This document shows positions 1 through 64,000 of a stretch of DNA of 64,000 bases, one piece after another. The translations under genes and the position numbers were made by a program. The first letter of the stretch is position 1; each line of letters opens with the position of its first letter. The stretch covers positions 1 to 64,000 of the forward strand of contig ONDR01000010.1 in assembly GCA_900316675.1 (NCBI GenBank), written 5' to 3'. The DNA comes from an uncultured Bacteroidales bacterium (lineage in GTDB: Bacteria > Bacteroidota > Bacteroidia > Bacteroidales > UBA932). The notes under the pieces are model-generated. The model was not told the DNA's origin. It was given only the letters and a program-made list of their open reading frames with translations, and did no database searches.

Positions 1-15
1 ATTCTTTCCCATTTA

Positions 16-23
16 CAAAGATA
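16..23 (-). promoter_or_regulatory. Possible leftward promoter -7 box for a gene outside the window
   Basis: Read on the minus strand, these bases are TATCTTTG, a full match to the Bacteroidetes -7 consensus TAnnTTTG. A TTTG lies 21 bp upstream on that strand (48 to 45). A gene starting left of base 1 and running left would explain it, but that gene cannot be seen. Confidence 0.3.
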
Positions 24-57
24 TGAATGCTTTTTCCTACCCCTCAAAACGGGGAAT

Positions 58-370
58 TAACTTTGCGAAAATTCGGGGATTCAAAGTTACTGATTACAGG
101 CCTGGGAGAGGAATGGGGAGTTGGCGGAGTGGTGGATAGTGGGCAGGCCGGCGCAGCGAATGGTGGCCAAGCCCGCAGGGCAGGCCGATTCTTGCATCCG
201 GACTGGACAAGGGATTGGGCATGACGGACATTGTTTGACGACGTTAGGCTTGCAAAGCAAGACTATGAGGAGGAGTTGGACGGTCAAATGAGCGAGTGGG
301 CGCGTCTTCTGTCGCAGGCCGAAAGGCTCTGTCGCCCAGCCGGAGGCTAAAGGTTACTATATTTTTTGAG
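58..370 (+). other. Gene-free GC-rich tract; possible structured small RNA
   Basis: Bases 1-424 hold no convincing gene: the short reading frames here have no recognisable domain and no good start signal. The tract 85-350 is clearly more GC-rich than the AT-rich spacers around it and contains short self-complementary pieces, for example CTTGCAAAGCAAG near 249-261 and GGCCGAAAGGCT near 317-328. A TAacTTTG box at 58-65 precedes it and a T-run at 362-367 follows it, as in a transcribed RNA with a terminator. I do not recognise RNase P RNA, tmRNA, SRP RNA or a known riboswitch. A decayed gene or intergenic repeat is equally possible. Confidence 0.25.
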
Positions 371-395
371 ATCTCACTCAAACGCAATACCTTTG
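365..395 (+). promoter_or_regulatory. Bacteroidetes house-keeping promoter of the EamA gene
   Basis: TTTG at 365-368 and TAccTTTG at 388-395 are separated by exactly 19 bp, the consensus arrangement for the primary sigma factor of Bacteroidetes. The start codon at 425 lies 29 bp downstream. Confidence 0.7.
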
Positions 396-424
396 CAACG
401 AAAAAAGATACATTCTATTAAAGT

Positions 425-1294
425 ATGTGGTGGTTACTGGCGTTTTTGTCTGCGGCCTTTCTGGGCTGCTATGACTCCTTCAAGAAGATGTCTTTGAAGG
501 AGAATGCGGTGCTGCCCGTGCTCTTCCTGAATACTGTTTTCTGCGCACTGATCTTCAGCCCGTGGCTGGCAACAACCGGCTGGGGCGGCTGGGAAGTCCA
601 GAGATTCATCCTGCTTAAAAGCGTAATAGTGCTGTCATCGTGGATAGCCGGATACTTTGCACTCAAGCACCTTCCGCTTACCATAGTCGGCCCCATCAAT
701 GCCACGAGACCCGTTCTGGTGCTGCTGGGAGCCGTTTTCCTATTTGGCGAACGCCTTAACCTGCTGCAAAGCATAGGCGTAGGCTTTGCCTTCGTAGCCT
801 TCTACATGCTTGGCCGAAGCGGCAAGAAAGAAGGCATCGACTTTACCCACAACAAATGGATATTCTGGCTGATTGTATCCGTACTGATGGGAGCCGCCAG
901 CGGCCTGTACGACAAATTCCTTATGTCGCCCACCCGTCTTGGAATGGAGAAGATGCAGGTCCTCTCATGGTACAGCCTTTACCAAAGCATCATGATGCTT
1001 GTGGTACTTATATTTATATGGAGGCCGATCAGGGCAACATCGACACCCTTCAAATGGAGATGGAGCATTCCGCTGATCAGCATGTCCCTCTGCGCCGCCG
1101 ATTACGCCTACATGCAGGCCTTATCACAGCCGGAAGCCCTTATTGCCGTAGTATCAATGATACGCCGCGGCAGCGTACTGGTCAGCTTCGCCATTGGCGC
1201 CTTCATACTGAAAGAGAAAAACCTAAGGTCCAAGGCCGTAGATCTGGTTCTGCTTCTTATAAGCATGCTCTTCCTCTTCCTTGGCTCCAAGTAA
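425..1294 (+). CDS. EamA family (DMT) transporter
   Basis: This 289-residue protein is almost entirely hydrophobic and fits the ten-helix drug/metabolite transporter fold, built from two EamA repeats of about 140 residues. The first repeat holds the typical small-residue and proline stretch GPINATRPVLVLLG followed by FLFGERL. EamA proteins are inner-membrane exporters or exchangers of metabolites; the substrate cannot be read from the sequence. The length is normal for the family. The gene has its own consensus promoter (365-395), and the downstream rpmE2 has another, so it is probably monocistronic. I am confident of the family only. Confidence 0.85.
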   Translation: MWWLLAFLSAAFLGCYDSFKKMSLKENAVLPVLFLNTVFCALIFSPWLATTGWGGWEVQRFILLKSVIVLSSWIAGYFALKHLPLTIVGPINATRPVLVLLGAVFLFGERLNLLQSIGVGFAFVAFYMLGRSGKKEGIDFTHNKWIFWLIVSVLMGAASGLYDKFLMSPTRLGMEKMQVLSWYSLYQSIMMLVVLIFIWRPIRATSTPFKWRWSIPLISMSLCAADYAYMQALSQPEALIAVVSMIRRGSVLVSFAIGAFILKEKNLRSKAVDLVLLLISMLFLFLGSK

Positions 1295-1312
1295 GAAATT
1301 TCTGCTGAAAAA

Positions 1313-1343
1313 TTTGGTATTAGCCGCAAAATGCGTATATTTG
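1313..1343 (+). promoter_or_regulatory. Promoter of rpmE2
   Basis: TTTG at 1313-1316 and TAtaTTTG at 1336-1343 with a 19-bp spacer match the Bacteroidetes consensus exactly. The L31 start codon is 49 bp further on. Confidence 0.75.
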
Positions 1344-1392
1344 CAGGCTCAAAAGAGAAACTATATAGTAAAATCTTAAATATTTAAGTAAA

Positions 1393-1644
1393 ATGAAGAA
1401 AGGAATACATCCCGAAACCTACCGTCTTGTAGCTTTCAAGGATATGTCAAACGACACCGTATTCATCACACGCTCTTGCGCAACCACCAAGGAGACCCTT
1501 GAAGTTGACGGCGTTGAATATCCCGTCGTAAAGGTCGAGATCTCAAACACATCTCACCCTTTCTACACCGGTAAGGTTAAGCTCGTTGATACCGCCGGCC
1601 GTGTTGACAAATTCTACCAGCGTTACAAGAATCGTCAGAAGTAA
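1393..1644 (+). CDS. rpmE2: 50S ribosomal protein L31, type B
   Basis: The 83-residue product begins MKKGIHPETYR and ends with the L31 signature TGKVKLVDTAGRVDKFYQRY. It is a component of the large subunit near the central protuberance, where L31 bridges to the small subunit. It lacks the paired cysteines that hold zinc in type A L31 (only one Cys, in RSCATT), which defines the zinc-independent type B. The length is usual for type B proteins. It has its own promoter upstream and a hairpin terminator just downstream (1668-1700), so it is a single-gene unit. Confidence 0.95.
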   Translation: MKKGIHPETYRLVAFKDMSNDTVFITRSCATTKETLEVDGVEYPVVKVEISNTSHPFYTGKVKLVDTAGRVDKFYQRYKNRQK

Positions 1645-1667
1645 TAACTTCTTACAACATAGGTTAC

Positions 1668-1700
1668 AAAAGGTGCCCAATCAATTTGGACACCTTTTTT
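1668..1700 (+). terminator. Rho-independent terminator after rpmE2
   Basis: AAAGGTG and CACCTTT, then CCAA and TTGG, pair around a TCAAT loop with one mismatch, and a run of six T follows. It lies 23 bp after the rpmE2 stop. Confidence 0.75.
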
Positions 1701-1716
1701 ATTTTATCTATATTTG
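1685..1716 (+). promoter_or_regulatory. Promoter of the C69 dipeptidase gene
   Basis: TTTG at 1685-1688 and TAtaTTTG at 1709-1716 have a 20-bp spacer. The -33 box lies inside the 3' arm of the rpmE2 terminator, a compact arrangement. The start codon at 1734 is 17 bp past the box. Confidence 0.65.
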
Positions 1717-1733
1717 TGCAAATGTATATCGCA

Positions 1734-3320
1734 ATGAAGTTTCTAAGAACAAGCATCACACTTGCCGCTCTGGCAATGGCAGGAATCGCCGCACTGGCAC
1801 AGTCGGCACAGGAAATAGAAGAATGGGACGGACAGGAATGCACCAGCATCTTCGCAGGACGTCTGGCAACCGTTGACGGCTCTGTAATCACATCCCACAC
1901 CTGCGACGGCGTATCGCACACATGGGTTTCCATGGAACCGGCGGCAGACCACCCGGAAGGCGCAATGCACAAAATATATAAAGGCATGCGCTGGACCAAG
2001 TTCAAAGGAGATACAACAGGCGTAAAGTGCGTAGGAGAAATTCCCCAGGCACCGCACACCTATGCATATATAGACACCGGCTACCCTTGCATGAACGAGA
2101 AGCAGGTAGCAATTGGCGAATCCACCTTCACCGGCCCGGATACCCTCATAAACAAGGAATCCATCTTCATGATCGAAGAGCTGGCGCGCATAGCACTGAT
2201 GCGATGCGACAACGCACGCAGCGCCATCCGCCTTATGGGCGCCCTGGCAGAGGTTTACGGCTACGGCGATGGCGGCGAGGCCCTTACAGTGACCGACAAG
2301 AACGAGGCCTGGCTCTTTGAAATCTGCGGCGTAGGCAAGAACAAGACCGGCGCAGTATGGGCAGCCCAGAGGATACCGGACGACGAGGTCGCAATTGTAG
2401 CCAACATCCCCCGCGTAGGCAAGGTAGATCGCAAGAACCCGGACTGGTACATGTGCTCTGACAACGTTGAATCAGTGGCCCTGGAATACGGACTGTGGGA
2501 CGGCCAGGGAGACTGCGTCTTCTGGAAGGCATACAACGTACCCCGCGCCAAAGGCCGCAACTTCAGCATCAGGGACTGGTTCGTACTTAACGCACTTGCA
2601 CCGTCGCTGGGCCTTACCATGGATATGGAAGAACTTCCCCTGTCTGTTAAACCGGAAAAGGGAAAGATTTCCGTACGTGAAGTAATGGCCTATCTAAGAG
2701 GTACTTACGAGGGCACAGACGCCGACATGTGCAAAAACTGGCTAATAGAGGTTCCCGCAAAGAAAGACAAACCCGCATACAAGAAGGTCAGCCCCCAGGC
2801 CAACCCCTGGCTTACCGCAACCACACGCAACACCATTAATACTATAGCTCCCGGAACAATAGAATTTGTACGCACGCTGGCAGTAGCATGGTGCTCATAC
2901 TCTACCGTCCTGCAAAGCCGAAACTGGCTGCCGGATGCAGTGGGTGGCATACTCTGGTATGGCGTTGACAACCCGGGAGAGAGCCCCCGCATCCCTATTT
3001 TTGCAGGCGGCACTACCCTGCCGGAGGCTTTCAACTTCTGCGGGCAGAAGAAGTACAAGGCAGACTGCATACTGTGGCAGTTCCGTCGCGCCAACCGTCT
3101 TGGAACTGTTGCATGGCAGGATAACAAGGGTAAATTTGAAAAGAATATCCTTGAGGTAGAAGAACTGTCCTTCAACGAACTGCCTCAGGTTGAAGCAGAT
3201 TTTGCGACTAAGGGCACAGCTGCCCTGAATGAGTTTACGGCAAAGATTTACAAAGAGGCCGCAGACCGCTGGCAGAAGCTTGAAGAAGAGCTCTGGCACA
3301 AGCATGGCCGCGGATTCTAA
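1734..3320 (+). CDS. C69 family dipeptidase, secreted
   Basis: I place the start at 1734 because MKFLRTS begins a clean signal peptide ending ALAQ; a longer in-frame start at 1686 would run through the promoter. The protein is 528 residues. After the signal peptide, WDGQECTSI followed by TVDGSVITSHTCDG is the C69 (PepD-like, N-terminal nucleophile) start, with Cys36 as the likely nucleophile. Family members hydrolyse dipeptides and small peptides; this one probably acts in the periplasm. It is transcribed with the CCA-adding enzyme gene, whose start lies 1 bp past this stop. The family call is firm, the substrate unknown. Confidence 0.88.
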   Translation: MKFLRTSITLAALAMAGIAALAQSAQEIEEWDGQECTSIFAGRLATVDGSVITSHTCDGVSHTWVSMEPAADHPEGAMHKIYKGMRWTKFKGDTTGVKCVGEIPQAPHTYAYIDTGYPCMNEKQVAIGESTFTGPDTLINKESIFMIEELARIALMRCDNARSAIRLMGALAEVYGYGDGGEALTVTDKNEAWLFEICGVGKNKTGAVWAAQRIPDDEVAIVANIPRVGKVDRKNPDWYMCSDNVESVALEYGLWDGQGDCVFWKAYNVPRAKGRNFSIRDWFVLNALAPSLGLTMDMEELPLSVKPEKGKISVREVMAYLRGTYEGTDADMCKNWLIEVPAKKDKPAYKKVSPQANPWLTATTRNTINTIAPGTIEFVRTLAVAWCSYSTVLQSRNWLPDAVGGILWYGVDNPGESPRIPIFAGGTTLPEAFNFCGQKKYKADCILWQFRRANRLGTVAWQDNKGKFEKNILEVEELSFNELPQVEADFATKGTAALNEFTAKIYKEAADRWQKLEEELWHKHGRGF

Positions 3321-3321
3321 A

Positions 3322-4791
3322 ATGAATACAGCGCAGATAGACAATAACTTCCTTACCCACCCCATCTTTCCCCTTGTCAGCAAGGTAGCAGAGAAGACGG
3401 GAGTTAGGGCATTTGTAATCGGAGGCTTTGTCAGGGACTGTTTTCTTGGCAGGCCCACGGACGACATCGACATTGTAATCGAGGGCAGCGGAATTGACTT
3501 CGCCCAGAATGTGGCGGAAGCCATAATGGCAGAAACAGGCCATCCCTGCACCGTGGCCAGCTACAGGAACTTTGGCACTGCCATGCTGCATTACCGCGGC
3601 ACGGAAATAGAGTTTGTAGGCGCCCGTAAGGAATCCTATCACCGCGAATCCAGAAAACCGATAGTAGAAGACGGCACGCTTGAAGACGATCAAAAAAGGC
3701 GCGACTTCACCATCAACGCCATGGCCTTCAGCCTGCAAAAAGAAGACTTCGGCGCGCTGGTAGACCCGTTTGGCGGCATTGCAGACCTTGCCGCCGGCAT
3801 AATCCGCACTCCCCTTGACCCGGACATTACATTCAGCGACGATCCGCTCAGGATGCTGCGCGCAGTGCGCTTTGCTTCAAAGCTTAGCAGCCCGCAGCTA
3901 GCCTTCCACATAAGCGACGAATGCCTTGCGTCCATCGCCAGGATGAAGGACAGGATGAAGATTCTGTCCGCAGAAAGAATCGCAGAAGAGCTTAATAAGA
4001 TACTGGTTACGCCAAAGCCGTCCATCGGCCTTAAGTTGCTGGACAGCACCGGTTTACTGGAATATGTACTACCCGCACTAGCCCGCCTGAAAGGCGTAGA
4101 AACCATTGACGGACGCGGCCACAAAGACAACTTCAGCCACACAGTCCAGGTGGTTGACCATATTGCGCAGATGGAAGCGGAGGCCGGCAAAGAGCCCAAC
4201 CTATGGCTACGCTGGGCCGCTTTGCTGCACGATGTCGGCAAGCCATCAAGCAAGAGATGGGACGCATCCGCCGGCTGGACCTTCCATGGCCACGAGGTAA
4301 TAGGCGCACGAATGGTGCCCAAAATATTCCAGGCCCTGAAAATGCCTCTGAACGAAAAAATGAAATATGTCCAGAAGCTCGTAGGCCTGCATCATCGTCC
4401 CGTAGCACTTGTGGACGAGGAAGTTACGGATTCCGCAGTAAGACGCCTGCTCTTTGACGCCGGGGACGATATCGACGATCTTATGACCCTTTGCGGGGCG
4501 GACATTACCTCCAAGAACCCTGTCAAGGTAGCCGGAATCAAGAAAAACTTCGAACTGGTAAAGCAAAAACTGGTAGAGGTAGAAGAAAAGGACGCAATCC
4601 GCAACTGGAAGAACCCCATCACCGGAGAATATATAATGAAGCTTTACGGCCTTGAGCCCTGCCATACAATCGGACAGCTCAAAGACATGGTGAAGGAAGC
4701 CGTCCTGGACGGCGTGATAGGCAATAACTTCGAAGAAGCCGATGCCTTCATGCGCGAGCGCGCCGCCGAACTGGGCCTGAAGGAAGTATGA
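3322..4791 (+). CDS. cca: CCA tRNA nucleotidyltransferase with HD domain
   Basis: The 489-residue enzyme adds or repairs the 3' CCA of tRNAs. The class II head domain is clear: GGFVRD near residue 30 followed by DDIDIV, the two metal-binding aspartates of the nucleotidyltransferase fold, then the RRDFTINAMA motif that recognises bases. The C-terminal half carries an HD phosphohydrolase domain (LLHDVGKPSSKRW), as in most Bacteroidetes homologues. I chose the ATG at 3322, just after the dipeptidase stop; an in-frame ATG at 3304 would overlap the upstream gene by 17 bp. The stop overlaps the xerC-like start (ATGA at 4788), suggesting translational coupling. Confidence 0.93.
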   Translation: MNTAQIDNNFLTHPIFPLVSKVAEKTGVRAFVIGGFVRDCFLGRPTDDIDIVIEGSGIDFAQNVAEAIMAETGHPCTVASYRNFGTAMLHYRGTEIEFVGARKESYHRESRKPIVEDGTLEDDQKRRDFTINAMAFSLQKEDFGALVDPFGGIADLAAGIIRTPLDPDITFSDDPLRMLRAVRFASKLSSPQLAFHISDECLASIARMKDRMKILSAERIAEELNKILVTPKPSIGLKLLDSTGLLEYVLPALARLKGVETIDGRGHKDNFSHTVQVVDHIAQMEAEAGKEPNLWLRWAALLHDVGKPSSKRWDASAGWTFHGHEVIGARMVPKIFQALKMPLNEKMKYVQKLVGLHHRPVALVDEEVTDSAVRRLLFDAGDDIDDLMTLCGADITSKNPVKVAGIKKNFELVKQKLVEVEEKDAIRNWKNPITGEYIMKLYGLEPCHTIGQLKDMVKEAVLDGVIGNNFEEADAFMRERAAELGLKEV

Positions 4792-5711
4792 ATCCTATAG
4801 AAAGATATTTGCTGTACATCGGAACCGAGCGGCGGTATTCGGCACGCACGGCAGAGATTTATGCGGATATTCTGGAAAGATTCAGGCAATTCAGCAGCCT
4901 TGAGGCGGACGATATAATAAAAGCCCTTACAGTTGGCGATATCCGCGACTATCAGGTATCGCTAAGCAAAGAAAAACTTAATGCCCGCACAATCAGCCAG
5001 CACATGTCCGTACTCAGCGGCTTCTGCACGTGGCTGGTGCGCCAGGGCAAGCTGGAAAGCAATCCCGTCAAGCTTGTAGGTCGCCCCAAGATAGCCAAAC
5101 GCCTGCCTGACTTCTACAGGGAGGCATCCATGGACGAGTATTTTGACCAAACGGAATGGAAGCCTGACGGCTCGTACAAAGACCGCCTGGCGCATCTTGT
5201 CATTTCCATGCTTTTCAGCACCGGAATGCGCCGCAGCGAATTGATCGGCCTAAGGATAAACTCAGTAGATTTTGCCAGAAACGTCATTCACGTGAGGGGA
5301 AAAGGCAATAAAATGAGAGAAATTCCACTTATTTCTTCTTTATCAGAAGAATTATTATTATATTTACAAGCAACAGAGAGCCTCTTGGGCAGGACAAGAG
5401 AAGCGAACGAGCCTCTCCTGGTCACAGAAAAGGGCAACGTCCTATATCCTATGGCCGTAGAAAGGATAGTTTCAGCAGAACTTGGACAGGTGGGAAGTAT
5501 AGCCGGACGCAAGAGTCCGCACGTGCTGCGGCACACCCTTGCAACGGAGCTGTTAGAGAAAGGCGCAGACCTCAACTCTATTAAAGAATTGCTTGGTCAC
5601 TCTTCACTTGCAGCAACCCAGGTTTACACCCACAACACCATCGGGCAACTCAAGAACATTTATAATAACGCCCATCCACGGGCAAAAAGAGGAGGTAACA
5701 ATGGAGATTAG
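4788..5711 (+). CDS. xerC: Tyrosine recombinase, XerC/XerD type
   Basis: The 307-residue protein has the full tyrosine recombinase set: Arg148 (STGMRRSEL), Lys172 (RGKGNK), His245 and Arg248 (HVLRH), His271 (LLGHSS) and nucleophile Tyr280 (TQVYTH). The N-terminal 100 residues form the SAM-like DNA-binding domain. XerC/XerD pairs resolve chromosome dimers at dif. The length and housekeeping neighbours (cca before, hpf after) argue for the cellular recombinase rather than an integrase. It overlaps cca by 4 bp and the next gene by 11 bp. Whether it is the C or D partner cannot be settled here. Confidence 0.85.
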   Translation: MNPIERYLLYIGTERRYSARTAEIYADILERFRQFSSLEADDIIKALTVGDIRDYQVSLSKEKLNARTISQHMSVLSGFCTWLVRQGKLESNPVKLVGRPKIAKRLPDFYREASMDEYFDQTEWKPDGSYKDRLAHLVISMLFSTGMRRSELIGLRINSVDFARNVIHVRGKGNKMREIPLISSLSEELLLYLQATESLLGRTREANEPLLVTEKGNVLYPMAVERIVSAELGQVGSIAGRKSPHVLRHTLATELLEKGADLNSIKELLGHSSLAATQVYTHNTIGQLKNIYNNAHPRAKRGGNNGD

Positions 5712-5991
5712 AGTTCAAACTCTGAAGTTCGACGCAGACCAGAAACTTCTGGATTACGTAGACAAGAAAGTGGCAAAGTTGGAGCGCTTCGACGACAACA
5801 TCACCAGCGTAGAAGTTGTCCTTTCGCTGATGGAGAGACCGGACAATAAAGCCGTAAAGCTCCAGGCCAATGTTCCAAGTGATGCACTGGTAGTAGAGAA
5901 GAATGCAAAGACCTTCGAAGAAGCACTAACTGATGCCGTAGACGCCATGAAAGAGCGCCTGACCAGAAACAAAGAAAAGAGATACGATTAA
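5701..5991 (+). CDS. hpf: Ribosome hibernation promoting factor, short form
   Basis: The 96-residue protein (MEIRVQTLKFDADQ onward) matches the S30AE/HPF fold that binds the decoding centre and inactivates ribosomes in slow growth. It has no C-terminal dimerisation domain, so it is the short HPF/RaiA-like type. I chose the start at 5701, which has a strong AGGAGG ribosome binding site at 5690-5695; a longer open frame beginning at 5593 lies inside the recombinase gene and lacks family similarity. It overlaps that gene by 11 bp and is followed directly by a terminator. Confidence 0.88.
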   Translation: MEIRVQTLKFDADQKLLDYVDKKVAKLERFDDNITSVEVVLSLMERPDNKAVKLQANVPSDALVVEKNAKTFEEALTDAVDAMKERLTRNKEKRYD

Positions 5992-5992
5992 T

Positions 5993-6020
5993 AAAAAAGC
6001 GGCCCGCGGGCCGCTTTTTT
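5993..6020. terminator. Bidirectional terminator between hpf and the sigma-factor operon
   Basis: A perfect hairpin (GCGGCCCGCGGGCCGC) is flanked by six A on the left and six T on the right, so it can end transcription from both sides of this convergent pair of operons. Confidence 0.9.
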
Positions 6021-6022
6021 AA

Positions 6023-6895
6023 TTACATGGTCATCAGACCGATGGTAAGTGATTTGAACTGCGGACCGCGTCCGTCCTTAAGTACGTTCTGAGGCTGATA
6101 TCTTGCATAAAGCCTAACATCAAACAGTCTTACAGAGAAGAACAGTCCATAAGAAACCGGGCGTACGGGAAGGTTCTTATAAATGGTCTTGTGCTTTGCT
6201 GACTCAAGATAATAGCGTGAAGTAAGCCTGCTCCTGGTGTTTACAATAAGTTCCGGACCAAAGTCAAAGCCAAAGTTCTTAGTAACCTTAACATAAACTG
6301 TCAAAGGAACAAGCATGGAGTTTACGCGAAGCTTGGAAGAACGCTCCGTAGAACCGGCAGGATATTCTGTATAAATAACGTTACCGTCCTGCTTTGCGAG
6401 CATAGTGCCTGCTGCAGAATAGTAGTACTGCCTTGCATAACCAATACCCAGAGCGAATGAAAGGGGAGAATTCTTGGGCTCGTAACGAAGTGCAAGAGCA
6501 TTTCTCCAGGTAAACTCTGAAATCCACCTTGAAGACTTCTGAATTTCTGCGGGACCGTTAATTGCAGCATGCCAACCCAGACCAAGCTCAGAGAAGCCCA
6601 TAAGGCACCATTCTGTCTCTCTGGTCTTTTCTGTAAGAGCCTGGTTGAATATAGAGAAATCCAAACCTCTGTGCTCTGTCACTACCCTATTGGAAACGCC
6701 GTCAGCAACATTCAACTTGCTTGTAAACCTATATGAAGGGTTACCCTCTTTTCCTACTACTGTAACAACCTGTGATGAATCAGAAGACTGGATAATAACC
6801 TTTTCCGGCTTAATCACGGTAAGGGAATCTGTCTTCTGGGCATATGCCGCAGCAGCGGCACAAACAAACGCAATTACTGTAACAATCTTTTTCAT
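6023..6895 (-). CDS. Exported hypothetical protein, probable outer-membrane beta-barrel
   Basis: I do not recognise a named family. The 290-residue product begins with a signal peptide (MKKIVTVIAFVCAAAAAYAQ). The mature part is rich in alternating polar and aromatic strands such as KNFGFDFGPELIVNTRS and SYGLFFSVRLFDVRLYARY, which is what small outer-membrane barrels of Bacteroidetes look like. It is the last gene of the ECF sigma operon, 14 bp after the preceding gene. A role as a target or sensor of the sigma/anti-sigma pair is possible but not shown. Confidence 0.6.
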   Translation of the reverse strand: MKKIVTVIAFVCAAAAAYAQKTDSLTVIKPEKVIIQSSDSSQVVTVVGKEGNPSYRFTSKLNVADGVSNRVVTEHRGLDFSIFNQALTEKTRETEWCLMGFSELGLGWHAAINGPAEIQKSSRWISEFTWRNALALRYEPKNSPLSFALGIGYARQYYYSAAGTMLAKQDGNVIYTEYPAGSTERSSKLRVNSMLVPLTVYVKVTKNFGFDFGPELIVNTRSRLTSRYYLESAKHKTIYKNLPVRPVSYGLFFSVRLFDVRLYARYQPQNVLKDGRGPQFKSLTIGLMTM

Positions 6896-6909
6896 ATCTA
6901 TAATCTATT

Positions 6910-7359
6910 CTATTTTCCAAACAATGATTTCAGTTCCTGTATTGAGTCCGGTCCGATCAGCAGCAGGATGGTAACCTTATAATGGCCTTCCTCCTCGGCA
7001 TCCTTAACGGAGTAACAAATATACGTACAGTCCTTCTCTTTTCCAACCCTCAGGAGCGCATAATCCAATACTCCGGCAGTTGTGGACATCTCTGAATCGA
7101 GGGCATACTTTGCATCCTCTTCAATAAGAGAGGCAATTTTCTCCAATGTAGCGGCATCGGCATTGAATTCCAAACTGCGGAAGAAGTCAATCTCGTCCGG
7201 CAGTTTCGAACTATGGCTGATTTTGATCTCCTTTATCTGTTCCTTCGGTACGATGTTTCCCTTAAAAACCTCGTTTATACTGTATCTTTCCTGGGCGAAA
7301 AGCGACCAGCCCAGGCAACCTAAAAGCAGCAACAGGAGCGATAGAAATACCTTTTTCAT
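6910..7359 (-). CDS. Exported small protein, possibly DUF6108
   Basis: The 149-residue protein has an N-terminal signal sequence (KKVFLSLLLLLLGCLGWSLFAQ). The body is mixed alpha/beta with no enzymatic motif that I can see. Its size, signal peptide and place after an ECF sigma factor resemble a Bacteroidales family that I recall as DUF6108; I am not certain of that name. It lies 9 bp after the possible anti-sigma gene and 14 bp before the barrel-like gene, so all four are likely cotranscribed. Confidence 0.5.
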   Translation of the reverse strand: MKKVFLSLLLLLLGCLGWSLFAQERYSINEVFKGNIVPKEQIKEIKISHSSKLPDEIDFFRSLEFNADAATLEKIASLIEEDAKYALDSEMSTTAGVLDYALLRVGKEKDCTYICYSVKDAEEEGHYKVTILLLIGPDSIQELKSLFGK

Positions 7360-7368
7360 ATAGCTATT

Positions 7369-7788
7369 CTATTTATTATTCATCGATTGCAACACATCGT
7401 CAAGGCCGTTGTCGAAGGATTCCGACCTGCCGAAAAACGCATCTAACTGATCCTGGGCGCCCTTTACCAGCTGCTCACTGTCCGTCACTCTTTGGCCGTT
7501 CACCCAGCCTTCGCATACGCTGCCATTGCTATTCAGTATGAAGCCGGCAGCAACCAGCAGGGCCACGACGGCTGCAGCAGCAAAGCCTAACGCTAATTTT
7601 CTCTTTTTTGCCGCAGCCGCTCTGCCCCTTTCCATTCCAGCAGAGAAGAGGCCAAGCACGGCCTTAAGGTCTTCGTTCTGCCCCTGAGGACTGCGAGCCA
7701 CAATGCTTCGCAGCAAAGCTTCCTCTTCCGGAGTGGTTTCCCCGGCGAAGTAACGCTCAGTCAGTATGTCAAGCATTTGGTTTACCAT
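7369..7788 (-). CDS. Single-pass membrane protein, possible anti-sigma factor
   Basis: The 139-residue protein has a short cytoplasmic N-terminal region (LDILTERYFAGETTPEEEALLRS) resembling the start of many Bacteroidetes anti-sigma proteins, then one clear membrane segment (LALGFAAAAVVALLVAAGFIL, about residues 65-85) and a short external tail. The gene overlaps the 3' end of the ECF sigma gene by 7 bp, the classic position for an anti-sigma factor. The external part is much shorter than a FecR domain. Function is inferred from layout and topology. An alternative start lies four codons downstream. Confidence 0.6.
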   Translation of the reverse strand: MVNQMLDILTERYFAGETTPEEEALLRSIVARSPQGQNEDLKAVLGLFSAGMERGRAAAAKKRKLALGFAAAAVVALLVAAGFILNSNGSVCEGWVNGQRVTDSEQLVKGAQDQLDAFFGRSESFDNGLDDVLQSMNNK

Positions 7789-8261
7789 TTTTCTTCTCTG
7801 TTATAGATTTCACGTATCTTTTTTCTTGCCCGGGACAGTTGCACGCGAACCGCCGCTTCTTCCATTCCCAACTCTGCCGCAACCGTCTGGATATCCATCC
7901 CCTCGTACTCCTTTCTTCTTATTATATACCTTTGTGTATCAGTTAGTTCCCTGTCTATAATCGCTTCCACTATCCTTAGCTGCTCTTTCTTTTCAAATTG
8001 CGGGAACGTCTGCAATTCATTTCCCTGAATCGGAACCTTTTGCCGCGTTACGCGGATGGTATCAATGCTTTGGTTCCGCACACTTCGGGCGAGCAGCGCC
8101 TCTGCTTCCTTCAGGCTCATGGGCTCATATTTCTTTGCCCAAAGCTTGTAGAAGGCCTCTTGCAGAACATCGTCGGCAGCAGTAGCATCGGGTATCATAG
8201 TCCTTACCCTGTTACGCAGTTTGTCCCGTAACGATGTATATGCAGTTGTCAGGAAATCCAT
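7782..8261 (-). CDS. ECF-type RNA polymerase sigma-70 factor
   Basis: This 159-residue protein has only regions 2 and 4 of sigma-70, as in extracytoplasmic-function factors. Region 2 includes DATAADDVLQEAFYKLW and region 4 the helix-turn-helix MDIQTVAAELGMEEAAVRVQLSRARKKI. It would direct polymerase to its own regulon, probably including this operon. It heads four close genes (8261 down to 6023), the second of which looks like its membrane-bound regulator. Unlike the SusCD-linked sigma factors of this phylum, there is no TonB receptor next to it. Confidence 0.85.
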   Translation of the reverse strand: MDFLTTAYTSLRDKLRNRVRTMIPDATAADDVLQEAFYKLWAKKYEPMSLKEAEALLARSVRNQSIDTIRVTRQKVPIQGNELQTFPQFEKKEQLRIVEAIIDRELTDTQRYIIRRKEYEGMDIQTVAAELGMEEAAVRVQLSRARKKIREIYNREEKW

Positions 8262-8330
8262 CTTTTAAGCGCTCTCTTTTCCGTTTTCTGTATTAGTAAC
8301 GATGCCGGCCGGCTTTTGTAACAAAAAAAT

Positions 8331-8762
8331 TTAAATTTCTTCGTATTTGGGGAAATCGGCCGTCGGAACAAAGGTATTTCCTTCTCTGTGGAAAAGTATG
8401 GTATTGGTGCCGTTGGTCAGAACTATCCAACGGGTGTCAAGAACGGAATTGTATCTTAAGGCCTGCTGCGCCACGGCCTCTGTAAGCGGGACCTCAGGCC
8501 TCTTGCACTCTACGGTAACAAGAGGCTTGGCGGCCCTGTCATATATTACGATATCTGCACGATACACCTTTCTGGAGGAGCCTGCAGCCATGGAAAACAG
8601 TTCCTGGCCGAAGTTGAAGGCAACCTCGCTTCGCATTATGTGGTACGGGTACCCGAATTGGTCGTGCAGTACCTTGATAAACCATTGCCGCACCCCCTCC
8701 TCCGGAGTGAGTGCGACAAGTTTCTTACGTAAAGGATCGAATATTTTATTTGATGTACTCAT
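8331..8762 (-). CDS. Stand-alone HSDR_N nuclease-like protein
   Basis: The 143-residue protein matches the N-terminal domain of type I restriction R subunits. The PD-(D/E)xK core is visible: ADIVIYDRAAKPLVTVECKRPEV, with Asp, then Glu-x-Lys. No helicase part follows and no HsdM or HsdS is near, so it is not a restriction system. Bacteroidetes genomes often carry such lone HSDR_N proteins; their function is unknown to me. I chose the start at 8762 (MSTSNKIFDPLRK), which overlaps the aspA stop by 17 bp; a start at 8798 lies deeper in aspA and is less likely. Confidence 0.75.
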   Translation of the reverse strand: MSTSNKIFDPLRKKLVALTPEEGVRQWFIKVLHDQFGYPYHIMRSEVAFNFGQELFSMAAGSSRKVYRADIVIYDRAAKPLVTVECKRPEVPLTEAVAQQALRYNSVLDTRWIVLTNGTNTILFHREGNTFVPTADFPKYEEI

Positions 8763-10158
8763 GTGACTCGCACATCGCGGCGGGGTCAAGAGCGGCATCC
8801 AATTTATCCTTGGTCATGTAGCCATGCTCAAGAACGAGGTCATATACGCTGCGGCCTGTTTCAAGAGCCTCTTTTGCAACCTTGGTGCTGGTCTTGTAAC
8901 CGATGTAAGGGTTAAGTGCAGTTACGATACCGATACTGTTTTTAACCATTTCGTTGCAGTGCTCTGCGTTGATGGTGATGCCCTCTACGCACTTAACGCG
9001 AAGCGTATCCATTGCGTTTGCAAGCCAGGTGATGGACTCAACCATGCACTCCATGATAACAGGCTCCATAACGTTAAGCTGAAGCTGGCCGGCCTCGGCA
9101 GCAAAAGCAACTGCGGTATCGTTACCGATAACCTTGAAGCAAACCTGGTTTGTAACCTCAGGGATGACAGGATTAACCTTTCCGGGCATGATGGATGAAC
9201 CGGGAGCCATAGGAGGAAGGTTAATCTCGTGAAGACCGCAACGAGGGCCTGAAGCCATGAGGCGAAGGTCGTTGCAAACCTTTGAAAGCTTAACAGCAAG
9301 ATGCTTGAGGGCGCCGTGATATGCTACATAGTCACCTGTGTCAGGGGTTGCAGCAACAAGGTCACGTGCAGGACGGAAAGGTTCACCGGTAAGTTCTGCA
9401 AGACGCTTTGCGCAAAGCTCTACAAAGCCGGGAACGGCATTAAGACCGGTACCGATGGCGGTGCCGCCCATGTTGATCTCGTGCATATACTTGAGGTTGT
9501 GCTCGATATTGGCAATCTCATCCTCAAGGGTATTGGCAAATGCGTAGAACTCCTGGCCGGCGGTCATAGGAACGGCATCCTGAAGCTGGGTACGGCCCAT
9601 CTTAATGATGTCCTTAAACTCGTCACCCTTGGCTCGGAAAGCCTTTACAAGGTCTTTCAGGCTGGCAATCAGGCGCTTGTTCATCCTGATGACGCCAAGC
9701 TTGATGGCTGTAGGATATGCATCGTTGGTAGACTGGCCGCAGTTTACGTGGTCGTTAGGCCAGCAGAACTGATACTCGCCCTTCTTGTGGCCGAGCTTCT
9801 CCAGTGCGATGTTTGCAATTACTTCATTTGCATTCATATTGACAGAGGTACCTGCACCACCCTGCATCATGTCTACAGGGAACTGGTCCTGATACTTGCC
9901 TTCTACGATGTCTTTTGAAGCTGCGCAGATTGCGTCTGCGATCTTCTTGTCATATACGCCAAGTTCTCCGTTGGCAGCGGCAGCGGCCCACTTAACGTAA
10001 GCGATAGCTATCACATAATCCGGATAGTCGCTCATCTTAGTGTTGGAAATCTTGTAATTGTTTATTGCCCTTTGGGTCTGAACGCCATAGTATGCCTCTT
10101 CCGGTACCTGGAGCTCGCCCAGCAAATCTGACTCAAGTCTGAATTTTTTTTCTGACAT
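8746..10158 (-). CDS. aspA: Aspartate ammonia-lyase
   Basis: The 470-residue enzyme converts aspartate to fumarate and ammonia. The fumarase/aspartase signature GSSIMPGKVNP lies near residue 320, and the N-terminal stretch LLGELQVPEEAYYGVQTQRA is typical of aspartases. GQSTNDAYPTA and the TAGQEF region also fit. In anaerobic Bacteroidetes the fumarate can feed fumarate respiration to succinate. The gene has its own promoter (10207-10214) and overlaps the HSDR_N gene at its end. Fumarase C is the main alternative, but the AYYG and length pattern favour aspartase. Confidence 0.9.
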   Translation of the reverse strand: MSEKKFRLESDLLGELQVPEEAYYGVQTQRAINNYKISNTKMSDYPDYVIAIAYVKWAAAAANGELGVYDKKIADAICAASKDIVEGKYQDQFPVDMMQGGAGTSVNMNANEVIANIALEKLGHKKGEYQFCWPNDHVNCGQSTNDAYPTAIKLGVIRMNKRLIASLKDLVKAFRAKGDEFKDIIKMGRTQLQDAVPMTAGQEFYAFANTLEDEIANIEHNLKYMHEINMGGTAIGTGLNAVPGFVELCAKRLAELTGEPFRPARDLVAATPDTGDYVAYHGALKHLAVKLSKVCNDLRLMASGPRCGLHEINLPPMAPGSSIMPGKVNPVIPEVTNQVCFKVIGNDTAVAFAAEAGQLQLNVMEPVIMECMVESITWLANAMDTLRVKCVEGITINAEHCNEMVKNSIGIVTALNPYIGYKTSTKVAKEALETGRSVYDLVLEHGYMTKDKLDAALDPAAMCESHEYIK

Positions 10159-10206
10159 AGTGTTACAATTATATTAGTTAATTAATGAAAATTCACATAT
10201 GTCTTG

Positions 10207-10214
10207 CAAATATA
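10207..10214 (-). promoter_or_regulatory. Promoter -7 box of aspA
   Basis: Minus-strand reading gives TATATTTG, a full match to TAnnTTTG. A TTGG lies about 19 bp upstream on that strand. The spacer 10159-10316 thus holds back-to-back promoters. Confidence 0.6.
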
Positions 10215-10260
10215 GTCAAAAGAAGGCAATCCGCCAACTTTTTCGGCGGCCGAAAATTCT

Positions 10261-10292
10261 TTTGCTAAAACGCCCTGTTTTTGTTATTTTTG
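10261..10292 (+). promoter_or_regulatory. Promoter of the nucleoside kinase gene
   Basis: TTTG at 10261-10264 and TAttTTTG at 10285-10292 are spaced by 20 bp. The start codon follows 24 bp later. Confidence 0.65.
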
Positions 10293-10316
10293 TAGGTTGA
10301 TAAAAAACTGCAACTT

Positions 10317-11987
10317 ATGCTTCAGGTTTACTGCAAAAACACCGGAACCTCCAGGAAATACCCGGAGGGAACATCGCTCCTCCAGATGCTGGGAGACTTC
10401 GAATTTGAAAAGCCCTACCCCATTGTATCGGCAAAAGTAAACAATGTCTCACAGGGCCTTAAATTCAAGGTTTACAAAAGCAAAGACATTGAGTTCGTAA
10501 GCATCAAGGAATACAGCGGAAGGCGCGTTTACTGCCGCTCGCTCTGCTTCCTACTTTACAAGGCAGCGGTAGACCTGTTCCCCTCCTGCGAACTGTACAT
10601 GGAATACCCCATCTCTGAGGGTTACTTCTTCCATCTGTACAAAGAGAACAATGTTCCTCTGGATCCGTCAGAGCTATCCATGCTGGAGGCCCGCATGAAG
10701 GAAATCGTAGCAGAAGACATGCCCTTCCACAGGTACGATGTCCAAGCAGACAAAGTCCTTAAGATCTTCCGTGACAGCGGCTACGAAGACAAGGTTAAGC
10801 TGCTGGAAACCAACGAAGAAGTGTACATGGACTACTACAAGCTTGGAGAGACCCCGGACTATTATTACGGCCGCCTTGTGCCCTCTACAGGCTATCTTAA
10901 AGTCTGGGGCATCAAGCCGTACAAGACCGGCTTCCTGCTGCTGCTTCCGGACAAGGAAGACCCCAACGTTCTGGGCCCTGTAGTAGACCAGCCCAAGACC
11001 TTCGAGGTGTTCAACGAGAACCTTCGCTGGAACATTATCATGGGCCTGAATACCGTGGGCGACGTAAACCTTGCCCTGCGCGGCGGCCAGGCCAGCGAAC
11101 TAATCCAAGTTGCAGAAGCCTTACAGGAAAAGAAGATAATCCAGATTGCAGAAGAGATCGCCCGCCGCTACCGTAAGGAGAATCCTGTCCGAATAGTGCT
11201 TATCACCGGCCCTTCCAGCAGCGGTAAAACAACGTTCTGCAAGAAGCTGAGCGTTCAGCTAAAGGCCTGCGGCCTGCGCCCGATCTCTGTTTCTACGGAC
11301 GATTATTTTGTAAACAGAGAGGACACTCCAAAATTCCCGGACGGCAGTTATGACTTTGACAATTTTGACACCGTAGATCACGAAATGATGCAGAAAGATC
11401 TTGTCAAAGTACTTGAAGGACAGGAAGTTTCTGTTCCGGAATACAACTTCGTTACCGGAAAAAGGGAATACAACGGAAAGAAACTTAAACTGAAAGAAGG
11501 CAGCGTGCTGCTTGTAGAAGGTATCCACGCCCTGAATCCCGCCCTTACCAGCAGCATACCGGACGACGCAAAATTCAAGATTTTCATTAATACCCTTACC
11601 AGCACGGCGCTGGACTATCACAACTGGATTCCCACCAGCGACAACCGTCTTCTGCGCCGCATCGTACGTGACTACAACAAGGGCGCCTTCACGGCCCGTG
11701 AATCCATAAGCCAGTGGCCTATGGTACGTGCTGCAGAAGAGAAGTGGATCTATCCGTTCCAGGAGAACGCAGACGCCATGTTCAATTCTGCCTACCTGCT
11801 GGAATTCGCAGTACTGCGCAACCATGCAGAGCCTATTCTGGCCAGTGTTCCAAAGAACTGTCCGGAATACAGCGAGGCTCACCGCCTGCTTAAGTTCATC
11901 CATTATTTCACCCCTGTGTCTGACCGCGAGATTCCGCCCACATCAATGCTGCGTGAATTCCTTGGCGGTTCCAGCTTTAAGTATTAA
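10317..11987 (+). CDS. Nucleoside kinase with threonyl-tRNA-synthetase-like N-terminus
   Basis: The 556-residue protein fuses a TGS-like and aminoacyl-tRNA-synthetase second-additional-domain region (about 1-230) to a uridine-kinase/phosphoribulokinase domain. The P-loop GPSSSGKTTF sits near residue 297, and STDDYFVNRED follows. This architecture is common in Bacteroidetes and Firmicutes and is annotated as nucleoside kinase; the likely reaction is phosphorylation of uridine or cytidine. What the tRNA-synthetase-like part binds is not known. It lies 3 bp before ettA, so the two are cotranscribed. Confidence 0.85.
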   Translation: MLQVYCKNTGTSRKYPEGTSLLQMLGDFEFEKPYPIVSAKVNNVSQGLKFKVYKSKDIEFVSIKEYSGRRVYCRSLCFLLYKAAVDLFPSCELYMEYPISEGYFFHLYKENNVPLDPSELSMLEARMKEIVAEDMPFHRYDVQADKVLKIFRDSGYEDKVKLLETNEEVYMDYYKLGETPDYYYGRLVPSTGYLKVWGIKPYKTGFLLLLPDKEDPNVLGPVVDQPKTFEVFNENLRWNIIMGLNTVGDVNLALRGGQASELIQVAEALQEKKIIQIAEEIARRYRKENPVRIVLITGPSSSGKTTFCKKLSVQLKACGLRPISVSTDDYFVNREDTPKFPDGSYDFDNFDTVDHEMMQKDLVKVLEGQEVSVPEYNFVTGKREYNGKKLKLKEGSVLLVEGIHALNPALTSSIPDDAKFKIFINTLTSTALDYHNWIPTSDNRLLRRIVRDYNKGAFTARESISQWPMVRAAEEKWIYPFQENADAMFNSAYLLEFAVLRNHAEPILASVPKNCPEYSEAHRLLKFIHYFTPVSDREIPPTSMLREFLGGSSFKY

Positions 11988-11990
11988 GCC

Positions 11991-13667
11991 ATGGACGAAA
12001 AGATTATATTCTCTATGAATGGTGTGGGAAAAGTACTCCCGCACAACAATAAAGTCATACTGAAGGATATCTACCTATCCTTTTTCTACGGCGCTAAAAT
12101 TGGCATCATCGGCCTTAACGGCAGCGGTAAAAGTACCCTGCTCAAAATTATCGCCGGAGTAGAAAAATCCTATAAGGGAGAAGTTGTATGGGCTCCCGGT
12201 TACAGCGTAGGTTATCTGGAGCAGGAACCCCAGATGGACCCTTCCAAGACAGTTCTGGAAGTTGTTCAGGAAGGCGTTCAGGAGGTTATGGACCTGCTGG
12301 CAGAGTATAACGATATCTCCGCCAAGTTCTGCGAGCCCCTGGACGATGACCAGATGAACAAACTGATAGAGCGCCAGGGAGAGCTTACAGAACTGATAGA
12401 GCACCACGGCGGTTGGGAGATTGATTCCAAGCTGGAAAGGGCTATGGACGCCCTTCAGTGCCCCCCGCCGGATGCCAACGTAGCCACACTCTCCGGTGGC
12501 GAAAGGCGCCGCGTTGCGCTTTGCCGCCTGCTGCTTCGCCAGCCTGACGTCCTGCTTCTGGACGAGCCCACCAACCACTTGGACACTGAGAGTATCCAGT
12601 GGCTCGAGGCCCATCTGCAGCAGTACAAGGGCACGGTCATCGCCGTCACCCACGACCGCTACTTCCTGGACAATGTAGCCGGCTGGATCCTTGAACTGGA
12701 CCGCGGCGAGGGCATTCCATGGAAGGGCAACTACTCTTCTTGGCTGGACCAGAAGACAAAGCGTCTGGCCCAGGAAGAGAAGGCAGAGAGCAAGCGCCGC
12801 AAGACTCTTGAGCGCGAGTTGGAATGGGTGCGCATGGCTCCGAAGGCCCGCCAGGCCAAGCAGAAGGCCCGTCTGGGCGCTTATGAAAAGCTGGCATCGG
12901 CAGATGTTAAAGAGAAAGAAGCGAATCTTGAAATCTATATTCCCAACGGCCCGCATCTTGGCAACAAGGTCATCCGCTTTAACGATGTCAGCAAGGCCTA
13001 CGGAGATAAGTTGCTATTCGAGCATCTGACCTTCGAACTACCACCGGCAGGCATTGTAGGCGTCATCGGACCGAACGGTGCAGGTAAGACTACCCTCTTC
13101 CGCCTGATCATGGGAATCGAGCAGCCCGACAGCGGAACAATAGAGATTGGAGATACAGTAAAACTGGCCTACGTAGACCAGCAGCATAAGAAAATCGATC
13201 CGGAACTTACTGTCTATGAGACAATTGCAGGCAATTCAGAATGGGTGCGCCTTGGCAACCGTGACATTAACGCACGCAGTTGGGTGAGCCGCTTCAACTT
13301 CAGCGGCGCAGACCAGGAAAAGCTATGCGGCGTGCTTTCCGGTGGTGAGCGCAACCGACTTCATCTTGCCCTGACACTTAAGGACGAAGGCAACGTGCTT
13401 CTTCTGGACGAGCCTACCAACGACGTTGACGTAAACACCATCCGTGCACTTGAGGAAGGCCTTGACGGCTTTGCCGGCTGCGCCGTAGTAGTAAGCCACG
13501 ACCGTTGGTTCCTGGACCGTATCGCCACCCACATCCTTGCCTTCGAGGGCGATTCACAGGTAGTATTCTTTGACGGCAATTACTCTGAATACGAGGAAAA
13601 CCGCAAGATGCGTCTTGGCGCAGACGCTGAACCTAAGCGCTTCAAATACAAAAAGTTGATGGAATAG
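11991..13667 (+). CDS. ettA: Energy-dependent translational throttle protein EttA
   Basis: This 558-residue ABC-F protein has two nucleotide-binding domains and no membrane part. Walker A motifs are GLNGSGKST (about residue 42) and GPNGAGKTT (about 360); ABC signatures are LSGGERRRVALCR and LSGGERNRLHLAL. Between them is a charged linker (EERKAESKRRKTL-type). Length matches E. coli EttA. EttA binds the ribosomal E site and gates the first elongation steps according to ATP/ADP ratio. The stop overlaps the GTG start of the next gene (TAGTG). Confidence 0.92.
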   Translation: MDEKIIFSMNGVGKVLPHNNKVILKDIYLSFFYGAKIGIIGLNGSGKSTLLKIIAGVEKSYKGEVVWAPGYSVGYLEQEPQMDPSKTVLEVVQEGVQEVMDLLAEYNDISAKFCEPLDDDQMNKLIERQGELTELIEHHGGWEIDSKLERAMDALQCPPPDANVATLSGGERRRVALCRLLLRQPDVLLLDEPTNHLDTESIQWLEAHLQQYKGTVIAVTHDRYFLDNVAGWILELDRGEGIPWKGNYSSWLDQKTKRLAQEEKAESKRRKTLERELEWVRMAPKARQAKQKARLGAYEKLASADVKEKEANLEIYIPNGPHLGNKVIRFNDVSKAYGDKLLFEHLTFELPPAGIVGVIGPNGAGKTTLFRLIMGIEQPDSGTIEIGDTVKLAYVDQQHKKIDPELTVYETIAGNSEWVRLGNRDINARSWVSRFNFSGADQEKLCGVLSGGERNRLHLALTLKDEGNVLLLDEPTNDVDVNTIRALEEGLDGFAGCAVVVSHDRWFLDRIATHILAFEGDSQVVFFDGNYSEYEENRKMRLGADAEPKRFKYKKLME

Positions 13668-14284
13668 TGATAAAGAACCTGATATTTGATATGGGCGGTG
13701 TGGTGTTCAGCCTGGGGTATGAGCAAGCCGTCCGCCGTTTTGAAGATTTGGGCGTGCACGATGCCCGCATATTCATGGACCCGGCAGAGCAGAAAGGCCT
13801 GTATGGCCGGCTGGAAGGCGGGCTCATCACCTGTGAAGAGTTCCGAAGCGAGCTCAGCACCATCGTGGGCCGCGAACTGACCCATGCAGAATGTGAATAT
13901 GCCTGGAAAGGCTTCATCCTGGACCTTCCCCAACGCAATCTGGACAAACTGCTGGAACTGAAGAGCCGCGGCTACCGCATGGTTCTACTGTCCAACACCA
14001 ATCCCTACATCACAGCATGGGCCCACAGCAAAGACTTCAATAACGGCCGTCCGATGGACGATTATCTGGACCATCTTTACTTCAGCTGCGACCTTAAGCT
14101 GATGAAGCCCGGGGAAGAAATCTTCCTCCGCGTGCTCGATGCTGAAGGATTCAAACCGGAAGAGTCACTGTTCATTGACGACAGCCAGCGCAACTGCGCC
14201 ACAGCTGCAAAGCTTGGCTTAAAGACGCTTTGTCCCGAAGGAAACAGCGACTGGACGGGCGTAATTGAAGAATATCTGAAATAA
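13667..14284 (+). CDS. HAD family phosphatase, YihX-like
   Basis: The 205-residue protein starts with GTG overlapping the ettA stop by one base. It resembles E. coli YihX: FDMGGVVF at the nucleophile Asp, LSNTNPYITAWA for motif II, DLKLMKPGEEIF with the motif III Lys, and FIDDSQRNC for motif IV. In motif I the usual second Asp is replaced by Gly (DMG), as in YihX (DLG). YihX hydrolyses alpha-glucose-1-phosphate; the substrate here is not known. It is probably part of the kinase-ettA operon. Confidence 0.85.
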   Translation: MIKNLIFDMGGVVFSLGYEQAVRRFEDLGVHDARIFMDPAEQKGLYGRLEGGLITCEEFRSELSTIVGRELTHAECEYAWKGFILDLPQRNLDKLLELKSRGYRMVLLSNTNPYITAWAHSKDFNNGRPMDDYLDHLYFSCDLKLMKPGEEIFLRVLDAEGFKPEESLFIDDSQRNCATAAKLGLKTLCPEGNSDWTGVIEEYLK

Positions 14285-14288
14285 TTAC

Positions 14289-14296
14289 TATATTTG
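14289..14296 (+). promoter_or_regulatory. Promoter -7 box of the CNNM gene
   Basis: TAtaTTTG lies 18 bp before the start at 14315. The upstream box is weak (ATTG at 14264-14267, 21-bp spacing). Confidence 0.55.
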
Positions 14297-14314
14297 TACG
14301 ATTATTAAGTTTTT

Positions 14315-15355
14315 ATGTTACTGTTACTTGGATTCCTTTTTGGCGCAATGCTCATATCGTTCCTCTGCTCTGTGCTGGAGGCTACCTTAATGAGCACACC
14401 TATCTCTTACATCACCATGAAGGAAGATGAAGGCTACAAGCCTGCCAAGAGAATGAAGCAGTACAAGACTGAGCCCGGCAGGCCACTGGCAGCCATCCTT
14501 TCACTCAACACGATTGCCAATACGATTGGCGCAGCAGGCGTAGGCCGCCAGGCCACCCTGGTCTTCGGCAGCGAATGGTTCGGACTGGTCAGTGCCATCA
14601 CCACCGTACTCATACTCATTTTTGCAGAAATCATCCCCAAGACAATAGGCACGGCGCACTGGAAGTCCCTCATGGGTGTCGCAACCGGTGCCATCCACTC
14701 CCTGATCATCATCCTCTACCCTATCGTAAGGGCCGTAGAATGGCTTCAGAAGTGGATTTCCCCCAAAGAGAGCGACGCTACCATCAGCCGTGAAGAAGTC
14801 AGCGCCATGGCAGACGTGGCAGAGGAATCAGGCGAGCTGGACGAGGACGAAAACGAGGTTATCCAGAACATTATCACCCTGGACGAAATAACGGCCAGCG
14901 ATGCCATGACCCCGCGCGTAGTATGCGCCATCGCCCCGGAATCCATGAAGCTGAAGGCTTTCTACAAGGACAAGCGTTACCTTCACCACAGCCGTATTCC
15001 GGTGTATTCAGACAACGACGAATACATTACTGGCTACATTCTGCGTATGGAAGCCCTGCAGCTCATTGCAGAAGACAAGTTTGACGTCACCCTTGGAGAG
15101 ATCAGGCGCAGCATTCCTTCCTTCCAGGAAGACAGGACTTTGGACGAGATTTGGGACGAGATGATCTCCAAAGACGAGCCCATCTCCGTAGTCATTGATG
15201 AATACGGTTCATTCCAGGGCATCCTTACACTTGAAGACGTAATTGAAACCATACTTGGTAACGAGATTGTAGACGAGCGCGACGAAGTGCGCGACATGCA
15301 GCAGCTTGCCAAGGAGCGTTGGAAAAAACGCATCTCTTCCGTTAAAAAGAAATAA
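14315..15355 (+). CDS. CNNM/CorC-type membrane protein with CBS pair
   Basis: The 346-residue protein has an N-terminal DUF21/CNNM transmembrane domain (about 1-150, four hydrophobic segments) and a cytoplasmic CBS pair (about 195-320, including MTPRVVCAIAPE and IDEYGSFQGILTLEDVIETI). This family was called hemolysin; characterised members export magnesium or cobalt, or exchange Na+/Mg2+. The usual C-terminal CorC_HlyC domain is missing: the protein ends soon after the second CBS, which is common in Bacteroidetes. The antiporter gene follows after 11 bp, so a joint role in cation balance is plausible. Confidence 0.85.
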   Translation: MLLLLGFLFGAMLISFLCSVLEATLMSTPISYITMKEDEGYKPAKRMKQYKTEPGRPLAAILSLNTIANTIGAAGVGRQATLVFGSEWFGLVSAITTVLILIFAEIIPKTIGTAHWKSLMGVATGAIHSLIIILYPIVRAVEWLQKWISPKESDATISREEVSAMADVAEESGELDEDENEVIQNIITLDEITASDAMTPRVVCAIAPESMKLKAFYKDKRYLHHSRIPVYSDNDEYITGYILRMEALQLIAEDKFDVTLGEIRRSIPSFQEDRTLDEIWDEMISKDEPISVVIDEYGSFQGILTLEDVIETILGNEIVDERDEVRDMQQLAKERWKKRISSVKKK

Positions 15356-15366
15356 CGCAAGGACCC

Positions 15367-16851
15367 ATGAATCTTCTATCCATCTTCTCTTTCAATCTTT
15401 TGTCAGAAGATCTTTTGCTGTTTAGTTCGATCCTTATTTTTGTGGCCGTTATGGTCTCAAAGCTGGGGTCAAAAGTTGGTGTGCCGTCCCTCTTCCTTTT
15501 CCTTCTGGTGGGCATGGCAGCAGGAGAAGACGGATTGGGTTTGCAATTCGATGAATACGAAATAGCAGAGTCCATCGGCCATTTTGCAATGACCATAATC
15601 CTGTTTACGGCTGGTCTGCAGACTTCCATGGAAGAGACTAAACCGGTATTTAAAAAGGGCGTTCTGCTATCCTCCCTGGGCGTTTTGTTAACAGTAACAT
15701 TAACCGGCTTTTTCATCTATTTTGTCTTCGGAGGCTCTGCCGGCATAACTCTGATTGCATGCTTCCTACTTGCGTCAATCATGGGTTCCACAGACTCGGC
15801 GTCCGTGTTCTCTGTACTTCGCAGCAAAAAGCTTCACCTTAGAGAGAATCTTGGAGAACTTCTGGAGCTGGAATCCGGTAGTAACGACCCCATGGCCCTT
15901 ACACTTACCGTCATTTCCGTCAAGCTTATCACCACCCCGGGGATTCAGGACGAGAGCGGTGCGGTTGTTCTTAGCGCAGCACTGATTGTCCTTGCGCTGC
16001 AAGTTGTTGTGGGTATCCTTGTTGGCGTAGGGGTTGGTTTCGCCGCAAAGAGCATTCTGAACAAGATTGAGCTTCCTAACTTTGCTCTGTATTCAGTTCT
16101 TATGCTTAGCATAGGATTCTTTGCAAACGGCGTTTCATCCTTACTCCATGGTAACGGACTGCTTTCATTATACATTGCAGCCATCATTATTGGCAACAAG
16201 GTTAAACTGCCTCGCAGAAAAGAGGTCATCAGTTTCTTTGACGGAATTACCTGGCTGATGCAGCTGGTCATGTTCCTCATGCTGGGCTTGCTTGCAAACC
16301 CTTCAGACATGCCGTCAATCATTCTTCCGGCCCTGCTTATTGGCGCATTCCTTATGTTTGTGGCACGTCCGCTTAGCATTTTCATTTGCCTCCTACCCTT
16401 CCGCGGCCTTACCACCCGAGCAAAGCTTTTCACTTCATGGGTGGGTCTTAAGGGTGCCGGTCCCATTCTATTTGCACTGTGCCCGGTTGTTGCCGGTGTA
16501 GACAGGGGCGACGATATGTTCAACATGGTCTTTGTAATCACCCTGTTCTCCCTGCTTGTTCAGGGTTCAAGCATTCCTGCCGCCGCCAGGGCCCTGAAGC
16601 TCTGCTACGACGAGGATCCGAATGTAGAGACCTTCGGCATGGACCTTCCGGAAGAGATGGGTATGCTGCGTGACCATACTGTTACAGAGGCGGATGTAGA
16701 GTTTGCTCCGACGCTTCGCGAGATGGGTCTGCCTCACGGCATCCGTGTTGTCATGGTGCGCCGCGAGAATAAATTTTTGGTCCCCCACGGAAGCATGAAG
16801 CTCCAAGCGGGAGACCATCTAGTAATAGTCATGGGCGAATCCGACGACTAG
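15367..16851 (+). CDS. Potassium/proton antiporter, NhaP2 type
   Basis: The 494-residue protein has about twelve membrane helices of the CPA1 Na+/H+ exchanger fold, with LELESGSNDPMALTLT as the typical ion-site helix (the ND pair). The tail (about 405-490, including GIRVVMVRRENKFLVPHG and LQAGDHLVIVMG) is a TrkA_C domain that binds a ligand and gates transport, as in NhaP2/CvrA. K+/H+ exchange is the family function; Na+ is possible. Its stop overlaps the lpdA stop on the other strand by 4 bp, so the two operons converge without a spacer or a visible terminator. Confidence 0.88.
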   Translation: MNLLSIFSFNLLSEDLLLFSSILIFVAVMVSKLGSKVGVPSLFLFLLVGMAAGEDGLGLQFDEYEIAESIGHFAMTIILFTAGLQTSMEETKPVFKKGVLLSSLGVLLTVTLTGFFIYFVFGGSAGITLIACFLLASIMGSTDSASVFSVLRSKKLHLRENLGELLELESGSNDPMALTLTVISVKLITTPGIQDESGAVVLSAALIVLALQVVVGILVGVGVGFAAKSILNKIELPNFALYSVLMLSIGFFANGVSSLLHGNGLLSLYIAAIIIGNKVKLPRRKEVISFFDGITWLMQLVMFLMLGLLANPSDMPSIILPALLIGAFLMFVARPLSIFICLLPFRGLTTRAKLFTSWVGLKGAGPILFALCPVVAGVDRGDDMFNMVFVITLFSLLVQGSSIPAAARALKLCYDEDPNVETFGMDLPEEMGMLRDHTVTEADVEFAPTLREMGLPHGIRVVMVRRENKFLVPHGSMKLQAGDHLVIVMGESDD

Positions 16852-18209
16852 GCGCTATGTGCGGCGGAGCTTAGGACTTCACCCAGAGTGGGATGAGCGT
16901 GAATGATTGACTTGAATTCTTCAAGCGTGGCCTGATGGTTCATCAGGGCCGCAATCTCCTGAACGATATCAGCACTGTGTGCACCAAAGAGGTGACAGCC
17001 AAGTATTTGACCAGGCTTGTAGCCCTCTGCGCCATCACCGGCAACAACAAGCTTCACAAAGCCTTCAGGCTCGTCCATGGACAAAGCCTTACCGTTTGCA
17101 CGGAAGAATGACTTAAGGCACTTGACCGGAACACCCGCAGCCTTCATCTCATCCTCTGTCTTACCCACGCAGGCAGCCTCGGGATTAGTGAATACAGCGG
17201 CAGGAACAATGCTAAGGTCAACATCGCAAGGCTCGCCGGTCATGGCTGCAAGAGCCCTCATTCCCTGGAAAGTAGCAACATGAGCAAGCATGTAACCGCC
17301 TGTCACATCGCCAATTGCATAAATTCCTGGAACATTGGTCTGCATATCCTTATCTACGACGATACCCTTAGGAGTGAATTCAATACCGACATCGGCAAGA
17401 TTAACCGCATTCACGGAAGGCCTGCGACCAACGGCCATCAGCACCTTGTCTGCGATGACCTCAAAGGTCTGCTCCTTCTTAAGATAAGTTACCTTAAGTC
17501 CGGCGGAAGTCTTTTCAATTGACTGCACGCCAGCCGAAGTCTCTATCTCTATGCCCCTCTTGCCAAGAGCCTGCTTCAGGCGCTTTGCAAGGTCGGTATC
17601 AAAGCGGGGAAGAATCTCTTTGCAGAACTCGACCACCTTAACATCAGAGCCGAAGCTCTTGAAAATAGAAGCGAATTCCAGGCCGATAACTCCTGCACCA
17701 ATAACGCAAAGACGCTGCGGAACCTCCTCTATATCAAGTATTTCCTTAGAGGTAATCACATCCGCAAGATCTGCGCCCGGTATAGGCAGCGAAGCGCTGT
17801 AAGAGCCCGTTGCGATAATAATGTTATCTCCGGCAATCTCCTTTCCGTCAACAACCACCGTTTTAGCATCCTTGAAGGAAGCCTTGCCATGGATAAGGGT
17901 TATCCCCTTGCCGCCAAGCAGGAACTCCACGCCCTGCCTGAGCTGCTCCACAACCTGGTTCTTACGGCAAAGAACCTTCTGGAAATCAAACCTATAGCTA
18001 AGGTTCTCCAGACCAAAGGTCTCCCCTTTTGCCAGGTCCTCCAAAACCTCTGCATTCCTGCAGAAACTCTTGGTAGGAATACAACCCTCATTCAAGCACG
18101 TACCACCTACCGGCCCATCAGAAATGATGGTTACCTCAATCCCTTTCTTTGCCGCCGCCACCGCGGTCTCATAACCACCCGGCCCGGCACCAATGATTAT
18201 TAATTTCAT
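16848..18209 (-). CDS. lpdA: Dihydrolipoyl dehydrogenase (glycine cleavage L protein)
   Basis: The 453-residue flavoprotein reoxidises the dihydrolipoyl arm of GcvH using NAD+. It begins MKLIIIGAGPGGYETA (FAD Rossmann motif) and carries the redox disulfide GGTCLNEGCIPTK. The NAD motif VIGAGVIGLEFAS and the C-terminal His-Glu pair region (HAHPTLGEV) are present. I start it at 18209 because an upstream in-frame start at 18305 would read through a long inverted repeat. It follows gcvPB after 118 bp that contain that repeat, so it is probably cotranscribed but may be expressed at a different level. Confidence 0.93.
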   Translation of the reverse strand: MKLIIIGAGPGGYETAVAAAKKGIEVTIISDGPVGGTCLNEGCIPTKSFCRNAEVLEDLAKGETFGLENLSYRFDFQKVLCRKNQVVEQLRQGVEFLLGGKGITLIHGKASFKDAKTVVVDGKEIAGDNIIIATGSYSASLPIPGADLADVITSKEILDIEEVPQRLCVIGAGVIGLEFASIFKSFGSDVKVVEFCKEILPRFDTDLAKRLKQALGKRGIEIETSAGVQSIEKTSAGLKVTYLKKEQTFEVIADKVLMAVGRRPSVNAVNLADVGIEFTPKGIVVDKDMQTNVPGIYAIGDVTGGYMLAHVATFQGMRALAAMTGEPCDVDLSIVPAAVFTNPEAACVGKTEDEMKAAGVPVKCLKSFFRANGKALSMDEPEGFVKLVVAGDGAEGYKPGQILGCHLFGAHSADIVQEIAALMNHQATLEEFKSIIHAHPTLGEVLSSAAHSA

Positions 18210-18227
18210 AGTATTATTCTTATAATT

Positions 18228-18320
18228 CTGGTCGTATTGTGATTGAAGGATCGTGCCACCCCCGGCTAGGGGGAAAAGGCCCGAAGGGCCTAGGGGGTTC
18301 CTCAATCACAATACGACCAG
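18228..18320. repeat. 93-bp inverted-repeat element between gcvPB and lpdA
   Basis: Arms at 18228-18246 and 18302-18320 are perfect 19-bp inverted copies (CTGGTCGTATTGTGATTGA and its reverse complement). The interior is GC-rich and self-complementary: CCCCC/GGGGG runs and AGGCCCGAAGGGCCT. It nearly fills the spacer between gcvPB and lpdA, beginning 7 bp after the gcvPB stop. No T-run follows either arm, so it is not a standard terminator. A REP- or MITE-like element, or an mRNA-stabilising hairpin, fits. Confidence 0.85.
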
Positions 18321-18327
18321 ATGTAAA

Positions 18328-19737
18328 TTAGTCACCGAACTTAAGGATAGGCTGACGAGCAGCAGTAGTTTCATCAGGACGACGGATAGGAGTATTATGA
18401 GGAGCATTACGCAGAATCATAGGATCCGCAGCAGCCTCATCCGCAATCTGACGCATAACACCAATAAACTCGTCAATAGTCTCCTTGCTCTCAGTCTCCG
18501 TAGGCTCAATCATAAGAGCCTGATGGAAGAGCAGCGGGAAGTAAATGGTAGGAGCATGGAAACCGAAGTCAAGCAAACGCTTGGCAACATCCAACGTAGT
18601 AGCACCATGACCATCCTCTGCCTTATCGGCACCATCATTAATCAGTCCGTCATACACAAACTCATGCTTGCAAATAGAAGGAATCGGCAGTTTATACTTA
18701 TCCTTCAAGCTCTCCTTGATGTAGTTGGCACCAAGAGTAGCAAGCTTGCCGGCCAGCTTGATATTCTGCTTACCAAGAGCCAGAATGTAAGCATAAGCAC
18801 GCAGGATAACGCCAAAGTTACCGTTAAAACCAGAAACCCTGGTAACAGGCAGGAACTTAGCCAGATGCTCTGCAACACCAACAGGACCACTACCGGGACC
18901 GCCGCCACCATGAGGAGTAGAGAAGGTCTTGTGAAGGTTCAAGTGCATGATATCGAAGCCCATATCGCCCGGACGAACAACACCAAGCAGAGGGTTCATA
19001 TTGGCACCATCGTAATAAAGCAGACCGCCGCACTCATGAACAAGGGCCGCAATCTCTTTGATTTCCTTCTCGAAGAGGCCCAGGGTGTTGGGGTTGGTCA
19101 TCATTATACCGGCGATATCCGGGCCAAGGAGGGGTTTAAGATCCTCTACGTCAACAAGACCGTTGGCATTGGACTTAACCTCTACGATTTCAAGACCGCA
19201 AACTGCAGCGCTGGCAGGGTTGGTACCGTGTGCGCTGTCCGGAACGATAACCTTTGTACGGGCAAGATCTCCGCGGCTCATGTGGTACTGACGCATGATC
19301 ATAAGACCGGTCAACTCTCCGTGAGCGCCTGCACAAGGCAGGAAGGTGAAGTGGGCCATACCGGTAATAGCGGCAAGAGCCTTGTCCATGCCCTCATAAA
19401 CAGCAAGCGCACCGGGAACGGTAGACGCAGGCTGCAGGGGGTGCAGGCCGTTGAAACCGGGGATGGCTGCGATTTCCTCGTTGATCTTGGGATTGTACTT
19501 CATAGTACAGCTACCAAGCGGATAGAAACCGGTATCTACGCCAAAGTTCATCTGGGAAAGGTTGGTATAGTGACGTACAACGTCAATCTCGCTAACCTCC
19601 GGAAGAGCGGGCGCCTGGGCACGACGCAGATTCTCCGGGAGCTCGCATACGCAGCGGCCATAGTTGTTCTCAGGAAGAGAATAACCGGTACGGCCGGGCT
19701 TTGAAAGTTCGAATATAAGTTTGTCGTAGTACTTCAT
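18328..19737 (-). CDS. gcvPB: Glycine dehydrogenase (decarboxylating) subunit 2
   Basis: The 469-residue protein is the C-terminal half of the P protein, encoded separately as in many anaerobes. The PLP lysine lies in NLHKTFSTPHGGGGPGSGPVG, and GFYPLGSCTMKYNPK near residue 70 is a family hallmark. With GcvPA it decarboxylates glycine and passes the aminomethyl group to lipoyl-GcvH. It starts 2 bp after the gcvPA stop. On the opposite strand a reading frame of 483 codons stays open across the gene, which I treat as a codon-bias artefact. Confidence 0.95.
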   Translation of the reverse strand: MKYYDKLIFELSKPGRTGYSLPENNYGRCVCELPENLRRAQAPALPEVSEIDVVRHYTNLSQMNFGVDTGFYPLGSCTMKYNPKINEEIAAIPGFNGLHPLQPASTVPGALAVYEGMDKALAAITGMAHFTFLPCAGAHGELTGLMIMRQYHMSRGDLARTKVIVPDSAHGTNPASAAVCGLEIVEVKSNANGLVDVEDLKPLLGPDIAGIMMTNPNTLGLFEKEIKEIAALVHECGGLLYYDGANMNPLLGVVRPGDMGFDIMHLNLHKTFSTPHGGGGPGSGPVGVAEHLAKFLPVTRVSGFNGNFGVILRAYAYILALGKQNIKLAGKLATLGANYIKESLKDKYKLPIPSICKHEFVYDGLINDGADKAEDGHGATTLDVAKRLLDFGFHAPTIYFPLLFHQALMIEPTETESKETIDEFIGVMRQIADEAAADPMILRNAPHNTPIRRPDETTAARQPILKFGD

Positions 19738-19739
19738 GG

Positions 19740-21068
19740 CTATACCTCCTTAACAAGTGCAACAAGGGCGTCAATCTCTGCCTTGGTGCGTTTTTCCGTT
19801 ACACAGAAGCTTACGTAACCTTCCTCTGTCTGAAGAGCAGCAAAGAAACCGCCGTCAAGCAGCTTCTGCTGCAGTTTTTCTACAGAAACAAGAGGCTTTA
19901 GCACGAATTCCTTAAGGAAAGGTGCGCCGGGGAACACTTCCTGGAACTTGCCGGTAGCAAGCAGCTGGTCGTGCAGATAGTGCGCGCCTGCATAGCTGAG
20001 GCTGTTCACCTTCTTCAGGCCCTCGGGGCCCATAATGGAAGCGTAAACGGTTACCCAAAGAGCCATGAGGCTCTCGTTAGAGCAAATGTTGCTGGTTGCT
20101 TTCTCCCTGCGGATGTGCTGCTCGCGAGCCTGGAGCGTAAGCACAAAGCAACGCTTGCCGTCAGCATCGACAGTCTGGCCAACGATACGGCCGGGCATCT
20201 TGCGGACATAGTCCTTGCGGCAGGCCATAAAGCCTACGTAAGGGCCGCCGTAGCAAAGAGGAATACCAAGAGGCTGGCCGTCACCAACTGCAACGTCGAA
20301 GTCCCACTCACCGGGGGTCTTGATAACAGCAAGAGCAGAAGGGTCGCAGTACTCTACAACGATACCCTTGGCCTCGTGAACGGCCTCTGCGAAACCGGTG
20401 TAATCCTCTACTATACCGTAACGGTTGATAGCAGGAATGATGATACCTGCAACATCGCCGGCAGCAAGCTCCTTCTTCAGGCTCTCAAGGCTGGTGCGGC
20501 CATTCTCTACCTCTATGTAACCCAGAGGGTTGCCAAAGAACTTGGAATAAGTCTCAACCACCTTCAGAACGTTGGGCAGAAGGCCCTTTGAAAGAAGGAC
20601 GCGGGGTTTCTTCTTAGCGCAGGCAATTGCCATGCGTACTGCCTCTGCGGCGGCGGTAGGACCATCGTACATAGAGGCGTTGCTGATATCCATACCGGTA
20701 AGGTTGCATACCATTGTCTGGTACTCGAAGATATAGCGCAGGGTACCCTGTGAAATCTCTGCCTGGTAAGGAGTATAAGCGGTAATGAATTCTGACCTCT
20801 GGGTGAGGTAAGGAATCACTGAAGGAGTGTAATGGTCATAGGCACCTGCGCCCACGAACACCTTAAGACGGGCGTCCTTGGCGTCAAGGCCTGCGAAAAA
20901 GTCGCGGACCTGCTGCTCTGACATTGCGTCAGGCAGGTCATACTCACCCTTGTAGATGAAATCCTGGGGAACGTCGGCATAAAGGTCTTCAAGAGACTTT
21001 ACTCCGATACGGTCCAGCATGGCACGGATATCATCCCCGGTATGAGGAAAATATGCAAAACCTGCCAT
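19740..21068 (-). CDS. gcvPA: Glycine dehydrogenase (decarboxylating) subunit 1
   Basis: The 442-residue protein is the N-terminal half of the P protein; it begins MAGFAYFPHTGDDIRAMLDRIG, a family start. It has the aminotransferase-like fold but no PLP lysine, which is supplied by GcvPB; the two form a heterodimer or heterotetramer. It lies 1 bp after gcvH and 2 bp before gcvPB. Length is normal for the split form. Confidence 0.95.
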   Translation of the reverse strand: MAGFAYFPHTGDDIRAMLDRIGVKSLEDLYADVPQDFIYKGEYDLPDAMSEQQVRDFFAGLDAKDARLKVFVGAGAYDHYTPSVIPYLTQRSEFITAYTPYQAEISQGTLRYIFEYQTMVCNLTGMDISNASMYDGPTAAAEAVRMAIACAKKKPRVLLSKGLLPNVLKVVETYSKFFGNPLGYIEVENGRTSLESLKKELAAGDVAGIIIPAINRYGIVEDYTGFAEAVHEAKGIVVEYCDPSALAVIKTPGEWDFDVAVGDGQPLGIPLCYGGPYVGFMACRKDYVRKMPGRIVGQTVDADGKRCFVLTLQAREQHIRREKATSNICSNESLMALWVTVYASIMGPEGLKKVNSLSYAGAHYLHDQLLATGKFQEVFPGAPFLKEFVLKPLVSVEKLQQKLLDGGFFAALQTEEGYVSFCVTEKRTKAEIDALVALVKEV

Positions 21069-21069
21069 C

Positions 21070-21447
21070 TTATTCGGTTGCTTTTGTGTAAGCGGCAGCG
21101 TCCATCAGGGCGTCAAGCTCTGATTTGTCGCTCATCTTAACCTTGATGATCCAGTTTGCGTATGCGTCGTTATTGATGAGCTCGGGCTCGTCCTCAAGGG
21201 CCTCGTTAACCTCAACTACGGTTCCTGATACAGGAGCGATAAGGTCGCTGGCAGCCTTTACGCTTTCAAGTGCGCCGAAGTCTTCACCTGCGGTAACGTC
21301 GTCGTCTACATCCGGAAGGTCAACATAAGTAATGTTACCCATTTCTTTCTGAGCGAAGTCAGAAACACCTACAACGGCGATATCGCCCTCTACTTTTACC
21401 CATTCGTGTGACTCGCTGTAAAGGAGTCCTTCAAGTACTTTTGACAT
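21070..21447 (-). CDS. gcvH: Glycine cleavage system H protein
   Basis: The 125-residue lipoyl carrier has the conserved lipoylation site ALESVKAASDL, in which the lysine carries lipoate. SHEWVKVEGDIAVVGVSDFAQ at the N-terminus is the family start. It shuttles the aminomethyl group between P, T and L proteins. The lipoate ligase gene two genes upstream (22589-23623) probably modifies it. Confidence 0.96.
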   Translation of the reverse strand: MSKVLEGLLYSESHEWVKVEGDIAVVGVSDFAQKEMGNITYVDLPDVDDDVTAGEDFGALESVKAASDLIAPVSGTVVEVNEALEDEPELINNDAYANWIIKVKMSDKSELDALMDAAAYTKATE

Positions 21448-21472
21448 AGTTTTATTATTTTGATTTGATTAA

Positions 21473-22576
21473 TTATTTCTTGTATCTGGTCTGATAAAAA
21501 CGCTTCTTGACAACCTTGCCGGGGAAGACTCTCTTGCGGATGCGGATCCAAAGAGGAGTATCCAGGGCTGCGTATGCCTTGTCTACAAGGGCGAAGCAGA
21601 TGCTCTTGTCAAGGGAAATGGAGTGGTAACCGGTGGTAACTACACCAACCTCGGTACCGTCCTCAAGCTCGACGGGATAACCGGCACGCGGAATGGCCTT
21701 ATCCTCAATCTCTATACCCACAAGCTTCTTGGCAATCTCGCCTGCCTTCTGGGCAGCAAGAGCTTCTTTGCCGATGAACTCTTCCTTTTCCATCTTGCAG
21801 AACATGCCAAGACCTGCCATAACAGGGCTGATGTCGGCAGAAAGCTCGTCTCCGTAAAGCGGAAGGCCGGCCTCGAAGCGAAGGGTGTCGCGGCAACCCA
21901 GGCCACAGGGCACTACACCTGCAGCAAGGAGTTTCTTCCAGTATTCGATGGTCTGCTCAGGAGTAGCATAAATCTCGAAGCCATCCTCTCCGGTATAACC
22001 GGTACGGCTGGCGATTACGCGCTTGCCTGCAACCTCATAGTTACGGAAGGTATAGAAGCCAAGATCTGCAACTTCTTTGAAACCAAGTACTTCCATGACA
22101 GTCTTTTCTGCATCGGGGCCCTGGACTGCAATCTGTCCCCAGAGGGGTGACTGGTTGTCAACGACAACATCGAAGCCTGCAGCCTGCTCTTTCATCCATG
22201 CAACATCCTTATCTATATTGGCTGCATTGATAACCAGCAGGTATTTGTCGGGCTCGAACTCTTTGTAAACCAGAAGGTCGTCTACGGTACCGCCGTCAGG
22301 ATAAAGCATCATGCCGTAAAGTACCTGCCCGTCTGCCATGGGGGTAATATCGTTAGTGAAAATGTGGTTGACATATTTCTGTGCGTCTTTGCCGCTGATG
22401 AATACTTCTCCCATATGGGATACGTCAAACATACCTACAGCATTACGTACAGCAAGATGCTCTGTGGTGATGTCACTGTACTGAATAGGCATCATAAACC
22501 CTGCAAAGGGGCTCATTTTTGCTCCCAGCGCAACGTGGCTGTCATAGAGCGGAGTAATTTGAAGATTTTCTTCCAT
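21473..22576 (-). CDS. gcvT: Glycine cleavage system T protein (aminomethyltransferase)
   Basis: The 367-residue enzyme moves the methylene group from GcvH to tetrahydrofolate and releases ammonia. LYDSHVALGAKMSPFAGFMMPIQY near the start, MFDVSHMGEV and RTGYTGEDGFEI are T-protein motifs that bind folate. It is 25 bp upstream of gcvH and 12 bp downstream of the lipoate ligase gene. Confidence 0.95.
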   Translation of the reverse strand: MEENLQITPLYDSHVALGAKMSPFAGFMMPIQYSDITTEHLAVRNAVGMFDVSHMGEVFISGKDAQKYVNHIFTNDITPMADGQVLYGMMLYPDGGTVDDLLVYKEFEPDKYLLVINAANIDKDVAWMKEQAAGFDVVVDNQSPLWGQIAVQGPDAEKTVMEVLGFKEVADLGFYTFRNYEVAGKRVIASRTGYTGEDGFEIYATPEQTIEYWKKLLAAGVVPCGLGCRDTLRFEAGLPLYGDELSADISPVMAGLGMFCKMEKEEFIGKEALAAQKAGEIAKKLVGIEIEDKAIPRAGYPVELEDGTEVGVVTTGYHSISLDKSICFALVDKAYAALDTPLWIRIRKRVFPGKVVKKRFYQTRYKK

Positions 22577-22588
22577 AGTGAATATTGG

Positions 22589-23623
22589 TTACTTAAATAT
22601 TATTTCGATTAGTTTTTGAGAGTCCAGTCCCATAATGCCCAAATCCTTGTTCGCAAGGGCCGAGCATATTGCATCCTTTTCTAACGGAAGTCCCTTGATG
22701 GCTGCTTCCAGCTTGCCTTCAGCGCCGTCTGCTGTCTGGAAGAAGTCCCCTTCCAGGCCGACGGTCCTGATTATATTGCCTTCCAGGCCGATCTTTATCT
22801 TGAACTCCCCTGCTCCTTCTACCCGGCCGTCGAATTCCAGCGAATAGCTGTGATGGCGTCCGTTCAGGAAGTCAGGGTCCAGGTATGCAGCCTCCAGGCG
22901 GTCAATTTCTGCAAGGTCCTTTTCTGTAAGGACAGTCCTGTCTACAACACCTGTTTCCGGATTGATGCAGAAAAAGCGCACCAAATAGTCTTTGAAGGTT
23001 TCAAGGTCCATCGGACGGCCGACGGCTTCCAGTTCCTTTTTGATGTTGGTGACATGGCTACGAACAGAATTCACGCCCTTGCTGGCAACCTTGCCGGCAG
23101 AAGGCGTGATAGCATTCTCCAGTGCGTCGAAGTCCACATTATACATCATTGTTCCGTGAACGATGCTGCCTTTGGGCAGTAATGTAAAGGCATTTCCTGA
23201 TACCTTTTTGCCGCCGATCATGACATCGTTCCTGCCGGAGGCCCTGGCATCCAGGCCGATGCGGCGGAGTGCAAGCTCTACGCGGCTAATGAAGCGGCTG
23301 AAGGTAAAGCCCACATCGGTGCTGTCGCAGACATAAGATAGCATGACGTTGCCCATGTCTGCATAAACGCAGCCGCCACCGCTTTTACGGCGGAAGAAGT
23401 AGACATTATTCTGTTTGCAATAATCCAGGTTGACTTCTGCGTCCATAACCTGGTTGCGGCCAAAGATGACCGTAGGAGGCACCTGCCAGATAAAGAAAGC
23501 TTCGCGCTCACCGGTGGCTGAAGGAGACACAAGGGCCGAAAGGTTACCTGCAACGAATTCCTCCATTGCCAGATACCAAACCAGCCTTTGCTGACCAATT
23601 TCAGGTAAAGCTATATGCTTCAT
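22589..23623 (-). CDS. lplA: Lipoate--protein ligase
   Basis: The 344-residue enzyme attaches free lipoate to carrier proteins through a lipoyl-AMP step. The BPL/LplA catalytic domain shows RRKSGGGCVYADMGNVMLSY and GRNDVMIGGKKVSGNA, with the lysine that binds the adenylate. A small accessory domain (about 255-340, EFKIKIGLEGNIIRTVGLEGDFF) follows, as in LplA. Its stop is 12 bp before gcvT, so GcvH is the expected target. The start overlaps the arginase-fold gene by 4 bp. Confidence 0.9.
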   Translation of the reverse strand: MKHIALPEIGQQRLVWYLAMEEFVAGNLSALVSPSATGEREAFFIWQVPPTVIFGRNQVMDAEVNLDYCKQNNVYFFRRKSGGGCVYADMGNVMLSYVCDSTDVGFTFSRFISRVELALRRIGLDARASGRNDVMIGGKKVSGNAFTLLPKGSIVHGTMMYNVDFDALENAITPSAGKVASKGVNSVRSHVTNIKKELEAVGRPMDLETFKDYLVRFFCINPETGVVDRTVLTEKDLAEIDRLEAAYLDPDFLNGRHHSYSLEFDGRVEGAGEFKIKIGLEGNIIRTVGLEGDFFQTADGAEGKLEAAIKGLPLEKDAICSALANKDLGIMGLDSQKLIEIIFK

Positions 23624-24408
23624 CTTTGCGCGATATTTTTATCCCTCAAAGATAGCAATTCTTTCCCAAATCCCAGCAATTTTTTATTGGCAAATGCGTT
23701 CTTTTTGTAATCTCCTGAAGTACCGCCTTTTACTGCGGGAAGTTCCCCGCAGATGTCCACTCCGGCAATGCGATTTTTAAAAATGGAGCAAAGCTCCAGA
23801 AGGGTCTCTAAGGTCATTGTTCCCTGATCCCAGTTGGTAGCTGCAAACTCCGGGGCCAGCACGTCTTTGTCTATGGATAGATAAACAGGTTCCTGCACGC
23901 TTCCGAGCCACTTTTTGGCAGCATCGGCATAGTCCTCCGAGCCCTGCGGAACAACGGTTACGCAGCCCTCGAAGCCTTCCGTTTCGCAGCATAGGGACGG
24001 GTTGATGCCTACTATCAGCACCTGACGCAAAAGGGGCTGATGTTCCAGCATCCATCGCACCCATCCGCCGCAGCTGAGAATGCCCGCCCCAAAGGCCGGC
24101 TGCTGCATGTCCGGATGGTTGTCAATCAGCACCAGGCTGAACGGCTCCGGCATCTTCTCTGTCAGCAGGGCCGTCATATAATGATAGTCTCCCGAATCGA
24201 TGAAATTGAGCCCGGCCACTCTGTCATGCCCGGCCACTCTGTCATGCCCGGCCACGACCGGGCATCTCTCCCTAATAGCCTTGGCAGCGGCATCGTCACA
24301 ATAGCACGACGTCCCCTCCAGGCCGGTCAAGTCAACCCACTGAGCATCAGCCGGGAAGCCGTACTCCGACTCCCGGTACACTCCGGACATATCGAAAACC
24401 CTTATCAC
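23620..24408 (-). CDS. Arginase/ureohydrolase-fold protein with an in-frame palindromic insert
   Basis: The 262-residue protein has ureohydrolase metal motifs: DNHPD (the DxHxD pattern) near residue 98 and SIDKDVLAPEFA with a DxD pair. The substrate (arginine, agmatine, formiminoglutamate or other) cannot be told. Residues 51-66 contain a repeated VAGHDR peptide, encoded by two 18-bp tandem units and a REP-like palindrome (24210-24265) that keep the frame open. The surrounding sequence reads CPVVAG then LNFIDSGDYHYM, so the insert seems to sit in a surface loop before the second strand. It is translationally coupled to lplA (4-bp overlap) and to the SUMF1 gene upstream (4-bp overlap). Confidence 0.78.
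   Translation of the reverse strand: MIRVFDMSGVYRESEYGFPADAQWVDLTGLEGTSCYCDDAAAKAIRERCPVVAGHDRVAGHDRVAGLNFIDSGDYHYMTALLTEKMPEPFSLVLIDNHPDMQQPAFGAGILSCGGWVRWMLEHQPLLRQVLIVGINPSLCCETEGFEGCVTVVPQGSEDYADAAKKWLGSVQEPVYLSIDKDVLAPEFAATNWDQGTMTLETLLELCSIFKNRIAGVDICGELPAVKGGTSGDYKKNAFANKKLLGFGKELLSLRDKNIAQR
24210..24265. repeat. REP-like palindrome with 18-bp tandem units inside a gene
   Basis: Two identical 18-bp units (GCCCGGCCACTCTGTCAT) at 24210-24227 and 24228-24245 are followed by GCCCGGCCACGACCGGGCAT. ATGCCCGG and CCGGGCAT (24244-24265) form an 8-bp palindrome around a CCACGA loop. The same plan recurs at 54031-54052 outside genes. Confidence 0.85.
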
Positions 24409-25727
24409 AGTGCAAGGCGGAAGCCGATGGTGCTCTTGATATTGGCACCGGGAACGGGGGTGCGGTTGCTGACCGTGCAGGCCTTGGACGGGCTTGCGGC
24501 ACTGCCGCCGCGGATAACCTTCACGGCCGGATTCTGTACCTTATCTCCAAAGACGGAATAGCTGTCGTTAACCCATTCCCAAACATTTCCACTCATGTCG
24601 TAAATGCCAATTTCGTTGGGCTGCATTGACTTAACGGGACGGATATCTCCCTTTTTAGAAACGGTGTTGTCAACACAAACGACATTGGGGACATCTGAGC
24701 CGCTGAACAGTACGTCACGGTCCTTAACGCCGCCGCGGGCGGCATATTCCCATTCTGCCTCCATAGGAAGACGGAACTTGCGACCGGTAAGCTCGTTAAG
24801 CTTCATTATAAACTCCTGTGCGCTATACCATGAAACATTCACTACTGGAAGTTCCGGCAGGTTGGGATAGTTGCCAAGGGGCAGGTAGCCCATAACCTCC
24901 TGCCACAGGCCGGCGGTAACCTCAGTCTGGGCAATCTCAAAGTCAGCGACGTTAACCACATGTACCGGTTTTTCGTTCTGGGAGCCTACGTCCTTGCGGT
25001 CTCCCATCTGGAATTCGCCACCCTTAACGGCCTTCATCACTATAGTCTGTCCTCCTACCTTTATGGTCTCGTCATTGCATACAGAGTCTCTGCCCAAATT
25101 GCCTTCAAATGCGTCTACAAAGCGCTGAGGAGCGGTTCTGCCGGTAACTACGGCCAGCCTTACGCCAAGTCCGGCGCCAAGGGTACCCTCAGGTACACCA
25201 CGCCTTTCTTCAGGCGTACGGACGGTCTGCTGACTGCCCTTTTCAGTGAACTTGTCACTCACCCATTCCTGGAAGCCCTTCAACGGCTTTACTATGCCGG
25301 AATAAACAGCAAACTCGTACATGGTTTCCGTAGGAACCACAAAGGGGATTCCGACCTTCTTGGAAAGCTCTTTTGCAAACTTTTCACAGTCCTTCAGGCT
25401 CACCTTGTCTACGGGCAGTTCCGCACTCTTCAGTGAAGAGGGATTCCCTCCCATCACAGCCTGCCAGAGTGCCTGGCTCACGGGTTCTTCCATAATGGCA
25501 AAGCCGTCTACGATTTTTGCACCGTAGGACTCTGCACCCTTGATTTTGCGGCTGTTTCGCAGAAGGCCTTTCGTAAAGAAGCCGCCCTCGGTGCTGGCCA
25601 TGTTGAATGTTGCATCGCCTACATTATAAAATGGTGCTACATCTATGGGGCCACTTACTTTAACGCCGTCTCCACCGCATGCGGCAAACATCACGACCGC
25701 CACTATTAAAAGGAATGTTTTTTTCAT
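24405..25727 (-). CDS. Lipoprotein with two SUMF1 (formylglycine-enzyme-like) domains
   Basis: The 440-residue protein starts with a lipoprotein signal (lipobox FAAC near residue 17). A first, degenerate SUMF1-like domain covers about 35-170 (EEPVSQALWQAVMGGNPSSL, PTETMYEFAVYSG). A second, well-kept domain covers about 225-440 (GGEFQMG, EVTAGLWQEVMG, RLPMEAEWEYAARGG, GNVWEWV, VIRGGS, GFRLAL). In true formylglycine enzymes two cysteines lie 3 and 8 residues after GGS; here position 3 is Ser and position 8 Cys, so sulfatase activation is unlikely. Gliding proteins GldJ/GldK use the same fold structurally. The role is unknown. It is the first gene of the block leading to gcv, behind a long leader. 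Confidence 0.8.
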   Translation of the reverse strand: MKKTFLLIVAVVMFAACGGDGVKVSGPIDVAPFYNVGDATFNMASTEGGFFTKGLLRNSRKIKGAESYGAKIVDGFAIMEEPVSQALWQAVMGGNPSSLKSAELPVDKVSLKDCEKFAKELSKKVGIPFVVPTETMYEFAVYSGIVKPLKGFQEWVSDKFTEKGSQQTVRTPEERRGVPEGTLGAGLGVRLAVVTGRTAPQRFVDAFEGNLGRDSVCNDETIKVGGQTIVMKAVKGGEFQMGDRKDVGSQNEKPVHVVNVADFEIAQTEVTAGLWQEVMGYLPLGNYPNLPELPVVNVSWYSAQEFIMKLNELTGRKFRLPMEAEWEYAARGGVKDRDVLFSGSDVPNVVCVDNTVSKKGDIRPVKSMQPNEIGIYDMSGNVWEWVNDSYSVFGDKVQNPAVKVIRGGSAASPSKACTVSNRTPVPGANIKSTIGFRLAL

Positions 25728-25809
25728 ATTCTCGTTCTGTTTTCTATGTCTGTTCCTATTTTTATATCTATGTAGTTATCAAATATTTATTCCCGGATTT
25801 TAACAATTC

Positions 25810-25908
25810 TTCTCCGGTTTATGTCCGCCAAAGGGCGACTTAACCCCAAATATTTCAGGAGCCCGTGGCGGATGTGAACCGGAGAATAAAATCTCCTAAA
25901 ACCAGGAG
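25810..25908 (-). promoter_or_regulatory. Structured leader candidate upstream of the SUMF1 gene
   Basis: Three nested stems can be read: TTCTCCGGTT (25810-25819) with AACCGGAGAA (25877-25886), TCCGCCA (25824-25830) with TGGCGGA (25866-25872), and GGGC (25833-25836) with GCCC (25861-25864). A second hairpin pairs CTCCT (25893-25897) with AGGAG (25904-25908). A minus-strand promoter box at 25944-25951 would put the whole structure in the 5' leader of the SUMF1-gcv transcript. It matches no riboswitch class that I know. It could instead be a DNA-level inverted repeat. Confidence 0.5.
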
Positions 25909-25943
25909 GCCGGATGGTGGCTGTAAACTAATCATAAAACATA

Positions 25944-25951
25944 CAAATATA
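25944..25951 (-). promoter_or_regulatory. Candidate promoter -7 box for the SUMF1-gcv operon
   Basis: Minus-strand reading gives TATATTTG. Transcription from here would carry a leader of about 210 bases. No good -33 box is visible, and a weaker AATATTTG lies nearer the gene (25787 to 25780). Confidence 0.5.
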
Positions 25952-25983
25952 GTCAATTAGTACGGAATTCGGCAGAATTATTG

Positions 25984-25991
25984 TACTTTTG
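25984..25991 (+). promoter_or_regulatory. Promoter -7 box of the DUF3943 gene
   Basis: TActTTTG lies 8 bp before the start codon at 26000, so the transcript would have almost no leader. The -33 region is poor. Confidence 0.55.
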
Positions 25992-25999
25992 CAAATTGT

Positions 26000-27439
26000 A
26001 TGAAAAAAACCTGCCTAATACTAATACTCGCACTGTTTGGCTTCCGCGCCGCGTGCCAAACGACTTCCGCCCCGGACAGCCTAAAGGCAAGACCATGGGC
26101 AGCAGCCGCTTATACGCTGACCCTGGACGGCCTCGTATGGGCTTATGACAGGTTCATAGAAAAATCAGAATTCGCCAAGATCAGCTTCAGCACCATGGAA
26201 AGCAACCTGGAAACAGGTTTTGTCTGGGACAGCGACCGTATCGCCACCAACCATCTTGGCCACCCGTACAATGGCGGCCTGTATTTCATGGGCGCACGCA
26301 GCTGCGGTTTAAACTTCTGGCAATCAATTCCTTACGCAGTAGGCGGAAGTCTGCTTTGGGAGCTTTTCGCAGAAAAGGAACCTCCGGGCCTCAATGACAT
26401 GATTGCCACTCCCCTTGCGGGTGCCGCCTTCGGCGAAGTATTCTATCGCACAGCCAATCTTATCCGTGACGATTCCACTACGGGCCTGGAGCGCGTGGGC
26501 CGTGAAGTCGCAGCTTGCATATTCAATCCCGTGAGCTTCGTTGACCGCCTGCTAACCGGCAAGCTCTGGAAGGTAAATCCTTCCGCCGGCCTGTACCACG
26601 ACCGCAATCGTTTCCCCATATCTCTTTCCCTAACTCTGGGCGACAGGTACATGTCTGACGGCGGAGATCTTTCCGTTGGCGGGCACTACCCCACCCTGAA
26701 GATAGGATTGTCGTACGGAGATGCCTTCGACACGGCTGAAAACGCTCCTTTCTCTTATTTCAAGGGCTCCACTTACATGCACCTGGGTTCCAGCAATACT
26801 CAGCCGCTGTTTGGCCACGTAGGTATAACGGGCCGTCTGTGGGGTATGGACATCGATACGGGCAGCGAGGCTTCAGAGGGTGTTTTTGGTATCTTCCAGC
26901 AGTACGATTTCTACCATAACCGCCGCGCTAAGGAGGGCGAATACAATTCACTGTTCAACCTTTCAGAGACCGTTGCCGCTGGACCCGGACTTATGTTCCG
27001 CCAAAGGGCAGGCAAGGCTACTTTGACGCAGTCGCTTTTTGCTGATTTCATCGCACTGGGCGCTGTAGAGAACGACAATCTCTTCATCATAGAGCGTCAT
27101 TACAACATGGGTATGGGCTTTGCCGTCAAGAGTTCCACTACCGTAGATTTAGGGCCGCGCGTGCATCTTGCTTTCGATGCCAAACTGTTCTACATCAACA
27201 CCCGTGGCGACTACGACTCTCGCGACAAGGACATCGATCCCCTGTATACCGATACTCCCGGAGACCATGGTTATTCCTGGGCCTTTGTTCTGGCTCCAAG
27301 TCTTAGAGTCGATGTCACTAAACACTTTGGCATCGAGCTCTCTGCTACCCGCCTTGGCCGCAACTCCATCTACCGCTCCTTCCCGGACACCAAGGCCCGT
27401 ACCACCGAATTCCTCCTCGGTCTCCACTACACCCTGTAG
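26000..27439 (+). CDS. DUF3943 domain-containing exported protein
   Basis: The 479-residue protein starts with a signal peptide (MKKTCLILILALFGFRAACQ). The DUF3943 region is recognised from TNHLGHPYNGGLYFMGARSCGLNFWQSI and GSLLWELFAE. The C-terminal half has many alternating strands ending in LGLHYTL, as in an outer-membrane barrel with a terminal aromatic-hydrophobic strand. The family has no assigned function. It is a single-gene unit, with a promoter just upstream and a strong terminator 4 bp after the stop. Confidence 0.8.
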   Translation: MKKTCLILILALFGFRAACQTTSAPDSLKARPWAAAAYTLTLDGLVWAYDRFIEKSEFAKISFSTMESNLETGFVWDSDRIATNHLGHPYNGGLYFMGARSCGLNFWQSIPYAVGGSLLWELFAEKEPPGLNDMIATPLAGAAFGEVFYRTANLIRDDSTTGLERVGREVAACIFNPVSFVDRLLTGKLWKVNPSAGLYHDRNRFPISLSLTLGDRYMSDGGDLSVGGHYPTLKIGLSYGDAFDTAENAPFSYFKGSTYMHLGSSNTQPLFGHVGITGRLWGMDIDTGSEASEGVFGIFQQYDFYHNRRAKEGEYNSLFNLSETVAAGPGLMFRQRAGKATLTQSLFADFIALGAVENDNLFIIERHYNMGMGFAVKSSTTVDLGPRVHLAFDAKLFYINTRGDYDSRDKDIDPLYTDTPGDHGYSWAFVLAPSLRVDVTKHFGIELSATRLGRNSIYRSFPDTKARTTEFLLGLHYTL

Positions 27440-27443
27440 CACA

Positions 27444-27476
27444 AAAAAATCCAGCCGGGTGAGGGCTGGATTTTTT
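27444..27476. terminator. Bidirectional terminator between convergent genes
   Basis: AAAAAATCCAGCC pairs perfectly with GGCTGGATTTTTT around a GGGTGAG loop. The A- and T-tracts allow termination of both the DUF3943 and the DUF4332 transcripts. Confidence 0.9.
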
Positions 27477-27491
27477 AGAATACGAGATGGA

Positions 27492-27899
27492 TTAATACTG
27501 AACGACTCTGGGGAGTTCTTTGGCCTGGTCGATCATCTTCTGAAGCTCGGCGGCGGTGGGAACTCTCTTGGTACGATGTTCTTTCTCGTTAACCTCGATC
27601 ATAGTCTTCTCAAGGTTAGCGGCATTACGGTGAGAAAGCTCAACAACGGTGTCTACACCAGCAGCCTCAAGAAGCTCTGAGAACTGAGGGCCGATACCCT
27701 TGATTCTGCAAAGGTCTGCATGGTTTACCCAGGTGAGAATGAGCTTGCCGGTGATACCGGTTGCAGCCTCGATTTCCTGACGGCCCTTAGGGGTCTTGCC
27801 CTTTTCAAGGAGCTGCTCTACGGTTGCGATGCCAGCGGCAACGAGTTTCTCTGCATAAACAGGGCCGATACCCTGAATGTCTACAACATTGTAACCCAT
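27492..27899 (-). CDS. DUF4332 helix-hairpin-helix protein
   Basis: The 135-residue protein holds two helix-hairpin-helix-like units: VVDIQGIGPVYAEKLVAAGI at the N-terminus and LCRIKGIGPQFSELLEAAGVDT in the middle. This matches DUF4332, a small family with a Rad51/DNA-polymerase-beta-like fold, thought to bind nucleic acid. It has no signal peptide and is probably cytoplasmic. It is a single gene with a promoter box at 27958-27965. Confidence 0.85.
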   Translation of the reverse strand: MGYNVVDIQGIGPVYAEKLVAAGIATVEQLLEKGKTPKGRQEIEAATGITGKLILTWVNHADLCRIKGIGPQFSELLEAAGVDTVVELSHRNAANLEKTMIEVNEKEHRTKRVPTAAELQKMIDQAKELPRVVQY

Positions 27900-27957
27900 A
27901 ATCGTAATTTTTAAGTTAAAGTATAATTTAAGTGTGAGTGTTTACGCTAAATCGTTT

Positions 27958-27965
27958 CAAATTTA
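27958..27965 (-). promoter_or_regulatory. Promoter -7 box of the DUF4332 gene
   Basis: Minus-strand reading gives TAAATTTG, a full TAnnTTTG match; a TTTG lies 21 bp upstream on that strand (27990 to 27987). Confidence 0.5.
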
Positions 27966-28027
27966 AGGAATCCAAATAACAAATCCCAAATATTTTTGAA
28001 TAAATTTAAGCGGGATTCATCAATTGG

Positions 28028-30835
28028 CTACTCCGCAGCCTCGAATCCAAAATACTTACTCTTCTTGGCAGTAGGCACGCCAGTGCTCATCCATGCAGGC
28101 ATGGGAGCACCCTTCATATAGTGGTCGAAGAACTGTTGCAGCCTGCGGGACAGGTCTTTACAGTTGCGGCGCTCCTTCAGGTTGTGGGCCTCGTCGTTGT
28201 ACTCGAGCAGCCATGAAGGCTTGCCAAAGCGGCGCAGGTTGCTGAAGAACTCGATGCCCTGATACCACGGCACTGCTCCATCGGCATCGTTATGCATGAT
28301 AAGAACAGGAGTGGTAACCTTGTCCACGAAGAAGATCGGGGAATTCTCTACATAGAGCTCCAGTCCGCCCTCGTCCCACAGAGACTTGCCGATACGGCTC
28401 TGGCCATGCTCGTACTGCATTGCACGGGCCACACCGCTCTCCCAACGGATACCGCCATAGGCACTGGTCATGTTGCCCACAGGAGCACCGGCGCCGGCAG
28501 CGCAGAACATATCGGTACGGGTAACAAGGTATGCGGTCTGATAGCCGCCCCAGCTCTGGCCCTGAATTGCCATATGCTCCCTGTCGATGAAAGAGAACTG
28601 CTCACACATAGCCTCGGCACCTGAGCAGATGCAATTGTATGCGCTCTCGCCGGGATGGCCGGGAGTATAGACAATATCCGGAATAAATACCACGTAACCG
28701 TTGCTGACATACATGGGCACATTAACAGTGGAACGTGAAGGAGCAGGCTGCCTGTAAGAGTACAGGGTCTCTGAATACTTCTCGTAGAAATATATCATAA
28801 GAGGAAGCTTCTCCCCTTCCTTGATACCTTCCGGTACAAAGAGCATTCCGTCCAGAGGAGTTCCGTCATAGGCCTGCCAGTGAACCAACTGTACGTCACC
28901 CCAACGGTAATTGGCCTGCTGGGGATTGATGGCAGTAAGCTTCTTTGCGGCGGCAAGCGTCTTGGCCAGAGGCTGGCCGAAAGCGGCGGGATAACCCTTC
29001 TTGGAAGCCTTGGGTGCATAAAGGTAAAGGTCTGCAGGATTCCTGAAATTACCCTTTGTATAGGCCAGGACGGCTGCTTTTTCTGCCTTGACCACTGTGC
29101 CGAATGACCAGGCATCCTTGAACCAGTCAGGGGTAGCCCTGCTAACAGTCTTTATGCTTGCAAGACCGTTTTCCTTGGTGCCCTCGTCATAAGTAGTAAA
29201 ATATAGAGGACTGTCAACGGTAGGAACGTAACCTACACCAAGTTTATAGTCGCCGGGGTAAACCATACGTTTAACAGGATCCGATATGCGGAAGCGGACG
29301 TTGTTGTCGCGGCCCTCGCCGTCTGTCAGACATTCGATAGCGCTGCCGTTTGCAGCAAACTTCCAAACATCGTAACGGTCGCTGATTAGGATATATTCGT
29401 CATTAGCCGTCCAGGTAGGGCTGTAATCGTAAGGACCGGGATAGTGCGGATGATCGTCTTCCTCGTCGTAGAAGTTGGTACGGCAGTCGGCGGTAAGGCA
29501 TACGGTCTCGTCGGTTGCAAGGTCGTAAGTGTACCACTGCAGGTCGTCGCAATCATACCAGTAAGCATATTTGCCGGCAGGTGAAAGCCTGGGCGTACCG
29601 GCCACCTTCTCAAGGATGCGCCTGCGTGAACCGTCAGAAAGGTTAACCACATAGGCATCGTTGTAAGGATTTGAGTCCCAATAAGATGAGAGCTGATAAG
29701 GAGTCCTGTCCACTGCAAGGGCATAAGGTGCATCACCGCCGTCAAAGTGGCTTACCCTTTCCATATAGGATGTGCTAAGCAGGCTTACGTTCTTTGTTGC
29801 AAGGTCGATGACAGCCGGATTGGTGTACTTTTCCAGGCGGGCCTTGTTAGCCTTCTGCATAGGGGGTGTAAGCAGTGCATCCCAGTTCCATATATCCAGA
29901 CGGGCAGTTTCAAAATCTACGATAGTGCTGTCCTTAGGAGCATCGTACTCTGCCAGGCCGGCAAAGATCCTGTTGCCGGAAAGAGAGAAATAAGGCGCTG
30001 CGTTCTGGTTGAAGACAAGACCTTCTTTTTCATAGCTTGCAGGAATAAGTTCTGTTGCGACGCCACCCTTAGCCAGCATTATTGCACAGTGGCGGTCACC
30101 GCCACGCTCTGTGTTGATGGTATCTGCGCTGGTCAGGAAGACAAGTGCGTCACTGGCCTTCGAGAAGCTGGCGGAACCATAGAATTTAGCATCCTGATGC
30201 AGGCTAGTGCGCTTTTTTGCGTCAAGGTCATACAGCACGATTTCGTTTCTTGACAGGCTGTCCTTCTTCTCCTTTTTGAAGACTACTGCCAGGGCATTGC
30301 CTCCCCTGCTGAAGGTGTAGGAATCAACATTCTTAAGGGTGTCGGCCCAGTCTCCGGCGGCATTTGTGACGATAGTCTTCTTGTCTGCGGTATAAGCCAC
30401 GAACGGCATTGCATCGAAGCCCACCTTAAACTCTGTCACCTTTGCTATCTTCTTAATAGTAAGATCTTTAAGGTTGATAATTCCAAGGGAATCCTTAGGC
30501 ATCTGATCCTTTTTCTTCTTTTCGATCTTAGCCTTTCTGGTGGCCTGGAACTCCGGTTTGATGCTGCAGTAAGCCCAGTCCCCAGCGGGAGACATCTTAA
30601 GGCCGGCAGCGCGGGGAATCTCCAGCACTTTGCCGTCAGTAGTGCGTTTGATAAACAGGGTTCCGTCGCCCTCCTGGGGCACTACAGACCATGTGAGGAA
30701 GGTTCCGTCGGCGCTGAGTTCCACGCCGCCCACTCTTTGCCAAGAATCATAGACATCGTGATCCATGGCAGGCTTCTGGCCAAAGGCTGCAACACCGAAG
30801 GCCAGGGCCAAAAGTACAGAAAGTGTACGTTTCAT
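28028..30835 (-). CDS. S9 family prolyl oligopeptidase-type peptidase
   Basis: The 935-residue secreted enzyme (signal MKRTLSVLLALAFGVAAFGQ) has a long beta-propeller-like region with WD/TolB-type repeats and a C-terminal alpha/beta hydrolase. The nucleophile is in GQSWGGYQ (Ser near residue 759), followed by Asp in HNDADGAVPW (about 850) and His in NDEAHNL (about 882); the 32-residue Asp-His spacing matches dipeptidyl peptidase IV. It likely cleaves peptides in the periplasm, fitting an organism that ferments amino acids. The length is within the range of large S9 proteins of this phylum. It is 3 bp after the flavodiiron gene, so one mRNA is likely. Confidence 0.9.
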   Translation of the reverse strand: MKRTLSVLLALAFGVAAFGQKPAMDHDVYDSWQRVGGVELSADGTFLTWSVVPQEGDGTLFIKRTTDGKVLEIPRAAGLKMSPAGDWAYCSIKPEFQATRKAKIEKKKKDQMPKDSLGIINLKDLTIKKIAKVTEFKVGFDAMPFVAYTADKKTIVTNAAGDWADTLKNVDSYTFSRGGNALAVVFKKEKKDSLSRNEIVLYDLDAKKRTSLHQDAKFYGSASFSKASDALVFLTSADTINTERGGDRHCAIMLAKGGVATELIPASYEKEGLVFNQNAAPYFSLSGNRIFAGLAEYDAPKDSTIVDFETARLDIWNWDALLTPPMQKANKARLEKYTNPAVIDLATKNVSLLSTSYMERVSHFDGGDAPYALAVDRTPYQLSSYWDSNPYNDAYVVNLSDGSRRRILEKVAGTPRLSPAGKYAYWYDCDDLQWYTYDLATDETVCLTADCRTNFYDEEDDHPHYPGPYDYSPTWTANDEYILISDRYDVWKFAANGSAIECLTDGEGRDNNVRFRISDPVKRMVYPGDYKLGVGYVPTVDSPLYFTTYDEGTKENGLASIKTVSRATPDWFKDAWSFGTVVKAEKAAVLAYTKGNFRNPADLYLYAPKASKKGYPAAFGQPLAKTLAAAKKLTAINPQQANYRWGDVQLVHWQAYDGTPLDGMLFVPEGIKEGEKLPLMIYFYEKYSETLYSYRQPAPSRSTVNVPMYVSNGYVVFIPDIVYTPGHPGESAYNCICSGAEAMCEQFSFIDREHMAIQGQSWGGYQTAYLVTRTDMFCAAGAGAPVGNMTSAYGGIRWESGVARAMQYEHGQSRIGKSLWDEGGLELYVENSPIFFVDKVTTPVLIMHNDADGAVPWYQGIEFFSNLRRFGKPSWLLEYNDEAHNLKERRNCKDLSRRLQQFFDHYMKGAPMPAWMSTGVPTAKKSKYFGFEAAE

Positions 30836-30838
30836 AAG

Positions 30839-32017
30839 CTATTTGATAATTTCGTTTGCCAATGCTTCAAGAGCAGGTTTATCCTCCGGCCTCATAACGC
30901 TCTTCAGGGTGACGATGGGTTCGATGATTTCCATGTCCCTCATGGAAGATACCATATCCTTCATGATGCGTCCGGCGCACGGAGCCCAGCTTCCGTTCTC
31001 TATGAAGCCGACCCTGCGCTTTTGCCATGCCTTATCCTGCAAATGATGGAGGAAGTTATACATGGGCGGGAACAAACCGCCGTCGTATGACGATGCTGCC
31101 AGGATAACCTTGTCGTAAGAGAAGCCGTCCTCTACGGCCTCAGATACCTCCATTCTTGCGACATCCATCATCTTAACCCTGACGCCTTTTGCCGATATCA
31201 TATCTCCAAGCAGTTTTGCGGCCTTTGCCGTACCACCGTGAATGGATGCGTATGCAACCAGCACGCCGGGCTTTTCTGCCTGATACTTGCTCCAGATATC
31301 ATACAGTTTGAAATACTGGTCCAGGTCTTTACGAAGGATAGGTCCGTGAAGGGCAGCTATAGTCTTTATATCAAGTTCAGATACTTTCTTAAGAAGGTTC
31401 TGGACGGGCTGTCCGTACTTGCCGCAGATATTGAAATAATACCTTCTGGCCTCGCATGCCCAATCATCTTCTTCCTCGCCATAGAAACCACTCACGGACA
31501 GGGCTCCGAACTTGCCGAAGGCATCGGCACTGAAGAGAGTGCCGCTTTCCTGCTCGTAAGAAACCATCACCTCCGGCCAGTGAACCATCGGTGCGGCAAA
31601 AAACTTCAGGCTGCAGCCGTCCAGATCAAGAACATCTCCCTCTTTAAGAGCAAGGGTTCGGCCGCCGAAGTCCATGCCCGGGAAGAACTGTCCCAACATC
31701 TGCAGGGCTTTGGCCGATGCTGCTACTACAAGACCCGGATAAAGTTCCAACACCTTTGAGATAAGGGCCGAATGGTCCGGCTCAAGATGATGCACAACAA
31801 GATAGTCCGGCTTTGCGCCGTCAAGGGCCTCTGCCAGATTGGCCAGCCACTCTTCTCCCTTACGGGCATCGGCGGTGTCAAGTACCGCAATCTTTCCTCC
31901 CTTAATAAGATATGAGTTATACGCCATGCCCTCAGGGACAGGATATTGGCTCTCGAAAAGGTCAAGATCGACGTCGTCCGTGCCGATGTAAAAAATGCTC
32001 TTTGATATCTGTTTCAT
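30839..32017 (-). CDS. FprA family A-type flavodiiron protein
   Basis: The 392-residue protein has a metallo-beta-lactamase-like diiron domain and a flavodoxin domain (from about 250). All iron ligands of the family are present: His77, Glu79, Asp81, His82 (HHLEPDHS), His146, Asp165 and His224. Flavodiiron proteins reduce O2 to water or NO to N2O in anaerobes, a defence for strict anaerobes. No rubredoxin gene is adjacent, so the electron donor is elsewhere. It has its own divergent promoter (32050-32057) and leads into the S9 peptidase gene. Confidence 0.93.
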   Translation of the reverse strand: MKQISKSIFYIGTDDVDLDLFESQYPVPEGMAYNSYLIKGGKIAVLDTADARKGEEWLANLAEALDGAKPDYLVVHHLEPDHSALISKVLELYPGLVVAASAKALQMLGQFFPGMDFGGRTLALKEGDVLDLDGCSLKFFAAPMVHWPEVMVSYEQESGTLFSADAFGKFGALSVSGFYGEEEDDWACEARRYYFNICGKYGQPVQNLLKKVSELDIKTIAALHGPILRKDLDQYFKLYDIWSKYQAEKPGVLVAYASIHGGTAKAAKLLGDMISAKGVRVKMMDVARMEVSEAVEDGFSYDKVILAASSYDGGLFPPMYNFLHHLQDKAWQKRRVGFIENGSWAPCAGRIMKDMVSSMRDMEIIEPIVTLKSVMRPEDKPALEALANEIIK

Positions 32018-32049
32018 AGTGATTGGTACGATTTCTGTGTGAGTTTATG

Positions 32050-32057
32050 CAAATATA
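32050..32057 (-). promoter_or_regulatory. Promoter -7 box of the flavodiiron gene
   Basis: Minus-strand reading gives TATATTTG, 32 bp before the start codon. It lies back to back with the plus-strand box at 32073. Confidence 0.6.
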
Positions 32058-32072
32058 ATTAAAACTTTTTAT

Positions 32073-32080
32073 TAAATTTG
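32073..32080 (+). promoter_or_regulatory. Promoter -7 box of the nine-gene lipid/envelope operon
   Basis: TAaaTTTG precedes the start at 32112 by 31 bp. I see no second full consensus in the short gaps up to 43516, so this may drive all nine genes. Confidence 0.55.
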
Positions 32081-32111
32081 CGTTTTAGGAATATAACACT
32101 AAAGAATTATT

Positions 32112-32813
32112 ATGGCAAAAGAACAATCAGTCAGAATACAGACTTCCTTTCTTAACGCAGCTGAAAAAAAGGCCCTTGTTTGGCTTGCAGAAAGACAGCC
32201 TAAATGGATGACATCTGACATCCTTACCTTCATAGGTTTCCTTGGCGCCGTTATCATAGCCGTCGGTTATGCCCTTTCCGCCAATCCTGTTTTCCTGTGG
32301 CTGGCCTCCTTCGGCTGGATAATCAACTGGTACGGAGACTCTCTTGACGGAACCCTGGCCCGCGTGCGCAAGCAGCAAAGACCGGTTTACGGCTTTTTCA
32401 TCGACCATACCGTTGACTGCATCAATGAGTCCATCATGGTAATAGGTATCGGCATGAGCCCGTTCATGCAGTTCGATGTTGCCATCATGTGCCTTGTAGC
32501 ATATCTGCTCATCAGCGTTTACGTTTACATCAGCGCTCACTTGAAAGGAGAGTTCAAGCTTACCTACGGTAAGATGGGTCCCACAGAGCTCAGGGTTATT
32601 ATGATTATTGTGAACACCCTTTGGTTCTTCATCCCCTGGCTCAGGGAATACAGCCTGGATATCAAGATGTTCGGTAGCATTTACTCATTCTCCGTACTTG
32701 ACTTTGTAGGAATATTCCTGTTCGTCGGCATACTCATAGCATACTTTGGCAGCCTCATCAAAGACGGCCGCGAATATGCAAAAGCAGACCCACTGAAGAA
32801 GAATGAACAGTAA
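32112..32813 (+). CDS. CDP-alcohol phosphatidyltransferase family protein
   Basis: The 233-residue membrane protein carries the complete CDP-alcohol phosphotransferase motif: Asp76, Asp79, Gly80, Ala83, Arg84, Gly94, Asp98 and Asp102. These enzymes join a CDP-activated lipid to an alcohol (glycerol phosphate, serine, inositol phosphate) or a CDP-alcohol to a lipid. About six hydrophobic segments surround the motif. Which head group is made is not visible. The gene opens an operon with an acyltransferase, an SDR and a PAP2 protein, so a phospho- or sphingolipid head-group reaction is likely. It overlaps the GtrA gene by 11 bp. Confidence 0.85.
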   Translation: MAKEQSVRIQTSFLNAAEKKALVWLAERQPKWMTSDILTFIGFLGAVIIAVGYALSANPVFLWLASFGWIINWYGDSLDGTLARVRKQQRPVYGFFIDHTVDCINESIMVIGIGMSPFMQFDVAIMCLVAYLLISVYVYISAHLKGEFKLTYGKMGPTELRVIMIIVNTLWFFIPWLREYSLDIKMFGSIYSFSVLDFVGIFLFVGILIAYFGSLIKDGREYAKADPLKKNEQ

Positions 32814-33282
32814 GTACAAAACTCTGATAATCAGAATAATTGCATTCTCTACGTCAACGCTTGCGGGCTTTGTCGTAGATATGCTAGTACTCTGGGTCTT
32901 CTCACGTTTTGTGCTTAGCAGCACCTACGCAGGCAGGTTCATCTTCTCCAATCTTATATCCTTCGAATGCGCCGTACTGGCCAACTTCGTATGCGCATAC
33001 TTCTTTGTATGGAGGGACCGCATTTCCCAGAGAAGCGCCAAATCCTTCCTAAGGCATTACCTTGGTTACAACCTGTCCTCTACGGGAGGCTATTTCATAC
33101 AGCAGGGAGCCATATTGCTGTTCAGCTGGTGGTTCAACTGGGACGTTCTGATCTGCAAGATGCCGGCCCTGTGCATATCGGGAGGTATTAACTTCGCCCT
33201 GAACGAATGGGTTGTATTCCGCAAAAAGAACTTCCCTCCGGAAGAAGAAACTAATAACGCAGAAGAAGATAAAGCAGAATAA
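32803..33282 (+). CDS. GtrA family membrane protein
   Basis: The 159-residue protein has four hydrophobic segments with the GtrA pattern (STLAGFVVDMLVLWVF, then ISFECAVLANFVCAYFFVWRDR, then FALNEWVVFRKK). GtrA proteins are thought to help move lipid-linked sugars across the inner membrane. The charged C-terminal tail (EEETNNAEEDKAE) is short and unstructured. It overlaps the upstream gene by 11 bp and ends 1 bp before the acyltransferase start. A glycosyltransferase partner is not present here. Confidence 0.83.
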   Translation: MNSKYKTLIIRIIAFSTSTLAGFVVDMLVLWVFSRFVLSSTYAGRFIFSNLISFECAVLANFVCAYFFVWRDRISQRSAKSFLRHYLGYNLSSTGGYFIQQGAILLFSWWFNWDVLICKMPALCISGGINFALNEWVVFRKKNFPPEEETNNAEEDKAE

Positions 33283-33283
33283 G

Positions 33284-34144
33284 ATGGCGCTACTGGATAA
33301 CGAGCAACTTAAAGGCCTGCACCCCTTCTTTGGAACCGGAATAGGCCGTTTCACCGCCAAAGTCGTAAAGAAAGTTTTCTCTCTTAACGACTTTGTTTAT
33401 TACTATGAAAAAAGCGCAGAGAACGGGACTACCGGCCCTGACTTCGCATACAATGTATGCAAGTATACCGGGGTCAATTACCAGATATCAGGCCTGGAGA
33501 ACCTGCAGAATATGGGCAGCGGCCCCTTTGTAGTAATAAGCAACCACCCCTACGGTGGCCTGGACGGCGTTATCCTGTCAGACCTTATTGGCCATACAAG
33601 ACCGGACTTCAAGGTAATCGTAAACAAGTTCATCTCCATATTGGAGGCACTGGACTGCAATTTCATAAAGGTTATTCCTACGGGAAAGGAACGCAAGGCG
33701 GCAACATCAACCAGTATTCAGGGCATCAAGCAGGCCCTGGACCAGGTAAGAAGCGGCGGCGTGCTGGGCATCTTTCCGGCAGGAGCGACATCCAACCTTA
33801 AACTGGGCACCGGCCAGGTATTCGACAGGCCCTGGCAGGAACCTATAATCAAAGTGATAAAGAAGGCCGGAGTGCCTGTTTTGCCCATCCACTTCCTGGA
33901 CAGAAACACCAACTGGTTCTACTTCTGGGGCTATATCAGCCATGCATTAAGAACCATGCGCCTGCCAAAGGAGACCATCAACAAAGGCGGCAAACGGGTA
34001 AGGCTGGTAATCGGAAAACCCATATCAGTTGAAGAGCAGAAAGAGCATACGGATATCAAAGATTACGGTGCATTCATCCGCAGCAAGGTTTACGATATGC
34101 CGGTGACAGAACCATTCATCTTCAGAAACGACCTTACCTTATGA
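33284..34144 (+). CDS. PlsC-like lysophospholipid acyltransferase
   Basis: The 286-residue protein has the acyltransferase His-Asp motif as SNHPYGGLDG (His and Asp separated by five residues rather than the classical four), and downstream GIFPAGATSN resembles the FPEG motif that binds glycerol phosphate. It may transfer an acyl chain to a lysophospholipid, an ornithine- or glycine-type lipid, or another amphiphile. I start at 33284, 1 bp after the GtrA stop; an earlier in-frame start at 33212 lies inside gtrA. Its stop overlaps the next start (ATGA). Confidence 0.8.
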   Translation: MALLDNEQLKGLHPFFGTGIGRFTAKVVKKVFSLNDFVYYYEKSAENGTTGPDFAYNVCKYTGVNYQISGLENLQNMGSGPFVVISNHPYGGLDGVILSDLIGHTRPDFKVIVNKFISILEALDCNFIKVIPTGKERKAATSTSIQGIKQALDQVRSGGVLGIFPAGATSNLKLGTGQVFDRPWQEPIIKVIKKAGVPVLPIHFLDRNTNWFYFWGYISHALRTMRLPKETINKGGKRVRLVIGKPISVEEQKEHTDIKDYGAFIRSKVYDMPVTEPFIFRNDLTL

Positions 34145-35349
34145 GCAGGGGGCCGGAAATCGCCATAATAGGAGGAGGAGCAGCCGGTTGTTTCTGCGGA
34201 GCTCTTCTTGGCGGCTTACCGGTTACAATTTACGAGGCCGGGCGCAAGCCCATGGCCAAACTTGCCATCACCGGCGGAGGCCGATGCAACCTTACCAATT
34301 CCTTCCGCGACATTACCGCAGAAAAAGCCTATCCGCGCGGCGCCCGGGTTATGAAGCGCCTAATGGAGGGCTTTTCCAATGAAGACATATGCAACTGGTT
34401 CAAGTCAAAAGGCGTAGCTCTTGTAACTCAGGAAGACCAATGTGTTTTCCCGCGGTCACAGAACGCCATGCAGATAGTGAACACCCTGCTTGACAGCCTT
34501 CGCGACAATGGCGTACGTATTAGGACGGAGTGCCCTGTCAGGCGGATAGAAGCCCTTGAAAAAGGTTTCTGCCTGCATATGGACGGCGGCACGGCGCACG
34601 CAGACATAGTAATAGTGACTATCGGCGGCCTGTCTTCTGCCGGAATGCAGGAACTTTTCCGTGGGCTGGACCTTAACATAGAAAAACCTGTTCCTTCCCT
34701 ATTTACATTCAAGACCGACTCCCCTGTAAGGGAGCTTTCCGGAACGGTGGTAAATCCCGCCCAGGTAAGCCTGCAAGGCACAAAGCTTAGCACCTGCGGC
34801 CCCCTTCTTATTACCGATTGGGGCTTCAGCGGCCCGGCCGTACTAAAACTATCCTCCTTTGCCGCACGGCTTCTTGCCGATGCCGGTTATAAAGGATTGA
34901 TGACAATAAACTGGATGCCCGGCAGCAGTGAACAAGAACTTCGAACCATGCTGCAGGGCTACGCAAAGGCCTTTCCTGAAAAGCAGGTATCTTCCATACA
35001 CCCGGAGGGCCTGACATCGCGCCTTTGGAATTTCATTTTGGATAAGGCAAATGTCAAAGAAAGTATTATATTTGCAGAGATAAGCAAAAAGGCGGAGGGC
35101 AGGCTTTGCTCTACCCTGCTTTGCGACACATACAACATAACGGGCAGGGCCCGGTTCAAGGACGAATTCGTCACCTGTGGCGGCATCGCCCTTGATCAGG
35201 TTAACAAGTCCACGCTGGAAAGCGTAAAGTACAAAGGACTGTACTTTGCAGGAGAAGTCCTGGACATAGATGCCATAACAGGAGGCTTCAACCTGCAGGC
35301 GGCATGGACCACCGCCTACACGGTATTTAAAAGTATAACAAGCAGATAG
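34141..35349 (+). CDS. HI0933/YhiN-type FAD-binding oxidoreductase
   Basis: The 402-residue flavoprotein begins with a dinucleotide motif IIGGGAAGCFCGALL, then KLAITGGGRCNLTNS, which is diagnostic of the HI0933/YhiN (aminoacetone oxidase) family. The C-terminal GEVLDIDAITGGFNLQAAWTTA completes the FAD site. The physiological substrate of the family is uncertain. It overlaps the acyltransferase gene by 4 bp and is 4 bp before the SDR gene. It could act on a lipid, but this is only by association. Confidence 0.85.
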   Translation: MSRGPEIAIIGGGAAGCFCGALLGGLPVTIYEAGRKPMAKLAITGGGRCNLTNSFRDITAEKAYPRGARVMKRLMEGFSNEDICNWFKSKGVALVTQEDQCVFPRSQNAMQIVNTLLDSLRDNGVRIRTECPVRRIEALEKGFCLHMDGGTAHADIVIVTIGGLSSAGMQELFRGLDLNIEKPVPSLFTFKTDSPVRELSGTVVNPAQVSLQGTKLSTCGPLLITDWGFSGPAVLKLSSFAARLLADAGYKGLMTINWMPGSSEQELRTMLQGYAKAFPEKQVSSIHPEGLTSRLWNFILDKANVKESIIFAEISKKAEGRLCSTLLCDTYNITGRARFKDEFVTCGGIALDQVNKSTLESVKYKGLYFAGEVLDIDAITGGFNLQAAWTTAYTVFKSITSR

Positions 35350-35353
35350 CAAT

Positions 35354-36160
35354 ATGAAAAGGAAATGCAGCGTAGTGCTTCTTACCGGAGGCAGCAGCGG
35401 AATTGGAGCCGCAACGGCAGACTGGCTGGCAGACAAGGGAATAAAGGTTTATGCAACCTCCCGCAGCGGCAAGGCGCCGGATAACGACAACATCGTTCCC
35501 ATGATCATGGACGTCAACGACCAGGAGGCCGTCAACAAAGTTGTAGAAACCATCTACAAGGCGGAAGGCCATCTGGACGCAGTGATCTGCAACGCCGGCA
35601 ACGGAATAGCAGGAGCGGTTGAAGACACCTCAATCGAAGAGGCACGCTACCAGTTCGAAACCTGCTACTTTGGTGCAGTCCGCACCATCGACGCCTGCCT
35701 GCCCATTTTCAGGCAGCAAGGTTACGGCAAGATTATTACCGTCACCTCTGTAGCAGCTTTCATACCTATCCCCTTCCAGGCCTTCTATTCGTCCGTAAAA
35801 GCCGCCCTGCTTATGCTTACAAAGGCTCTTTCGCTGGAAGTCAAGCCCTTTGGAATACAATGCTGCAGCGTTCAGCCCGGTGACACAAAAACCGGCTTTA
35901 CATCTGCCCGTAAATACACGGCAAAAGCATATGACGGCGCTTACACAGAGACGATGAAGCGTTCCGTGGCCAAGATGGAAAAGGACGAGCAAAACGGCAT
36001 GCCCGCATCCAAGATAGCCAAGGCCATATACAAACAGTTGAAAGCCAGGAAGATGAGGCTGAATGTAACGCCCCGCTTCGACTACAGGGCCATCGAGATT
36101 CTGTCCAAACTTCTGCCCACAAGAGTTATAATGTGGCTTGTTGGTAAGTTGTATTGCTAG
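35354..36160 (+). CDS. SDR family oxidoreductase, possible ketosphinganine reductase
   Basis: The 268-residue short-chain dehydrogenase has the NAD(P) motif TGGSSGIG (11-18), NAG (80-82) and the catalytic Ser132, Tyr145 and Lys149 (YSSVK). The tail after about 230 is basic and hydrophobic (KLLPTRVIMWLVGKLY), which suggests membrane contact, as in 3-ketodihydrosphingosine reductase and retinol-dehydrogenase-like SDRs. Bacteroidetes make sphingolipids, so reduction of 3-ketosphinganine is a fair guess given the lipid genes around it, but many other substrates are possible. Confidence 0.8.
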   Translation: MKRKCSVVLLTGGSSGIGAATADWLADKGIKVYATSRSGKAPDNDNIVPMIMDVNDQEAVNKVVETIYKAEGHLDAVICNAGNGIAGAVEDTSIEEARYQFETCYFGAVRTIDACLPIFRQQGYGKIITVTSVAAFIPIPFQAFYSSVKAALLMLTKALSLEVKPFGIQCCSVQPGDTKTGFTSARKYTAKAYDGAYTETMKRSVAKMEKDEQNGMPASKIAKAIYKQLKARKMRLNVTPRFDYRAIEILSKLLPTRVIMWLVGKLYC

Positions 36161-36172
36161 AGCTTTTATGTA

Positions 36173-37123
36173 ATGAAATTACCGTTTCAAGATTACCTTT
36201 CAGAGCCTGTGACCGTAAAACGCGGACTTTTGCCAATTGAATGGCTTACAGTTGGTTATACGGCTTTTACGACTATTCTAATGCTTATCTTCGGAAGCAG
36301 GATGAGCGGCATTCCGGGTATGACAGCCCTGCGTGCGGCTGCCCTTGGAACCGTTGTCCTGGGCCTGCTTCTTTCACGCAGGTATGCAAACAGGTTTACA
36401 CAGATTCTGCGCATTGCCATGCAACTTGGCCTGCTAGCCTTCTGGTACCCGGACCTTTACGAGGTCAGCCGTATCTTCCCCAACGCAGATCACATATTTG
36501 CCTCCCTGGAGCAGCATTTCTTTGGCTGCCAACCGGCCATCACATTCTCTGAAAACTGCACATCCAAGTTCCTGAGCGAGTGCTTTTACATGGGCTATCT
36601 TTTCTACTTCCCGATGATAGCCACAGTACTTGTGTATTATGCTTTCATGCGTCCTGATGGTTTTGAAAAGGCCGCCACTATCATTCTTGGATCCTTTTTT
36701 ACCTACTACATAGTATTCCTGTTCCTGCCCGTTGCAGGCCCTCAGTACTACTTTAACGCCATCGGTCTGAATGCCGCAAGAAGCGAAGACTTCCAGAACG
36801 TCGGACATTGGTTCAACAGCAACATGGAAATGCTTGACCCTCCGGGCTGGAAGGACGGTCTGTTTTACAAACTGCTGGCCATGATCCGCGAGAGCGAGCG
36901 TCCTGTAGCATCCTTCCCCAGCAGCCATGTAGGCGTAAGCACCATTATGATGATTCTTGCCCTCAAGACAAAGAGCAAGGGCCTGATAACCATATTGATC
37001 CCCCTCTGGGTCTTCCTGGTTTGCGCAACCATATTCATCCGCGCGCACTATGTAGTCGATGTTATTGCCGGTTTCATTACCGCCCCCATCGTATATTATT
37101 TCCTTAACAAACTGTTTAAATGA
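36173..37123 (+). CDS. PAP2 superfamily membrane phosphatase/transferase
   Basis: The 316-residue protein has several membrane helices and PAP2 motifs: SFPSSHVGVST with the first His and RAHYVVDVIAGF with the second His and the Asp. It resembles the PAP2_3 group that includes the inositol-phosphoceramide synthase Aur1, rather than small undecaprenyl pyrophosphatases. It may remove a lipid phosphate or transfer a phosphate-bearing head group on the outer side of the inner membrane. The stop overlaps the M23 gene start by 4 bp. Confidence 0.78.
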   Translation: MKLPFQDYLSEPVTVKRGLLPIEWLTVGYTAFTTILMLIFGSRMSGIPGMTALRAAALGTVVLGLLLSRRYANRFTQILRIAMQLGLLAFWYPDLYEVSRIFPNADHIFASLEQHFFGCQPAITFSENCTSKFLSECFYMGYLFYFPMIATVLVYYAFMRPDGFEKAATIILGSFFTYYIVFLFLPVAGPQYYFNAIGLNAARSEDFQNVGHWFNSNMEMLDPPGWKDGLFYKLLAMIRESERPVASFPSSHVGVSTIMMILALKTKSKGLITILIPLWVFLVCATIFIRAHYVVDVIAGFITAPIVYYFLNKLFK

Positions 37124-38370
37124 GAAGGTCTCTTGTCATAGCCATACCGGTACTGATGATACTGGCAAGCCAGCTTTTACCCTCTTGCCGCTGCTGCGGA
37201 GGGAGCGAAGGTGAAACGGGTGCCGACACCATCGCCGTCAAGGATACAGTCTACCCTCTTGGCTTCTGTACAGATTCCTTCGACCTTGTTTCCGGAACAG
37301 TTAAGAACGGAGAAAACTTTACCGGACTGCTGCTTAGACTTGGCCTGTCGGCAAAAGAGGCCTACGACCTTGTACAGGCAACTGATTCCGTCTTTGACGT
37401 ACGTAAACTGCGTGCAGGCAACACCTGGAACGCATACTATAACACAGATACCACCAGCGAACGCCGGGCCCAATACCTTGTCTATAATCAGGATAAGGTG
37501 CATATGACCGTATTCTGCCTTGCAGACAGCCTTCATGCATATAAGGTCGAGCGCCCCGTAACGGTTGTCCGCAAAGCGGCTGACATCATTATCAACACCT
37601 CTTTGTGGAACGACATGATAGCCGCCGGCGTATCTGCCAACATGATATCAGAACTGTCGGAAATCTATGCCTGGACGGTAGATTTCTTTGGCCTGCATAA
37701 GGGCGACAGGTTCCGTGTGCTGTACGACCAAACCCTGTGTGAAGGTGCCGATATCGGCGTTGCAGGCATCCCCTATGCCGTTTTTGAAAGGGACGGCAAA
37801 GAGCTGCAGGCTGTGATGTTCGACCAGCAGGACGGCGGCAACAAGTATTGGAACGAAAAGGGCGAAAGCATGAGGAAGGCCTTCCTGAAGGCTCCGCTCA
37901 AGTTCACCCGCATCAGTTCCGGTTTCTCTTATCATCGCAAGCATCCGGTTCACGGTGACGTCCGTGCCCACACCGGCGTAGACTATGCTGCACCTACCGG
38001 CACTCCGGTCATGACAATTGGCGACGGAACCGTAATCAGCAAGGGCTGGGGCGGCGGAGGCGGCAATACCGTCAAGATCCGTCACAACTCCGTTTACACA
38101 ACCGCCTATCTGCACCTTTCAAAATATGCCAAGAACCTTAAAGTCGGAGACAGGGTGCATCAGGGCGATGTTATCGGATATGTGGGCATGACCGGCACGG
38201 CAACAGGGCCGCACCTTGACTTCCGTGTCTGGAAGAACGGCACGCCTATCAACCCGCTTACAATGGAATCGCCGTCGGCAGAGCCCATCAAACAGGAAAA
38301 CATGGCCGCACTGGACTCTGTCAGGGTAATGTACAAAACAGCGCTGGATTCGCTTACAAACCGAAAATAA
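37120..38370 (+). CDS. M23 family metallopeptidase lipoprotein
   Basis: The 416-residue protein has a lipoprotein signal (lipobox LPSC near residue 23), an OapA/LysM-like middle part and a C-terminal LytM domain. Zinc ligands His284 and Asp288 (HTGVD) are present. The usual HLH near the end is GPHLDF: His365 remains, but the third zinc ligand, normally His, is Asp367. I believe this HLD form recurs in Bacteroidetes; it may still bind zinc or be inactive. The family cuts peptidoglycan cross-links. It is coupled to the PAP2 gene (overlap of 4 bp). Confidence 0.85.
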   Translation: MRRSLVIAIPVLMILASQLLPSCRCCGGSEGETGADTIAVKDTVYPLGFCTDSFDLVSGTVKNGENFTGLLLRLGLSAKEAYDLVQATDSVFDVRKLRAGNTWNAYYNTDTTSERRAQYLVYNQDKVHMTVFCLADSLHAYKVERPVTVVRKAADIIINTSLWNDMIAAGVSANMISELSEIYAWTVDFFGLHKGDRFRVLYDQTLCEGADIGVAGIPYAVFERDGKELQAVMFDQQDGGNKYWNEKGESMRKAFLKAPLKFTRISSGFSYHRKHPVHGDVRAHTGVDYAAPTGTPVMTIGDGTVISKGWGGGGGNTVKIRHNSVYTTAYLHLSKYAKNLKVGDRVHQGDVIGYVGMTGTATGPHLDFRVWKNGTPINPLTMESPSAEPIKQENMAALDSVRVMYKTALDSLTNRK

Positions 38371-38391
38371 TCATATAGCCACATATAAGTT

Positions 38392-41100
38392 ATGAAAAAA
38401 ATTATTGCTCTGGTCCTTGTAGCAGCTGCCGTCTTCTTTTGCGTACGCAACTGTGGTAGCTCCACTGACATTAAACCCACAAAGAACCTTATTGTAATGA
38501 TTACTGACGGCACCTGTACAGGTCTGCTGTCACTTACCCGATGGTTCGAGCAGTACCAGGAACCGAAGGATGACCTTAGTTCCCTGGCTATCGACCCTTA
38601 TATCTGCGGTCTGGTTAGGACTTTCTGCAGCGACTCCCCTATTGCAGAGTCAGCTGGATCGATGTCGCAGTATATGACAGGCGTTCTGCAACAGGGACGC
38701 AATATTTCAGTTTATCCGCACGCCAATCCCCCGCAGGACCTGGTTCCCATCGATATGTCCAAGGAGTTCCAGCCCCAGTCTACCCTGCTTGAGGCGGCAA
38801 AGATCCAGAAGGGCAAGTCCGTGGGCGTGGTTGTAACCTGCTACCATCATCACGCTACTCCCGCCGCCACTTCTGCTCATTCGGTAGAAAGGGGCAACGA
38901 GTACGCAATTACCCGCCAGATGGCCTCCCAGGGCCTTGACGTATGTTTTGCCGGTGGTGCAAAATATATAAACGATACCGTCCGTCAGATCTTCGACGAG
39001 CAGGGAATCACCTACTATGAAAAGGATATCGAAGGCTGGCGTAACCACAAGGAAGGCAAGGTATGGGCCCTGTTCAGCGACAAGCACATGGCCTATGAAC
39101 TTGACCGCAAGGACAACGAGCCCTCGCTCACAGAAATGACGCTTAAGGCCATCGACCTTCTGTCAAAGAACAAGAAAGGCTTCTTCCTAATGGTAGAAGG
39201 CAGCAAGGTTGACTTCGGCGCGCATGCAAACGACCCCATCGGCACCGTTACCGAATTCATAGAATTCAACAATGCCGTTCAGGCCGTAATGGATTTTGCC
39301 AAAAAGGACGGAAACACAACCGTTGTGATTATGCCCGACCATGGAACAGGCGGCGTTCAGATGGGTGAACGCAATTACCGCGACTACCTGAAGAAGGGTC
39401 TGGACTCCATGTATATCAATATGAAGAACTACAAGGCTTCCGGCCCCGGCCTGGAAGAGCTTGTACGCGGATGCAAGAGCGTTGATGAGATTACCGCCAT
39501 CTTCAAGGAGTACACCGGCCTTGACCTGACCGAAGGCGAGCTGAACGCCCTGCTTGCAAACCGTGACAAAAAGGCTGCAGACCACATGAGCGTGGACCTT
39601 GCCCCCAACCTTGGAGCAGAAATCAATAAGATTCTTACAAAGCATACCCACGTTGGCTGGGTTACCGGCGGCCACACAGGAGAGGACGTATTCCTGGCTG
39701 TCTATAACCCCAACGACCAGCGTCCTATGGGTCTGATCAAGAACATCGACCTTAACCGCTATATGCGTAAGATCCTTGGTTTGAAAGAGGACCTGGAGGA
39801 TATGACCGACCGTATTTTTGTGCCTCATTATCAAGTATTTAAGGGCTATGATTATTCTATCGTAGCCACAGATAAGGGCCCTTGCCTGAAGGTTGTAAGC
39901 GGCGACGTTACCGTAGAGGTCCCGTCCAACCGTTCATACGTTCTGGTTAACGGAGAGCGCAAGGATCTTGGTTCCGTCGTACCTTATATCAAAGAGAACA
40001 AGACCTTCTACCTGCCCGCCGTCGTAAGGGATTATCTTCCCAAACTTGCGCCAGTGGCACATACCGACGTACCCGTTTATGCATGGTGCAGCATCAAGGC
40101 CGACGACACTCCCGAAACCTTCAAGACCTACCTTCAGGGCCTTAAGGACAAGGGTGTTACAGGCGTATGCGTAAATTCTTCTCTCAGGGACAGGGACCGC
40201 ATCGCCATGGCAGCAAAAGCCGCCCACGAGGTTGGCCTGGTTTACCACGCATGGCTGCCCTGCATGCTCCAGGGAGGCATGCCTCATTCATGGTATGCCG
40301 TTAACGCAGAGGGCAAGAGTGCAGACACCGATCCCGTTTATGTAGATTATTACAAGGCACTTGACCCCCACAATCCTGAGGTCATCGACTGGCTGGTTAA
40401 GCAATATACAGAAATTGCCCAGATCCCCGATGTCGACTATGTTCAGCTGGACTACATCCGTTACCCGGATGCAGTGCTGAGCCGCGGTCTGTGGGCTAAA
40501 TACAATCTGGACATGTCCTACTACTATGCCCCCGCGGACTATTGCTACTGCAAGGACTGCCAGGACGACTTCAAAGCTAAATACGGCCGCGGAGTCAAGA
40601 GCAATCATGCCGCAGACAAAGAGTGGGCACAGTTCCGCCAGGACGTAGTAACCAGCCTTGTAAACAAGATTGTCGCTTCTGTTCATGCCGTAGGTAAAAA
40701 AGTGAGCGCCGACGTATTCCCGGGCCCGGATTCCTACGCCAAATGGATGGTTCGTCAGGAATGGGACAAGTGGGACGTAGACGAATACTTCCCCATGAAC
40801 TACAACGACTTCTACCTGACTGACACCAAGTGGGTTGCCCGCATCACCGGAGAAGAAGTCCGCGCAGCCGGCAAGAAGCCCGTTTACAGCGGCCTGTTCA
40901 TATGCCACGACTGGCAGAATAAGGCCAGCCTGGTAGATCCGGAGAATTCCGGTCTTGTTCCCTCAGAGGTTGAGCCCGCCGTATTGGGCTCCATGGATAA
41001 CGGAGCCGCCGGCATCTGCCTCTTTACTCCCGATTCAATGACAGAGGACCATTGGGCAGCCCTTGACTCTGCACGCAAGGCCTGGCTGAATTCGAAATAA
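38392..41100 (+). CDS. Alkaline phosphatase fused to a glycoside-hydrolase-like domain
   Basis: This 902-residue exported protein (N-terminal signal or anchor, with Cys near residue 21) has three modules. Residues 30-460 are an alkaline phosphatase: nucleophile Ser87 (AESAG), metal ligands Asp39, Glu269, Asp274, His278, Asp316, His317 and His428, all present. Residues about 508-550 (VPSNRSYVLVNGERKDL, then PYIKENKTFYLPAVV) look like a copper-amine-oxidase N-terminal-like domain. Residues about 560-902 resemble the GHL10/DUF4015-type TIM barrel (VYAWCSIKADD, VQLDYIRYPD, VSADVFPGPD). The phosphatase should be active; the barrel's substrate is unknown. It is followed after 4 bp by a GH78 gene. 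Confidence 0.82.
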   Translation: MKKIIALVLVAAAVFFCVRNCGSSTDIKPTKNLIVMITDGTCTGLLSLTRWFEQYQEPKDDLSSLAIDPYICGLVRTFCSDSPIAESAGSMSQYMTGVLQQGRNISVYPHANPPQDLVPIDMSKEFQPQSTLLEAAKIQKGKSVGVVVTCYHHHATPAATSAHSVERGNEYAITRQMASQGLDVCFAGGAKYINDTVRQIFDEQGITYYEKDIEGWRNHKEGKVWALFSDKHMAYELDRKDNEPSLTEMTLKAIDLLSKNKKGFFLMVEGSKVDFGAHANDPIGTVTEFIEFNNAVQAVMDFAKKDGNTTVVIMPDHGTGGVQMGERNYRDYLKKGLDSMYINMKNYKASGPGLEELVRGCKSVDEITAIFKEYTGLDLTEGELNALLANRDKKAADHMSVDLAPNLGAEINKILTKHTHVGWVTGGHTGEDVFLAVYNPNDQRPMGLIKNIDLNRYMRKILGLKEDLEDMTDRIFVPHYQVFKGYDYSIVATDKGPCLKVVSGDVTVEVPSNRSYVLVNGERKDLGSVVPYIKENKTFYLPAVVRDYLPKLAPVAHTDVPVYAWCSIKADDTPETFKTYLQGLKDKGVTGVCVNSSLRDRDRIAMAAKAAHEVGLVYHAWLPCMLQGGMPHSWYAVNAEGKSADTDPVYVDYYKALDPHNPEVIDWLVKQYTEIAQIPDVDYVQLDYIRYPDAVLSRGLWAKYNLDMSYYYAPADYCYCKDCQDDFKAKYGRGVKSNHAADKEWAQFRQDVVTSLVNKIVASVHAVGKKVSADVFPGPDSYAKWMVRQEWDKWDVDEYFPMNYNDFYLTDTKWVARITGEEVRAAGKKPVYSGLFICHDWQNKASLVDPENSGLVPSEVEPAVLGSMDNGAAGICLFTPDSMTEDHWAALDSARKAWLNSK

Positions 41101-41104
41101 AGCC

Positions 41105-43516
41105 ATGAAGCGTTTGCTTCTTCCACTTTTACTGACTGCCGTCATATCCTGCCGGCAGTCTTTTGAAGTTTATGACCTTACCTGCGAATACCTTACCGAG
41201 CCCCTCGCAATAGACAATACCCAGCCGCACTTCAGCTGGAAGATAAGGTCCGATGTACCTATGGAACAGGCCGCCTACGAGATTGAGGTCGGTCCCGACA
41301 GTCTTTGGTACTCCGGCAAAGTCGAATCCATTGAACAGATTATGATACCCTACCAAGGCCGGGAACTGGCACCCGGGCAACAGGCCTGGTGGCGTGTAAG
41401 AATCTGGCGTAAAGGTAAAAATAGAGGCGAATTGGAAGCATCCGCATGGAGCAAGCCCCAACGCTTTGGAATAGGCCTTCTGGACGGAATGAAGGGAGAG
41501 TATATCGGATGCTGCCCCGGGGAAGGCCGGGCTCCTGTATTCCGCAAGCGTTTTAACGCTCCCCAAACCGGCACTCAGGCCATTCTGCACGTTAATTCCC
41601 TTGGCTACCACGAGGCCTTTGTAAATGGCATCAAGGTAACTGACGCCGTGCTTTGCCCGGCTGTCTCCCAGCTTGATAGCAGGTCAATTATAGTTACTTA
41701 CGACGTCTCTTCCCTGCTTAAGGAAGGAGAAAACGAAATAACTATCTACGCCGGATCCGGATGGTATAAAAAGACCACCTTCGAGGCTGTTTACGACGGC
41801 CCTCTGGTGAAGGCGGAACTGGATATTGACGGCAAGCCCTTCCTATGGACCGATGCCTCCTGGGAGGGGGCCTGGTGCGGCTACAGCGACCTGGGCACGT
41901 GGCAGCCTCACAAGTTTGGAGGCGAACTGATCGATGCCCGCATAAAGCCCGAATGGGCGCCTGTCGATATAGTATCCGTTACCGGAATCAAGGCTACGCC
42001 GCAGATGTGCGGTCCTGTTAAAGTTCAGGAAGAACTGCTTCCCGCCAGCATCACCGCACTCGAGGACGGAAAATTCCTTCTGGACTATGGCTGCATAGTT
42101 AACGCCATGATGGATGTTGCCCTTCCTCCCCTTCCAGCCGGCACGACTGTCACCGCCACCTTCAGCGACTTCATGCACCCGGACGGAAGCCTTGAACAGG
42201 CCACCATCGGACAGGATATTTACATAGCCTCAGGGGCGCCGGAAGGCGACAGGTTCCGCAACAGGTTCAACCACCATCTGTTTCAGTACATATTGGTTGA
42301 AGGCCTGCCGCAAGAGCCTGGAAAAGAGGCCTTCAAGGCCCTCAGGATTGGGGATGACCTTGTCTGGGGCGGCTCCTTCAAATGCTCTGACCCGGACCTT
42401 AACGCCATATATAATTTAGTAGAGCGTTCGGTTCAGAACCTTACCTTTGGCGGCTACATGGTAGACTGCGCCAGCATCGAACGTCTTGGCTACGGCGGCG
42501 ACGGAAATGCATCAACCCCCACCCTTCAGGCCATGGCGGATGCTGCGCCGCTATACCTTAACTGGCTGCAGGCCTGGGCGGACTCGCAGCGTCCTGACGG
42601 AGGCCTTCCGCACACAGCACCCAACCCCTACACTGCCGGAGGCGGCCCTTATTGGTGCAGTTTCCTTATCCAGGCAGCATACAACACCTATTTGAATTAC
42701 GCCGATCCAAGGCCAATGGAACGCTACTACCCTGCCATGAAAAGGTGGCTGGAATATGTGGACAAGTACAGCGCCGACGGTCTTCTGAGACGCTGGCCTG
42801 ACACCGACTACCGCGACTGGTATCTTGGCGACTGGGCCGCTCCCAAGGGCATCGACGTCAGCGACCAGCGGTCCATCGACCTTATCAGCAACTGCACCAT
42901 AGCAAAAGCATATCTGCAAATGTTCCGCATCGCCTCATATCTTGGCAAGAAAGAAGATGCTTCCGAATTCTCTGACAAGTTTATGAAGCTTTCCCAGCTG
43001 ATTGAAAAAGAGTTCCGGAATCCGGACGGGACCTTTGCCTCCGGCAGCCAGTTAGACAATATCTTTCCTATGATTCTTGGCATCAGCCCGGATTATCCCA
43101 ATGCAGACAGTACCCATATAGCGACGGGTCTGGTTGGCATTCCCGTTATTACTGAATGGGCGATTATTGACTGCCTGCTGACAAATTGGATGTACAAAAC
43201 GCTCAAGAACAGAGATTATCCCGGATATCTGTACATGATAGATAATGGGGCAACCGGCACATGGGAAGAGTGGGATGGCGGACGCAGCCACCTTCACAAC
43301 TGCTATAACGGCATAGGTCGATGGTTCTTCGAAGGGCTGGGCGGCATAAGTCCCGTTGAGCCCGGATATCGCAAATGCATGATTAATCCTACTCTTCCGG
43401 ACGGTGTAGATTGGGTAGAAATCACTCAGAATACTCCATATGGACAAATACATGTTTTCAAATCAAAAACAGAATTCAAGGTAGATGTTCCGGTAGGTAT
43501 TACGTTTGTAGATTAA
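41105..43516 (+). CDS. GH78 family alpha-L-rhamnosidase-like lipoprotein
   Basis: The 803-residue protein has a lipobox (AVISC, Cys16) and the usual GH78 order: an N-terminal Ig-like domain (PHFSWKI), a carbohydrate-binding beta-sandwich (VNGIKVTDAVLCPAVSQLD), and an alpha/alpha-barrel from about residue 430. The barrel motif DCASIERLGYGGDG holds the likely catalytic acid region, and GATGTWEEWDGG is also family-typical. It would remove terminal rhamnose from plant or microbial glycans. There is no SusC/SusD pair or regulator beside it. It is last in the nine-gene run. Confidence 0.87.
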   Translation: MKRLLLPLLLTAVISCRQSFEVYDLTCEYLTEPLAIDNTQPHFSWKIRSDVPMEQAAYEIEVGPDSLWYSGKVESIEQIMIPYQGRELAPGQQAWWRVRIWRKGKNRGELEASAWSKPQRFGIGLLDGMKGEYIGCCPGEGRAPVFRKRFNAPQTGTQAILHVNSLGYHEAFVNGIKVTDAVLCPAVSQLDSRSIIVTYDVSSLLKEGENEITIYAGSGWYKKTTFEAVYDGPLVKAELDIDGKPFLWTDASWEGAWCGYSDLGTWQPHKFGGELIDARIKPEWAPVDIVSVTGIKATPQMCGPVKVQEELLPASITALEDGKFLLDYGCIVNAMMDVALPPLPAGTTVTATFSDFMHPDGSLEQATIGQDIYIASGAPEGDRFRNRFNHHLFQYILVEGLPQEPGKEAFKALRIGDDLVWGGSFKCSDPDLNAIYNLVERSVQNLTFGGYMVDCASIERLGYGGDGNASTPTLQAMADAAPLYLNWLQAWADSQRPDGGLPHTAPNPYTAGGGPYWCSFLIQAAYNTYLNYADPRPMERYYPAMKRWLEYVDKYSADGLLRRWPDTDYRDWYLGDWAAPKGIDVSDQRSIDLISNCTIAKAYLQMFRIASYLGKKEDASEFSDKFMKLSQLIEKEFRNPDGTFASGSQLDNIFPMILGISPDYPNADSTHIATGLVGIPVITEWAIIDCLLTNWMYKTLKNRDYPGYLYMIDNGATGTWEEWDGGRSHLHNCYNGIGRWFFEGLGGISPVEPGYRKCMINPTLPDGVDWVEITQNTPYGQIHVFKSKTEFKVDVPVGITFVD

Positions 43517-43535
43517 TTATTTATTCCTAATTTTG
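43505..43535 (+). promoter_or_regulatory. Promoter of the isochorismatase-like gene
   Basis: TTTG at 43505-43508 and TAatTTTG at 43528-43535 have a 19-bp spacer. The -33 box lies inside the last codons of the GH78 gene. Confidence 0.7.
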
Positions 43536-43582
43536 CGGTCCCTTGATACAAGGATATAAACAACAACTTTTTAAATAAGGAA

Positions 43583-44134
43583 ATGGAAAAACTTAACAAA
43601 CCCGCCATCCTGGTTGTTGACATGCTCAACGACTTCGTTACCGGCGCAATCGGCTGCGACAGGGCAAGAGACATCGTCCCCGCAACCGCAAAACTTCTTG
43701 ATGCTGCACGCAAGGCAGGCGTACCCGTTATCTACTGCAACGACGCACACCTTCCCAAGATTGACCGTGAACTTGAAATCTGGGGCGACCACGCCCTTGT
43801 CGGAACTCCCGGCGCACAGGTCATTCCTGAACTTGCACCCCAGGCATGCGACTATGTAATTCCCAAGCGCAGATACAGCGGCTTCTTCCAGACAGATCTT
43901 GACATCCTTCTTAAGGAGCTCGGTGTAAAGACTGTCATCATGACCGGTCTTCACACCCACATGTGCGTACGTCACACCTCTGCAGACGCATACTGCCTTG
44001 GCTACGACGTAGTAGTGGCAAAAGAAGCTACCAACTCCTTCACGGAGCAGGATTACCTCTACGGTCTTGAGTACCTCAAGATCTGCTACGGCGCTCCCGC
44101 CTGCACCAACGAAGAACTCATCGCAGCTTTCTAA
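43583..44134 (+). CDS. Isochorismatase-like cysteine hydrolase
   Basis: The 183-residue protein has the cysteine hydrolase triad Asp13 (VVDMLNDF), Lys95 (IPKRRYSGF) and Cys128 (HTHMCVRHT). The short cis-peptide region before the Cys is also typical. The family includes nicotinamidases, isochorismatases and ureide hydrolases; the metal-binding DxHxxH motif of nicotinamidase is not clear, so I keep the general name. It has its own promoter, ends at a long hairpin and precedes the V/A-ATPase operon. Confidence 0.85.
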   Translation: MEKLNKPAILVVDMLNDFVTGAIGCDRARDIVPATAKLLDAARKAGVPVIYCNDAHLPKIDRELEIWGDHALVGTPGAQVIPELAPQACDYVIPKRRYSGFFQTDLDILLKELGVKTVIMTGLHTHMCVRHTSADAYCLGYDVVVAKEATNSFTEQDYLYGLEYLKICYGAPACTNEELIAAF

Positions 44135-44156
44135 ATACTTAATTTAGAGTTTTAAA

Positions 44157-44218
44157 CATATATTACCCTCCGGAGGCCTGATTATTTTGGGTTATGGCCT
44201 TTCGGAGGGTAATATGTG
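44157..44218 (+). terminator. Long hairpin terminator before the V/A-ATPase operon
   Basis: TATTACCCTCCG (44161-44172) pairs with CGGAGGGTAATA (44203-44214). The stem extends outward by four pairs (CATA with TGTG, one G-T wobble) and inward by GGCC/GGCC after a small internal loop. GTTTTATTG follows. It is unusually long for a terminator and could also stall or process the transcript. Confidence 0.65.
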
Positions 44219-44228
44219 TTTTATTGTC

Positions 44229-44259
44229 TTTGAAATATGGATATTTATTGCTACCTTTA
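44229..44259 (+). promoter_or_regulatory. Promoter of the V/A-ATPase operon
   Basis: TTTG at 44229-44232 and TAccTTTA at 44252-44259 have a 19-bp spacer; one base departs from consensus. The first gene starts 40 bp downstream. Confidence 0.6.
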
Positions 44260-44299
44260 TTGGTTGAAGATAGATAATAAATAAATCACATATACATCT

Positions 44300-44905
44300 A
44301 TGAACGACAAATTGCAACAGCTGACAGACAAGCTTTACAACGAGGGTCTGTCAAAAGGCAAACAGGAAGGAGAAGCCATTCTTGCCGAAGCCCGCAAAAA
44401 GGCGGACGACATTGTGGCAAAGGCAACAAAACAGGCAGATGACATCATTGCCAAGGCCAAGGCAGATGCAGAAGATTACAGGCACAAGATAGAAAGTGAC
44501 CTGAAGATGGCATCGGCACAGACAATTCAGGCTACCAAAAAGGATATCGAGAACCTGGTAGTGACAAAGATTGCCGCAGAGCCCGTTAAAGACGCCCTGT
44601 CAGAGCCCGCCTTCCTTAAGGAGATTATCAAGGAAGTCGCCAAAAAGTTCAGCGCAGAAAATCCTGAAGACATAGCCATGGTTCTGCCGGAGAAACTCAA
44701 GAAAGACCTTGAGCCTTTTGTAGCAGGGGAACTTCCCAAGGCAGTAGGCAAAGAGGTCAAGGTAAGCTTTTCCAAGAAGGTTGCCGGCGGCCTTACAATT
44801 GGCCCCGCTGACGGCAGCTACTTTGTTTCGCTCACAGACGAAACCTTCAGCTCCCTTATCGGAGAATACCTGCGTCCCGCAACAAAGAAACTCCTCTTTG
44901 GCTAG
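44300..44905 (+). CDS. V/A-type ATP synthase subunit E
   Basis: The 201-residue subunit has a long N-terminal coiled coil (about 1-100, rich in Lys, Ala and Glu, with EGLSKGKQEGEAILAEARKKA) and a compact C-terminal head (GGLTIGPADGSYFVSLTDETF). Subunit E is the peripheral stalk that holds the A/B head; its usual partner, subunit G/H, has no separate gene here. It is the first gene of the operon. Confidence 0.85.
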   Translation: MNDKLQQLTDKLYNEGLSKGKQEGEAILAEARKKADDIVAKATKQADDIIAKAKADAEDYRHKIESDLKMASAQTIQATKKDIENLVVTKIAAEPVKDALSEPAFLKEIIKEVAKKFSAENPEDIAMVLPEKLKKDLEPFVAGELPKAVGKEVKVSFSKKVAGGLTIGPADGSYFVSLTDETFSSLIGEYLRPATKKLLFG

Positions 44906-44911
44906 GCTGCA

Positions 44912-45511
44912 ATGGACAACTACGAATACATAATAGCATCGCTTCCGGACATCGAGCCTGACAAGGGCCCGTCGCAGGAGACTGCCACGCAGATTATCGA
45001 CTTCGTGCGTGACCAGCTCAGCGAAAAGGACCTTGCCGTAGCAGATATCCTTACGGACAGTTGGGACGACGAAAAGCTAACAGAAGAACTCTACACCAAG
45101 GCTCTTGCAAGCAGCAACCGCTTCATCAAGGAGTTCTTCGGCTTTGACCTGCAGGTTCGCAACGCCAAGGTACGCAGCCTCAACATGGCCCTTGGCCGTC
45201 CGATAGACGAAGACATCTTCATGCCTATAGAAGAGCCGGAACCGGAACTGGAAGCAACCCTGGACAAGGTTTACTCGAACCCGGACATCCTTGTAAAGGA
45301 AAGAGCCATCGACAAACTGTACTGGCAAAAGATAGAAGATCTTACAATCTTCGATTACTTCGACCTTGACGCAGTCCTTGGCTTCCTGGCCAAGCTGCAT
45401 ATTGTGCAGAGATGGCTCGTACTGGACGAATCAACAGGACGCGCACTGTTCCGCAAGCTTACAGAAGATGTCCAGAGCACCTTCAAAGGCGTAAATTATA
45501 CAGAGAAATAA
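44912..45511 (+). CDS. DUF2764 family protein of the V/A-ATPase operon
   Basis: The 199-residue protein begins MDNYEYIIASLPDIEPDK, typical of DUF2764. It is all-helical, with conserved bits such as NRFIKEFFGFDLQVRNAKV and SLNMALGRP. Its place between subunits E and A is where subunit C lies in other V/A-ATPase loci, and the helical character and N-terminal YxYxxxxLP pattern are compatible with a shortened subunit C (the cap of the rotor). That role is inference. It lies 6 bp after subunit E and 17 bp before subunit A. Confidence 0.8.
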   Translation: MDNYEYIIASLPDIEPDKGPSQETATQIIDFVRDQLSEKDLAVADILTDSWDDEKLTEELYTKALASSNRFIKEFFGFDLQVRNAKVRSLNMALGRPIDEDIFMPIEEPEPELEATLDKVYSNPDILVKERAIDKLYWQKIEDLTIFDYFDLDAVLGFLAKLHIVQRWLVLDESTGRALFRKLTEDVQSTFKGVNYTEK

Positions 45512-45528
45512 AATAAAAATCACAAGAT

Positions 45529-47286
45529 ATGGCTAAAACAACAGGCACAGTAACCGGCATCGTATCCAACCTGGTCACCGTCCTCACAAATGGTCCTGTG
45601 GCAGAGAATGAGCTTTGCTACATAAGCACCGGAGGCACCCGCCTAATGGCAGAGGTTATCAAGGTGAACGGCAAATACGCACAGGTTCAGGTCTTCGAGA
45701 GCACCCGCGGCCTTAAAAACGGAGAGCAGGTGGAATTCGAGGGCAAGATGCTGGAAATAACCCTTGGACCGGGCCTTCTGAAAGGAGTATATGACGGACT
45801 TCAGAACGACCTTACCTCCATGGAAGGAGTTTTCCTTAAAAGAGGAGAATACACAGAGCCTCTTAACCACGAGACCCTATGGGACTTTGAGCCCATTGCC
45901 AAGGTCGGCGACAAAGTAATTGCCGCAGACTGGCTTGGAGAAGTCAAGGAAGGTTGGCTTCCCCACAAAATCATGGTACCTTTCTCTTTCAAAGGAGAGT
46001 ATACGGTTAAGGAGATTGTCCCCGCAGGCAGTTACAACATAGATAAGCAGATTGCCGTCCTTACCAACGAGGAAGGAGAGGACGTTCCCGTTACCATGAC
46101 CCAGAAGTGGCCGGTTAAGGTGGCCGTCAAGGCATATAAAGAGAAACCCAGGCCGGAGCGCATCATGGAAACAGGAGTTCGCGTAATCGACTCCTTCAAC
46201 CCCATTGCAGAAGGCGGTACAGGCTTTATTCCGGGCCCCTTCGGTTGTGGCAAGACGGTGCTTCAGCACGCCATTGCAAAGCAGGGCGAGGCTGACGTTA
46301 TCGTTATGGCAGCCTGCGGCGAACGAGCCAACGAGGTTGTGGAAATCTTTACCGAATTCCCCGAACTCATCGACCCCCATACCGGACGTCACTTGATGGA
46401 GCGTACCACCATTATCTGCAACACATCGAACATGCCTGTCGCAGCCCGCGAGGCATCCGTTTACACGGCCATGACCATTTGCGAATACTACAGGGCCATG
46501 GGACTTCGATGCCTGCTGCTGGCAGACTCCACCTCCCGTTGGGCACAGGCCCTCAGGGAAATGAGTAACCGTATGGAGGAACTTCCGGGTGCCGATGCTT
46601 TCCCGGTTGACCTTTCCGCCATCATTTCCAACTTCTATTCACGTGCAGGCATGGTTATCCTCAACAACGGACAGAAGGGCGCCATCACCTTCATAGGTAC
46701 GGTATCCCCTGCCGGCGGTAACCTTAAGGAGCCCGTAACCGAATCTACCAAGAAAGCGGCACGCTGCTTCTACGCACTTGAGCAGAACCGTGCAGACCAG
46801 AAACGCTACCCTGCCGTCAATCCTATCGACTCATATTCCAAGTACCTTGAGTACCCGGAGATCCAGGAATACCTTAACAAAACCGTCGAGGAAGGCTGGG
46901 TAGAGCGCATCGGAAAGGCAAAGAACATAGTTCGCCGCGGCCGTGAAGCCTACGACCAGATCAACATTCTAGGAGACGACGGCGTTCCTATGAGCTACCA
47001 CGAGACCTTCTGGAAGAGCGAGCTCATAGACTTCTGCTTCCTGCAGCAGGACGCCTTCGACGATGTTGACGCACTCTGCCCCGTAGAGCGCCAGAAATTC
47101 ATGCTTGACCTTATTCTTGACATCTGCGACAAGCAGTTCAGTTTTGCCGACTTCGAAGCCTGCCGCGACTGGTTCAAGAACCTGATCAACCTGCTTCGCC
47201 AGATGAACTACTCACCTTGGCAGAGCGAAGCATTCAACTCTTACCGTGAACAAATTTCCAAACTGACAGAAGATAATGGAGAATAA
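45529..47286 (+). CDS. atpA: V/A-type ATP synthase catalytic subunit A
   Basis: The 585-residue catalytic subunit has the Walker A motif GPFGCGKTVL near residue 240 and the bulge domain typical of A subunits (about 115-190). It hydrolyses or makes ATP in the A3B3 head. Length is normal. Its last codons overlap the start of subunit B by 11 bp. Confidence 0.95.
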   Translation: MAKTTGTVTGIVSNLVTVLTNGPVAENELCYISTGGTRLMAEVIKVNGKYAQVQVFESTRGLKNGEQVEFEGKMLEITLGPGLLKGVYDGLQNDLTSMEGVFLKRGEYTEPLNHETLWDFEPIAKVGDKVIAADWLGEVKEGWLPHKIMVPFSFKGEYTVKEIVPAGSYNIDKQIAVLTNEEGEDVPVTMTQKWPVKVAVKAYKEKPRPERIMETGVRVIDSFNPIAEGGTGFIPGPFGCGKTVLQHAIAKQGEADVIVMAACGERANEVVEIFTEFPELIDPHTGRHLMERTTIICNTSNMPVAAREASVYTAMTICEYYRAMGLRCLLLADSTSRWAQALREMSNRMEELPGADAFPVDLSAIISNFYSRAGMVILNNGQKGAITFIGTVSPAGGNLKEPVTESTKKAARCFYALEQNRADQKRYPAVNPIDSYSKYLEYPEIQEYLNKTVEEGWVERIGKAKNIVRRGREAYDQINILGDDGVPMSYHETFWKSELIDFCFLQQDAFDDVDALCPVERQKFMLDLILDICDKQFSFADFEACRDWFKNLINLLRQMNYSPWQSEAFNSYREQISKLTEDNGE

Positions 47287-48595
47287 AGCATACCAAAGAA
47301 TTTACACCCAGCTGGAAGCCATTACAAAGGCAACCGTGTCACTTAGGGCGAAGGGCGTTTCCAACGACGAACTTGCAGTAGTGGCAGGCCGCCTGGCGCA
47401 GGTTGTACGTACAAAAGGTGATCTTGTCACCCTGCAGATATTCTCCGGAACGGAAGGCATCCCTACGGATGCAGAGGTCAGGTTCCTGGGCGCACCGCCT
47501 TCACTGAGGGTAAGCGACCAGCTGGCCGGCCGTTTCTTCGACGCCTACGGGCACCCTATCGACGGAGGTCCTGAGGTTGAAGGAGAGGAAAGGCAGATCG
47601 GCGGCCCGTCCGTCAACCCTTACAAACGTCGTCAGCCGTCACAGCTGATTCCTACCGGCATCGCCGGCATCGACCTAAACAACACTATCGTATCAGGACA
47701 GAAGATTCCGTTCTTCGCAGACCCGGACCAGCCTTACAACCAGGTTATGGCAGACGTTGCCCTGCGTGCCGACGTTGACAAGATTATCCTTGGCGGTATG
47801 GGTCTTAGCAACGACGACTACCTGTTCTTCCGCCACAGCTTCGAGGCTGCAGGTGCGCTGGAAAAGATTATCTGCTTTGTAAACACCACCGAAGAGCCGC
47901 CGGTAGAGCGCCTGCTTATCCCGGACATGGCCCTTACGGCTGCAGAGTACTTCGCAGCGGACAAAAATGAAAAAGTGCTGGTTCTGCTTACCGATATGAC
48001 CTTGTATGCAGATGCCCTTTCAATCGTATCCAACCGTATGGATCAGATTCCGTCAAAGGACAGTATGCCTGGTTCCCTGTATTCAGACCTTGCAAAGATA
48101 TACGAAAAGGCCGTACAGCTGCCTTCAGGCGGCTCTATCACCATCATCGCCGTAACAACCCTTAACGACGGTGATATTACACACGCCATCCCTGACAACA
48201 CCGGATATATCACAGAGGGACAGTTGTTCCTGCGCGCAGACTCTGACTCCGGAAAGGTTATCATCGACCCCTTCCGCAGCCTGTCCCGACTTAAACAGCT
48301 TGTCCAGGGCAAACAGACCCGCGAAGACCACAGCCAGGTAATGAACGCCGGCGTACGTCTCTATGCAGATGCACAGAACGCCAAGACAAAGCTGGAAAAC
48401 GGCTTTGACCTTAGCGACTACGACCACCGCTGCCTTGAATACGCAAAAGAGTACGCTACCCGACTGCTCTCTATTGACGTCAACATCCGCATCGACCAGA
48501 TGCTGGATACGGCATGGGAGCTCTTCGGCAAGTACTTCTCTAAGGCAGAAACCGGTATCCGTCAGGCACTTATAGACAAATACTGGAAAGCTTAA
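47276..48595 (+). CDS. atpB: V/A-type ATP synthase subunit B
   Basis: The 439-residue subunit is the non-catalytic partner of A and lacks a P-loop: the Walker A place reads SGQKIPFFADPDQPYNQV. IPGxxxSDLAKIYEKA-type elements and SLSRLKQLV are family-typical. It overlaps subunit A at its start and subunit D at its end by 1 bp. Confidence 0.95.
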   Translation: MENKAYQRIYTQLEAITKATVSLRAKGVSNDELAVVAGRLAQVVRTKGDLVTLQIFSGTEGIPTDAEVRFLGAPPSLRVSDQLAGRFFDAYGHPIDGGPEVEGEERQIGGPSVNPYKRRQPSQLIPTGIAGIDLNNTIVSGQKIPFFADPDQPYNQVMADVALRADVDKIILGGMGLSNDDYLFFRHSFEAAGALEKIICFVNTTEEPPVERLLIPDMALTAAEYFAADKNEKVLVLLTDMTLYADALSIVSNRMDQIPSKDSMPGSLYSDLAKIYEKAVQLPSGGSITIIAVTTLNDGDITHAIPDNTGYITEGQLFLRADSDSGKVIIDPFRSLSRLKQLVQGKQTREDHSQVMNAGVRLYADAQNAKTKLENGFDLSDYDHRCLEYAKEYATRLLSIDVNIRIDQMLDTAWELFGKYFSKAETGIRQALIDKYWKA

Positions 48596-49212
48596 TGGCA
48601 ATAAAGTTTCAATATAACAAGACTTCTCTGAACAACCTTGGCAAACAGCTGAAGGTGCGCGAGAAAGCTCTCCCTACCCTGCAGAACAAGGAGAGCGCAC
48701 TGCGCCTGGAGGTTCGCCGCGCCAAGGAGTATTCAGACAAGCTTGCCCAGGACCTTGAAAACGCCCTGCAGCGCTACGACTATCTGGCGGCACTGTGGAA
48801 CGAGTTCGAGCCCGGCCTCATCTCCATCAAGGATGTGGAACTGATTACCGTTAAGGTGGCCGGTGTAAAGACTCCCGCGCTGAAGGACATATCGTACGAT
48901 ATCGCTCCGTTCAACGCATTCACAAAACCGGCATGGTTCGCAGACGGAGTGGCAATTCTGAAAGAGATTTCGCGCCTTGGTATAGAGGCCGAGGTCTATA
49001 AAGAGAAAAGCCGCATACTGGAGTTCCAGCGCAAGAAGACCACACAAAAGGTGAACCTGTACGAAAAGGTTCAGATTCCGGGCTACAAAGAGGCCATCCG
49101 CAAGATTAAACGCTACATGGAAGACGAAGAAAACCTGTCCAAGGCTTCGTCCAAGATAGTAAAGAGCCGCCATGCGGCCGAAGAAGACCAGGAAGAGGAG
49201 GCTACGGTATGA
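48595..49212 (+). CDS. atpD: V/A-type ATP synthase subunit D
   Basis: The 205-residue protein is the central rotor shaft: two long helices (about 5-70 and 130-195) joined by a small globular part. Subunit D normally pairs with a small F subunit that is not in this locus. It overlaps B by 1 bp and subunit I by 4 bp. Confidence 0.9.
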   Translation: MAIKFQYNKTSLNNLGKQLKVREKALPTLQNKESALRLEVRRAKEYSDKLAQDLENALQRYDYLAALWNEFEPGLISIKDVELITVKVAGVKTPALKDISYDIAPFNAFTKPAWFADGVAILKEISRLGIEAEVYKEKSRILEFQRKKTTQKVNLYEKVQIPGYKEAIRKIKRYMEDEENLSKASSKIVKSRHAAEEDQEEEATV

Positions 49213-51011
49213 TATCAAAAATGACAAAATACTCCTTCATTCTCCTGAGCGGAGATAAGGACAGTTTCGTTGACAGACTTGGAGACCTTGGTCTGGTGGA
49301 TATCGTACGCTCTACAAAACCTGTTGACGAAGCATCTGCAAAACTTGCAGGAGAGATAGATCTTGTAAATGGCCTTATCCAGGGCCTGAACAAGATTGAA
49401 ATTCCGGAAGGCACAGAGCCCATCCCCTACCAGAAGGAGGGCAAAGATGCCGTCCGGCTCGCAGGCGCCACGCTGATGCGTTACTCAGAGGCAGAATCCA
49501 AGGTAAAAGCCCTGCAGCAGGAAGCCGAAGACCTTCGCGTCTGGGGTTCCTTCAACACTGAGACCATACAGAAGCTGGCAGAGGCCGGCATACCCATCCA
49601 CTTCCACAGGCTTAGCGAAAAGCAATTCCAGCCGCAGTGGGAGAAAGATTTCGCGCTCTCTGTTATTAATCGCACCAAGGCTGCTGTTTACTTTGTAGTT
49701 GCAGGCGAAGATTCCCTTCCGGGAGAGATTCCGGCCCCGTCAGGAGACCACCACGCCCTTAAGGCCCGACTCGCAGAGGAAGAAAAGAACCTTCGCGTCA
49801 TGGAGGGCAGGATTGCAGCACTTAAAATGCGAATGCCGGAATTTGAGGAAAGTCTGCGTAACGCCTTATCACGACTTGACCTCTACCTTGCCGGCGTAAG
49901 CGCAACTCCTGCGGCAGAAGACACCATCGTCACGATGGTTGGCTACGCCCCTGAGCAGTACGACGCGGCAGTTACCGCCGCCCTTGAAGAAGCCGGAGTA
50001 TTCTACCTTAAGGAAGCCGCCGCAGTAGAGGACAGACCTCCTATCCACCTGAAGAACAATAAGTTTACAAAGATGTTCACCGTCCTTACGGACATGTACG
50101 GCCGCCCGCAGTACAACGGCTTCGACCCTACCCCGTACATCTCTGTATTCTTCATGCTGTTCTTTGCCTTCTGCATGGGAGACGCTGGATACGGCCTGGT
50201 TCTCACAGGTGTGGGCCTGCTGCTTCGCAAAGCGAAGGGCGCCGCATCCTTTGCTCCGCTTGTTACCGTTCTTGGCGTGGCCACTACGGTAATAGGCTTC
50301 TTGTTCCACACCTTCTTCTCAATAGACATCGCACAGTGGGAATGCATGGCCCCGTTCCAAAGCATCTTCCTGCCGTCCCAGATAGCCGGCTACGACGGAA
50401 CAATGGTTCTGGCCATACTGGTGGGTATTTTCCACATCTGCCTGGCGCTGGTCGTAAAGACAATCTATGCCACCAAGAATAATGGTTTCCTTGGTTCCCT
50501 TGGCACCTGGGGCTGGACGCTGCTCATTGTAGGAAGCGTGGTTGTAGGAGGCTTTGCCCTGCTTGGCGTAATCGATGCCGCCCTTACAAAGTGGATACTC
50601 ATCGCCCTTGGCATACTGTCAGCCATTGGCATTTTCTTCCTGAACGATCTTCACCGCAACCCTATGGTAAACTTTGGTGCGGGTCTTTGGGAGACATACA
50701 ACACTGCCACCGGACTTCTGGGCGATGTACTCAGCTACCTTCGTCTGTACGCCCTTGGACTTGCCGGCGCAAAACTGGGCTTTGCCTTCAACGAGCTTGG
50801 AGCCAAGGTCCTTGGCGACGGAGCCGCTGCAAACTGGATATTCTTTATCCTGATCATCATAATTGGCCATACACTAAACGTAGCGATGGCAGCTTTGGGT
50901 GCCTTTGTACATCCTCTGCGTCTTAACTTCCTGGAGTTCTTCAAGAATTCCAGCTATGAGGGCGGAGCCAGGATCTACGACCCTGTAAAGAAGGTAAAAC
51001 AAAATGATTAA
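49209..51011 (+). CDS. V/A-type ATP synthase subunit I
   Basis: The 600-residue protein has a cytoplasmic N-terminal half (about 1-300, with coiled-coil parts) and seven to eight membrane helices after PTPYISVFFMLFFAFCMGDAGYGL. The helix AGFLGDVLSYLRLYALGLA-like stretch (about 505-525) carries the essential Arg of the half-channels, seen as LSYLRLYALGL. It is the stator for ion flow. Length is close to the usual 630-660. Confidence 0.93.
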   Translation: MISKMTKYSFILLSGDKDSFVDRLGDLGLVDIVRSTKPVDEASAKLAGEIDLVNGLIQGLNKIEIPEGTEPIPYQKEGKDAVRLAGATLMRYSEAESKVKALQQEAEDLRVWGSFNTETIQKLAEAGIPIHFHRLSEKQFQPQWEKDFALSVINRTKAAVYFVVAGEDSLPGEIPAPSGDHHALKARLAEEEKNLRVMEGRIAALKMRMPEFEESLRNALSRLDLYLAGVSATPAAEDTIVTMVGYAPEQYDAAVTAALEEAGVFYLKEAAAVEDRPPIHLKNNKFTKMFTVLTDMYGRPQYNGFDPTPYISVFFMLFFAFCMGDAGYGLVLTGVGLLLRKAKGAASFAPLVTVLGVATTVIGFLFHTFFSIDIAQWECMAPFQSIFLPSQIAGYDGTMVLAILVGIFHICLALVVKTIYATKNNGFLGSLGTWGWTLLIVGSVVVGGFALLGVIDAALTKWILIALGILSAIGIFFLNDLHRNPMVNFGAGLWETYNTATGLLGDVLSYLRLYALGLAGAKLGFAFNELGAKVLGDGAAANWIFFILIIIIGHTLNVAMAALGAFVHPLRLNFLEFFKNSSYEGGARIYDPVKKVKQND

Positions 51012-51019
51012 TAATATAA

Positions 51020-51463
<444 letters not shown>

Positions 51464-51467
51464 TACT

Positions 51468-52769
51468 ATGATGCGACTCAGATTTACTATTGTGTGCCTG
51501 CTGCTCCTTTCCTGGACGGCAGGCGCACAAACTACAAGGGAGGAGCTACTCTCTCACATTGATCTGGCAGCCGCCAATTACGCCAACTATCCGGTACCGA
51601 CCGGTCATATCACCCCTGCCCCGGAAGGCTACGAGCCTTTCTATATAAGCCATTACGGCCGCCACGGAGCAAGGTATCTTACCAGCGACAAGCACTACAA
51701 ACGCATTTGTCAGCAACTGGATACGGCCAAGACTCTGGGCCTTCTTACAGAATACGGAAAGAGTGTCCGCCATCGCATCAAGATTGCTGCGGCAAACGCA
51801 AAGAACCGCGCAGGAGAGCTTACAAACCTGGGTGCAAGGCAGCACAAGGCCATCGCGCGAAGGATGTTCGACAATTACACATCGCTGATGAGCCAGCCTC
51901 TTAGCGTTGTGGCAAATTCTTCGGACTCAAGGCGCGTAATGCTTAGCATGGCAAACTTCTGCAACGAGCTTAAGTCCCTGAACCCGTCGTTTCAGTTCTC
52001 AATGGACGCCAGCCAGCACGACCTTTACTACATCAAGTCCAACAAGAACATCGTAGTGCCGGAGTCAGACACAGACGGAGAGCTGTACAACAAGCTCAAA
52101 AAGTTCAAGCGTAAAATGCTTAGCGGAGAGCCCCAGCTGCAGGCTATTTTCACCGATCCCGAACGCGCAAAGACCTTCATCGACCAGTACACTTTTGCCG
52201 ACGACCTTTACAATATTGCCTCCGACATGTACTGCCTGCCGGAACTGAAAATCAGCTTTGACGACGTCTTTGGAGAGGACGGCATGATTGACGGTTTCCG
52301 TGCCTACAATGCCAGCTGGTGCATCTGGGAAGGCCTTATGCCCGGCTCTAAGAAGAGTTATTACAGGATCTACCCCTTGCTCCAGAACTTCCTTGACGAG
52401 GCTTCGGAGCTAATCGCTTCCGGAAAGAACGGCCTGCGTCTTCGCTTCGGCCACGACAGCATTGTGCTGCCCTTTGCCTATGTGCTTGGCTTCCAGGAGG
52501 CAACCGGCGCCACGGACGATCTTGAGAACCTGCACCATCGCTTCTCAATCATCCGCCTTATCCCCATGGCGGCTAATATTCAGCTGGTCTTCTTTCGCAA
52601 GGCCGGTTCTGACGACATTCTGGTCAAGTTCATGATGAACGAAAACGAGACTTCAATTCCCATCAAGACAGATTGCTATCCTTTTTATCATTGGTCCGAC
52701 GTCGAGCCATACTACCGCAACATGCTTAAAGAGGCAAACATCGTTTATAAAACCCCGGAAAAGAAATGA
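51468..52769 (+). CDS. Histidine acid phosphatase, exported (first of two)
   Basis: The 433-residue protein has a signal peptide (about 1-20, ending AGAQ) and histidine phosphatase motifs: HYGRHGARYLT with phospho-acceptor His66 and FGHDS (His329-Asp330) with the acid Asp. Branch 2 members include phytases and multiple inositol polyphosphate phosphatase. Here the third motif is HD rather than the HAE of inositol polyphosphate phosphatases, and RHGARYL lacks the usual Pro. Substrate is unknown. It is a close paralogue of the next gene and starts 4 bp after subunit K. The start is a doubled ATG at 51468. Confidence 0.85.
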   Translation: MMRLRFTIVCLLLLSWTAGAQTTREELLSHIDLAAANYANYPVPTGHITPAPEGYEPFYISHYGRHGARYLTSDKHYKRICQQLDTAKTLGLLTEYGKSVRHRIKIAAANAKNRAGELTNLGARQHKAIARRMFDNYTSLMSQPLSVVANSSDSRRVMLSMANFCNELKSLNPSFQFSMDASQHDLYYIKSNKNIVVPESDTDGELYNKLKKFKRKMLSGEPQLQAIFTDPERAKTFIDQYTFADDLYNIASDMYCLPELKISFDDVFGEDGMIDGFRAYNASWCIWEGLMPGSKKSYYRIYPLLQNFLDEASELIASGKNGLRLRFGHDSIVLPFAYVLGFQEATGATDDLENLHHRFSIIRLIPMAANIQLVFFRKAGSDDILVKFMMNENETSIPIKTDCYPFYHWSDVEPYYRNMLKEANIVYKTPEKK

Positions 52770-54025
52770 AGACCAGAATAATAATAGCAACGCTGCTCCT
52801 TATTTCCTTTGGGGCATCGGCACAGACCACTAAGAAGGAGCTTTTCAAGGACACAAACCGCCTGGGAGCTAATTATTTAGCCTACCCGGGCCCCACACAG
52901 AAGGCCCTTACACCTGCACCGGAGGGCTATGAGCCCTTCTATATCAGCCACTTCGGCCGTCACGGTTCCAGATACATGACAGAGAACGATTACTACATTC
53001 TTGCCATAAACAAACTGGATTCTGCGGCACAGTTCGGCATTCTTTCGCAAAAAGGTGCGAAGGTGCTTGAGACCCTGAAAAAGGGTTATGACAATGCTTA
53101 CAAACGCGACGGAGACCTTACCGCCCTTGGCGGCCTTCAGCACCGCCAGATTGCGCATCGCATGTACGACCGCTTCCCTTCCCTGCTGTCTCAGCCTCTG
53201 AAAGTGGATGCCAAATCTTCTACAGTCGGCCGCTGCATGATAAGCATGTTCAACTTCTGCAATGAGTTGCAGGGCCTGAACCCGACTCTTGACATCCGCA
53301 TGGATGCCAGCAAGAGCGACTGGAAATACATTGTGCATAATGACGACGTAAAGCCCAAGAAGACAGAACTTACCAAGGAATTGTCCGATAAGGTGGAAGC
53401 TATCACGGAAAGAATGAGCACCAAGCGCTATATGAAGAGCCTGTTTACTGACCTGGCAAAGGCAGAGGAATTCATTGACGGTTATAAGCTTGCCGAGGCT
53501 TTGTACAATATTGCATCCGATCTTCAGAACGTTCCGGAACAGGGCCTGTCCCTGGCGGATGTTTTCACAAAAGAGGAGTTGTTCTGCATTTGGCAGTTCT
53601 ATAATGCCGGCTGGCTGCTGGAATGCGGCCTGATCCCTGGTTCTACGCCCAAATACGAGCATCAGAGACTGATTCGCGACAGCATTGAGACTATTGCCTG
53701 CAAGGTGATCCGGGGCGGCAAGCCAACACTTAGCCTTCGCTTCAGCCACGATGGTTCCATTCTTCCGCTTACATACCTTATGGGTATAAAAGAGGCCATG
53801 GGTGGCACCCAGGACATTAAGAACCTGTATAAGCACATTTCTATTGACAAGCTTATTCCGATGGCGGCCAACCTTCAGCTTGTGTTCTACCGTAAGGATG
53901 GATCCGACGATATTCTTGTCAAGTTCCTGCTGAACGAGAACGAGACTTCCATTCCCGCCGTTAAGACAGACGTGGCTCCCTACTACCACTGGGAGGACGT
54001 TAAAGCTTACTGGAAGACACGATAA
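52766..54025 (+). CDS. Histidine acid phosphatase, exported (second of two)
   Basis: The 419-residue paralogue of the preceding gene shares its layout residue for residue near the N-terminus (APEGYEPFYISHFGRHGSRY, His66) and has FSHDGS (His328-Asp329). Long shared blocks (SKAGLE-like region, DDILVKFLLNENETSIP) show a tandem duplication. Signal peptide about 1-20. The ATGA overlap at 52766 couples the two. Different specificity pockets may widen the substrate range. It is followed by a REP-like palindrome and a terminator. Confidence 0.85.
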   Translation: MKTRIIIATLLLISFGASAQTTKKELFKDTNRLGANYLAYPGPTQKALTPAPEGYEPFYISHFGRHGSRYMTENDYYILAINKLDSAAQFGILSQKGAKVLETLKKGYDNAYKRDGDLTALGGLQHRQIAHRMYDRFPSLLSQPLKVDAKSSTVGRCMISMFNFCNELQGLNPTLDIRMDASKSDWKYIVHNDDVKPKKTELTKELSDKVEAITERMSTKRYMKSLFTDLAKAEEFIDGYKLAEALYNIASDLQNVPEQGLSLADVFTKEELFCIWQFYNAGWLLECGLIPGSTPKYEHQRLIRDSIETIACKVIRGGKPTLSLRFSHDGSILPLTYLMGIKEAMGGTQDIKNLYKHISIDKLIPMAANLQLVFYRKDGSDDILVKFLLNENETSIPAVKTDVAPYYHWEDVKAYWKTR

Positions 54026-54030
54026 CAGTC

Positions 54031-54052
54031 ATTCCCGGCCCAGACCGGGAAT
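54031..54052. repeat. REP-like palindrome after the acid phosphatase pair
   Basis: ATTCCCGG and CCGGGAAT enclose CCCAGA, with GTC before and CTCCC after. Layout and flanks match the copy at 24244-24265 (ATGCCCGG/CCGGGCAT around CCACGA), pointing to one repeat family. Confidence 0.75.
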
Positions 54053-54063
54053 CTCCCTCGCCC

Positions 54064-54110
54064 AAAAGTAAAGTGGTCCGGAAACTTACGCTCCGGACCA
54101 CATTTCTTTT
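54064..54110. terminator. Bidirectional terminator between convergent genes
   Basis: GTGGTCCGG (54073-54081) pairs with CCGGACCAC (54093-54101), flanked by AAAAGTAAA and TTTCTTTT, so it works on both strands. Confidence 0.85.
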
Positions 54111-54124
54111 GGGGCTTGTCTGGC

Positions 54125-54775
54125 TTACTTCAGAAGTTCTTCCATACTATCTATAATGAAATCTGCACCGGCCTCCTCCAGGTCTTTGCGTGAGCCGTTG
54201 CCCCAGGTAACGCCACAGGTACTTGCCCCGGCGCTGGAACCCATAAGAATATCAACAGCCATATCGCCCACCACAAGAGTCTCTTCGGCACTGAAACCCT
54301 TGGCTGCAAGGGTTTTAAGCACAGGTTCTGGCTTTGGCTTTGCTTCAACAACATCGTCCGCTCCAATAAGGTATGAGATGTAGTCCGATATCCCCATATT
54401 ATGCGTAAGCTCTACAAGTGAAGCCCTGGAGCGCGAAGACGCGATGGTAAGCGTATAACCTTGTTTGCTGAGTTCCGCCAGAGTCTCAATTACTCCGGGG
54501 AAAGCGTCCGGCTTTATATTCTGAAGATTCTCTTTGAAGATACGCCTGTAAGTGTCCGCGCAAATGGTGTAACGTTCCTCTGAAAGGCCGGGGAACAGTA
54601 TTTTAAAACCCTCTGCCAGCGGAACGCCGATGGTAGAGGCACATTCCGCTTCATTACGGTTTGGCAGATTCAATTCTTTGATTGTCATCTGCATAGTCAT
54701 AATGATATTCCGTCTGGTATCCCCAAGCGTTCCGTCAAAGTCAAAGATAATAAGCTTGATTCCTTTAGTTTTCAT
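54125..54775 (-). CDS. HAD family hydrolase, phosphoglycolate phosphatase-like
   Basis: The 216-residue protein shows all HAD motifs: FDFDGTLGDT (nucleophile and acid Asp), TIASSRSRA (motif II), KPKPEP (motif III Lys) and VVGDMAVDILMGSSAG (motif IV). The helical cap of about 70 residues fits the phosphoglycolate phosphatase (Gph) subgroup; the substrate is not proven. I start at MKTKGIKLIIFD (54775), because the longer frame to 54829 would overlap the upstream gene end and adds no conserved residues. Confidence 0.85.
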   Translation of the reverse strand: MKTKGIKLIIFDFDGTLGDTRRNIIMTMQMTIKELNLPNRNEAECASTIGVPLAEGFKILFPGLSEERYTICADTYRRIFKENLQNIKPDAFPGVIETLAELSKQGYTLTIASSRSRASLVELTHNMGISDYISYLIGADDVVEAKPKPEPVLKTLAAKGFSAEETLVVGDMAVDILMGSSAGASTCGVTWGNGSRKDLEEAGADFIIDSMEELLK

Positions 54776-54801
54776 GGATGTCAATCCTAATACCATGACT
54801 A

Positions 54802-55311
54802 TTAACGATTCACTGCTGAAGGAGTCCAATGATTGAAGAAACTGAGGACCTTCTTTTTATCGTAGCCACTACCACCATCTTCAAGATAGGAAGAATCCTG
54901 GATGTGAACCACCTTTCCATTCTGGTCAAGAACCACAAAAACCGGATAACCGAAACGGTCGCAACCGCCAAGACGCTTTAACATCTTCTGAGCCACCTCC
55001 TTAACCTTGGGATCCTTATTCCTGGGCTCGTAATTCACGTGAATGTAAACAAAATTGTCGTCGATAATCTTGGTAAGATCGGCGTCCTTGGAAACAAAAT
55101 CCGCGAAGCGCAGGCACCAGATGCACCAGTTGCCGCCAACCTGGCAAAGCACGAATTTCCCGTCCGCCTTTGCCTTTACCAAGGCCTTGTCAATCTGCTC
55201 CATCGGATTGATGGAAGTATCATAAACCTTCTTCAATTGGGTCTGTGCACCGGCGCTGAAAGCCAGAAGGATGGCTGCAGCTGCAGCCATTATGGATAGT
55301 TTCATTTTCAT
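54802..55311 (-). CDS. Exported thioredoxin-family protein
   Basis: The 169-residue protein has a signal peptide (about 1-22, SAGAQ) and a thioredoxin-like fold with the redox pair Cys63-x-x-Cys66 in NWCIWC. The cis-Pro region FGYPVFVVLD is present. It probably forms or reduces disulfides in the periplasm; thioredoxin_7/DsbD-gamma-like is the closest type. It directly follows the Na/Pi gene (the stop and start share a base). Confidence 0.82.
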   Translation of the reverse strand: MKMKLSIMAAAAAILLAFSAGAQTQLKKVYDTSINPMEQIDKALVKAKADGKFVLCQVGGNWCIWCLRFADFVSKDADLTKIIDDNFVYIHVNYEPRNKDPKVKEVAQKMLKRLGGCDRFGYPVFVVLDQNGKVVHIQDSSYLEDGGSGYDKKKVLSFFNHWTPSAVNR

Positions 55312-56999
55312 TATGCCTGTATCTCGTGAAGTTTACTGCCAACCCTAGCCTCAACAACATTGACGATATAGTCACCGGTCTGCTCGCATTCCTCAATAAG
55401 GTCGTTCAGAACCGTACCAAGTTCGTAACTGTATGTCTGATTGTCCAGATTGGCGATATTCTGCTTTTTAAGGGAATTTCTAAGGTCGTTAATCCGCTGC
55501 TCTATGCCGGCAGTCGCATTGATGTTGATTTCTTCAAGGCGGCCGCTAAGGACGATATTCATCTGGGTCAGGGCCTCATCGATAAGCTCGTACATCTGAA
55601 GTATACCGTGGTTAATCTCGTCATTGAACCAAAGCTTATGGTCGCGTTTGCGGCGCATGATACGGGCCAGGCTGAAGCAGCTGTCGCCAACGGACTCCAG
55701 CTCCCCTATCTCACGCATCATTGAACGGATCTTAAGTTTGGTTTCATCAGACAAGTGGGCGGAACCGACGTCTCCAAGGTACTTGCCAATCTCGTTCTCC
55801 ATCTTGTCGCTGACATCCTCACCCTTCTTGATACGCTCGAAGAGCTTCTCAAAGGGCTGGTCTTCCTGAGTAGCATAAAGATCACGCACCAGGCTGAAGA
55901 GACGCTGGGTCTGTTCTCCGAAGGAAACAATCTCTTTCTGTGCCTGAAGTACGGAAATTTCCGGGGTCTTCATGATACCGCCGCGAATAAACTGCAGGCG
56001 GAATTCATCCTCTTCTTCTGACTGCTTCTTCTTGATGAACTTGCAAACCAGCTTTTCTATCTGCGGAATGAACCAGATAAGGATGGATGTATTAATAAGG
56101 TTGAAGCAGGTATGGAAGGCTGCCAGTGCGAATGAAAGCTTGGTAGGATCCTGCTCCGATGCAGTAGGATCCAGGTCAACCAGACCGCAAACCATCCTTA
56201 CAAAGGGGAAGAAGAAAATAAGCACCCAAATAACGCCGAAGACGTTGAACAGAAGGTGCGCCATAGCCGTACGGCGGGCCTGGGTATTGGCATTCAGGGC
56301 GGCCAGATTGGCTGTTACGGTAGTACCGATGTTTTCACCCATTACCAAAGCAATGCCCTGATAGATGGTAATCGCACCCGTAGCACAAAGAACCATCGTT
56401 ATAGCCATAAGGGCTGCGGAACTCTGCACCAGCGCCGTCAGGACGGTACCTATAAGCAGGAATAGCAATATGGTAACGTAATTTGTCTTGAAACTTGCAA
56501 AGAAGTCCACAACGGCCGGATTGCTGGCCAGGTCCATCTCTACGCCCGTGGTCTTAAGCATGCCCAGGGCAAAGAGCAGGAAACTGAGTCCGAAGAGGAA
56601 GTCTCCTATGTAGCGATGCTTGCCCAGTTGGATAAGGATGATACCTATAAGGAAGGCTGGCCAGACCAGATTTGCGATGTTGAAGGAGAAGCCGGCAGAC
56701 ATGATCCAGGCGCTCATTGTGGTACCGATGTTGGCACCCATAATGATCGATATGGCCTGAGTCAGCGTCAGCAGGGCCGCATTCACGAACGACACCGTCA
56801 TTACGGTTGTCGCAGCGGATGATTGCACGGCCACGGTAACCAGAGCACCTGTTGCTACGCCAGAGAATCGGTTGGATGTCATTGCACCCAACAAATGTCG
56901 AAGCTGAGGGCCGGCCATCTTCTGCAAAGCCTCGCTCATCACCTTCATTCCGTAAATAAGAAGGGCGATGGAGCCCAGAAGTTTCAAAACAATTAGCAT
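55311..56999 (-). CDS. Na/Pi cotransporter family protein with PhoU-like tail
   Basis: The 562-residue protein has an inverted-repeat transporter part (about 1-320) with the two QSS motifs of type II Na/Pi symporters: VQSSAATTVMTV (about residue 60) and VQSSAALMAITM (about 190). The cytoplasmic tail (about 350-540) is a PhoU-like helical domain with GDSCFSLARIMRR. It may import phosphate with Na+, or export it; the direction is debated in bacteria. Together with the phosphatases and the likely Na+ V/A-ATPase it suggests a linked phosphate supply. Confidence 0.9.
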   Translation of the reverse strand: MLIVLKLLGSIALLIYGMKVMSEALQKMAGPQLRHLLGAMTSNRFSGVATGALVTVAVQSSAATTVMTVSFVNAALLTLTQAISIIMGANIGTTMSAWIMSAGFSFNIANLVWPAFLIGIILIQLGKHRYIGDFLFGLSFLLFALGMLKTTGVEMDLASNPAVVDFFASFKTNYVTILLFLLIGTVLTALVQSSAALMAITMVLCATGAITIYQGIALVMGENIGTTVTANLAALNANTQARRTAMAHLLFNVFGVIWVLIFFFPFVRMVCGLVDLDPTASEQDPTKLSFALAAFHTCFNLINTSILIWFIPQIEKLVCKFIKKKQSEEEDEFRLQFIRGGIMKTPEISVLQAQKEIVSFGEQTQRLFSLVRDLYATQEDQPFEKLFERIKKGEDVSDKMENEIGKYLGDVGSAHLSDETKLKIRSMMREIGELESVGDSCFSLARIMRRKRDHKLWFNDEINHGILQMYELIDEALTQMNIVLSGRLEEININATAGIEQRINDLRNSLKKQNIANLDNQTYSYELGTVLNDLIEECEQTGDYIVNVVEARVGSKLHEIQA

Positions 57000-57046
57000 A
57001 TTCGGGTAATTTGCTGCAAATATAATAAATATATTTCTACAGACTA

Positions 57047-58183
57047 TTACTTACAAAAATGGTTGTACATTCTGGTGAGGGTGCCGTTGATGATGTTCTG
57101 GTCACCTTCGCCGTCCACCTTGCAGCCACTGCTTATCATGACAAGGCCGTAGCTGCGGTCCGGAGCAAAGTACATGGCACTGCGAAGTCCGTATGCGCCT
57201 CCGGTGTGGCCTACGAGCGTTACGCCGGGGATGCGGTCATCCACGATACCAATTGCAAGGCCGTAATGCTCTTCGTCTGAACGAGGAGTCTGCATTGACT
57301 GTGAATGCTCTTTTGTAATGAGCGTAACACCGTCCGGAGAAGTACCGTAGCCCATGTGCATCATCATGTATTTGGCAAGGTCGCAGGCAGAAATCTTCAT
57401 ACCGCCGGTAGGTGAAAATACGGGAGTATCGTAACCGAATCGGTAATTGTCGATGCGGTCGCGGCGGGGAGCATAAGCCTCTGCCTGCTCTACCATCTTA
57501 TCCTGCTTAGCGTCGTAATTGTAAAGCTTGACAAAGCGGGACGTATCAAGGGAATCTACACAATAGCCGCCATACAGTCCAAGGGGTTCAAGGACATGAT
57601 GCACTACATATTGGTCGAACCTTTCACCAGACAGTTTCTCTATGAAGGTGCCCACCATATTGTAGTTCAGGTTGCAGTACTCGTAGCCTTCGCCGGGAGC
57701 GTAGTCGTTATAGCATTTTGCCCAGTTGGGATTTGCATCGGGATTGATGACGTCAAGGGTAAAGTAGCCCTGGCTGTCATTGAGACTGGATGTATGGGAC
57801 ATCAAAAGCTCAAGGGTGATGACTTTGTCCGGGAACTTAGGGTTGCGCACGGGGAAACCGGCCAGGTCGCTGACATCGGTATCAAGGCTTACAAGGCCTT
57901 TTTCTACCAGTTGCAGCATTGAAACTGCGCTGAAAGACTTGGAAATAGAGGCAATCCTGAACAGCGAATTATCCTGTACAGGCTCCTGGGTTTCAATGTC
58001 TTTAACACCGAAGTTCGCATGGTAAACAATCTTGTTGTCCTTTACCACTGCTACGGCAAGTCCCACATTGCCCATCTGCTGGCGATATGCCTCGATGTCT
58101 TTAACAAAGGCTTCCTCTGCGTTTTCTCCGCATGAAAGTGTCATGGCAGCAACTGCTGCAAGAACAAAGAATCTGAGTTTCAT
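57047..58183 (-). CDS. Class C beta-lactamase-fold serine hydrolase lipoprotein
   Basis: The 378-residue protein has a lipobox (TLSC, Cys18) and the class C/penicillin-binding fold. Ser79-Ile-Ser-Lys82 (SISK) is the nucleophile motif, YCN in GYEYCNLNYN the second and HTGG in VGHTGGAYG the third. Such proteins in Bacteroidetes are mostly esterases or D-peptidases; a role against antibiotics is not implied. It has its own divergent promoter. Confidence 0.88.
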   Translation of the reverse strand: MKLRFFVLAAVAAMTLSCGENAEEAFVKDIEAYRQQMGNVGLAVAVVKDNKIVYHANFGVKDIETQEPVQDNSLFRIASISKSFSAVSMLQLVEKGLVSLDTDVSDLAGFPVRNPKFPDKVITLELLMSHTSSLNDSQGYFTLDVINPDANPNWAKCYNDYAPGEGYEYCNLNYNMVGTFIEKLSGERFDQYVVHHVLEPLGLYGGYCVDSLDTSRFVKLYNYDAKQDKMVEQAEAYAPRRDRIDNYRFGYDTPVFSPTGGMKISACDLAKYMMMHMGYGTSPDGVTLITKEHSQSMQTPRSDEEHYGLAIGIVDDRIPGVTLVGHTGGAYGLRSAMYFAPDRSYGLVMISSGCKVDGEGDQNIINGTLTRMYNHFCK

Positions 58184-58215
58184 ATTTTGAAAAAAGTTTT
58201 AGTGCAAAGTCCTTA

Positions 58216-58223
58216 CAAAAATA
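58216..58223 (-). promoter_or_regulatory. Promoter -7 box of the serine hydrolase gene
   Basis: Minus-strand reading gives TATTTTTG, a full TAnnTTTG match, 32 bp before the start codon. No clear -33 box. Confidence 0.5.
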
Positions 58224-58256
58224 GCAAATTATTTCAAGAATAGCTAACTTAGCGGT

Positions 58257-60350
58257 ATGGAAAAAAAGAGATACATACAGGTTATAGTTCCGCTCAGACT
58301 TGAGTGGTTCCCGTATTATCTTTTACCAGAGGGAATGGACGTTCATCGTGGCAGCCGAATCAAGGTAAACTTCGCCGGCAGGCCATACAGCGCCGTTGTA
58401 ATCAATACATACTGTCCTGTTCCCGCCGATCCTTCCAAAGTCAAGTTTGCCGATGTCCCCGATAATCTTCCGGATATAACCGAGGCTGAACTCAAACTGT
58501 GGAAGTTTATCGCAGACTATTACCTCTGCACCATAGGAGAGGTGTACAAGATTGCCTGTCCATCCGTCATCGTCAAACAAGACCAGACGGCCAGGATAGC
58601 AAGGTTGCATGAGGCCCTGGAAGACAAGCTTGCCAAGGCCGAGGCGGCACGGGAAGGCACAAAAAAGAAGGCTGCACTGCTTGAGGCCGCCCGGCGCATC
58701 AAGGAGCAGTTGGCCCTGCTGGACGACACCCTGCCCTGGGAGCCTGTTCAGGCCAAACTAAGCAAGGCCCAGACAGAAGCCTTGGGCGCCATCAGAAGAT
58801 CATTCATCGACGGCAAGCCAGCCCTTCTGGACGGCGTAACCGGCTCCGGAAAAACAGAAATCTACATAAGCCTGGCAAGCGAAACCCTTGCCCAGGGACG
58901 CAACGCCCTTATTCTGGTCCCGGAGATTGCACTCAGCGGTCAGCTTGAAGAGCGTCTGCTCGCCTATTTTGGGCCGCGCCTTTATACTTACCATTCCGCA
59001 GAGTCCGCCGGCAGCCGCAGTCTTGTGACCGATGCCGTCAGGAAAAAGCCCTACGTTGTGCTGGGAACGCGTTCTGCCATCTTCCTGCCGCACAAGAATC
59101 TTGGGCTTGTCGTGGTGGACGAAGAGCACGACAGCGCATACAAACAGGACTCTACGCCACGATATAACGGCCGCGACTGCGCAGCCGTACTGGCAACCAT
59201 CCACGGAGCTAAACTTCTGCTTGGTTCGGCCACGCCGTCACTGGAAACTCTTTTCAACTGCTTTAACGGGAAATATGCCCGGATAGTCCTGAGAGAAAGA
59301 TACTTCGGCAGCAAGGGTTCAACCGTGGAAATAATTGACACTCAGGCAGAATTCAAGAAGAACGGCATGGTCGGAAGCTTCTCCAGGAAGCTTATCGCAC
59401 AAATACAAAAGACCCTTGACAAAGGCGGCCAGGTGCTGGTTCTTCGCGCCCGCAGGGCCTATTCCACAGCCATGCAATGCACTGTCTGCGGAGAAATAGT
59501 GAAGTGCCCGCGCTGCAATGTTCCGATGAGCTATCATAAAGATTCCGGCCAGCTGGTTTGCCATTACTGCGGGGCGCGTAAGGCATCGCAGCCCTGCCCC
59601 TCCTGCGGCGGAACCCTGCAGGGCATGGGCTCCGGCACGCAGAAGATAGAAGAGGAAGCATCCGCCTTGTTCCCGGACGCAGCCATTGCACGCCTTGACG
59701 GCGATACCCCGGCCGCAGAAAGGAAGGTTATCACAGAGGAATTCGCTTCTGGCAAGATTAAGATTCTTATTGGCACTCAAATACTTACAAAGGGTTTTGA
59801 CTTTCCGGACGTCAATCTTGTCGCAGCTATCGGGGCGGACAACCTGATTGGACTGATGGACTTCCGCGCAGACGAAAAGGCGGTACAGATTCTGTCCCAG
59901 CTTCAGGGCCGGGCCGGACGCCGCTCCACGGCAGGCATGCTCATGGTCCAGACTTCCCGCAGCGACCATCCCGTTTACAAGTTCCTGTCCGGGCAGATCG
60001 CACCGGAAGTATTTGAGTCTGAGATGCTTGCGCAGCGCAAGGAATTCGGCTATCCGCCTTATGCAAGGATGATAGATTTCATACTGCAGGATAGCTTCGA
60101 GCAGCGCCTGAACAACCTGTCCATGCTGCTATCTGAAAGACTCGGCCGCACAAAGGCCGGAACACTTCTTGGTCCATTTTCTCCCAGCGTAGATAAAATT
60201 GCAGGAAGGCACATCCGAATCATCCGCCTATCCCTGGCAAGAAACAAGAGCCTTCAAAGCACAAAAGATGCCCTCCACAAGCTTGTAGCAGACTTTGAGT
60301 CCTACCACAAATGGTCCGGACACATATCGATAGACGTAGACCCGCTTTGA
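58257..60350 (+). CDS. priA: Primosomal protein N' (replication restart helicase)
   Basis: The 697-residue helicase has a 3'-end-binding N-terminal domain (about 1-110), Walker A GVTGSGKTEIY near residue 195, the DEEH box, and the eight-cysteine zinc module (CTVC, CPRC, CHYC, CPSC) near 405-450. Helicase motif V/VI reads GRAGRR. PriA reloads DnaB at stalled forks. The length is a little below E. coli PriA. It ends 76 bp before parA. Confidence 0.94.
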   Translation: MEKKRYIQVIVPLRLEWFPYYLLPEGMDVHRGSRIKVNFAGRPYSAVVINTYCPVPADPSKVKFADVPDNLPDITEAELKLWKFIADYYLCTIGEVYKIACPSVIVKQDQTARIARLHEALEDKLAKAEAAREGTKKKAALLEAARRIKEQLALLDDTLPWEPVQAKLSKAQTEALGAIRRSFIDGKPALLDGVTGSGKTEIYISLASETLAQGRNALILVPEIALSGQLEERLLAYFGPRLYTYHSAESAGSRSLVTDAVRKKPYVVLGTRSAIFLPHKNLGLVVVDEEHDSAYKQDSTPRYNGRDCAAVLATIHGAKLLLGSATPSLETLFNCFNGKYARIVLRERYFGSKGSTVEIIDTQAEFKKNGMVGSFSRKLIAQIQKTLDKGGQVLVLRARRAYSTAMQCTVCGEIVKCPRCNVPMSYHKDSGQLVCHYCGARKASQPCPSCGGTLQGMGSGTQKIEEEASALFPDAAIARLDGDTPAAERKVITEEFASGKIKILIGTQILTKGFDFPDVNLVAAIGADNLIGLMDFRADEKAVQILSQLQGRAGRRSTAGMLMVQTSRSDHPVYKFLSGQIAPEVFESEMLAQRKEFGYPPYARMIDFILQDSFEQRLNNLSMLLSERLGRTKAGTLLGPFSPSVDKIAGRHIRIIRLSLARNKSLQSTKDALHKLVADFESYHKWSGHISIDVDPL

Positions 60351-60376
60351 TTATTTCGGAGAAATAAGTATATTTG
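60347..60376 (+). promoter_or_regulatory. Promoter of parA
   Basis: TTTG at 60347-60350 (overlapping the priA stop) and TAtaTTTG at 60369-60376, 18-bp spacer. parA starts 50 bp later. Confidence 0.65.
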
Positions 60377-60426
60377 CAGATTGCATATTGTACGATTTTT
60401 GAAGAGACAGTCAGAAAACTTGATAT

Positions 60427-61230
60427 ATGGGTAAAGTCATAGCTATAGCAAACCAGAAAGGTGGAGTTGGAAAGACCACTACGGCAATCAACCTTGCCGC
60501 ATCGCTGGCCGTACTTGAAAAGAAGGTCCTTGTCATTGACTCGGACCCTCAGGCAAACACCACCTCCGGTCTAAATTTCTCTCCTGACAACGACCAGAAA
60601 AGGACACTGTACGAGGTCCTCATCGGCCAGCTGGACATAAGGGACGCCCTTATCCAGACAGAGATGAACAACCTGCACATGATCCCCTCCCACATCAATC
60701 TGGTTGGAGCAGAAATAGAAATGCTTGAAACCGAAGAGAGGGAATCCGTAATGCGCAAGGCACTGGCCCCCGTGAAGGATGACTATGACTACATTATCAT
60801 TGACTGCTCCCCTTCACTTGGCCTGATTACAGTTAACGCCCTTACCGCAGCGGATTCAGTCATTATCCCCGTCCAGCCGGAATTCTTCGCGCTGGAAGGA
60901 CTGGGCAAGCTTCTGCAGACCATCCGCCTGGTAAAGAACGGACTCAACCCCAACCTTACCATCGAAGGCTTTGTGGTAACCATGTTCGACGGCCGCACCA
61001 AGGTTCACACCCAGGTTGTAGGAGAACTCAGGGAGCACTTCAAAGACCTCATCTTCAAGACAATTATCCAAAGAAACATCAGACTGTCAGAAGCGCCTTC
61101 GCACGGAAAGCCTATCATCCTGTACGACGTAATGAGCAATGGTACAACAAATTACCTGAACCTTGCAAAAGAAGTGCTTCAGCGCAATAACGAATACCCT
61201 GCAGACGAGGAGGAACCGGATTATGAATAA
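60427..61230 (+). CDS. parA: Chromosome partitioning ATPase ParA
   Basis: The 267-residue protein has the deviant Walker A motif KGGVGKTTT near the N-terminus, DSDPQANTTSGL and the IIDCSPSLGLITVNAL segment. It is a dimerising ATPase that moves parS-ParB complexes on the nucleoid. It overlaps parB by 8 bp, as in chromosomal par operons. I did not find a parS site by eye in the window. Confidence 0.95.
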   Translation: MGKVIAIANQKGGVGKTTTAINLAASLAVLEKKVLVIDSDPQANTTSGLNFSPDNDQKRTLYEVLIGQLDIRDALIQTEMNNLHMIPSHINLVGAEIEMLETEERESVMRKALAPVKDDYDYIIIDCSPSLGLITVNALTAADSVIIPVQPEFFALEGLGKLLQTIRLVKNGLNPNLTIEGFVVTMFDGRTKVHTQVVGELREHFKDLIFKTIIQRNIRLSEAPSHGKPIILYDVMSNGTTNYLNLAKEVLQRNNEYPADEEEPDYE

Positions 61231-62155
61231 ACCCGTACACGGCCTTGGAAAAGGCCTCGGAGCCCTTTTGGGCGAAGTTGACAGTGTTCAGTCACTGCGC
61301 AAGCCTATTGGCTACGTTAACAAGGAAATAGCCGGCACTAAGGAGCCCCAGGACACATCCGACATTCTGAGGATCCCTATCGATATGATAGAGCCGAACC
61401 CCTTCCAGCCCCGTCTGTCCTTTGACAAAGAGGCACTGGAAGAGCTGGCAGAAAGCATCCGCACCTTCGGCCTGATTCAGCCTGTTACCGTCCGTCGTCA
61501 GGTTAACGGCAAGTACCAGATAATCAGCGGAGAACGCCGTTACCGCGCCTGCCGTCTGGCCGGCATGGACATGATTCCCGCATACATCCGCGACGCCAAC
61601 GACCAGGGAATGCTGGAAATGGCTATCGTAGAGAATATCCAAAGGGAGAATCTGGACCCTATCGAGGTTGCGATGAGCTACCGTCGCCTGATAGAGGAAT
61701 GCAACCTTACCCAGGAGCAGATGGCAGAAAGAGTAGGCAAAAAACGTGTATCGGTAACCAATTATCTAAGACTTTTGAAACTGCCCGCCAAGGTGCAGCA
61801 CGACATAAAGGTTGGCCTGCTTAGCGTTGGCCATGCAAAGGTTCTGCTTTCCGTAGAGGACCCCGTTGCCCAGGAGCAGCTGTGCGACCTTGTAATCAAG
61901 AACGACATGAGCGTCCGCGCCCTGGAAGACAAACTAAAGAAGCTGTCCAAAGAGCAGGAGGATGCACCGATCCAGCATAAGCAGCAGGAACTTCCTGACG
62001 ACTATTACAAGGTTCTGGAGCATATGGGCAAGTACTTTGGCAATAACATAAGCCTTAAGCGCACCGCTGCCGGAAAAGGCACGATGACAGTACGCTTCGA
62101 CTCCGACCAGGAAATGTTCAACTTCTTAAAAGCTCTGGAAGAGTCCGGACTGTAA
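61223..62155 (+). CDS. parB: Chromosome partitioning protein ParB
   Basis: The 310-residue CTPase/DNA-binding protein starts MNKPVHGLGKGLGALLG, an N-terminal ParA-contact motif. ParB/Srx motifs IEPNPFQPR and ISGERRYRACRLAG (the CTP-binding region) and the helix-turn-helix (LTQEQMAERVGKKRVSVTNYLR) follow; the C-terminal dimer domain begins about residue 250. I start at 61223; an in-frame start at 61163 lies within parA. Confidence 0.94.
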   Translation: MNKPVHGLGKGLGALLGEVDSVQSLRKPIGYVNKEIAGTKEPQDTSDILRIPIDMIEPNPFQPRLSFDKEALEELAESIRTFGLIQPVTVRRQVNGKYQIISGERRYRACRLAGMDMIPAYIRDANDQGMLEMAIVENIQRENLDPIEVAMSYRRLIEECNLTQEQMAERVGKKRVSVTNYLRLLKLPAKVQHDIKVGLLSVGHAKVLLSVEDPVAQEQLCDLVIKNDMSVRALEDKLKKLSKEQEDAPIQHKQQELPDDYYKVLEHMGKYFGNNISLKRTAAGKGTMTVRFDSDQEMFNFLKALEESGL

Positions 62156-62166
62156 ACCGTCGCGCT

Positions 62167-63105
62167 GTGCTCAAATTTCTGAAAATAAGCATATTACCTC
62201 TTCTGCTACTGGCCCTGGCATCAAGGCCGGCTGCCGCGCAGTTCATCGAAGGCGAGGGCGGCTTCCGCAAGGATGCCTTCACCCAGCAGTATAACCAGGA
62301 TTCTACCAGCCGCAGGGACACATCGGACGTACTCTTTTCCTTCAAGGAATACTTCGGCGCCCTAGGGCACAAGAACGAAATAGGCAACGGCAAATTGTTC
62401 GGCGGTTCGATGGTGTTTCTTGGAGGCCAGCAGATCTATAACAAGCAGTACTGGAAGCTTCCCATCATTTACGGAGGCATAGGTGCAGGAATCGGTCTGG
62501 GCATTCATTACAACAAAAAGTGGCACAGCACCGGAGACCCGTCGTTCAAAAAGACCAGGAACTGGTGCATCGCCGGAGCGGCCCTGACATACTGGGGCAT
62601 GCTGATGGACGGAACTGTCAACTACCACAAAGGCCGCGAAGACACCCATATAAGGGCTTCCAAGGCCACTGTTTACTCATTGCTCCTCCCCGGTCTGGGA
62701 CAGTTCTACAACGGCGAATACTGGAAGATTCCGGTTTATTATACCGGCCTGCTGTTTACCGCCAGCTACATTCATCACTGGAACGTCAACTATCACAGAT
62801 ACCTTCGTATTTACAACGAGATTACAGACCCGGACATTGAATATACCGGCCGAATTCAGGCATCCACGGCGCAGTATTACAGGAATATATCACGCCGTTA
62901 CAGAGACTACTTCATTGCCGGTTTCATTGCTGTTTATCTGCTGCAAGTGATTGATGCAAACGTATTTGCATTCATGCAGAACTTCGACGTCGACGACAAC
63001 ATTTCCTTTAATATGAGCCCAACCGTCCTGCCTCCCGGCAGTTATTATGCAAGCGGAGGTTTATCCTCTCCCGCCTTCGGCATGCGGATAGGACTCACAT
63101 TCTAG
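62167..63105 (+). CDS. DUF5683 domain-containing exported protein
   Basis: The 312-residue protein starts with a GTG codon, then a signal peptide (LKISILPLLLLALASRPAAAQ). The DUF5683 region has LLPGLGQFYNGEYWKIPVYY and several membrane-like segments. This gene commonly sits between parB and a lytic transglycosylase in Bacteroidetes, a conserved order that suggests a link to growth or cell division; the function is unknown. It lies 11 bp after parB. Confidence 0.83.
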   Translation: MLKFLKISILPLLLLALASRPAAAQFIEGEGGFRKDAFTQQYNQDSTSRRDTSDVLFSFKEYFGALGHKNEIGNGKLFGGSMVFLGGQQIYNKQYWKLPIIYGGIGAGIGLGIHYNKKWHSTGDPSFKKTRNWCIAGAALTYWGMLMDGTVNYHKGREDTHIRASKATVYSLLLPGLGQFYNGEYWKIPVYYTGLLFTASYIHHWNVNYHRYLRIYNEITDPDIEYTGRIQASTAQYYRNISRRYRDYFIAGFIAVYLLQVIDANVFAFMQNFDVDDNISFNMSPTVLPPGSYYASGGLSSPAFGMRIGLTF

Positions 63106-63130
63106 GCGTTTTGATTTGAAATACAATGTT

Positions 63131-64000
63131 ATGAAGATATACGGACAAATACTTGCCCTTGCCGCATTTGCGGGCCTTGTCGCAGGCTGCGGCGTAACCG
63201 GCGGAGATAAACTCCGCAACGAAAACAAAAATCTTAAGGAACAGGTGGCAGCCCTTCAGGCACAGCTTGACGAAGCCATTGCAGAGCGCCACGCTGCAGA
63301 CAGTCTGGCAGACGAGATCCTTAGCGTTTACGAAGAAAACGAAGATAAAAACTACACCCAGGAAGAAATGGACAGCCTGCTGAACCTTTGGTACCTGCAT
63401 CGCCAGAGCGGAAGCACAGAATCACTTCTTGCCGCAGAGACGGAAAAATTCTCTTCCAACGTGCCGGACAGCGTCTTCATTAAAAGACTGGCATCAATCA
63501 ACTCCTTCATAACCCTGCCGTACAACGAGACAGTGCGCAACTACATGATCATGTACGCAGAGAAGATGCCTTCAAGGATGGCCTCAATGCTGAGTCTGGC
63601 AGAGTACTACTTCCCTATCATTGAAGAAACCCTGGATGCTTACAACATGCCTCTGGAGCTTAAATACATGGCCATAATCGAGTCTGCACTTAACCCCACG
63701 GCCGTTTCAAGGGTCCGTGCAAAAGGAATGTGGCAGTTCATGTACAGTACAGCCAGAAGCTACGGTCTTAAGATAAATTCCTATGTAGACGAGCGCTTCG
63801 ACCCCGTAAAATCGGTTGATGCCGCAGCCCGCTACATGAAGGATGCTTACGATATTTTTGGAGACTGGAGCCTGGCTATATCGGCTTACAACTGCGGCTT
63901 CGGCAACGTGAGCAAGGCCATCCGCAGGGCCGGGAAAAGCGACTTCTGGTCCATATATCCCTACCTACCCAGGGAGACCAGGGGCTATATGCCGGCATTC
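63131..64000 (+). CDS. mltD: MltD-like lytic transglycosylase, truncated at window end
   Basis: The first 290 residues are present; the frame runs off the window. A lipoprotein signal (lipobox VAGC, Cys20) leads to a coiled-coil stretch (about 27-75) and the SLT domain. Glu in AIIESALNP is the expected catalytic residue, with AKGMWQFMYSTARSYGL and AISAYNCGFGNVSKAI as further SLT signatures. LysM repeats would be expected after the cut. It would cleave peptidoglycan in the periplasm, anchored to a membrane. It starts 25 bp after the DUF5683 gene and is likely in the same operon. Confidence 0.9.
   Translation, partial: MKIYGQILALAAFAGLVAGCGVTGGDKLRNENKNLKEQVAALQAQLDEAIAERHAADSLADEILSVYEENEDKNYTQEEMDSLLNLWYLHRQSGSTESLLAAETEKFSSNVPDSVFIKRLASINSFITLPYNETVRNYMIMYAEKMPSRMASMLSLAEYYFPIIEETLDAYNMPLELKYMAIIESALNPTAVSRVRAKGMWQFMYSTARSYGLKINSYVDERFDPVKSVDAAARYMKDAYDIFGDWSLAISAYNCGFGNVSKAIRRAGKSDFWSIYPYLPRETRGYMPAF

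Follow-up and report, generated by a model that had tools for sequence, protein, structure and literature searches.

Does a single bacterial protein couple the removal of phosphate to the opening of a glycan, or do two envelope enzymes with separate substrates share one chain? The question is raised by an open reading frame in the stretch of DNA analysed here (64,000 nucleotides from an uncultured Bacteroidales bacterium, contig ONDR01000010.1; hereafter the window), in which an alkaline phosphatase (AP) is followed by a glycosidase-like barrel. The initial annotation had read it as one secreted protein directed against phosphorylated polysaccharide or teichoic-type polymers. The features of the chain and its immediate neighbours are collected in Table 1.

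Table 1. Features of the AP-barrel fusion and its adjoining genes, in positions of the window
Feature	Position	Strand	Basis
Fusion ORF	38392-41100	+	Single open frame, 902 aa
N-terminal hydrophobic export segment, residues 1-22	38392..38457	+	Alignment of fusions
AP domain, residues 28-470	38473..39801	+	PF00245; aligned to 3a52, 3bdg; common to all fusions
AP nucleophile Ser87	38650-38652	+	
C-terminal AP extension, residues 471-548, weakly Cu_amine_oxidN1-like	39802..40035	+	PF07833 E 0.011, below cut-off
Fusion linker, residues 549-560, fast evolving	40036..40071	+	12 codons, pN 0.18-0.35
GHL10-like (beta/alpha)8 barrel, residues 561-902	40072..41097	+	PF02638; AlphaFold2; Cwp19 match
Asp687, end residue of strand beta-4, invariant	40450..40452	+	78 sequences; HMMER alignments
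CxCxxC motif, residues 718-723, possible structural Zn site	40543..40560	+	Invariant in 78 sequences
Asp806, right behind strand beta-6, invariant, candidate second acid	40807..40809	+	78 sequences; strand ends from model
M23 peptidase gene, 21 bp upstream of fusion	37120..38370	+	PF01551 E 2.2e-32
GH78 alpha-L-rhamnosidase gene, 4 bp downstream	41105..43516	+	PF17389 E 3.5e-80

The single chain is real, and is conserved in at least eight related genomes. Among 250 genomes of the genus, it was found in four further ones, at identities of 81% (G188), 79% (G097), 63% (G091) and 62% (G025); the last is cut off by a contig end, and the other three are whole and stop-free. A separate scan of named genome contigs yielded three more, in RUG11933 (L130), RGIG4399 (L132) and Reindeer_1_mag_63 (L135, detected by tblastn). 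Besides the window, seven ruminant Bacteroidales MAGs therefore carry whole or contig-truncated fusions, at 62–81% identity. Roe deer and reindeer appear in the titles of several records, and the RUG sets comprise rumen genomes. Both domains are under purifying selection, with dN/dS between fusions of 0.04–0.10 for the AP and 0.04–0.11 for the barrel, and ∼0.14–0.38 for the 12 codons of the linker where computable, all of these values being rough because synonymous sites are near saturation. The recurrence of stop-free chains, with both domains constrained, rules out a frame error or an assembly fusion of two genes, and the single chain that had been read from one sequence is thereby upheld. 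Beyond the genus, 393 genomes of the order and 395 of the phylum showed no joined chain; AP and barrel are common there but occur as separate genes, and one scan of viral contigs returned no relative that would indicate a viral or mobile origin. A search of the open-licence literature found no published description of an AP-glycosidase fusion, in agreement with the earlier statement that no example was known, and the architecture is new as far as that literature shows.

The N-terminal segment may be either a lipoprotein signal or an uncleaved membrane anchor. All seven fusions whose N-terminus is present keep a cysteine near position 21, and the lipobox of the window fusion is atypical (V-R-N-C). 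The chain would be exported by this segment, and probably anchored there.

The AP half matches the Pfam family Alk_phosphatase over residues 31–463 (E 5.6e-65, 220.4 bits against a cut-off of 24.4), and shares with PhoA-type APs (3a52, Escherichia coli PhoA) the whole catalytic domain. Alignments to solved APs show that the nucleophile serine, the Arg166 equivalent and all the Zn ligands are kept; in PhoA numbering, D39, S87, T156, R167 and E269 correspond to D51, S102, T155, R166 and E322, and D274, H278, D316, H317 and H428 to D327, H331, D369, H370 and H412. The claim that catalytic and metal residues are retained thus holds for the nucleophile, the arginine and the metal ligands, but three second-shell or Mg-site positions differ from PhoA, namely E86 for D101, H154 for D153 and F275 for K328. 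A histidine and an aromatic residue likewise occupy the 153 and 328 equivalents in 3a52, a solved AP of the cold-active kind. The AP half is probably a phosphomonoesterase that works through the usual Ser/Zn mechanism.

Unlike PhoA, the fusion has an extra C-terminal domain and the barrel. The segment originally labelled an amine-oxidase-like linker (Cu_amine_oxidN1, residues 473–539) reaches 16.1 bits against a cut-off of 24.2, and the same extension is found in free-standing ∼550-aa APs of the order, which share the first 550 residues at 36–50% identity and lack the barrel. It is therefore a C-terminal extension of the AP rather than a fusion-specific element, and the true linker is confined to residues ∼549–560.

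The barrel half is complete, with eight strands and a mean pLDDT of 92.4 (AlphaFold2, 78 sequences). The full-length model has a mean pLDDT of 65.9 overall, with a poor AP half, and its interdomain geometry was left unused. The match to the Pfam family GHL10 (residues 601–816, E 1.2e-6) is marginal, at 28.3 bits against a cut-off of 27.9, and relatives in L169, L174 and L031 score just under this cut-off. Fold comparison was done with Foldseek and VIA, without residue alignment, and active-site residues were read from sequence alignments. Among PDB entries Cwp19 ranks first (Z 25.7; 282 residues at an rmsd of 2.8), ahead of PgaB (Z 24.7) and the GH42 beta-galactosidase 1kwg (Z 23.9).

With the GHL10 domain of Clostridioides difficile Cwp19 (5OQ2, 5OQ3) and with E. 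coli DigH, the barrel shares its fold at 18% identity, and equivalents of Cwp19 Trp127, Tyr297, Gly328 and Phe367 are retained. In Cwp19, a GHL10 protein, the pocket acid is Asp196 and the second canonical position is occupied by Gly328 (PMC5765458). The barrel carries the motif LDYIRYP where the Cwp19/DigH type has DDY, which places Tyr688 at the Asp196 position, although this match comes from an ungapped sequence alignment and a one-residue structural shift is possible; Gly834 corresponds to Gly328, and Cwp19 Arg132 and Gln295 are lost. The fold is also shared with GH42 (1kwg, ∼14% identity) and the C-terminal domain of PgaB, but the catalytic Glu pair of GH42 is apparently absent, as the sites that the GHL10 alignment assigns to beta-4 and beta-7 (NEY and ME motifs in GH42) hold no Glu. 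Since both canonical GHL10/GH42 acid positions are without an acid, catalysis by the barrel is only putative.

The barrel does have invariant residues of its own. D687, R690, N803, Tyr804, D806 and the CxCxxC motif are invariant in the 78 barrel sequences, with many of the invariant polar residues at or near strand C-termini. Asp687 aligns with Cwp19 Asp195, and also, in a match that spans one third of the barrel (E 0.0016), with the Asp in the WDMNRY motif of the GH36 alpha-galactosidase family (3mi6), where the beta-4 Asp is the nucleophile. From the sequence alignments I infer that Asp687 and Asp806 are the likely catalytic pair; a conserved pair of acids, the absence of which would have spoken against the initial annotation, is in any case present. 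CxCxxC follows beta-4 as in GH42, and has no counterpart in clearly canonical GHL10 rows of the alignment. Some GH42 enzymes hold Zn with such a group of cysteines (PMC8573354), and by analogy the motif is a possible structural Zn site. The marginal score, the lost canonical acids and the invariant residues of its own together define a divergent GHL10-like family. Domain and residue evidence thus bears out the initial annotation as regards a single chain, directed to the envelope, in which an AP precedes a whole glycosidase-type barrel of ∼340 C-terminal residues, but a GHL10 type in the functional sense is not upheld, because Asp196 aligns with Tyr and neither canonical acid position is kept. 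A canonical GHL10 protein is encoded elsewhere in the same genome (L210/L235, G000:C15:28978-29883), in a 384-aa frame with the DDY motif (E 4e-58).

Members of the barrel family also occur as free-standing proteins of ∼365 aa, often with a lipoprotein-like signal, and the barrel of the fusion begins where the mature free-standing lipoprotein does. The AP halves of the fusions form one clade (support 100/99). In the barrel tree, the free-standing barrel of RGIG3349 (L131) groups beside one set of fusions; a clade of fusions only is rejected (p 0.033), but one that also takes in L131 is acceptable (p 0.21). A single fusion, with L131 having lost its AP afterwards, is preferred though not proven, because the clade with L131 stands, the AP halves are one clade and the junction matches. 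Two independent AP-barrel fusion events, to which the rejection of the fusions-only clade in the barrel tree would point, are less favoured. A barrel stripped of its own lipoprotein signal would, in a single event, have been joined to the end of an AP.

The surroundings of the free-standing barrels give an indication of their substrate. The family is widespread in gut Bacteroidota, and is operon-linked to GH29 and CBM9. Within ∼4 kb of 72 named free-standing loci, a GH29 homologue was found in 15–18, a SusC-like protein in 16, a transglutaminase-like protein in 11 and CBM9 in 10, these being raw counts with no background rate. The transglutaminase-like protein is ∼880–1000 aa long and adjoins barrels in L026, L149, L173, L183, L187, L192 and L199. 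Pfam assignments on 95 sampled neighbour proteins comprised nine alpha-L-fucosidases, six CBM9, two PNGase F and two GH92. Four loci of Bacteroidaceae and Prevotellaceae (L159, L169, L187, L206) hold a same-strand run of GH29, CBM9 and barrel, and the barrel is itself fused to GH3 in L169 and to CBM9 in L174 and L031. Plant N-glycan degradation by Bacteroides also partners GH29, GH3, GH92 and PNGase (PMC9522356). GH29, CBM9, SusC and the occasional PNGase F or GH92 suggest glycoprotein-type glycans rather than teichoic acid, and the free-standing loci look suited to fucosylated glycans of this type. For a teichoic-type polymer, as had been proposed, the search of the genomic context found nothing in support. 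No characterised member of the barrel family was found. No AP gene was found beside the 70-odd free-standing barrels either; among the loci examined the fusion alone brings AP and barrel together, and gene neighbourhood does not show coupling on one substrate.

A second fusion in the same genus bears more directly on coupling. The genome of the window has the unfused arrangement, a 388-aa AP flanked by GH2 and GH18, with GH20, a ROK kinase, SusC and SusD in the same locus (L037, G000:C7:15000-27000). In ∼12 of the 250 genomes of the genus, that AP falls within an open frame of ∼1130–1280 aa, which proved to be a GH2-AP fusion in all five loci read (L231, L232, L239, L240, L241) and lies in the conserved ROK/GH20/GH18/SusCD locus. 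Like the AP-barrel chain, it places an AP and a glycosidase in one exported protein; it differs in the AP subfamily (∼31% identity), in the C-terminal position of the AP, in its GH2 partner and in its GH20/GH18/SusCD surroundings, the window fusion sitting outside any SusCD locus. As the subfamily differs and the order is reversed, the genus must have joined an AP to a glycosidase on two or more occasions. The PUS loci of Flavobacterium also tie phosphatases to SusCD-like transporters, but there phosphatases and phosphodiesterases are described rather than CAZymes, and without a fusion (PMC8115612).

Taken together, I tentatively favour a two-enzyme envelope protein that couples dephosphorylation to the cleavage of a single glycan or glycopeptide that bears phosphate. 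Cleavage or reshaping of a glycan is the most likely task of the barrel half, and Asp687 and Asp806 are its candidate pair; the benefit would be that both activities are held on the same molecule, so that phosphate is removed where the chain is opened. The recurrence of AP-glycosidase fusions in the genus supports such coupling, which the initial annotation had also suggested; the second fusion speaks for this part of its reading, and the free-standing barrels, with no AP beside them, against it. The latter also favour a close rival, which I regard as possible, that two envelope enzymes with separate substrates were joined by chance, the AP scavenging phosphate and the barrel trimming glycan, and that the fusion has been retained since exporting both together does no harm or adds stability. 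That order and phylum commonly carry AP and barrel as separate genes, and that the linker evolves fast, fits this explanation. Chance joining accounts less readily for a fusion that has outlasted divergence down to 62% identity while constraint was kept on either domain, or for a second, independent AP-glycosidase fusion lying in an operon with GH partners.

The genes next to the window fusion suggest another alternative. The M23-fusion pair is kept in five genomes (the window, L128, L129, L130 and L132), which is five out of five in one clade, and its orientation relative to the flanks varies among carriers. In the window (35354-43516) the pair is inverted relative to the nearest relatives, L080/L081, with syntenic flanking genes. 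The GH78 gene behind the fusion is missing from the corresponding place in these relatives, and would represent a recent insertion or rearrangement. A Na+/Pi cotransporter gene (PF02690) lies elsewhere in the window, at 55314-56999 on the minus strand. In L131 (G175) M23 is followed by a barrel without AP, so that the AP is either dispensable there or was joined later, and in G220 M23 is followed by an AP.

A constant M23 partner in one clade points to the cell wall, and against a role on glycoprotein glycans. The barrel would then, in the manner of Cwp19 or DigH, be a GHL10-type glycosidase or lytic transglycosylase that remodels peptidoglycan with the upstream M23, and the AP would recover phosphate freed from envelope polymers. 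The M23-barrel and M23-AP pairs of L131 and G220 are consistent with this, as is the nearest fold, Cwp19 being a proven lytic transglycosylase (PMC6016235). Peptidoglycan remodelling is nevertheless improbable: Asp196, Arg132 and Gln295 of Cwp19 are not retained, and the same genome has the separate canonical GHL10 of L210. The M23 association is also loose outside that clade, as homologues are present in 190 of the 250 genomes of the genus, most of the others checked having no barrel or AP alongside, none was found beside the L135 fusion, and that of G091 is on another contig than its fusion. Slightly less probable still is a non-enzymatic, sugar-binding barrel by which the AP would dock to phosphorylated glycans, for although both canonical acid positions are lost (Tyr688, Gly834), D687, R690, N803 and D806 are among the polar residues invariant over 78 sequences, free-standing barrels lie in degradative operons, and the barrel is also fused to CBM9, which would already supply binding.

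The coupled two-enzyme protein thus remains the preferred reading. A more specific version, in which the barrel represents an undescribed glycosidase family that lacks the canonical GHL10/GH42 acids and the two single-chain phosphatase-glycosidases evolved in the genus against phosphorylated rumen glycoprotein glycans, is unlikely as a whole. If the two halves do cooperate, gut Bacteroidales would use tethered phosphatase-glycosidases on phosphorylated glycans much as they use sulfatases on sulfated ones, and an under-explored part of glycan degradation would become directly testable.
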